Below are positions 1-26,272 of a DNA stretch of 26,272 nucleotides, piece after piece. The DNA lies in the IMG/VR virus record IMGVR_UViG_3300031521_000317, positions 1 to 26,272 of that record; one strand, written 5' to 3'. The notes beneath the pieces are model-generated. The model had not been told where the DNA came from and did no database searches. It saw only the letters and a program-made list of their open reading frames with translations. The first letter of the stretch is position 1. The number at the start of each line of letters is the position of its first letter. Both the position numbers and the translations under genes were made by a program. Source of the DNA: a virus.

Positions 1-86
1 ACGTCAGTTTGTGCATATAGATTGAGTTTAGTGGCAAATCCTTGGGGAATTGAGCGGGAGTGTATAACATCCAAAGATGTAATCAT
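1..86 (-). CDS. Partial CDS, 5' end of a gene downstream of the major capsid gene
   Basis: The first 28 codons of an open frame that runs off the window edge (begins MITSLDVIHSRSIPQG). The ATG at 86 follows a good ribosome binding site (GAGGAGTGAT) and lies about 30 bases after the capsid gene stop, so it belongs to the same late transcription unit. Its position right after the capsid gene suggests a head-completion or other virion protein. The visible part has no recognisable motif, so no function is assigned. Confidence 0.65.
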   Translation of the reverse strand, partial: MITSLDVIHSRSIPQGFATKLNLYAQTD

Positions 87-114
87 ATTTATCACTCCTC
101 TCTTTATTTCCTAA

Positions 115-1113
115 TTAGCAGGTTTCAATAACTACGGCACGTTCTCCATGAAGGATTCCAGTACCCCAGATTGCATACCATCCTAATTGATGCTCACGAC
201 CAAAGTCGATTACTCCATTATCGCGAAGTTCAACAGGCATTCCCACGGCATAACCATAGTAGTCCTCTCCGAAGATAAGTGCTTGGAATACATTAACGGT
301 ATTTCCTGCAACTCCTGTTTTAAGAGCATTTACATAGGCAGGATCAGTGGCAGAACAAGCACCATTAGGCATTAAAGTAGTCTCAATGAAGCGAACATCA
401 TCAATACGTCCAATTTCGCCAGTGAATAACTGTTCTGGAGCACCATATTTTGAAGCTTCGAGCCATGCAGGGTCATCACGCAATACACGGGATTGATGAG
501 GATGCACGAAACAGATATAATAATTTCCTTGCATTTTAGGAGCATTGTTAGTAGCAAGAATCTCAACAGCATCTTTAATGGTAGCTACACTTAAAGTACT
601 TACGGCAGTAATAGCAGTACGGAGTGCAATTTTAACTGCATTAGCATCTGCACGCCCATAGATTTTAGAAGTTGATCCGTCTCCTGTAACAGCAGTATCA
701 CGAAGTTCACAATCTAAAACGATAGCCATATCTCTTCCTAATAGAGTAGTAGCATCCGCCATGATATCTGTAAAGCTAGTACGCAAAGCTAATTCAGTCA
801 CAGCAATCGCATTACCACGTTCTCCGACAGTAATGGATTTCATCGTGCTGGATAAAGCTTGGGTCTGCATACGGACACCCTCGGCAAGTGCTCCACCTTT
901 ATTTAGGTTGTTATAGGTCATCATTTGAATAGTAAGACCGGGCTGAGTTCCTAACTCAGTTTTCTGTTTAGCGAACTGTAAGAAACGCATGATAGGCATT
1001 GCCTTAAATTCAATCTCCTTAGAGTACACTGCACGTTGATGGTTTGTTAAGACTACGGCATCTCCTCCTGCAAGTGTGCCAGTAGCAACTACGGTATTAA
1101 TAGTATTAGCCAT
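115..1113 (-). CDS. Major capsid protein, N4-gp56 family
   Basis: A 332-aa protein that forms the icosahedral head shell. The N-terminal region (MANTINTVVATG...), the block around residues 35-110 with 'MPIMRFLQFAKQKTELG' and 'MQTQALSSTMKSITVGERGNAIAVTE', and the C-terminal 'DFGREHQLGWYAIWGTGI' segment are typical of the N4-gp56-type HK97-fold capsid proteins found in many phages, and the length fits that family. The ATG is preceded by AAAGGAGAGTGAACATAA. It lies directly downstream of a scaffold-like gene and the portal and terminase genes, the usual head-gene order. No separate protease gene or maturation site is visible. Family assignment is from remembered sequence features, not a search. 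Confidence 0.88.
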   Translation of the reverse strand: MANTINTVVATGTLAGGDAVVLTNHQRAVYSKEIEFKAMPIMRFLQFAKQKTELGTQPGLTIQMMTYNNLNKGGALAEGVRMQTQALSSTMKSITVGERGNAIAVTELALRTSFTDIMADATTLLGRDMAIVLDCELRDTAVTGDGSTSKIYGRADANAVKIALRTAITAVSTLSVATIKDAVEILATNNAPKMQGNYYICFVHPHQSRVLRDDPAWLEASKYGAPEQLFTGEIGRIDDVRFIETTLMPNGACSATDPAYVNALKTGVAGNTVNVFQALIFGEDYYGYAVGMPVELRDNGVIDFGREHQLGWYAIWGTGILHGERAVVIETC

Positions 1114-1136
1114 TTATGTTCACTCTCCTTTATTTT

Positions 1137-1856
1137 TTATTTAAATCCTAATTGCTTACGCAAGTTAGCATACTCAGGGCTTTTCGGATCAAGTTTCCAA
1201 AGTTCCTCTAGGGACATATTTTTGAAAACATCTTTATTAATAGTAGTCATATTAACAGGTGGAATTGAGTTAGCAATAGAAGGGACAACAGGTACACTAG
1301 GTACGACAGGTGGAACAGTCTGAAATTTAGAAGCAATCTTATCGTAGGTAGCTTTTGCTTTTGCGATAGAAGCATCTAACTCTTCCTTTGTATTGCCTGT
1401 AACTAAATCCAATACACTTTCGTCTACGTCTTTAGTTTGCAGAGTACGATAGTCTTTCAACTCATACTCATTCCTAACTTTGGCAATTTCCCCTGTGCTA
1501 TCCGTTAGTTGTTTTGTAAGTTTTTCAATTTCTGCTTGTAAGTCTTGTACAGTTTTACTCATACTTTTTTCTCCCTCCGTCTTGGTTAATTCCATCTGTG
1601 CATTTAAAGTAACAATATCCTCATCTCTTTGATGAAGTAATAGTATAGCGTCATTTAGTTTAAGAGTTTTCTCCTCTAACTGCCCTTTCAATTTTTCAAT
1701 CTCAGGGTATAGTTTATTCTTTTCATCCTGACGAACTTTCTTCAGCAAATCCTCTACGTCAATAGAAGGTGTTACTGGGGGAGTAGTCGTAGGTGCTGTC
1801 ACGATAGGTTCAGTAGTTGTGTTTACAATAGGTTCGTTCACAATTGGTTCTGGCAT
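1137..1856 (-). CDS. Scaffold-like coiled-coil protein
   Basis: A 239-aa, highly charged protein located between portal and capsid genes, the standard position of the internal scaffold that directs procapsid assembly. Residues 1-30 are a Pro/Thr-rich tail with 'EPIVN' repeats. Residues about 34-165 are Lys/Glu-rich and predicted coiled coil ('LKGQLEEKTLKLNDAILLL', 'LQAEIEKLTKQLT'). Then comes a Pro/Val linker (PPVVPSVPVVPS), and the last about 35 residues ('MSLEELWKLDPKSPEYANLR') resemble the C-terminal capsid-binding segment seen in phage scaffolds. The start has a strong AAAGGAGG site 8 bases upstream. Composition and position support the role; there is no catalytic motif. Confidence 0.78.
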   Translation of the reverse strand: MPEPIVNEPIVNTTTEPIVTAPTTTPPVTPSIDVEDLLKKVRQDEKNKLYPEIEKLKGQLEEKTLKLNDAILLLHQRDEDIVTLNAQMELTKTEGEKSMSKTVQDLQAEIEKLTKQLTDSTGEIAKVRNEYELKDYRTLQTKDVDESVLDLVTGNTKEELDASIAKAKATYDKIASKFQTVPPVVPSVPVVPSIANSIPPVNMTTINKDVFKNMSLEELWKLDPKSPEYANLRKQLGFK

Positions 1857-1886
1857 ATATTCTATTCCTCCTTTAATTACATTGGA

Positions 1887-2051
1887 TTACTTGCTCCAGC
1901 CTGGCTGTACTTTACGGGTAGATGCAGTTTTTGGACCTTTAGCTTGTGTACGATACTTGTTAGATCCAGTGTTGTTCTTTGGTTTCATTGCACCCAACAT
2001 CTCCTGACAAGTCTTATTCCCTGCGGAATGATTTAAATCTTTCTCACCCAT
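1887..2051 (-). CDS. Small basic protein between portal and scaffold genes
   Basis: A 54-aa lysine-rich protein (begins MGEKDLNHSAGNKTCQEM, ends GWSK). The ATG at 2051 has AAAGGAGG nine bases upstream; an in-frame ATG at 2060 lies too close to that site to be preferred. The stop is about 30 bases before the scaffold-like gene start, so both are probably co-transcribed. I do not recognise the family. The position inside the head module and the basic charge would fit a minor head component, but that is inference only. Confidence 0.6.
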   Translation of the reverse strand: MGEKDLNHSAGNKTCQEMLGAMKPKNNTGSNKYRTQAKGPKTASTRKVQPGWSK

Positions 2052-2191
2052 GTTATTCATCCTCCTTTTATACTTAATTTATAAAATACTCTTAAAAGTA
2101 TTGAAGGTGTACGTCCAAACGTACCATCTATTAATGATTTTAGATGAAAACGAGTATAAGTACAACCCCTCAAATAACTTTTTTAAGAAAC
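2052..2191 (-). other. Portal/small-gene intergenic leader with two hairpins
   Basis: A 140-base gap containing two dyads: GTACGT-CCAA-ACGTAC at 2109-2124, and AATACTT-TTAA-GAGTATT (minus sense) at 2085-2102, the latter followed by TTATAAATT. The second resembles a weak terminator. A poor promoter match (TTGTAC, 17 bases, TAAAAT, minus strand) lies upstream of the dyads. The arrangement suggests a re-initiation or attenuation point that separates terminase/portal from scaffold/capsid expression. This is inferred from structure alone. Confidence 0.4.
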
Positions 2192-3895
2192 TTATTTAGT
2201 TGTCTTTGGATTAGTATTCGTTACTCCTGAATTTACTTTAGCAGTCTTTCCTTCAGAATTTATTCCTACTGGTTTACTTTTTTGTTGAACTGGGCGAGAG
2301 TTTGCAGATACTTTAGCTTGCTGTATTTGAGTTTCAGCATTCTTATCTGCTAATTCAAGTTGCTGATCTCCTTGCATCTCCAAGTTTTCAGCATCCTTAT
2401 CATTAGAAGCAATTTCACTACCATCAATAGGATTGATAAGTTTTTGTCCTGCGGATAAAGCAATAGGAACTACTCCATATATCTCACAGTTCTCAACTCT
2501 ATCGGAATCAATCTCTTTGATAAGTTGTTCAATATTACCTTTCTTCAGTCGTTTCATCATATTCTTACGACTTTCTAATCCCATTTTTAGTTCTTGTTGC
2601 ATTTGCTGTAACTCAATCATAAGATCTTTAGGTAGTAAATCTCCCGCAAGTACTTCCTGAGAGTAAATCTGACGGGGCTTTAACCCTGTAGTATATATAA
2701 GTTTCTCTGTTATTCCTATTTTTAGAACAATGTTATTTGTAAGTTTTATAGCTTCCTTTGTACACTTCCATTTAGTCTTAATAGAATCGGTTAAGGGCAT
2801 AAAAGCAATACTTAAAGCTACTCCTGATATATTAGCATTTAAGTCTCCTCCCATAGCTATCTCAGGTATACTTCCTATTTGAAACATTGATTTCCGCAAT
2901 CCTGCTGTATAATCTCTACTTGCTCCTAAGTCGGAATCGAGAGTTATGTTCTGAATCTTGGCATCCTTTGGCAATCCTCCCCAAACTTTATTTGCTCCCT
3001 TTTCCAATTGACCTACTCTTGCTCCAAAGACAGCAGTAATAGGTGAGGAATGGTAGTCAAGAATTTCGGAAGTATCAGAATTTTTTAAGTTAAGTTCTAC
3101 ATTGATAGGGATAACATCTTCCAAGTCACTAATGCCAAAATGTGCTCCCGATAAAGTGCGATTCTTAAAATGCACAATAGGAATGATTCCGTAAGGGTTT
3201 TTATCTTCTGCAATTAACTCTCCTCCTTTGTATACTTGTATAAGTTCCTTAGTATATACATATTTAATAATGTCAAAAGTATTAGCGTTTCCTAATACTC
3301 CTACTTGCTGAACTGACTCCCTCTTAATAGGAAATACAACAACACAACTTTCCATAGCATACATATCATATCCATCTTTATATCGTGGAAAGCAAATACT
3401 GGATGGAATAGGTACTAATCTAATACGTCCATTTTCATAGAGATCGAAAGGATCTTCAAAGTTAGGATTAGGTTGCCCATTTATAAACTTAGGTTCATAA
3501 AGAATATGGAGATAGGAATCTCCTGTGACAGCTTTCATTTGTCCTAATTCATGTAGTGTTCTTTCCCTTGCATTATCTTCCCACACTTCATTCAGGAAAG
3601 GTAGGATAATTTCTTCAGCTTCCTCTGGTAACTTCAAAGAGAATCCTGAGTTAAATTCTGTCTCAACGAATTTATCTACAAACTTTCTACACCAGTTTTC
3701 CGTTACTTCAGGCTTTTCAGTCTGTGGCATATCCTCCCAGTGGTATCCATTAAAGAAGTTCCAGTTATTCATATATTTCCTTAGACGGGTAACATCCTCT
3801 GCATTCAATGCCTCTTCCATAGCAATTAAATTAGGATTTATCAGGTTAAAATTAGTGGACATCATATTAAACATCCCTCTTGTTGCAAATGCCAA
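2192..3895 (-). CDS. Portal protein (SPP1 gp6-like)
   Basis: A 567-aa protein expected to form the dodecameric ring at the capsid vertex through which DNA enters and leaves. Features typical of the SPP1-gp6 portal family are the N-terminal 'LRKYMNNWNFFNGYHW' helix region, the segment 'TENWCRKFVDKFVETEFNSG', 'VTGDSYLHILYEP' and the central 'GIIPIVHFKNRTLSGAHFGISDLEDVIPINVELN' block, plus a Gln/Lys-rich C-terminal tail. The start is TTG with AGAAGGAG nine bases upstream, located inside the end of the terminase gene; there is no better ATG before the conserved region. It is placed directly after terL, as expected. Confidence 0.88.
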   Translation of the reverse strand: MAFATRGMFNMMSTNFNLINPNLIAMEEALNAEDVTRLRKYMNNWNFFNGYHWEDMPQTEKPEVTENWCRKFVDKFVETEFNSGFSLKLPEEAEEIILPFLNEVWEDNARERTLHELGQMKAVTGDSYLHILYEPKFINGQPNPNFEDPFDLYENGRIRLVPIPSSICFPRYKDGYDMYAMESCVVVFPIKRESVQQVGVLGNANTFDIIKYVYTKELIQVYKGGELIAEDKNPYGIIPIVHFKNRTLSGAHFGISDLEDVIPINVELNLKNSDTSEILDYHSSPITAVFGARVGQLEKGANKVWGGLPKDAKIQNITLDSDLGASRDYTAGLRKSMFQIGSIPEIAMGGDLNANISGVALSIAFMPLTDSIKTKWKCTKEAIKLTNNIVLKIGITEKLIYTTGLKPRQIYSQEVLAGDLLPKDLMIELQQMQQELKMGLESRKNMMKRLKKGNIEQLIKEIDSDRVENCEIYGVVPIALSAGQKLINPIDGSEIASNDKDAENLEMQGDQQLELADKNAETQIQQAKVSANSRPVQQKSKPVGINSEGKTAKVNSGVTNTNPKTTK

Positions 3896-3900
3896 TTAAA

Positions 3901-5502
3901 TCATCTCCTTCTCGCGGTGAATTTATTTCTAGATGGGTAATATCCCTTTTGGTACACATCTTTTAAGAATGGGTTATCTCTCTCGGTAACTGGTCTTGAT
4001 ATTCCTTCCCCTCTCGCTCCCCACACAGCTAGTGCTCCTGAGTCTGGATAATCGTCATGGGCATTTCTATCATCGGGGTGGCAAACTACCATATCTTGTC
4101 CTGCATATGTTTTTGTTAAATCTAAATGCTGTTTTACAAAGTTTTCGTATTCTTTTAATTCCTTAGTTTGGTCGTCATTAGGATAATGGACTCTTCCCGC
4201 TTTCATCTGCATATCATAATGTTTGTATAAGTCAGATTTTGCTTGTCGGCTAAACACATAATCCCATACTTCACACGATACATTGGCACGAATACGGTCT
4301 ACGATCCCTGCCCCTACTCCTGTATAATCCGCTACAATCCTTTTAACATTATAGTTGCGAATAAAGGACATTATTTGATCATACTGAGAATTCCAATCAT
4401 CTCCTTGAATCTCCAACCAGTTCTTTATAAATACTTCATATACTATAAAGTCTTCCACATCCATATCCTCTGATTTAGTCTTCTCTACTATAATAGGATT
4501 TTCCCAATCTACTTCAACTACTGTAACTACAGTACTATCAGATTTCTTCCCAAAATCTATTCCTACAACATGTTCATACTTGGTATCCATTAAACAAATT
4601 CCATAAGGCATTCCTAATTTTTCAAACTTCTCGGGAACAATAAACATTCCGCGTTCAAGTACCCACTTTAGGTTATAAGCTAATTGGAACTCATCTGAGT
4701 CAACTCCTAATCTCCGCTTCTCCCCTTCAACATACTTAGCATAGTTAGAATTATACTTACACACTACTTCATAGTTGTATTCAAAATGGTTTCTCTTCCT
4801 AGTCCCATTCAAATAGTCCCGCTTATTCCTCTCAATAGCTTCAAAAAAGAATCCTTTTTGCGTGGTAGGTGTTCCTATCAGAACCTTCGTCCCATTGTAA
4901 AAAGCTGCCATTGGGGATATAGATTTAGAATACTTAAAGTTAGATACGTCTTGGGATTCATCCACTACGATTAACATGTATGATTTTCCTTCTATGTTGC
5001 TTCCCTCAGAAGCGGACATACAGGTTATAGTGGATGAAATATTTAGGTTATGGAAATGTAGAACTATGTTCTGTCCATTATTAGTTCCAAAAGAAACGTT
5101 AATATCAGGATCCGCCATAATTTCAATAGCACTTTCCGAAGTCATATATTGCTTACTTCGGGTAAATATAATTTGTGCTTGATGTAATGCAGGAGCAAAC
5201 AGTCCCACTAATAATCCTGATTTGAATCTTGTCAATCTGTCATCGTTAGCAAACATAGGCATATTAGCAAGAATGGGCAGAAGTATGGCACATCCGCCAA
5301 CAGTTATTGCCACAACTTCTGATTTACCAGACTGACGGGCTTGTAATCCAGTTATCTCTTCCCCATCATTTTCTAATAGACTTCTAATTAATCTCTTTGA
5401 TAGTTGTGCTTGATAAGGATAAAAGCTTTTTCCAGATCCCCCATAGGCATAAGCTCCGCAAAATACGAAGATTCTATCTATTAAATCGGAGGTACTTATC
5501 AT
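3901..5502 (-). CDS. terL: Terminase large subunit (packaging ATPase/nuclease)
   Basis: A 533-aa DNA packaging motor. The ATPase domain has Walker A 'QARQSGKSE' (about residues 54-62) and Walker B 'MLIVVDESQ' (about 176-184). The C-terminal RNase-H-like nuclease has the acidic triad regions 'VVGIDFGKKSDS' (Asp about 316), 'VADYTGVGAG' (Asp about 392) and 'DDRNAHDDYPDS'. I choose the ATG at 5502, with GAAGGTG five bases upstream, over an in-frame GTG at 5511 that overlaps that ribosome site. It is the first gene of the virion operon and follows its own promoter. No small terminase gene is recognisable next to it; the genes immediately upstream do not resemble TerS. Confidence 0.95.
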   Translation of the reverse strand: MISTSDLIDRIFVFCGAYAYGGSGKSFYPYQAQLSKRLIRSLLENDGEEITGLQARQSGKSEVVAITVGGCAILLPILANMPMFANDDRLTRFKSGLLVGLFAPALHQAQIIFTRSKQYMTSESAIEIMADPDINVSFGTNNGQNIVLHFHNLNISSTITCMSASEGSNIEGKSYMLIVVDESQDVSNFKYSKSISPMAAFYNGTKVLIGTPTTQKGFFFEAIERNKRDYLNGTRKRNHFEYNYEVVCKYNSNYAKYVEGEKRRLGVDSDEFQLAYNLKWVLERGMFIVPEKFEKLGMPYGICLMDTKYEHVVGIDFGKKSDSTVVTVVEVDWENPIIVEKTKSEDMDVEDFIVYEVFIKNWLEIQGDDWNSQYDQIMSFIRNYNVKRIVADYTGVGAGIVDRIRANVSCEVWDYVFSRQAKSDLYKHYDMQMKAGRVHYPNDDQTKELKEYENFVKQHLDLTKTYAGQDMVVCHPDDRNAHDDYPDSGALAVWGARGEGISRPVTERDNPFLKDVYQKGYYPSRNKFTARRR

Positions 5503-5520
5503 ATTTATCACCTTCTTTAC

Positions 5521-5565
5521 ATAAAAAAATAAACGCAGATATTATGCGTTAGCATATCTACGTTT
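5521..5565 (-). terminator. Rho-independent terminator upstream of terL
   Basis: On the minus strand a 12-bp stem (AAACGTAGATAT pairing with ATATCTGCGTTT, one G-U pair) encloses an 11-base loop that can pair further, and is followed at once by ATTTTTTTAT. This is a textbook intrinsic terminator ending the ligase operon. The first five bases of the stem lie just downstream of the -10 box of the terL promoter. Confidence 0.82.
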
Positions 5566-5566
5566 A

Positions 5567-5595
5567 ATTATAACCATAAAATATGAAATTGTCAT
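5567..5595 (-). promoter_or_regulatory. Sigma-A-type promoter of the terL/virion operon
   Basis: Minus strand ATGACA (5590-5595, 5/6 match to -35), a 17-bp spacer, and a perfect TATAAT (5567-5572). The predicted transcription start near 5560 falls inside the 5' arm of the terminator at 5521-5565, so RNA started here lacks the first bases of the stem. Confidence 0.75.
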
Positions 5596-5611
5596 TAGGG
5601 GTATTGACTAT

Positions 5612-5803
5612 TTATCTAAAACGTCCACTTCCTATGATACGTCCCCCAATTGAGTAACATTCCTCTATCTCCCCATTAGATTTCCTAGAGCAGATAGTCC
5701 TACAACATTCCATCTTTTTCGAGGTATTCCATGTAAGGTTAACTTCCTTGCCACAAGGCAATTTATCGGGGATGTAGTTATGATCCATGTAATTTATTCT
5801 CAA
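5612..5803 (-). CDS. Hypothetical small protein, last gene of the ligase operon
   Basis: A 63-aa protein with a cysteine cluster in its middle ('MECCRTICSRKSN', then 'EECYS'). The TTG start at 5803 has GGAGGG eight bases upstream; an in-frame ATG at 5788 is the alternative (58 aa). The gene ends about 45 bases before the intrinsic terminator. I do not recognise a family; the four closely spaced cysteines could bind metal. Confidence 0.6.
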   Translation of the reverse strand: MRINYMDHNYIPDKLPCGKEVNLTWNTSKKMECCRTICSRKSNGEIEECYSIGGRIIGSGRFR

Positions 5804-5823
5804 CTATTTTCCCTCCAAAATAT

Positions 5824-6180
5824 TTAATTAAATCCTATAAATTCATCAAAAGTTGGAACAGGGGCAGGAACATCATAACGGAAAATAAACATTGGATAAC
5901 AGGAATCGCTATAATTTGTTACTACTTCAAGCCAAATATGCCCTGTAATTACATCGACTAATAAGTATCCTATAAAGTCTTTACAGTCCACTTTCTTAAC
6001 AAATACTTTTGCTACAGGCATATGAAAGAAGTTTGAACCGTCCGAAGTAGCTAGAATAGTTTCAAGATAAGAACGGTAGCCGTCATCAGGATCTTCTAGT
6101 GCTTCCCATATTTGATCATCTAGCTTAAACTTATTATTCCACACTCCATAAAAGTCGAAAAACTTTGCACTTTTAAACAT
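5824..6180 (-). CDS. Hypothetical protein, 118 aa
   Basis: Acidic, aromatic-rich protein with no recognised domain ('FFDFYGVWNNKFKLDDQIWEAL' at the N-terminus, 'FMFRYDVPAPVP'-like end). I prefer the ATG at 6180, which overlaps the stop of the preceding gene as TAATG and sits 11 bases after AGGGAG; a GTG at 6192 is in frame but overlaps that site. The overlap implies translational coupling. No membrane segments and no cysteine motif. Function unknown. Confidence 0.68.
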   Translation of the reverse strand: MFKSAKFFDFYGVWNNKFKLDDQIWEALEDPDDGYRSYLETILATSDGSNFFHMPVAKVFVKKVDCKDFIGYLLVDVITGHIWLEVVTNYSDSCYPMFIFRYDVPAPVPTFDEFIGFN

Positions 6181-6437
6181 TACTTTACCCACTCCCTTAT
6201 AAATCTTTTTTCAATCTTAGCATTAAGAAATAGGAACATTGATTCCCCTGCATCCCATAACACTTCATCCATGTCTGAGATATAATCCTCCATTGTCCTA
6301 TATGCTTCAACATAAGTGTCACAATCTTTCAGATAAATATCTTGGTCATTTAATAGGGTAATTATTGCAGTGAATTTTTCAAGTATTTTATAATCTCCCA
6401 TACTCACTATTTCACCTTCCTTTATAATATCTTTCAA
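6180..6437 (-). CDS. Hypothetical protein, up to 85 aa
   Basis: Acidic protein with a central 'DIYLKDCDTYVEAYRTMEDY' helix-like stretch. The TTG at 6437 starts two bases after the stop of the upstream gene, with GGGGAG overlapping that stop. A GTG at 6407 with its own GGAAGGTG site would give 75 aa, so the start is uncertain. It overlaps the next gene by one base. No recognised family. Confidence 0.62.
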   Translation of the reverse strand: MKDIIKEGEIVSMGDYKILEKFTAIITLLNDQDIYLKDCDTYVEAYRTMEDYISDMDEVLWDAGESMFLFLNAKIEKRFIREWVK

Positions 6438-6439
6438 AT

Positions 6440-6670
6440 TTACTCCCCTTTTATGAAGCCTTTATGCCAAAAGTAATTTATCCACCCTATTTTGACAGAT
6501 GCGTCTTTCTGAAAATGGTATTCCTTACCATCCCTTTCCCACCAGAAATGTATACCAAAGAAAGGTTTACGACATATACTAAAATCACAGCCTATTTTAA
6601 TGTTTTTAGGGTCTTTAAGCTTTTCTTTAATAGCAACAAAGATGCAATTACTGTAATAAACATTGTCCAT
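6440..6670 (-). CDS. Hypothetical protein, 76 aa
   Basis: The open frame extends to 6742, but the extension would overlap the upstream gene by 65 bases and has no ribosome site. The ATG at 6670 has GGAAGGTG ten bases upstream, which overlaps the end of the preceding gene. The product is basic and very rich in Trp/Phe ('KPFFGIHFWWERDGKEYHF', 'IGWINYFWHKGF'). Not recognised; possibly a small soluble protein with a beta-rich fold. Confidence 0.62.
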   Translation of the reverse strand: MDNVYYSNCIFVAIKEKLKDPKNIKIGCDFSICRKPFFGIHFWWERDGKEYHFQKDASVKIGWINYFWHKGFIKGE

Positions 6671-6677
6671 CGTATAA

Positions 6678-6866
6678 TTACACCTTCCTAATGTTAGTAT
6701 GCGTAGTAGTATTAGATACACATCTGCAATACATATCTCCAAATGCTCTTGCTTTCATTTTGTTATCATAGTCCCAATCAATATTCTTTTTCCCGCAGAT
6801 TGTACACTGTCCTTCGTACTTATCAGGTTCTTTAAAAGGGACTGGTGAAGCTAAAAATCTAGACAT
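6678..6866 (-). CDS. Small zinc-ribbon-like protein
   Basis: A 62-aa protein with 'CTICGKKN' and, 24 residues later, 'YCRCVS', a CxxC...CxC arrangement that could hold one zinc ion. It starts inside the end of the 146-aa gene (8-base overlap) and ends just before the ribosome site of the next gene. Family unknown; small zinc ribbons of this kind are frequent in Firmicute phages. Confidence 0.65.
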   Translation of the reverse strand: MSRFLASPVPFKEPDKYEGQCTICGKKNIDWDYDNKMKARAFGDMYCRCVSNTTTHTNIRKV

Positions 6867-7299
6867 ATCTATACCTCCTGTACGCTCTACTATAGTTTAC
6901 GTGACGGAATTTCCTCTTATTGTTTGTCGTTCCCCACATACTACTAAAATCCATAAAAGGAGTGTAAAAGGGGTGAAGATAGCATGGAACATGTTCAGGG
7001 TAAAAAGAACTCTCAGACAATCTTGCTATAGTGTCCCTAATCATTTGAACAGTTAGGATAGGTTCGGGACGAGTAATTTTAGTGTCATACCCAAATAAGT
7101 CCATCAGCATTTCGGAATCGACTTTTGCAAGTTCCATATCACACTCAAAGGAAAGTGATTCAAATTTTGATTGAATTTCCTCTCCCACTTCGGATTGATC
7201 ATTAATGGTCACTTCCTGCAGACCTCCTATCTCGGTTTCATTTCCCTCCCTATCCACAATATACATAGTTCCTATTCCTCTCCCAAATAGTTCTTCCAT
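6859..7299 (-). CDS. Hypothetical protein, 146 aa
   Basis: The ATG at 7299 has AAGGAGAG six bases upstream and begins 28 bases inside the end of the ligase gene, in a different frame, so the two are translationally coupled. A TTG at 7305 is too close to the ribosome site. The N-terminal half is acidic ('VTINDQSEVGEEIQSKFESL', 'DSEMLMDLFGYD'); the C-terminal end is strongly basic and aromatic ('YSRAYRRYRYV'), possibly for nucleic-acid contact. No family recognised. Confidence 0.68.
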   Translation of the reverse strand: MEELFGRGIGTMYIVDREGNETEIGGLQEVTINDQSEVGEEIQSKFESLSFECDMELAKVDSEMLMDLFGYDTKITRPEPILTVQMIRDTIARLSESSFYPEHVPCYLHPFYTPFMDFSSMWGTTNNKRKFRHVNYSRAYRRYRYV

Positions 7300-8534
7300 G
7301 TGCAACTCTCCTTATTTTTATCATTCCTCCAACGATTGAATCGTGGGTGACGAAGCGTGCCAGTTTCCTTATTGATGATCTCTTGTGCTTTAATTTCAAT
7401 GACTTGTTCCCCAACTAATTTTGATTTATTAGCTAGTATGAGCACTTGATCCGCATCAGTTATCCCTTTTGCTTCAGCTACTTTAAACAGTTTCCCATCT
7501 CGGTATACTCCACATACTATTGCCCCTATCCATCCATTTGCGTAAGGCTTGGTAACGGGAGCACAGTTTCTTTCCTTTGCTTCGGCATCAGTCATTGTCT
7601 TCTCAAAAGGACAAGGATCATCACAATCTACCCAATAATCCCACGTTCCATCTTCCTCTTCAAAGGCATTGCCATCGTAATACATGGTAGGAGGTTCAAA
7701 TCCCATGATAACTACATCCCGTGTGATCTCTCCTTTTAGTTTAAGGGAATTCTTGCTACGCTTATACTCATATTTCCCATAGATACTCTTGATGATGAGT
7801 CCTTCAAGTCCCTGTTCCCACATCTCCTCTAACAATTTACGAAAGGATTTCACAATCTCGGGAATAGGATCAAAATACCACTTTCCTTCGGAGTATCCTT
7901 CTTTTAATTCGAGAAACTTAGCATGAGTTTCCTTAGTAGCAAAGAACGGAGCGAACTTGATACATGGATTCTTATTTTCTCTCAGTACGTTGAATAGATA
8001 GAGTTTTCGCTTCCATAAGGGCATGGATCGAATGTTGATTCCTTTATAGTAAATAATATCGAATGCGTTGTAAATAGCGAATCCTTTTTCGATCTGATTT
8101 TGCAGTGCTGTTTCAGGCAATGCCCCTGTGACTCCCTGTACATCTGCAAACACTCCTGTAGGCATTGTAATTTCTCCATCAAGTATTGTTCCTGTAAACT
8201 CTCCAAGGTCATAGTCCCGTAAGTGGGGCAAGCAGTCGGTGTTTTCACTATACCAGCCCGTCTTCTTACTAATTCTTCTACTAAAGAATCTATTTCCCTG
8301 TAGCGTAATACTACATGATGCTCTATGTCCATCATATTTGATTTCTGCAATAGTTCCATCTTCAGGTATATCCTCCTTATCACATTCTTTAGCTGTCATT
8401 ACTTCAAGGAAGCGTATATAGGGGTCAGCTTGATACATTGCATACGTCCATCCATTAAACTTCGGAGAGCAGTCCTTAGTGATTATAGTGGCATCTTCCG
8501 TTATTCGGATTATTCCGTCTTTATACTTCAGCAT
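7272..8534 (-). CDS. ATP-dependent DNA ligase
   Basis: A 420-aa enzyme that seals nicks through a lysyl-AMP intermediate. Nucleotidyltransferase motifs are clear: motif I 'EIKYDGHR' with the adenylated Lys66, motif III 'TILDGE' (residues 116-121), the 'FDIIYY' element, motif IV 'EGLIIKS' (244-250) and motif V 'SLKLKGE' (263-269). An OB-fold domain follows and ends with 'LRHPRFNRWRNDK' (motif VI-like). There is an insertion with 'CDDPCPFEK' in the OB domain. The ATG at 8534 has AAGGAGG and overlaps the stop of the upstream 52-aa gene. It probably serves phage replication and repair together with the dNTP genes of the next operon. Confidence 0.93.
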   Translation of the reverse strand: MLKYKDGIIRITEDATIITKDCSPKFNGWTYAMYQADPYIRFLEVMTAKECDKEDIPEDGTIAEIKYDGHRASCSITLQGNRFFSRRISKKTGWYSENTDCLPHLRDYDLGEFTGTILDGEITMPTGVFADVQGVTGALPETALQNQIEKGFAIYNAFDIIYYKGINIRSMPLWKRKLYLFNVLRENKNPCIKFAPFFATKETHAKFLELKEGYSEGKWYFDPIPEIVKSFRKLLEEMWEQGLEGLIIKSIYGKYEYKRSKNSLKLKGEITRDVVIMGFEPPTMYYDGNAFEEEDGTWDYWVDCDDPCPFEKTMTDAEAKERNCAPVTKPYANGWIGAIVCGVYRDGKLFKVAEAKGITDADQVLILANKSKLVGEQVIEIKAQEIINKETGTLRHPRFNRWRNDKNKESCTWKNYLGEE

Positions 8535-8535
8535 T

Positions 8536-8694
8536 TCATTCCTCCTTGTACTTCTTTCTAAGGATTGTTAATTCCAATAACCATTGAGCGAGTTTCCTTT
8601 GTTCTTCTCTAAAATCAACATCATTACCTTCATTATTTGCTTCCCCTGTGCATTGCTTCATCATTGCCTCTAAATCTTTATCATTATTGAACAT
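8536..8694 (-). CDS. Small charged protein preceding the ligase gene
   Basis: A 52-aa protein (begins MFNNDKDLEAMMKQC, ends KKYKEE) with a helix-forming Leu/Lys/Glu C-terminal half. The ATG at 8694 has AAGGAAGTG upstream and overlaps the stop of the preceding zinc-ribbon frame as TAATG; the stop lies at the ligase start. Double coupling shows it is an operon member. Function not recognised. Confidence 0.66.
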   Translation of the reverse strand: MFNNDKDLEAMMKQCTGEANNEGNDVDFREEQRKLAQWLLELTILRKKYKEE

Positions 8695-8825
8695 TAGGTC
8701 ACTTCCTTATTTTTTATTGAAAATACTCTCCCACAACTGTAACAGTCAGCAACTATATTTTTATATTTCTTTAGTATGGTAAGCTGTATTCCACAAAAGG
8801 GACATTGTACCCACTTAGTCTGGAT
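8694..8825 (-). CDS. Zinc-ribbon microprotein with no canonical start codon
   Basis: A 43-codon frame encoding 'VQCPFCGIQL' and 'DCYSCGRVFS', a classical CxxC...CxxC zinc ribbon. It is the first gene after the ligase-operon promoter. No ATG, GTG or TTG is in frame. The strong AGGAG site points to ATG ACC at 8832, but that frame stops after five codons (MTYPD). Either translation starts at ATC (8825, nine bases from the AGGAG), or a one-base difference or +1 frameshift joins MT to the ribbon. The start given is therefore only the first possible codon. The reading frame is supported by its TAATG overlap with the next gene. Confidence 0.5.
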   Translation of the reverse strand: MQTKWVQCPFCGIQLTILKKYKNIVADCYSCGRVFSIKNKEVT

Positions 8826-8866
8826 AGGTCATCACTCCTTAATTTGGTAAATCTTTTAGTGTGTCC

Positions 8867-8895
8867 ATAATATAACAAATTATGCATCTTGTCAA
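8867..8895 (-). promoter_or_regulatory. Sigma-A-type promoter of the ligase operon
   Basis: Perfect TTGACA (8890-8895, minus strand), a 17-bp spacer and TATTAT (8867-8872, 5/6). It lies between the terminator of the kinase gene and the zinc-ribbon/ligase operon, with about 30 bases of leader before the AGGAG site. Confidence 0.82.
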
Positions 8896-8898
8896 GAA

Positions 8899-8928
8899 AT
8901 AAATGGAAAGGAGGGGTTAATCCCCTCC
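8899..8928 (-). terminator. Terminator of the dUTPase/RNR/kinase operon
   Basis: Minus strand stem GGAGGGG-loop ATTAA-CCCCTCC, followed by TTTCCATTTATTTC. The TAA stop of the kinase gene lies in the loop. Confidence 0.78.
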
Positions 8929-9438
8929 ACACGCACTTTTGCATTTTATTATACTCAATAGAATGTCTAATCTCTCTTCTACAGTCCCCCTCAGTACAAA
9001 TGGGACAATATTATTACAATAAAATATTTCCATAATAGCTTCATCCACGGCAATTCTTTTAGCTTCAAATGTCTCCCGATCTCCATCAGATTTCATGGGA
9101 AACTCGATAGGAAGATAAAATATCAAATCAGGGTATATGGAAGATTCCTTATATCTTTCAATCTCCCTTTGAATCTCTTCCTTATCCCAACATTCATATG
9201 CCATACTGTAAGCTATTACGTCAAGTACACTACGGTCACAAATAGAATCCTCAGTGAGGGACTCAAACATTTCATAGTAGTGCTGTAATACCATTCGTTG
9301 TCCTACTTCAGTACATCTTAATTCAGCAGGAACTTTTCGGGTAGGAGTGGGGACGTATTTTATCCTCAATTCCTCCTCAACTCTTCTTGCTAAAGTTGAT
9401 TTCCCTGTTCCCCCTGTCCCTATGAGGCATATTAGCAT
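8917..9438 (-). CDS. P-loop nucleoside/nucleotide kinase (AAA_28-like)
   Basis: A 173-aa kinase. Walker A 'GTGGTGKST' spans residues 7-15; 'SICDRSVLDVIAY' (DRS at 68-70) matches the Asp-Arg motif of deoxynucleoside and nucleotide kinases; 'PDLIFYLPIEF' is the strand that follows in the thymidylate-kinase/AAA_28 fold. The likely substrate is a (deoxy)nucleoside or dNMP, which fits its operon with ribonucleotide reductase and dUTPase. The AAA_28 group also contains the NadR ribosylnicotinamide kinase domain, so a nicotinamide-nucleoside substrate cannot be excluded. It starts two bases from the stop of the 41-aa gene, and its stop lies in the terminator loop. Confidence 0.82.
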   Translation of the reverse strand: MLICLIGTGGTGKSTLARRVEEELRIKYVPTPTRKVPAELRCTEVGQRMVLQHYYEMFESLTEDSICDRSVLDVIAYSMAYECWDKEEIQREIERYKESSIYPDLIFYLPIEFPMKSDGDRETFEAKRIAVDEAIMEIFYCNNIVPFVLRGTVEERLDILLSIIKCKSACGGD

Positions 9439-9439
9439 A

Positions 9440-9565
9440 TCACACTCTCCCCGCGATTAAGACTATTGCACAATATTTAGTTCCAAAACTAGATACATAC
9501 CAGTGGCACTTATCCCTTATACACGTAGATTTAAACATTGGACATACTTTATTCTCATTAAGCAT
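9440..9565 (-). CDS. Small cysteine-rich protein
   Basis: A 41-aa protein with the pattern 'VCPMFKSTCIRDKCHWYV...YCAI', a four-cysteine arrangement (C-x6-C-x4-C-xW...CAI) that recurs in small proteins of Firmicutes and their phages. The ATG at 9565 has AAAGGAGAG upstream. The stop TGA is two bases from the kinase ATG and the start is about 17 bases after the RNR stop, so it is part of that operon. The pattern suggests a zinc or iron-sulphur site; function unknown. Confidence 0.68.
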   Translation of the reverse strand: MLNENKVCPMFKSTCIRDKCHWYVSSFGTKYCAIVLIAGRV

Positions 9566-9581
9566 TTTAATACACTCTCCT

Positions 9582-11927
9582 TTATTCGCACGCAGAATAG
9601 TTACAATTATAACAGGTGAAGCACTTTCCTTCCGGTCTAAGAGTATTCATGTTGCACTTAGGGCATGGTAGCAATGTTACTACTTCCGCTTTCTTAGATT
9701 CAGGAGTTATTTCCTTACAAGGAGTTTTACATGTTGCACATCCTCCGTCATCGCAGGGAACTTTCAATTCTACGGAAGCTTTTCCTTTAAGACGTTTATA
9801 TTCTTCCATAATAGCTTCACCTATTGCAGACCCGCAACTACGCGAGATATGGGTTTTCCCCTCGTTCCTTCTATCAATACACGCTTTACAGCTATGCTCA
9901 CAAAGTTCTGCTACTACTTCAGCTACTTCAATCCCTGATCTCAATTCTAAGGAAGCTTGGCGGGTAATAGTTGCTATATTAGAAGTACATCCTTGTACAA
10001 TATTAGTGAATACTTCTACAATGTTTTCCCCATCATTGCATACAAAAACATAAAGGTTCTTCACACATGAAGTGTGTTTAGTAATTTTCTTACATGCCAC
10101 ATCTCCAATTTTAACAGGAACAATAGAGTCATATTTGAAGGGTTTATCCACAGTGATTACTTCAGGAGTAGTTTCTTTCCCAGTTTTCATTATAGCAGAT
10201 CGTTTGCATCCATTCCTAAATGTTGTTATTCCCTTGCATCCTGATTCCCACGCATTCATATAGGTATCAAAGACATCTTGAACAGTGACATCATTCTTCA
10301 TATTAATAGTGCTACTAATAGCGTTGTCGATGTAAGGTTGCATAGCCGATTGAACTTTAATGCGGTCTGCGGGGGAAATTTCATGAGATACTGTAATATA
10401 GGGAAATCTAACCATAATTTCCTCATCAGTTATTGTATCAGGATTGATATCATTGTGTTTTAATAGATGCTCTACTGATTTAGAGAATACTCGGAAATAC
10501 TTTCCTTCCTTCTCTAAGGCATGAGTCGTCCTTTGGTAAGTGATAGAGAATAGAGGTTCTATTCCTCCACTCATTCCTGCCATAGTTCCTATACTTCCAG
10601 TAGGTGCAATGGAAAGAAGCGATCCGTTGCGGAGTCCATACTTAGAAATATTATTATAAAGAATACTTCCTTCATGTCTTTCGAGGAAGGGGGATTGTTT
10701 TATATACTCCCAATTATACTTTCCAAAAGTTCCTACTATCTGTGCAAGGTGACAGGAAGTTTCAAGTGCAGTAGTCATCATAAACTCTGCTATTTCTCCT
10801 GCTAAATAAGAGGACTCATCACTCCCGTACTTAATTCCCATTGCGATAAACATGTCAGCAAGCCCAAATACTCCTAATCCAATTGGTCGCCAGTCATCAA
10901 TACACTTCTTGTTAGCTTCTAGAGGTTGCATATCATATCCATAATCAAGTATTTCATCAAGTGCTGTGATACCTAACTGAATTAGTTCCTCAAATTTCTC
11001 CCAATCTATACAAGCATCCTTTGTAAAAGGGTTTTTAACTATGTTATATAAATTGATAGATCCCAAGTTACAGCTATTGTTGGCACTGCCATAGTACTCT
11101 GCACATGGGTTTGGAATATCAATATTATACTGGTCAGGGGGATATGCGGTCATTAAATGACTTCTTCTCACATTATCTATGAAAATAGCACCTGGCTCTG
11201 CCCAATCCCATTGTGCTTCAGCAAACTTCATAAAGAAGTCTCTAGCATTGATCACTTTGGTTATAATCTCAGATTCATCTCCTACTATAAATTGTTGAGT
11301 ATAATCCATGTTATCCCTTACACAGTGCATAAAGTCATCAGTAAATAATATACTCAGGTTTGCTCCCTGAACAGCATCATTATTCCTCTTAATATCCAGA
11401 AATTCTTCTAGGTCAGGGTGGGAACAATTCATGCCAATCATTAAAGCCGCCCTTCTATTATTTGCCCCTATTACATCTGCTCCCACACTGAAAACAGGAA
11501 TGAAACTGACTGCTCCTGTAGAGGTCTTAGCCGAATTAGATACTTTTGCTCCTCTCGGTCTTAGGTTACTAATATTTAATCCCGTTCCACCCCCATAAGA
11601 GAAGATCCTAGCTTCCTGTTTAGCAACATCATAGATACTCTCAATATTATCTTCAGGCATAGGCAGGATATAACAGTTTGACATTGAGCATTTAAATTTC
11701 CCCTTACTTCCTGCTCCATATAAGGAACGACCTGCAGGGAAAAAACTAGCATCCTCTAAAGATTGAATCATATCAGATTGTAGGTCTGCATTGCTAAATA
11801 TAAATCCGACTCTACATATAAATTCCTCGAAAGTAGTTTCATCCTCATGTAAGTACTTCTTAGCTATAATGGTCTTCCCTGTAAGTGTCTCATTCCAGTT
11901 TTCCGTCTTATTCGTATTTGATGACAT
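9582..11927 (-). CDS. nrdJ: Adenosylcobalamin-dependent (class II) ribonucleotide reductase
   Basis: A 781-aa enzyme converting ribonucleotides to deoxyribonucleotides. Signature regions are 'SNCYILP' (Cys85), 'FSYGGGTGLNISNLRPRGA' (109-127), 'NPCAE' (273-277, radical Cys275 and Glu277), 'SCNLGSINL' (Cys286, partner of Cys85) and 'PTGSIGTMAG'. A TSCPD-type domain follows ('KKITKHTSCVKNLYVFVC' to 'CEHSCKACIDRRNEG'). The C-terminal tail is a cysteine cluster ('CPKCNMNTLRPEGKCFTC', 'NCNYSACE'), which carries the re-reducing thiols. There is no activase or small subunit nearby, consistent with class II and a B12-dependent host environment. Expressed with dUTPase and a nucleotide kinase. Confidence 0.93.
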   Translation of the reverse strand: MSSNTNKTENWNETLTGKTIIAKKYLHEDETTFEEFICRVGFIFSNADLQSDMIQSLEDASFFPAGRSLYGAGSKGKFKCSMSNCYILPMPEDNIESIYDVAKQEARIFSYGGGTGLNISNLRPRGAKVSNSAKTSTGAVSFIPVFSVGADVIGANNRRAALMIGMNCSHPDLEEFLDIKRNNDAVQGANLSILFTDDFMHCVRDNMDYTQQFIVGDESEIITKVINARDFFMKFAEAQWDWAEPGAIFIDNVRRSHLMTAYPPDQYNIDIPNPCAEYYGSANNSCNLGSINLYNIVKNPFTKDACIDWEKFEELIQLGITALDEILDYGYDMQPLEANKKCIDDWRPIGLGVFGLADMFIAMGIKYGSDESSYLAGEIAEFMMTTALETSCHLAQIVGTFGKYNWEYIKQSPFLERHEGSILYNNISKYGLRNGSLLSIAPTGSIGTMAGMSGGIEPLFSITYQRTTHALEKEGKYFRVFSKSVEHLLKHNDINPDTITDEEIMVRFPYITVSHEISPADRIKVQSAMQPYIDNAISSTINMKNDVTVQDVFDTYMNAWESGCKGITTFRNGCKRSAIMKTGKETTPEVITVDKPFKYDSIVPVKIGDVACKKITKHTSCVKNLYVFVCNDGENIVEVFTNIVQGCTSNIATITRQASLELRSGIEVAEVVAELCEHSCKACIDRRNEGKTHISRSCGSAIGEAIMEEYKRLKGKASVELKVPCDDGGCATCKTPCKEITPESKKAEVVTLLPCPKCNMNTLRPEGKCFTCYNCNYSACE

Positions 11928-11941
11928 ATAATCACTCCTTC

Positions 11942-12382
11942 TTACTTCCCAGTACTGCCCATTCCTCCAGTACGTTCTCCTGTAGCATTATCATTAGTAG
12001 TAGTTAAATACTTATAAAATATTCCTTGGGCAATTCTATCTCCTTTTTTAACATGATAGTCAAAATTTCCCGCATTAAATACAGGGACTCCAATATGACC
12101 CTCATTGTCTGCATTATTATAATAATCTGCATCAATAATTCCCTGAGAGTTGATCATCATTAAAGTATTCTTAATGGAAGTTCCCGATCTAATATGAATA
12201 CCTAAGTACTCATCATCATTCATAAAGGCTTTTAGTCCTGTGGGAATAATAGTAACTTCTCCTACACGTAGAGTGATATAGTCAGCACTTTCAATATCAT
12301 ATCCTGCGGATAGTGCTGTCTTTCTTACTGGGATATTAATTTGTTGCCCCTCAAATTTACTTACTACTTCAAAACCTCTCAT
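11942..12382 (-). CDS. dut: dUTP diphosphatase (trimeric dUTPase)
   Basis: A 146-aa enzyme hydrolysing dUTP to dUMP, which keeps uracil out of phage DNA and feeds dTMP synthesis. All five motifs are visible: 'SAGYDIES' (I), 'RSGTSIK' (II), 'GIIDADYYNNADNEGHIGV' (III), 'KKGDRIAQGIF' (IV) and the glycine-rich 'RTGGMGSTGK' tail (V). The length is normal. Motif III has an insertion with 'NNADNEGH' compared with the usual 'GxIDxxYxGE', as in several Firmicute and phage enzymes. First gene of the operon; GAAGGAGAG ribosome site. The RNR gene follows after 14 bases. Confidence 0.93.
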   Translation of the reverse strand: MRGFEVVSKFEGQQINIPVRKTALSAGYDIESADYITLRVGEVTIIPTGLKAFMNDDEYLGIHIRSGTSIKNTLMMINSQGIIDADYYNNADNEGHIGVPVFNAGNFDYHVKKGDRIAQGIFYKYLTTTNDNATGERTGGMGSTGK

Positions 12383-12417
12383 AATAAAATCTCTCCTTCT
12401 TTTTTAAGCGTAATAAT

Positions 12418-12446
12418 ATTATAACTCTTCCCTGTTGGTTTGAGAA
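12418..12446 (-). promoter_or_regulatory. Promoter of the dut/RNR/kinase operon with an inverted repeat
   Basis: Minus strand TTCTCA (12441-12446, 4/6), a 17-bp spacer and perfect TATAAT (12418-12423). An 8-bp inverted repeat, AACTCTTC (12444-12451 on the minus strand) and GAAGAGTT (12423-12430), brackets the spacer and overlaps the -35, so it may be an operator. The sequence does not match the known NrdR box. Confidence 0.55.
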
Positions 12447-12469
12447 GAGTTTTATAGAAATTAATTTTA

Positions 12470-12498
12470 GATAAAAAGAAAAGGGGAATTAATCCCCT
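12470..12498 (-). terminator. Terminator of the Prs/NAMPT/thyX operon
   Basis: Minus strand stem AGGGGA-loop TTAAT-TCCCCT followed by TTTCTTTTTATC, a few bases after the thyX stop. Confidence 0.75.
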
Positions 12499-12503
12499 AA
12501 CTA

Positions 12504-13268
12504 TTATCTATTATCATGTCTTTCTTTTCCTAGCTGATAGAATCTACACAATTCCTCTTTACTGGGTGCTCTCCCACATCCCTTTTCTTCAGGGCAATAA
12601 CCATGAACATGACAGTGTGCTCCTAGCTTATCTGCAAGGAATGGGGATACTTTTCTAATCTCAGCAATAATCATCATTGCTAATTCCCTAATTTCCCACT
12701 GTGCTCTAGTGCAACATCTACGAAGACAGAACTGTTGTAATCCCTCCCAATCAAAGGATACATTAATCTTTGTGAAAGTAGCGTTAGATAAGCAGTAACG
12801 GGCATCTTCAGGTTTTGCTCCCTGCTCAATAAATCCCTTATACATTTGCTTAACTATATCTTGAAAATTACTAAAAGCTAACCAAGTATAAACATAATCA
12901 ACACTTTCTCCATACTGGTTAAAGTACTGATCATCCCCAATAATAGGGATTCTAACTTGAACACTAAGATCCATGATTCCTTTAGGGGTTACATACCTAA
13001 ATCCATCTTCATTAACGAATCTTTGTGATCGTTGAACTTTTGCAACTCCAATTTCATGTCTAACGAATTCATGGGAGAACGCTCTCGACACTTCACTAAT
13101 TTCAAACATGAAACGCATTGGGCGAGTAGGAACTCCGTGTCCACTATTAATACACTTCTTTCCTATAGTAGCATACTCTGTTTTAGAATCATAACTTGCA
13201 GAAGCCATCCATCCCGCAACTTTAATTTCGGTATCTATATCGTTAGAATTTACAAATCTTACTTTCAT
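12504..13268 (-). CDS. thyX: Flavin-dependent thymidylate synthase
   Basis: A 254-aa enzyme making dTMP from dUMP with methylene-THF, FAD and NADPH. The ThyX-type motif is at residues 70-84, 'RHEIGVAKVQRSQRF'; its third residue is Glu where the consensus RHRxxS has Arg, and the Ser/Asn positions also differ. Further support: 'PEDARYCLSNAT', 'FCLRRCCTRAQWEIRELAM' (substrate-binding region) and a Cys-rich C-terminus ('CHVHGYCPEEKGCGR') seen in Firmicute ThyX. The start overlaps the NAMPT stop as ATGA. It complements dUTPase and RNR of the next operon. The motif variation deserves a check, but identity is clear. Confidence 0.9.
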   Translation of the reverse strand: MKVRFVNSNDIDTEIKVAGWMASASYDSKTEYATIGKKCINSGHGVPTRPMRFMFEISEVSRAFSHEFVRHEIGVAKVQRSQRFVNEDGFRYVTPKGIMDLSVQVRIPIIGDDQYFNQYGESVDYVYTWLAFSNFQDIVKQMYKGFIEQGAKPEDARYCLSNATFTKINVSFDWEGLQQFCLRRCCTRAQWEIRELAMMIIAEIRKVSPFLADKLGAHCHVHGYCPEEKGCGRAPSKEELCRFYQLGKERHDNR

Positions 13269-14749
13269 TTATTTTCCTCCCGCAATATTTGTCTAATTTC
13301 TGATAGGTTCTGAGTACGAAGTACTTTTCCATCTAAGAAGATATCCTCTAATAGATCCGCTCTTTCCCAGTTATCTCTTCCATAAGAAGTTAGTCCATCA
13401 ATACAATAAGTATCCTTCTCAGGACTTCTAACTACAGCAACCATTCCAGTATTAGATTTCTTTACTCCATTATCAGTGACAGGATCTTTGAACAGGAACT
13501 TTTCTTCCCCATTAATCTTTGCATAAGTGGATTTAAGGGCGAATCCAAAGGTATCTCTTGTGTTGTACTGATAAGTAAAGCTACCCACTCCAAATACAAT
13601 ATTAGTTGAAGCGAATCCTTTATCCATCAATCTCCGACAAATATTTTCACATCTTTCCAGTGTAATTGCATCCCCGTAGATTGCTCCTATGTGAGGATCT
13701 AATTCTTTAAAGCCTTTAGCATTAATTGTTCCGCCAAATATATCCCATAACATCTGAATAACTCCTTTTCGAGCATAAATATTTGGGGAGAGATAATTGC
13801 CACAAATAATGTCGGAGGGATCTCCTGAATCAGGGCGAATAACAACTTTTCCATCTCTTGCAAGAATATCTGATTTCAAGGGGGCAATAACATTATTCAA
13901 TACACTCCACAAGTCCCACGTATCCGATACAATGCTAACTAATCCGCTAGGATATACTTCAGTAATGATTCTTTTATAGGAGGAAAGTTCATCCTGACCA
14001 TAAGCACACATTACACTATGTTCCGTAGCGGGGATACTGCATCCCACAAGTTCCTTTTCAATATCGGCTCCATAATAGTTTTCCAATAACATAATTGCAG
14101 GAATGGAATCTGTCCCCGTAAAGCTTAGTAAGTGTCCCGCTCCACTAATAGCGGAAGCTTCCACTCGATCCATCCCTCTCATTGAGAAATCATGTGCTTG
14201 GAATTGAACCATTATAGGATCTCCACCAGTCTTCACGCAATAGGAATCAAGAATCTTACGGTATTCAAGGGCAATAGTAGCACTAGTGGAGGGTTTCCAT
14301 AGGCTCAGACTCATTAAGGTTTCAATGTAATTTGTTACCCAAAAGAATTCAGGAATAGTGTTCTCTACAGTCAACATTGGTACACGGATAGGAATCAATG
14401 TCCCTTCTTTTACTGCTTTAATATGAAGTGGGAGATATCCGAGATCATGTAGTGCTACAATGTGGGAAACATCGGGATTAGGTATCCCTAGAGCAAACTT
14501 AATTACTCTACGGTATTCCATTACCACCTCCTCCAAAGGTCTAAGAAAGAAGTTATAGTTAAAATAATCTACAAGGTACTCTTGGGCAAATGCCTGATAT
14601 CCAAATGCAACTACTTTATCAATTCCTTCAATACGTGAGGTTCTAGGAGTCCATGTTGAGTAAATTTTTTCCGTCCCCGCAGGATACTGTTCCCTATGAG
14701 ATACTTTATAGAAGTCGCATAGTAATGTTGCAGGATATGTTGTTTTCAT
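13265..14749 (-). CDS. nadV: Nicotinamide phosphoribosyltransferase homologue (NAMPT; possible Namat)
   Basis: A 494-aa protein, close to the 491 aa of human NAMPT. Conserved active-site regions: 'CDFYKVSHREQYPAGT' (base-stacking Tyr), 'AHDFSMRG' (Phe/Arg that sandwich nicotinamide), 'FTGTDS' (specificity Asp), 'SIPATEHSVM' (catalytic His) and 'VIRPDSGDP' (phosphate-binding Arg/Asp). In ordinary salvage it joins nicotinamide and PRPP to NMN. In NARP1-type phage operons the homologue (Namat) joins nicotinamide to ADPR-pyrophosphate and makes NAD+ directly. Here it follows a Prs homologue with a one-base TAATG overlap, and no NMN adenylyltransferase is seen, which favours the second reading without proving it. 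Confidence 0.9.
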   Translation of the reverse strand: MKTTYPATLLCDFYKVSHREQYPAGTEKIYSTWTPRTSRIEGIDKVVAFGYQAFAQEYLVDYFNYNFFLRPLEEVVMEYRRVIKFALGIPNPDVSHIVALHDLGYLPLHIKAVKEGTLIPIRVPMLTVENTIPEFFWVTNYIETLMSLSLWKPSTSATIALEYRKILDSYCVKTGGDPIMVQFQAHDFSMRGMDRVEASAISGAGHLLSFTGTDSIPAIMLLENYYGADIEKELVGCSIPATEHSVMCAYGQDELSSYKRIITEVYPSGLVSIVSDTWDLWSVLNNVIAPLKSDILARDGKVVIRPDSGDPSDIICGNYLSPNIYARKGVIQMLWDIFGGTINAKGFKELDPHIGAIYGDAITLERCENICRRLMDKGFASTNIVFGVGSFTYQYNTRDTFGFALKSTYAKINGEEKFLFKDPVTDNGVKKSNTGMVAVVRSPEKDTYCIDGLTSYGRDNWERADLLEDIFLDGKVLRTQNLSEIRQILREENK

Positions 14750-15582
14750 TAAGTTTTTCCTCCCTGATATATTTTTATTTTTGGATGACGAATACTGCCA
14801 TCAATTATGGAGTCAGTAGTAAAGACTTTGGTAATTGCTCCTGTGAAAGGAAGCATCCCATCAAAGATAGCGTGTTCACAGTGAGTTACTAGGAGATAAA
14901 CATCAGTTGCTCCTAGTTCCTTTAGTTTATCAGAAGCTAAAGCGAATGTTCCTCCTTTACTACACAAGTCATCAACAATAAGGACTTTAAAAGGAGTAGA
15001 AGATACATCCCCCACTACTTGAAGACTCTTAATCCTCCCTGTAGCAAAATCCCTATCTTTGAATCCTACAAGAGTTTTACATCCAGTATTATTCATCTTG
15101 GAATACCGTTTATATGCTCCCGCATCGGGGTAGAATATATAATCTACTGCACGATCAAACTTGATCTCCCGCATTACTTCCTGTAAAAGATGGATTGTAG
15201 GGTATAGTGCTTGGCTATAATTTACTAATGCCATTGTAACATCTGAGTGAGGTTCAAGGATAGTAATTCCAGTGAAATCAAGAGAGTTAATAAAGTCAGC
15301 TACATATTTCAAAGTGAATACTGAATTCCCCTCCACTCTATCCTGTCTGCTATAGGGCATATAAGAAATAGTAAGTATAGTGTCAAGTTTAACGAAGTAA
15401 TCAATATGCCGTTTTACAAACATAAGTTTTATTAAGTCTTCATCGGTTTCATACTTAAATTCGACATGATTTTCCATTGAAGGTTGCTCACTAAGGAGAT
15501 TATAAATCTCATTCCCATTTACCTTTGTTTCCCCGTTAGGGAATTTGGTGAAAGTTAAAATAGTGCCATTAAGTTTTATCAT
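14749..15582 (-). CDS. Ribose-phosphate pyrophosphokinase homologue (possible ADPR-PP synthetase)
   Basis: A 277-aa protein, shorter than cellular Prs (about 310-320 aa). Visible motifs: 'FPNGET' near residue 15 (cf. FxDGE), 'YMPYSRQDR' (flexible ATP loop), 'LEPHSDVT' (metal/ATP site) and 'VLIVDDLCSKGGTF' (acceptor-binding loop). In cellular Prs this last loop usually reads VDDxxDTGGT; here 'SK' replaces 'DT' before GGT, which changes the 5-phosphate pocket. The product is PRPP, or ADPR-pyrophosphate if it is an Adps of the NARP1 type. The ATG has GGAGGG seven bases upstream. Coupled to the NAMPT gene by TAATG. Confidence 0.88.
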   Translation of the reverse strand: MIKLNGTILTFTKFPNGETKVNGNEIYNLLSEQPSMENHVEFKYETDEDLIKLMFVKRHIDYFVKLDTILTISYMPYSRQDRVEGNSVFTLKYVADFINSLDFTGITILEPHSDVTMALVNYSQALYPTIHLLQEVMREIKFDRAVDYIFYPDAGAYKRYSKMNNTGCKTLVGFKDRDFATGRIKSLQVVGDVSSTPFKVLIVDDLCSKGGTFALASDKLKELGATDVYLLVTHCEHAIFDGMLPFTGAITKVFTTDSIIDGSIRHPKIKIYQGGKT

Positions 15583-15595
15583 GATTATCCCTCCA

Positions 15596-15676
15596 TTATT
15601 TAAATATACTTAGAAATCTCCATAAGTTCATAAACCATCCCTGATTTCTTGCAGATCTTTTTCTTATGACAAACAA
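15596..15676 (-). CDS. Possible 26-aa peptide between HNH and Prs genes
   Basis: A TTG at 15676 lies eight bases after GAGGTG and opens a 26-codon frame (begins MFVIRKRSARNQG, ends LSIFK), basic and aromatic. A second frame from GTG at 15686 (28 codons) overlaps its ribosome site. Neither resembles anything I know; the stretch could also be leader RNA for the Prs gene. Confidence 0.3.
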   Translation of the reverse strand: MFVIRKRSARNQGWFMNLWRFLSIFK

Positions 15677-15687
15677 GATAATTCACC

Positions 15688-16296
15688 TCACTTTTTAGGA
15701 TACAATCCTTCTCTATGGATTTCAATATGTTCTGCTCTAGTCATAATCTGAAGATTACTAATAACATTATTGGATCTATCAAAGTCAGTATGGTGAATAA
15801 CTTCTAAATTAGTAAGAAATCTGCCTAAATACTTCTCCATCACAATTCTATGTTCAGCTTTATACTTTCCATCTTCTTGTCTTAAATAAATATAACCATC
15901 ATGATTCCATACTCCACCCTTCCATCTATTAGAGTTTTCTTTAGTGCTTAGCTTACTACTTTTCCAATAACATTCCTTTGAGCAGTACAAATGCTTAGAG
16001 TTTAGAATATCTGCCAGTCTTCTTGAAGTTACTTTTCCACAAGTATTACATATTACTTCTATCTTAGTGGATCTAGTACTTTGACTACATTTATTAGAAC
16101 AGTACACTTGGTCTAACTTTCTAGAACTGAATACCGTGTCACATATAGGGCATATCTTTGGATTATTTCTAACTATAGATTTACCAAAACATTTACTTGA
16201 ACAAAAATGGGACTTACTATCGGAACGTGCTTGAAAAGGAGAATTACATGTACTACAGACTCTTTCCTCATATTTTCTATATTTATTATTATCCAT
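15688..16296 (-). CDS. HNH homing endonuclease with N-terminal zinc fingers
   Basis: A 202-aa protein. Residues about 13-125 carry three zinc-binding units of the form CxxC...CSxxC ('CSTCNSPF...FCSSKC', 'CPICDTVF...YCSNKC', 'CNTCGKVT...YCSKEC'), likely for DNA recognition. The HNH nuclease follows: 'AEHRIVMEKYLGRFL', 'EVIHHTDFDRSNNVISNLQ', 'MTRAEHIEIH'. It overlaps the end of the 3D-domain gene by 8 bases and stands between it and the NAD genes. It is probably a freestanding homing endonuclease gene, moving by cutting phage DNA lacking it. No group I intron features were seen around it. Confidence 0.87.
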   Translation of the reverse strand: MDNNKYRKYEERVCSTCNSPFQARSDSKSHFCSSKCFGKSIVRNNPKICPICDTVFSSRKLDQVYCSNKCSQSTRSTKIEVICNTCGKVTSRRLADILNSKHLYCSKECYWKSSKLSTKENSNRWKGGVWNHDGYIYLRQEDGKYKAEHRIVMEKYLGRFLTNLEVIHHTDFDRSNNVISNLQIMTRAEHIEIHREGLYPKK

Positions 16297-16759
16297 TATA
16301 TTTTCCTACAGAAATTATATATACTTTCTTCATCTGTCTACCATATGCTATACAAGAACTCTCACTCTCCATGAACAGGTCGATTATATGTCCTTTTATT
16401 GCTCCTCCTGTGTCTATAGCTGTAGCTAATCCATATCCCTCTACATAAACTTCACTTCCTAAAGGAATAACTTTAGGATCAACAGCTATTCCTCCTACAT
16501 AAGGCATAACTCCCGAAGCAGTGGCATCTCCTGTGTGAGTATACGCAGTGGTTTCCATTACTAATGTTCGTATTTCTCCGCGACTTGCCATTTGCTCCAG
16601 TCTCTCTCTTTCGTTAACTGGTCGGGGAATTTCTAGTTGAACAACAATTTCCACATGTTCCTCAACTCCTAGTCCCATGTCCTCGTTACTGTTAGCTATT
16701 AAAGGATCGTTTATTAATAGCATAGTGGCGAATGTTAGGGCTATGAGTTTCTTTAACAT
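16289..16759 (-). CDS. Secreted 3D-domain protein (YocH/YabE C-terminal type)
   Basis: A 156-aa protein with a signal peptide (MLKKLIALTFATMLLINDPL, probable cleavage near residue 23-26), an acidic linker, and a 3D domain from residue about 65: 'VMETTAYTHTGDATASG', 'GGIAVDPKVIPLGSEVYVEG', 'ATAIDTGGAIKGHIIDLFM'. The three Asp of this fold are present. 3D domains occur in cell-wall-active proteins (Rpf-like, lytic transglycosylase-related). A secreted one in an early metabolic operon is unusual; it might remodel the host wall or affect reinfection. No separate binding domain (LysM, SH3) is present. AAAGGAG site; the start is adjacent to the preceding stop. Confidence 0.88.
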   Translation of the reverse strand: MLKKLIALTFATMLLINDPLIANSNEDMGLGVEEHVEIVVQLEIPRPVNERERLEQMASRGEIRTLVMETTAYTHTGDATASGVMPYVGGIAVDPKVIPLGSEVYVEGYGLATAIDTGGAIKGHIIDLFMESESSCIAYGRQMKKVYIISVGKYNG

Positions 16760-17041
16760 TTAATCACTCCTTTTATCTTTCTCATACATTTCTTTAGCCT
16801 CGTCATAAGTTAAATCATACTTATGAAGAATGAAATCTAGCATGTCATTGAGGTCAATGATAGCCCCTGAACAATATGGACAACATTCAGGGTGGAGATA
16901 GTCTTCATTATCATCATACCGTTTTGGTGCAGTAAGGCAGAAGTTGCAGATCATTCTCCCACACTCACATAGATTATAACTATCCCCACAATCACATTGA
17001 GATTCCCCGCAACAATCACAGTCTCTATAATCTACTCCCAT
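16760..17041 (-). CDS. Cysteine-rich zinc protein, 93 aa
   Basis: The N-terminal 60 residues contain about 14 cysteines ('CDCCGESQCDCGDS', 'LCECGRMICNFCLT', 'HPECCPYCSG') and look like a multi-zinc module of treble-clef/RING-like spacing. The C-terminal about 30 residues are a charged helix ('YDLTYDEAKEMYEKDKRSD'). The start overlaps the stop of the 57-aa gene as TAATG. I do not recognise the family; a protein-protein or nucleic-acid adaptor is plausible. Confidence 0.7.
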   Translation of the reverse strand: MGVDYRDCDCCGESQCDCGDSYNLCECGRMICNFCLTAPKRYDDNEDYLHPECCPYCSGAIIDLNDMLDFILHKYDLTYDEAKEMYEKDKRSD

Positions 17042-17214
17042 TACTTTATCTCCTTTCCTTCACATGTCTGTTCTGCATAACAATCTGTTACCTCTCTATC
17101 TTCTGCATCGTAATGGTGGCTTCCCGCAGATCTACAATCCCCACACTCGTCAAATCTTAAAAGTCTCTTTGCTACAGGGCAGTAAATTGCTTTAACGATA
17201 TGGACTTCTTTCAT
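17041..17214 (-). CDS. Small cysteine-containing protein, 57 aa
   Basis: Begins MKEVHIVKAIYCPVAKR and contains 'DECGDCRSAGSHH', then two more cysteines near the C-terminus. The spacing C-x11-C-x2-C plus His-His suggests a metal site. The ATG at 17214 lies just after the stop of the 86-aa gene; its own stop overlaps the next ATG (TAATG). Operon member, function unknown. Confidence 0.65.
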   Translation of the reverse strand: MKEVHIVKAIYCPVAKRLLRFDECGDCRSAGSHHYDAEDREVTDCYAEQTCEGKEIK

Positions 17215-17215
17215 A

Positions 17216-17476
17216 TTACTTGCCCTTCTTTACAGGTGCTACTGTGAAGAGATCTTCGGGAATGATTTCATCTTCCTCATCATCATCATTCAAGGCATCA
17301 CATCGAGAAATAAGTTCATCATGATCCATTACAGTATTTCCTTCATCATCCATAATATATTCAGGAAATCCCATGTTATCCTCCATCATATTAGAGGCAA
17401 TCTCGACTAACTGGTTCAAATTATCATCTCCGTGATAACGCTCACAACCATAAATATAATACTTTAATCTAAACAT
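17216..17476 (-). CDS. Acidic hypothetical protein, 86 aa
   Basis: The start is chosen at ATG 17476, about eight bases after AAAGGA; ATGs at 17482 and 17485 sit on the ribosome site. The C-terminal half is very acidic ('DALNDDDEEDEIIPEDLF') and ends in a basic 'KKGK'. The first gene of the operon that leads to Prs/NAMPT/thyX; it follows a terminator, and no good promoter is visible in front of it. No family recognised. Confidence 0.65.
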   Translation of the reverse strand: MFRLKYYIYGCERYHGDDNLNQLVEIASNMMEDNMGFPEYIMDDEGNTVMDHDELISRCDALNDDDEEDEIIPEDLFTVAPVKKGK

Positions 17477-17499
17477 TTTCATCATCCTTTCTTTTTTAG

Positions 17500-17527
17500 T
17501 TAAAATAAAAAGGGAGTTAATCTCCCT
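17500..17527 (-). terminator. Terminator after the 33-aa ORF
   Basis: Minus strand stem AGGGAG-loop ATTAA-CTCCCT followed by TTTTATTTTAAC. It stands before the 86-aa gene, so some read-through or an unseen promoter must feed the downstream operon. Confidence 0.75.
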
Positions 17528-17532
17528 GTTGA

Positions 17533-17634
17533 CTAATGTACATTTATCATCCAGTAATTCTTTTTGGTACGGGCAATGTTCTTACTTCCTCTTTTGTGGA
17601 GAATGTGATATTCTCTCTCTGTAATCCTACGCAT
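17533..17634 (-). CDS. 33-aa basic microprotein between two terminators
   Basis: An ATG at 17634 with a strong TAGGAGGG site opens 33 codons (MRRITEREYHIL...YWMINVH) ending just before a terminator. The product is basic with a helix-like first half and could bind nucleic acid. A terminator also precedes it. A TATAAT sits directly against the ribosome site and so cannot be its -10 box unless the mRNA is leaderless. Confidence 0.5.
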   Translation of the reverse strand: MRRITEREYHILHKRGSKNIARTKKNYWMINVH

Positions 17635-17675
17635 AAACTTTCCCTCCTATTATAAATATAATACCAGTCAACTAA

Positions 17676-17712
17676 AAATAGAGATAAGGAAAGGGAGACT
17701 TTAACTCCCTTT
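17676..17712 (-). terminator. Terminator of the SAP-like repeat gene
   Basis: Minus strand stem AAAGGGAG-loop TTAAAGT-CTCCCTTT followed by CCTTATCTCTATTTTT, about 40 bases after the gene stop. Confidence 0.72.
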
Positions 17713-17750
17713 CATGGTCTATGACTCCATGCTCTCAATGTTTCCTTATA

Positions 17751-18815
17751 CTACTCGGTTTGGAATTCTTCCCCGCAGATCGTACATGAAAGGTTTCCAT
17801 TTTCAAGTTCAACTAACTCTTTACCACAGCAGAAACTCATTCCTCTACGTTCGTAAGGGGCGGAGAATTCTGCAATGTCGGCATCATCATCGACAAGGGC
17901 AACATGAATGTCAATGTAGCATTCCACAATTTCTTCGTCAGAGCATTTCTTGCAATCACTACAATCGGCATCTCCTTCGTAGTACTGCTTCAGGAATTCT
18001 TTAATCTTTTTGATAGTAAGTTTGCCAGTTTTTACTTTCTTAGCTAAGTCAGTACGGATCTTATCCTCGGCTTCCAGTACTTCCGCAGATACTTCCTCTT
18101 CAGTTTCTCCTTCGTCAGCGGGAGTTTCATCTTCATCGTCATCACTGGTATCAATAGTCCCATCAGCAATGGCAGTAGCAATTACTGCAATTAGAGTAGG
18201 TTTTTTAGCTTTAGGCAAGTAGGTCAGTTCATAATCATCACACATTTCTTTCAGTGCAGGAATTTCCATGTCATTCAGTCCATAAGTCTCTGCAATAGCG
18301 TCCAGATCAACTTCATCCTCTTCAGGTTCAGGTTCAGGTTCAGGAGCAACTACAGGTGCGGGTTTTAACTTACCTTTTCCTACTGTTTTAGGAGGTACAA
18401 CTGGGGCAGGGGTAGGTTCTGGAACTTCTTCATCCCCTCCAATGATTCCATCAGCAATAGCTTGGGCAACAACTCCTACAAAGTAGGACTGGTTCTTGGC
18501 TTTTTTATTATACTCGACTTCAGCATCATTAAGGATTTCCTTCAACTCAGGGATAGTCTTATCATTCAACTCATACTCGGCAATGATATCAGCTAATTCA
18601 TTAGCTTCGGAAGTAACTTCCGCTTTAGCAGGAGCGGGAGCAAGAGCAACTGCAAGTTTAGGTTTATTGACTTTAGCGGGAGCAGTGGCAGTTTTAACTA
18701 CGGGTGCTGTCACTGGGACATTATTTGCAATTAACTCCTCAATGATCTTTACGCTTTCATCTGCAAACTCCCCAATTGCTACTAGTCTTTCTTTCAAACC
18801 TATTAATTTTTCCAT
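17751..18815 (-). CDS. Protein with two SAP/HeH-like repeats and a C-terminal zinc ribbon
   Basis: A 354-aa protein. The ATG at 18815 follows AGGGG by ten bases; an upstream in-frame ATG at 18866 would lie on the promoter. N-terminal helix (1-32), then an Ala/Pro/Lys linker. Repeat 1 (about 73-127, 'YELNDKTIPELKEILND' ... 'VVAQAIADG') and repeat 2 (about 170-224, 'YGLNDMEIPALKEMCDD' ... 'VIATAIADG') are clearly homologous and resemble SAP/HeH helix-extension-helix nucleic-acid-binding folds. Pro/Glu linkers separate them. A Cys cluster 'CSDCKKCSDEEIVEC' (285-299) and a zinc ribbon 'FCCGKELV...CTICGEEF' (328-351) follow. Probably an abundant early DNA-associated protein; the family is not recognised. 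Confidence 0.72.
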   Translation of the reverse strand: MEKLIGLKERLVAIGEFADESVKIIEELIANNVPVTAPVVKTATAPAKVNKPKLAVALAPAPAKAEVTSEANELADIIAEYELNDKTIPELKEILNDAEVEYNKKAKNQSYFVGVVAQAIADGIIGGDEEVPEPTPAPVVPPKTVGKGKLKPAPVVAPEPEPEPEEDEVDLDAIAETYGLNDMEIPALKEMCDDYELTYLPKAKKPTLIAVIATAIADGTIDTSDDDEDETPADEGETEEEVSAEVLEAEDKIRTDLAKKVKTGKLTIKKIKEFLKQYYEGDADCSDCKKCSDEEIVECYIDIHVALVDDDADIAEFSAPYERRGMSFCCGKELVELENGNLSCTICGEEFQTE

Positions 18816-18859
18816 GTTTTCATTTCCCCTTAATATTTTATTTTTCATTTCCCTTGGCA

Positions 18860-18933
18860 CATTCATAGTATAGCATAACCACTATTTGTTGTCAAGAGGA
18901 ATGTTTCATTCATAGTATGTCCACATTCCTCTT
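18860..18933 (-). promoter_or_regulatory. Strong promoter with direct and inverted repeats
   Basis: Perfect TTGACA (18890-18895, minus strand), a 17-bp spacer, and TATACT (18867-18872) with an extended -10 TGC. The 12-mer ATACTATGAATG covers the -10/start region (18860-18871) and recurs upstream of the -35 (18907-18918). A perfect 11-bp inverted repeat AAGAGGAATGT/ACATTCCTCTT (18894-18904 and 18923-18933) abuts the -35. Arrangement suggests regulator binding; the inverted repeat may also act as a terminator-like end for the preceding operon, but it lacks a T-run. Confidence 0.72.
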
Positions 18934-18946
18934 TCCTTATACATTC

Positions 18947-19147
18947 CTATCTAATATTTCTTTCTCCCCACTCTTTTCTAGGTTTAGGGGGATACTCTTG
19001 GAATCTATCCATCTCTATAATTCCTGAACACGCTTGTTTGCAAACACTACATGATGCAACTACTCCTAACTTTCCATCACACTGAAGCAGGAATAAAAGT
19101 TCCACATCAGTATTTGAACACCAGTTACAGTGTGATCTCATCTTCAT
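18947..19147 (-). CDS. Small zinc-finger-like protein, 66 aa
   Basis: The start at ATG 19147 has GAGGAGG six bases upstream; the longer frame to 19171 lies wholly inside the upstream gene. The product has 'HCNWCSNTD' and 'SCSVCKQACSG', a CxxC...CxxC pair, then a basic proline-rich tail ('YPPKPRKEWGERNIR'). It is the last gene of the operon and overlaps the preceding gene by 23 bases. Family unknown. Confidence 0.62.
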   Translation of the reverse strand: MKMRSHCNWCSNTDVELLFLLQCDGKLGVVASCSVCKQACSGIIEMDRFQEYPPKPRKEWGERNIR

Positions 19148-19295
19148 CTGCATCCTCCTCATCCTCCACAATCTCAGAAAGTCCTAATCCCACGATATAA
19201 TCCCCTAAGTCCTCAACAAAGAATATAACATCCTCCAACACTTCATCTTTATCCATGTCCTCAACTTCAATAAATAAGGTAACTTTTACTATCAT
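19125..19295 (-). CDS. Acidic small protein, 56 aa
   Basis: Begins MIVKVTLFIEVEDMDKDEVL and ends in a run of Asp/Glu ('IVEDEEDADEDEITL'). The start overlaps the stop of the 121-aa gene as ATGA. The N-terminal strand-helix pattern resembles a small ferredoxin-like fold, and the acidity could mimic DNA, but neither idea is testable here. Not recognised. Confidence 0.6.
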   Translation of the reverse strand: MIVKVTLFIEVEDMDKDEVLEDVIFFVEDLGDYIVGLGLSEIVEDEEDADEDEITL

Positions 19296-19657
19296 TGCAC
19301 TACTTCCTTATTTTTAAAGCAGTCAGGAGTCTTAAAGTCAAAATAGAATAGAGCAACTTGTCTCTTAGATTGTAGTTCCCCCATCTTTGCTCCTAATGAG
19401 GTTAGGTTCTGGATCAATGAAGAGAACTCTTCCCCTTCCTGAGAAGTATTCCTTCCATCATAATAAGTCATAGTCAGGTCATGGGTCTTTTCATACACTA
19501 CATTCAATTGAACTTGGGCTAATTCACACAAGTCGGCAATGATCTTTACAATAGATACATTCGCTCCTACACAGGTCTTCATGAATGCGTCCATTTCCAT
19601 ATCGGCAATAAGGGCAGGGGTCAAGGCTACTTCTCTACTTGTACTAATCTTACTCAT
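19292..19657 (-). CDS. Hypothetical protein, 121 aa
   Basis: The ATG at 19657 has GAAGGAG nine bases upstream; an in-frame TTG at 19675 overlaps the preceding gene. Helical composition ('IVKIIADLCELAQVQLNVVY', 'FSSLIQNLTSLGAKMGELQ') with a short 'ALFYFDFK' strand near the end. No recognised domain, no membrane segment. Confidence 0.65.
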   Translation of the reverse strand: MSKISTSREVALTPALIADMEMDAFMKTCVGANVSIVKIIADLCELAQVQLNVVYEKTHDLTMTYYDGRNTSQEGEEFSSLIQNLTSLGAKMGELQSKRQVALFYFDFKTPDCFKNKEVVQ

Positions 19658-19661
19658 TTTA

Positions 19662-19886
19662 TCAATCTCCTTCAAAATCTTCTATTATATACGTCCTAAT
19701 CCAACGTCCTAAAAAGTATATCACAAATAAGGCTAAAAAGATACTCCCAAAAAATAAGGGTGCATAGCAGAGAAGCATAATCAACATTCCTACTGCAATT
19801 AATATTAGTGTTCCTCCTATTCCTGCTACCATTGTGAACTCAGGCTGTGAATCCTTCATAAACCATTTCTTTACGTCACTTAGCAA
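19662..19886 (-). CDS. Small membrane protein with two membrane segments
   Basis: 74 aa from a TTG at 19886 that follows AAAGGAG by nine bases; the open frame extends to an ATG at 19919, which would overlap the previous gene by 44 bases. Two hydrophobic segments ('MVAGIGGTLILIAVGMLIML', 'LFFGSIFLALFVIYFLG') joined by a short turn, with a basic 'RWIRTY' and an acidic C-terminus. Likely an inner-membrane hairpin; function unknown. Confidence 0.62.
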   Translation of the reverse strand: MLSDVKKWFMKDSQPEFTMVAGIGGTLILIAVGMLIMLLCYAPLFFGSIFLALFVIYFLGRWIRTYIIEDFEGD

Positions 19887-20388
19887 CTTGTCCCACTCCT
19901 TTATACAACATTTCATCAAATAAGGAAGTTAACATTGCATTAATATCGTCAGCACTTCTCCCCCATTGCTCCATCTTGCGGATTTCATCATAGATTCCCC
20001 TACATATGGTCAGGGCATACTCGTCATCATCATCTTCTACAATATCCACGACGAATCTTCCTTCAATTTTCCAATAGAAAAAAGACTTTCCCTGCGTATC
20101 AACGAAGTTAACGGCTCTAGACATCTCCATAGAGACAGGTTTTCCTCCAAAATCATCGGAACATCCTCGAATTGTGTCAAATTCAAATAATTCCTCCCCA
20201 TATCTCCCATTTCTATAGGTAAATATGACAAATTTAAGAGGTTTCACAGTAACTTCTCCCATAACTTCCTTCATTTTAACAGTAAAGGAAGGATTTCCAC
20301 TTTTCTCAACGTAAGATGTTGCTAATTCCATACTTGAAAAGACTTGAACGGTTTCCCCTAAAGCATTTAATACTAAAAATACATTCAT
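19876..20388 (-). CDS. Hypothetical protein, 170 aa
   Basis: The largest gene of the small-gene operon, with a good CAGGGAGG site. Beta-rich N-terminal half ('NVFLVLNALGETVQVFSSME', 'LKFVIFTYRNGRYGEELFEF') and a helical C-terminus ('ADDINAMLTSLFDEMLYKG'), with an acidic 'VEDDDDEYAL' in between. I do not recognise the family. Confidence 0.68.
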   Translation of the reverse strand: MNVFLVLNALGETVQVFSSMELATSYVEKSGNPSFTVKMKEVMGEVTVKPLKFVIFTYRNGRYGEELFEFDTIRGCSDDFGGKPVSMEMSRAVNFVDTQGKSFFYWKIEGRFVVDIVEDDDDEYALTICRGIYDEIRKMEQWGRSADDINAMLTSLFDEMLYKGVGQVAK

Positions 20389-20416
20389 ATAAATCCTCCC
20401 TGCTACGTTTTAATTA

Positions 20417-20698
20417 TTATGTGATACTTTCCTTCAATTTATACTTATAAGTATAACACAGAGCATTGCAGGACTCTTTATAGGCACAATAGATGCAACA
20501 CATCTTCCCCATTACGGGCGAGTAAATTTCATTTCCACATTTTCCTTCAGAACACATACGTTCACCACTAAGGAAAGGACATACGTTAATACTTCTTTCC
20601 TTTACATGTTTAAGAACTAATTCAAATACTGCTCCACATACTACACATTCCATATCAAAATCGGATATGTTTCCTATCTTACATCTTGGACAATTCAT
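20417..20698 (-). CDS. Cysteine-rich protein with N-terminal zinc ribbon, 93 aa
   Basis: 'NCPRCKIGN...ECVVCGAVF' (residues 2-24) is a classical zinc ribbon. The second part has eight more cysteines ('VCPFLSGERMCSEGKCGNE', 'CCIYCAYKESCNALC'), whose spacing resembles a second metal site of zinc or iron-sulphur type. The start is directly after the stop of the upstream membrane-protein gene. Not assigned to a family. Confidence 0.68.
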   Translation of the reverse strand: MNCPRCKIGNISDFDMECVVCGAVFELVLKHVKERSINVCPFLSGERMCSEGKCGNEIYSPVMGKMCCIYCAYKESCNALCYTYKYKLKESIT

Positions 20699-20893
20699 TT
20701 AAACATTCCCCCTATTTATATATAATGAAGCAAACGTCAAAAAGATACAGTAGGTACAATACACGAAAGATCCCTCAAACAAATATAAACAAATTAACAC
20801 TGGGAATACTAATGCTCCTACTAATGCATAGAAGCTTACAACGAAAGCAACGAACTGAACACTCAGCTTCCAAAAGGCATTTAATCTCTTCAT
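20699..20893 (-). CDS. Small membrane protein, 64 aa
   Basis: Two hydrophobic stretches ('FVAFVVSFYALVGALVFPVL', 'YCTYCIFLTFASLYI') after a short basic N-terminus, suggesting a membrane hairpin. AGGAG lies about 11 bases upstream, overlapping the end of the previous gene, with adjacent stop and start. Function unknown; one of four similar-sized membrane proteins in this operon. Confidence 0.6.
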   Translation of the reverse strand: MKRLNAFWKLSVQFVAFVVSFYALVGALVFPVLICLYLFEGSFVYCTYCIFLTFASLYINRGNV

Positions 20894-21097
20894 CTAAAAC
20901 TTCACTCCTATTCCCCATAGCACTAAATGTCCCACTATCCAACATACAAATAAGGTAACTAATAGTCCTCCTATACACATCAGGTATTCCTCTACAGGAA
21001 TTTGATTGTGATTATGCGCTACTAGATACACATTCAAGTAATGATATCCAACTCCCAACAGGGCAAGGCATACAATTCCTACGAATAAGGCTATCAT
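20894..21097 (-). CDS. Small membrane protein, 67 aa
   Basis: Two predicted membrane segments ('MIALFVGIVCLALLGVGYHY' and 'LMCIGGLLVTLFVCWIVGHL') separated by a polar loop with 'HNHNQIPVEE'. The start overlaps the preceding stop as TAATG with GGAGGG upstream. No family recognised. Confidence 0.63.
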   Translation of the reverse strand: MIALFVGIVCLALLGVGYHYLNVYLVAHNHNQIPVEEYLMCIGGLLVTLFVCWIVGHLVLWGIGVKF

Positions 21098-21312
21098 TAA
21101 ACTTTCCCTCCTAATATTAAACCAATAATAAATACAAAAGCAATAAATAGCACAAATCCAAAGACTGCTTTAAAAATTGCTTCCAGTGAAATATCACACT
21201 TATCACGCAACTGTTCATCTATCCATACAAATATTAGAGCCATTATAGAACATATTACAATTAGTCCGAAGAGTCCCATCAATCCCATTCCCATAATTCT
21301 AGCAATATCCAT
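21097..21312 (-). CDS. Small membrane protein, 71 aa
   Basis: The ATG at 21312 overlaps the stop of the previous gene (TAATG); the frame extension to 21327 lies inside that gene. Two membrane segments ('MGLMGLFGLIVICSIMALIF', 'FGFVLFIAFVFIIGLILGG') flank a charged loop 'WIDEQLRDKCDISLEA'. Function unknown. Confidence 0.63.
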   Translation of the reverse strand: MDIARIMGMGLMGLFGLIVICSIMALIFVWIDEQLRDKCDISLEAIFKAVFGFVLFIAFVFIIGLILGGKV

Positions 21313-21506
21313 TACTTCTTCACCCACACATTTCCATTAATTACTTCCACTTTCACTATAATATATTCGATATAGGATCTTTCCTCCCTAAACATTTCCA
21401 ACGCATGTTCAACACTACAAGCTACAATGTTAACAATTGCTTCACTAAAATCCTTATCAGAACGGGCAACTATTTTAACTAATACCCTACTAAACATCTT
21501 ATCCAT
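21312..21506 (-). CDS. Hypothetical protein, 64 aa
   Basis: Small soluble alpha/beta protein ('FSRVLVKIVARSDKDFSEAI', 'IEYIIVKVEVINGNVWVKK') with GAGGAG upstream and a one-base overlap with the preceding cysteine-rich gene. No recognised motif. Confidence 0.62.
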   Translation of the reverse strand: MDKMFSRVLVKIVARSDKDFSEAIVNIVACSVEHALEMFREERSYIEYIIVKVEVINGNVWVKK

Positions 21507-21655
21507 TATTCTTTCTCCTCCCTCAATTCACAATCAACACACGGGCAATCATAACAAACGAATCCCACGCATCCCTTTCCTGCATAGCACTTGTATCGCC
21601 TACTAGTATCATACTTACATCCTTTACAGGGACATGTCTTAGGCATCTCCTTCAT
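21506..21655 (-). CDS. Eight-cysteine microprotein, third paralogue of the array
   Basis: 49 aa from ATG 21655 (GGGAGG nine bases upstream; the longer frame to 21703 overlaps the previous gene). Cysteine spacing C-x-C-x2-C-x9-C-x5-C-x4-C-x2-C-x4-C is identical to that of the two genes upstream, with 'CYDCPCVDCELREE' at the end. Likely a compact metal-binding (zinc or iron-sulphur) protein. Function unknown. Confidence 0.68.
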   Translation of the reverse strand: MKEMPKTCPCKGCKYDTSRRYKCYAGKGCVGFVCYDCPCVDCELREEKE

Positions 21656-21800
21656 TAGAAACTTCCTCCCGATCTCCGCATTCCACAAAAGGACATTCCA
21701 CACAATTAAACTCCAAACAGCTATGTCCCTTTAAACATCCACTAACTCTATTGTTGTTACTAATACATCTGTTACAAACACATCCCTTGTTTTCATTCAT
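21639..21800 (-). CDS. Eight-cysteine microprotein, second paralogue
   Basis: 53 aa (begins MNENKGCVCNRC) with 'GCLKGHSCLEFNCVECPFVEC' and the same eight-cysteine spacing as its neighbours. The ATG at 21800 overlaps the end of the first paralogue by four bases; its end overlaps the third by 17 bases. Tandem duplication followed by divergence is the simplest origin. Confidence 0.68.
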   Translation of the reverse strand: MNENKGCVCNRCISNNNRVSGCLKGHSCLEFNCVECPFVECGDREEVSNEGDA

Positions 21801-21991
21801 ACATATTCCCTCCTTTCTTCACATTCAATATTAGGACATCCCCAACAAGGTATTCCCATACAAGTATGTCCCTTTGAGCATCCATCAGCATACTGGTTAG
21901 AGTATTTACATTTATCACAAGGGCATTCACTAGGAACTTTCTCAACATCGTTAAGTAGCTTCACTAAATCTAAATCGTTTGGATAATTCAT
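21797..21991 (-). CDS. Eight-cysteine microprotein, first paralogue
   Basis: 64 aa from ATG 21991, which has GGAGGG nine to ten bases upstream. The frame stays open to an ATG at 22072, but that one has no ribosome site and lies upstream of a promoter whose start point is about 22019. A helical N-terminus ('DLDLVKLLNDVEKV') precedes the cysteine module ('CPCDKCKYSNQYADGC', 'CMGIPCWGCPNIECEERRE'). First gene of the operon. Confidence 0.7.
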   Translation of the reverse strand: MNYPNDLDLVKLLNDVEKVPSECPCDKCKYSNQYADGCSKGHTCMGIPCWGCPNIECEERREYV

Positions 21992-22025
21992 CTCAGCATT
22001 CCCTCCTCTCAACATTTCTACGATC

Positions 22026-22054
22026 AGTTTAACATATTTAGGAAAGTGTGTCAA
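22026..22054 (-). promoter_or_regulatory. Promoter of the small-gene operon
   Basis: Perfect TTGACA (22049-22054, minus strand), a 17-bp spacer and TAAACT (22026-22031, 4/6). The predicted start near 22019 is about 28 bases before the ATG at 21991. Confidence 0.65.
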
Positions 22055-22072
22055 TCGAAACTTTCCCTTCAT

Positions 22073-22273
22073 TATATATAGGAGGCTAACAGTTCCTCCA
22101 CTTAGGAATAGGTTTACCTCGTTTCTTGTCGGAATATTATATAGTTATATTATAGTTATATATATATACTGACAAGAATTATTTTTACCTATTCCTAGAG
22201 TGTGTTATTCTCAGTGAGATGACACTTTACATTTTACATACCTAGTAGACCTATTCCCATTCATACATTTTCT
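22073..22273. repeat. Nested palindrome in the intergenic region after the HNH-AP2 gene
   Basis: The main feature is a nested inverted repeat: outer arms TAGGAATAGGT (22103-22113) and ACCTATTCCTA (22187-22197), inner arms TCTTGTC (22124-22130) and GACAAGA (22171-22177), around an AT-only core of about 40 bases. Further copies of ACCTATTCC (near 22250) and a GTGT...ACAC hairpin containing TCTC-ACT-GAGA lie between this and the HNH-AP2 stop. No gene is seen here. Confidence 0.6.
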
Positions 22274-22777
22274 TTACTTAGGAATACTTTCTTCTTTAGG
22301 GAAGTTTAATTTAGCATATTCCCTGTATAATTCCTTCGCTTTCCTATCATAAGCTAATCCTGCTTCCTTTTCAGATACATATAATCCTAAATAATGGTTC
22401 TTTCCCTCGGAGTAGAGTTGTGCTTGCCACTGTTTATAGTATTTGTATACCCCTTTATATTGCGATGAACATCCCTTACGTTTAACTTGATTCCTGTTGT
22501 TATTTTTATGCTTGCATTCCCTTAAATTGCTTTCAAGGTTATTTAAAGTATCTCCATCCCTATGATCCACTACGTTTCCTTTCTTTGCTTTCATTACTTC
22601 CCTGTGCATATAGTATGTCCTATATACTCCTTCAATAGTCTGTCCTCTAGTTACGTAGTATTTACTGCCAGTTTTACTTAAACTCCACTCCCATTGCATT
22701 AAATATTTATAATACTTATCATCTACTAACGCAAACTTGCCTTTCCCATGTTTCCCATTTAACGCTATCTTTCGCAT
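22274..22777 (-). CDS. HNH homing endonuclease with AP2 DNA-binding domain
   Basis: A 167-aa protein. The HNH nuclease is in residues about 55-100 ('YMHREVMKAKKGNVVDHRDGD', 'TLNNLESNLRECKHKNNNRN'); an AP2/ERF-type domain follows ('SSQYKGVYKYYKQWQAQLYS', 'YLGLYVSEKEAGLAYDRKAK', ending 'YAKLNFP'). This is a standard freestanding homing endonuclease of Firmicute phages. It has its own promoter and AAAGGAG site, and is flanked on both sides by related GACAAG..ATTATTT..TACCT sequences, which may mark the insertion site. Confidence 0.9.
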   Translation of the reverse strand: MRKIALNGKHGKGKFALVDDKYYKYLMQWEWSLSKTGSKYYVTRGQTIEGVYRTYYMHREVMKAKKGNVVDHRDGDTLNNLESNLRECKHKNNNRNQVKRKGCSSQYKGVYKYYKQWQAQLYSEGKNHYLGLYVSEKEAGLAYDRKAKELYREYAKLNFPKEESIPK

Positions 22778-22803
22778 ACTATCACTCCTTTCCCCTTCCC
22801 CTC

Positions 22804-22832
22804 ATTATATATTAAATATTCCCTCTAGTCAA
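22804..22832 (-). promoter_or_regulatory. Promoter of the HNH-AP2 gene
   Basis: TTGACT (22827-22832, minus strand, 5/6), a 17-bp spacer and perfect TATAAT (22804-22809), about 20 bases before the AAAGGAG site and ATG at 22777. Confidence 0.8.
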
Positions 22833-23212
22833 GAAATTTACCTTATCATTCACATTAGTTGACAAGCATTATTTACCTAGGATTTTTACCTAATAATCTC
22901 ACTAAGGCAGGGCAATCTGCGACTTATTATGTAAACAAGGTGGGTGGGATCTAGAGTGACATAACAGGTTGACATAATTAGCAAGAAGAAAGTCCAAACT
23001 ACTTTGCTTATTATGTTAACAAGGTTAAGAATAATGTCATGTATATTATTCATATTATACATTTATTTATGCATGTATATTATTCATCATATACATAGAA
23101 ACATGAATATATGTAGTGTGTACAGAGGAATATACATAAAATATGTTTTTTATGGGAAGACGAATTTTACGCAGGTTAAACGATCTTTTTTATTGAATAC
23201 TAACTATTGAGT
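22833..23212. repeat. Gene-free, repeat-rich region
   Basis: No supported gene. Holds: a copy of the GACAAGCATTATTTACCTAGG element (22861-22881) related to 22171-22197; the octamer TGACATAA at 22957 and 22970; a 19-bp direct repeat with one mismatch, CTTATTATGTaAACAAGGT (22923-22941 and 23007-23025); and a 16-bp perfect direct repeat CATGTATATTATTCAT (23038-23053 and 23072-23087), each copy forming a hairpin with a following TATACAT/ATATACAT. The ORF on the plus strand here is made of these repeats and has no ribosome site. Candidate regulatory or replication region. Confidence 0.6.
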
Positions 23213-23251
23213 GAATAATAAAAACGCTCACAATCGATTTATGAGCGTTTT
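23213..23251. terminator. Bidirectional terminator-like hairpin without an adjacent gene
   Basis: A perfect 10-bp stem AAAACGCTCA (23221-23230) and TGAGCGTTTT (23242-23251) with an 11-base loop. In the minus direction it ends TTTTTATTATT; in the plus direction TTTTAGAGG. No ORF of note ends next to it on either strand; the region to 23340 holds nothing else. Confidence 0.65.
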
Positions 23252-23340
23252 AGAGGCATACACTTTTAGGCATAAACAGGGAATGAAAGGGTAATATTCT
23301 GGACATGATATCTATGTGATCTAGTATTGATAACTAGTAG

Positions 23341-23374
23341 ACAGCAAAAAGAAAGAGGAAAATTAATTCCTCTT
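23341..23374 (-). terminator. Terminator of the 256-aa gene operon
   Basis: Minus strand stem AAGAGGAA-loop TTAATT-TTCCTCTT followed by TCTTTTTGC, about 18 bases after the stop of the 44-aa gene. Confidence 0.78.
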
Positions 23375-23391
23375 ACTATGTTATCTATCTT

Positions 23392-23526
23392 TTAACATTC
23401 TTTGTATTCCTCTTCATTTTCCTCTATCGAATTGATAACGTACAATGGGCAATCATTACATTTTAATTTATCATTTATGCAATTCCCACTAAAGGTTAAT
23501 TGACACTTTTCTTGCGACTCATCCAT
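23392..23526 (-). CDS. Small cysteine-containing acidic protein, 44 aa
   Basis: Begins MDESQEKCQLTFSGNC and has 'CINDKLKCNDCPLYV', ending in an acidic stretch. The C-x6-C-x2-CP part resembles the C-terminal half of the eight-cysteine paralogues at 21506-21991, so it may be a shortened relative. The ATG overlaps the end of the upstream 46-aa gene. A terminator follows. Confidence 0.55.
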   Translation of the reverse strand: MDESQEKCQLTFSGNCINDKLKCNDCPLYVINSIEENEEEYKEC

Positions 23527-23659
23527 TATGTCCACAACATGCACAACTTGATATGCAATCCGACTTTACTATTCTGCTTGCAGTACATTTAGTATTATTG
23601 ATCTTTAAGTATTGTCTAAATGCTTTATTATTCCCTATGAATAATTTAATTATTTTCAT
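23519..23659 (-). CDS. Small basic protein with C-terminal cysteines, 46 aa
   Basis: Begins MKIIKLFIGNNKAFRQYLK and ends 'DCISSCACCGHNG', a cysteine knot-like tail. The ribosome site is weak (GAATTAAG), and the gene overlaps the next one by eight bases. It lies 38 bases after the 256-aa gene. Unknown function; moderate support because of the weak start. Confidence 0.45.
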   Translation of the reverse strand: MKIIKLFIGNNKAFRQYLKINNTKCTASRIVKSDCISSCACCGHNG

Positions 23660-23697
23660 CTTAATTCACATTCCCCATAAGGGGAAGAAAGGAGGAA

Positions 23698-24468
23698 CTA
23701 TTCCCCTTTCTTTTCTCCTTCCTCTGTAGTTACTACTTCATCTTTCTTTTTCAGTGATCTAGGTCTAACGGCTTTAGGCTTTTCTACTTTAGGCTTTTCC
23801 GCTTTTACTTCTTCCTTTTTTGCTTCCTCTACTTTAGGAATAGGGAGGTATATTCCTAAGTCTTTACTATCTCCATTGCTGTCAAAAACGATTGCTTTTT
23901 TTCCATCAAAATCAATGTTAGCATAGTCGATTGCTCCAACTACGTCTAGCTTCTTAAATGTCTTTTCGTCTTTATTCCATTCTAACATGATTCCAATCAT
24001 GTTAATTGACTTCCTAGCAATTGGATGAATGTGCAATACTTCCATTCCTATAATGTCTCTTCCCTCTTTCCATACTAGGCGGAATAAAGTATCAGGTTTT
24101 TTAGTAGTATTCGCTTTTATGATTGCGGTCATTGCATCAAAGTTAACTTTATTCTTCTTAACAGCTTCAATCATTTCTGCTTTTTTAGTAGCTACTTGAT
24201 TAGCTTCTTCTTTAATAGTGGTAACGGTATTAGCAACTTTATTATTATTATTATTATTATTATTAAGTTTGTCCCCTTTTGGTGCTTTAATAAATCCGGC
24301 TTTTAATGCTTTTTCAATATTCCCTTTGTTAAGAAGATCGAGTAAAGTTACTTTGGAATCACTGGCAAATTTGAAAATGCTGTCCATAACTTCTTTAGTG
24401 TTTTCCTTTTTTCCTGCTACAACATCATTGAAAAGTTTTTTTGCAGTATTGATTGTAAGAGTTGTCAT
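23698..24468 (-). CDS. Hypothetical protein with poly-Asn linker and charged tail, 256 aa
   Basis: Three parts: a helical N-terminus (1-65, 'AKKLFNDVVAGKKENTKEVM', 'SKVTLLDLLNKGN'), a linker with eight consecutive Asn encoded by (AAT)8, and a central domain (about 115-210, 'PDTLFRLVWKEGRDIIGMEV', 'IGIMLEWNKDEKTF', 'KKAIVFDSNGDSKDLGIYLP'). The tail has Lys/Glu/Pro repeats ('KVEKPKAVRPRSLKKKDE'). GGAAGTAATTAAA site before the ATG. It is the first gene downstream of the TGTCGAA array, so it might bind that site, but no DNA-binding fold is recognised. Confidence 0.7.
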   Translation of the reverse strand: MTTLTINTAKKLFNDVVAGKKENTKEVMDSIFKFASDSKVTLLDLLNKGNIEKALKAGFIKAPKGDKLNNNNNNNNKVANTVTTIKEEANQVATKKAEMIEAVKKNKVNFDAMTAIIKANTTKKPDTLFRLVWKEGRDIIGMEVLHIHPIARKSINMIGIMLEWNKDEKTFKKLDVVGAIDYANIDFDGKKAIVFDSNGDSKDLGIYLPIPKVEEAKKEEVKAEKPKVEKPKAVRPRSLKKKDEVVTTEEGEKKGE

Positions 24469-24501
24469 TTTAATTACTTCCTTTTTTACGTATTCCCTTT
24501 T

Positions 24502-24529
24502 AGTTTAGCATGTCCTCCTAAAGGGTAAA
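24502..24529 (-). promoter_or_regulatory. Possible weak promoter of the 256-aa gene
   Basis: TTTACC (24524-24529, 4/6), a 16-bp spacer and TAAACT (24502-24507) with an extended TGC in front, minus strand, about 35 bases before the ATG. Confidence 0.38.
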
Positions 24530-25040
24530 GCAGACACTTTATTAAGTTTTCAAAGAGCAGGGAAGCAACTAGGGGAATATTTAATTGATCTACTAATTAA
24601 TAGTATAAAGATATTCTATGCTAAAGTAAAGAAAAATATTCCTAATTCACAAAAGAATCGTTCGACAAATTTTGACAAAGGAACTGCCTCGGCGGGGGAT
24701 GAAGTCGTATATTTACGCTTATATAGAAGAAACAATATTCGACATTCTTCGACATATTCCTCTGTTAACATAAAAATAGTAACTATTATTATGGCAAAAG
24801 TCGTTCCCTGGTCACGTGTTGACATAACAACTATGCAATTATCACTTTTGTCGAATATTGTTGGATTATGTCGAATGTCGAAATATGCAACAATTTGTCG
24901 AATAATGTCGAATGTCGATCCTTGTCGAATCATGTAACATCTTGTCGGATCTTGCCTGTTGTTGTCGAATGTTCTCTTCTCAATACCCGCCTTTGCAGAA
25001 TTTGTCGAATGGTGTCGAATCTTGTCGGTCTTACCTACCT
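24530..25040. repeat. Iteron-like array of TGTCGAA/TTCGACA, candidate origin or partition site
   Basis: Nine exact TGTCGAA copies on the plus strand (first bases 24849, 24869, 24876, 24896, 24906, 24923, 24963, 25003, 25013), three near copies (24913, 24943, 25023) and three exact inverted copies TTCGACA (24661, 24738, 24748), with a near copy at 24671. Many intervals are 10, 20 or 40 bp, i.e. whole helical turns. An AT-rich stretch (about 24538-24655) lies at one side. No gene is supported. Two further inverted copies lie at 25736 and 25746. Pattern fits iterons bound by a replication initiator, a partition protein or a regulator. Confidence 0.7.
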
Positions 25041-25180
25041 CTTCGTCGTTCCTCGTTCCTTTCGTGCTTTCCGTTCCTCCTTCCCTACCCGTTCTTCCTC
25101 TTCCATATGTATATATATACGAATGGTAGAGCCTTTATACTTATACTTCATTCACTACCAGCCTCCCTCCTAATAGACGA
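25041..25180. other. Gene-free spacer between the array and the 138-aa gene's terminator
   Basis: A pyrimidine-rich plus strand (repeated TTCC/TTCG) and a TATATATATA tract. A 23-codon ATG frame on the minus strand (25037-25106 approximately) has no ribosome site and a low-complexity Arg/Glu product, so no gene is called. Confidence 0.4.
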
Positions 25181-25205
25181 AAAGAAAGCGGGATATTCTC
25201 CCGCT
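25181..25205 (-). terminator. Terminator of the 138-aa gene
   Basis: Minus strand stem AGCGGGA-loop GAATA-TCCCGCT followed by TTCTTTTCG, about 19 bases after the stop. Confidence 0.75.
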
Positions 25206-25223
25206 CATTCCTACCTTATATGA

Positions 25224-25640
25224 TCACACATCATATCCCCATGATTGTGTAACTAATGTTCTACTACCTCTACGATATATGCAAACTTTACTAGCAAAGT
25301 ATCTACCAGTACAATCATATGATGATGTCCAATCTGTTCCTTCTGAATCTACCCAATACATATCAATGTAAGTTCTAATCTCCTCATCATTCATCTTTTC
25401 ATTAAATACCCACCAGTGTGTTCCACTTTCCCCACATTCATCAAACAAGCGAGTGTGCATAGGATACTTTGCCAACATCATACATTCCTCAATAAATTCT
25501 GCAACGAACTCTTCACTAATGATTGATTGCTCGCCTTTGATGTTAGTAACAATAAATACTTTCTCATTTCTGAACCATGCTTCCTGCAACTTCAATCCTT
25601 TGATATCTAATACTGTAGCGAAACCTTTATCCATTTTCAT
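25224..25640 (-). CDS. Hypothetical protein, 138 aa
   Basis: The start is chosen at ATG 25640, seven bases after AAGGTG; in-frame ATGs at 25646 and 25634 are close alternatives. The product is acidic and Trp/Tyr-rich in its second half ('GTHWWVFNEKMNDEEIRTYI', 'YWVDSEGTDWTSSYDCTG') and ends 'TQSWGYDV'. Monocistronic with its own regulated-looking promoter and terminator, next to the repeat array, so probably an early gene. Family not recognised. Confidence 0.7.
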   Translation of the reverse strand: MKMDKGFATVLDIKGLKLQEAWFRNEKVFIVTNIKGEQSIISEEFVAEFIEECMMLAKYPMHTRLFDECGESGTHWWVFNEKMNDEEIRTYIDMYWVDSEGTDWTSSYDCTGRYFASKVCIYRRGSRTLVTQSWGYDV

Positions 25641-25677
25641 CTTCATTCACCTTGTCCTTTATTTGTTGTATTCATTC

Positions 25678-25726
25678 CTCATCGAGGAACTATCTACAGT
25701 ATAACATGTACCTACATACATGTCAA
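25678..25726 (-). promoter_or_regulatory. Promoter with operator-like palindromes
   Basis: Perfect TTGACA (25721-25726, minus strand), a 17-bp spacer and TATACT (25698-25703). The inverted repeat ACATGTA-N6-TACATGT (25704-25710, 25717-25723) fills the spacer and overlaps the -35. Near +10 a second palindrome TTCCTC-GAT-GAGGAA occurs. Both are good candidate repressor sites. Confidence 0.75.
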
Positions 25727-25752
25727 AAAGAATCGTTCGACATAATTCGACA
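25721..25752. repeat. Distal copies of the TTCGACA repeat
   Basis: TTCGACA at 25736 and 25746, ten bp apart; the preceding AAAAGAATCG is the same as before the copy at 24661, so a 17-bp block is shared between the two places. It adjoins the -35 of the 138-aa gene promoter. Confidence 0.6.
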
Positions 25753-25757
25753 ATGTA

Positions 25758-25798
25758 AATAGGAATGCGGACAAGGATACCTAATGATCATTCCTATT
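25758..25798. repeat. 10-bp inverted repeat after the microprotein gene
   Basis: AATAGGAATG (25758-25767) and CATTCCTATT (25789-25798) with a 21-base loop. It lies after the 30-aa gene and may end its transcript, although the T-run is poor (minus strand TTTACATTG). Confidence 0.45.
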
Positions 25799-25818
25799 CT
25801 CGTAACTCTCCTTTCAGC

Positions 25819-25911
25819 CTACCTATTGTAGTACATATGAATCAATGTACATATGCTTACACCAGCCATCATTCCTTCTACTACTAAAAGAATGGATAAT
25901 GTATCACTCAT
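25819..25911 (-). CDS. 30-aa membrane microprotein
   Basis: ATG 25911 with AAGGAGG eight bases upstream and an ATGA overlap with the preceding gene. The product (MSDTLSILLVVEGMMAGVSI..., ending MYYNR) is a single hydrophobic segment with polar ends. Function unknown. Confidence 0.55.
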   Translation of the reverse strand: MSDTLSILLVVEGMMAGVSICTLIHMYYNR

Positions 25912-26096
25912 GACCTAGCCCTCCTTCGCAAGGAACGGGGAATGACGGGAACAAAATCTTGAACACATTCCTCACATATATCTACCTTAGTACCTTTATT
26001 TGTTTTGTGAGTCCATAGTATAGCAAGTGTACCACATAACTCACATTTCTGTTTTTGACTTGCTTCTACAAATCTACCTCTTCTATTTCCTAACAT
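25908..26096 (-). CDS. Small zinc-ribbon protein, 62 aa
   Basis: Basic N-terminus (MLGNRRGRFVEASQKQ), then 'CELCGTLAILWTHKT' and 'DICEECVQDFVP', a CxxC-x19-CxxC ribbon, and an Arg-rich tail 'RSLRRRARS'. This layout resembles small phage zinc-finger proteins that bind nucleic acid. Strong AGGAGG site seven bases before the ATG; coupled to the next gene by ATGA. Confidence 0.7.
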   Translation of the reverse strand: MLGNRRGRFVEASQKQKCELCGTLAILWTHKTNKGTKVDICEECVQDFVPVIPRSLRRRARS

Positions 26097-26111
26097 ACTA
26101 TTTCCTCCTCT

Positions 26112-26145
26112 ATATGAAATGAATGCGGGAATTTCACCCGCTCAT
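26112..26145 (-). terminator. Possible weak terminator
   Basis: Minus strand GCGGG-loop TGAAATT-CCCGC with flanking GAAT/ATTC pairs, then ATTTCATATAG. It follows the stop of the truncated gene by three bases. The T-run is weak. Confidence 0.4.
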
Positions 26146-26147
26146 TC

Positions 26148-26272
26148 CTATTTACGATTAGCAAATGTTTCATCAACGTACTGTTGAATACCCATCCCTG
26201 CTCTACGAAGGAGGGGACGAATGCCGTAGGAGTTATCACAGGCTAATGCACGAACATACCGTTTCTCTGCAA
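26148..26272 (-). CDS. Partial CDS, C-terminal end of a gene entering from the right edge
   Basis: Forty codons ending in TAG: 'AEKRYVRALACDNSYGIRPL...YVDETFANRK'. Basic, helical in appearance. Its start is outside the window. The other two minus frames contain stops here, and a hairpin follows. No family can be assigned from this part. Confidence 0.6.
   Translation of the reverse strand, partial: AEKRYVRALACDNSYGIRPLLRRAGMGIQQYVDETFANRK

Follow-up and report, generated by a model that had tools for sequence, protein, structure and literature searches.

Gene order and coupling at the locus

The window, that is the whole stretch of DNA analysed here, is an entire IMG/VR record of 26,272 bases and corresponds to a fragment of an uncultured phage. 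It carries two adjoining genes encoding homologues of Adps and Namat, followed by thyX and preceded by an HNH endonuclease gene (Table 1). The initial annotation had described a 277-aa Prs homologue and a 494-aa NAMPT homologue overlapping by one base at a TAATG, and both the ORFs and the junction are as claimed. As the junction DNA reads aaaacTTAATGaaa (TAATG), the A at 14749 is common to the two genes. A Shine-Dalgarno-like GGAGG lies upstream of the Adps gene and of the Namat gene alike. The Namat gene in turn overlaps thyX by 4 bases (ATGA), giving a three-gene coupled run Adps-Namat-thyX. Downstream of thyX come dut, nrdJ (B12-type ribonucleotide reductase) and genes for a small P-loop kinase, an ATP-dependent DNA ligase, terminase, portal and major capsid protein.

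Table 1. Features of the Adps-Namat locus (window coordinates)
Feature	Position	Strand	Basis or remark
thyX	12504..13268	-	PF02511, E 3.5e-35; opens the adjacent cassette for nucleotide synthesis
Namat homologue, 494 aa	13265..14749	-	ORF; predicted nicotinamide ADP-ribose transferase, ADPR-PP + nicotinamide -> NAD+
Clamp helix (SCH) motif GSFTYQYNTRD, residues 389-399	13553..13585	-	consensus from PMC12774641
Catalytic histidine H244	14018..14020	-	alignment
Clamp loop (SCL) arginine R39 (SPbetaL1 R40)	14633..14635	-	alignment
Adps homologue, 277 aa	14749..15582	-	ORF; predicted ATP-dependent pyrophosphokinase, ADP-ribose -> ADPR-PP
Adps signature 3: DDLCSKGGTF, residues 204-213	14944..14973	-	altered ribose-5-phosphate loop; Prs DDxxDT(G/A)GT
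Adps signature 2: KDRDFATG, residues 175-182	15037..15060	-	replaces KRRPxxN of Prs
Adps signature 1: EPHS, residues 110-113	15244..15255	-	replaces DLH[AT] of Prs
HNH endonuclease gene, immediately upstream of Adps	15688..16296	-	PF13392, E 1.3e-9; possible mobiliser
3D-domain gene, conserved on the left side of the accessory site	16289..16759	-	PF06725; orthologue in L029

The absence of an NMN adenylyltransferase (NMNAT) gene from the 26 kb, also pointed out at the start, was confirmed: PF01467 gave no match in the six frames of the window, which is a partial phage genome. The same model gave no match in the complete phages SPbetaL1 and KKP_3916. An NMNAT gene elsewhere in the phage would leave the evidence of the adenine clamp, described below, standing.

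Megablast of the whole window against phages returned no match, and the best terminase match of the window phage (36%) is to Streptomyces phages. Relatives detected through the capsid protein (50 to 77% identity), most of them short fragments, gave no NAMPT or Adps match. Viral contigs were also scanned with thyX, which retrieved only the already known G005, and with TerL, which added one new locus. The gene order in the relative G005 (locus L029) is 3D-domain gene, 151-aa ORF, thyX, dut, nrdD, nrdG, kinase, ligase, terminase; across the site, the order in the window is 3D-domain gene, HNH gene, Adps, Namat, thyX. Because G005 has the flanking genes but a 151-aa ORF where the pair sits, the module is accessory cargo. 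The site adjoining thyX is thus occupied by the module in the window phage and by another small gene in its relative; it is possible that the pair was gained with the help of the HNH nuclease.

The cassette itself also varies, with the B12-type NrdJ in the window (9582-11927) and the anaerobic NrdD/NrdG in G005 (6183-8554 in L029). The P-loop nucleotide kinase of the window lies at 8917-9438 (phrog_2107, AAA_28). The Kongming defence has a phage deoxynucleotide kinase as its trigger. As speculation only, the window phage might carry both the Kongming trigger (the kinase) and the antidote (NARP1).

Residues and phylogeny of the two proteins

The best solved relatives of the second protein are 9W5X and 9W5W (E 5e-226), structures of the SPbetaL1 Namat with nicotinamide and NAD+ (PMC12774641). 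The defining feature of Namat is a clamp on the adenine ring, to which a loop contributes one residue (Arg40 in SPbetaL1) and a helix the motif GSX-phi-X-phi-X-phi-TRD (PMC12774641). We took as the clamp loop of NARP1 a stacking Arg, or Lys/Tyr plus the next residue; the window protein has R39 at this place and GSFTYQYNTRD in the helix. All 20 of its NAD+-contact residues, adenine clamp included, are identical to those of the crystallised SPbetaL1 Namat, and the NAMPT-like catalytic core is kept (15/15 core contacts, and H244). In human NAMPT, one bacterial NAMPT and T4-like phage NAMPTs the two aromatic positions of the clamp are G or A, and Q/E/M/K. Identity is 65% to SPbetaL1 Namat and 34% to human NAMPT. 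In a tree of 47 rows, a branch of 1.8 changes per column (support 100/100) lies between Namat and NAMPT, with KKP_3916 and SPbetaL1 as the rows nearest to the window protein. Judged by these residues and this placement the second protein is a Namat, and not an NAMPT without a clamp as in NARP2 or canonical salvage, although its NCBIfam name is nicotinate phosphoribosyltransferase (PRK09198). Since Namat in vitro also keeps PRPP-dependent NMN synthesis (PMC12774641), the dominant donor in this host is not readable from the sequence. Longer Namats, of 560-590 aa, occur in some phages (L159, at 5983-7719, L163, L164, L038 and L040); in L040 and L159 the additional residues form an insert, in frame, that follows the PDSGDP motif.

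The first protein matches phrog_619 (E 6e-73) and shares 51% identity with the Adps of SPbetaL1 and 54% with that of KKP_3916. The PRPP synthetase model TIGR01251 scores it at 90.8 bits, below the NCBIfam cut-off of 113. A 48-row tree gathers the 14 cellular Prs on a single branch of 3.36 (support 100/100). It places the window protein in a clade of 15 rows (100/98) that also contains the Adps of SPbetaL1 and of Paenibacillaceae, together with other Bacillota phages; how Adps from proteobacterial and mycobacterial phages branch at depth is not settled by this tree. Clustering with cellular Prs and NAMPT was thereby examined, and both window proteins group with NARP1, set apart from these by long branches with full support.

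Three short motifs separate Adps from Prs in our sample of 34 Adps and 14 cellular Prs. The first is [ED]xHS in 34/34 Adps and DLHA or DLHT in 14/14 Prs; the second reads KxR[DN]xx[TSN]G in Adps versus KxRxxxN or similar in Prs; in the third, the DT of the ribose-5-phosphate loop is found in every cellular Prs and in none of the Adps, the window having SK. Where Prs has DLHA and DTGGT, the window protein thus has EPHS and SKGGT. The ATP-side motifs FPNGE and SRQDR are retained, with PYSRQDR in the window versus PYSRMDR in close relatives. The AF2 model (mean pLDDT 92.7) has the Prs fold, with a TM of about 0.75 to human PRPS1, and a sequence search for an Adps structure in the PDB gave none. 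We infer that Adps has retained its site for ATP and that its acceptor site was reshaped to take ADP-ribose; the selectivity of Adps has been called obscure (PMC12774641). The loop lysine K209 was considered as a determinant and dropped, as relatives carry Y, F, R or G there. PADLOC calls on Adps (ShosT, PsyrT) were discarded as weak hits on the common phosphoribosyltransferase core. The three motifs offer a quick test for NARP1 versus ordinary Prs/NAMPT annotation, which are still blurred in databases.

Pairing of Adps and Namat in viruses and bacteria

The order and the 1-base overlap of the window pair recur in SPbetaL1, KKP_3916 and the viral locus L164, and for this reason the pairing is not due to chance. 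In one scan an Adps homologue was present at all 20 viral Namat loci. It lies upstream of Namat on the same strand in 18 of them, at distances from an overlap of a few bases to about 1.6 kb; in the other two (L156 and L172) the best Adps is on the other side of Namat. Two loci, L003 and L159, have a small gene between Adps and Namat that looks hydrolase-like by eye, that of L159 having no Pfam match. Both window proteins also match phrog_12872 (547 positions), in separate parts, and this family may contain fused Adps-Namat proteins.

Among 99 Bacteroidota genomes, 6 have Namat and Adps on the same contig and 93 have neither. This co-occurrence is perfect, but the 6 include the centre genome, picked for having Namat, and the genomes are related, so we claim no strict probability for it. 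A separate claim for Pseudomonadota was dropped because the genomes retrieved with G017 (titled Saccharospirillaceae) were the same as those retrieved with the Bacteroidota G016. In seven Bacteroidota loci (L066, L076, L088, L093, L097, L122 and L124) other genes stand between the chromosomal Adps and Namat, in varying subsets. Pfam, run on examples of them, identified KptA/Tpt1, macro domain, ADP-ribosylglycohydrolase, NADAR, DUF4291, nucleoside deoxyribosyltransferase-like and calcineurin-like phosphoesterase proteins. This neighbourhood suggests a gene cluster in which ADP-ribose is recycled, with NAD+ as the end product.

Proposed function and known systems

We read the pair as a NARP1 module that restores NAD+ in two steps after host NADase defence (probability about 0.93). 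The original NARP1 paper is reportedly that of Osterman et al. in Nature in 2024 (doi 10.1038/s41586-024-07986-w). The host defence would cleave NAD+ into nicotinamide and ADP-ribose in the infected cell; Adps would then move pyrophosphate from ATP onto ADP-ribose, and Namat would couple the resulting ADPR-PP with nicotinamide to give NAD+, without NMN or NMN adenylyltransferase. With NAD+ rebuilt, the phage would survive NAD+-destroying bacterial defences. Both reactions and the anti-defence role are predicted here from characterised relatives. The SPbetaL1 pair and a bacterial pair from Paenibacillus foliorum have both been shown to be active and to give rescue from defence (PMC12774641). 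The phage DyoEdafos system synthesises NAD+ in vitro (PMC13232231), and ICP1 NrsAB restores NAD+ (PMC11559045).

The initial annotation had preferred NARP1 to a plain Prs/NAMPT pair, and the sequence supports this choice: the clamp is intact, both trees agree and the Prs motifs are absent. Ordinary NAD salvage (NARP2-like or canonical), with PRPP coming from a true Prs, NMN from a true NAMPT and the final step to NAD+ from an NMNAT of the host or the phage, would account for the family-level Pfam/NCBIfam names, and the PRPP activity kept by Namat in vitro (PMC12774641) and the partial contig leave it some room. We nevertheless consider it very unlikely, given clamp residues that NAMPTs do not have, the missing ribose-5-phosphate motifs, the two trees and a Prs match under the cut-off. 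That the module is broken or inactive, for which no sign was found, is extremely improbable, with full-length ORFs, every catalytic and clamp residue of Namat kept and a high-confidence Adps fold.

The same enzymes could instead serve mainly metabolism, turning ADP-ribose into NAD+ that feeds the thyX, dut and ribonucleotide reductase cassette. The overlap with thyX, the adjoining dut and nrdJ, and the bacterial homologues among ADP-ribose-releasing enzymes fit such a role. We regard it as unlikely because the pair is missing from G005 although its thyX-dut-nrdD cassette is there, because those relatives that have been tested act against NADase defences, and because ICP1 NrsAB carries a cost in the absence of the defence (PMC11559045). 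Beyond the NARP1 reading of the window pair, we tentatively propose, as a possibility that falls short of even odds, that Adps specificity is set by an exchange within the ribose-5-phosphate loop of Prs (DT replaced by S + K/Y/R/F, or by DG), so that the Adps side of NARP1 is readable through the three motifs. Bacterial NARP1 would in that case be a housekeeping route from ADP-ribose to NAD+, supplied by its KptA, macro-domain, NADAR and ADP-ribosylglycohydrolase neighbours, and phages would have taken it over as an antidote.

Canonical phage NadV or NARP2 (NAMPT + NMNAT), for instance the NAMPT of Vibrio phage VH7D, has the catalytic core in common with the window Namat; the VH7D protein differs by the absence of the adenine clamp (GGGLLQQLDRD), 33% identity and no adjoining Adps. 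The bacterial NARP1 of Paenibacillaceae (tested in P. foliorum, PMC12774641) resembles the window pair in its motifs, its tight coupling and a Namat about 67% identical, but lies on bacterial genome contigs and not on a phage backbone. By Namat the closest system is that of Alicyclobacillus phage KKP_3916 (OQ846916.1; 69-70%), a pair annotated as hypothetical proteins with the order and overlap of the window. Its phage backbone is different, and its RNR genes lie several kb downstream whereas in the window thyX overlaps the pair. SPbetaL1 NARP1 (Bacillus phage; PDB 9W5W, 9W5X; PMC12774641) has the same gene order and one-base overlap, all the NAD+-contact residues, the clamp loop Arg and an identical helix motif GSFTYQYNTRD. 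It differs in identity (65% for Namat, 51% for Adps), in the ribose-5-phosphate loop (SF versus SK) and in context, the window pair being beside thyX-dut-nrdJ in an uncultured phage unrelated to SPbetaL1. The small steps beyond known NARP1 are the simple Adps signature and the strict Bacteroidota pairing beside ADP-ribose-releasing enzymes. The window pair is clearly a new member of NARP1, a system already known, and not a new system; its novelty is modest, and it adds a sequence-verified, independently placed NARP1 to an uncultured phage lineage without close named relative.
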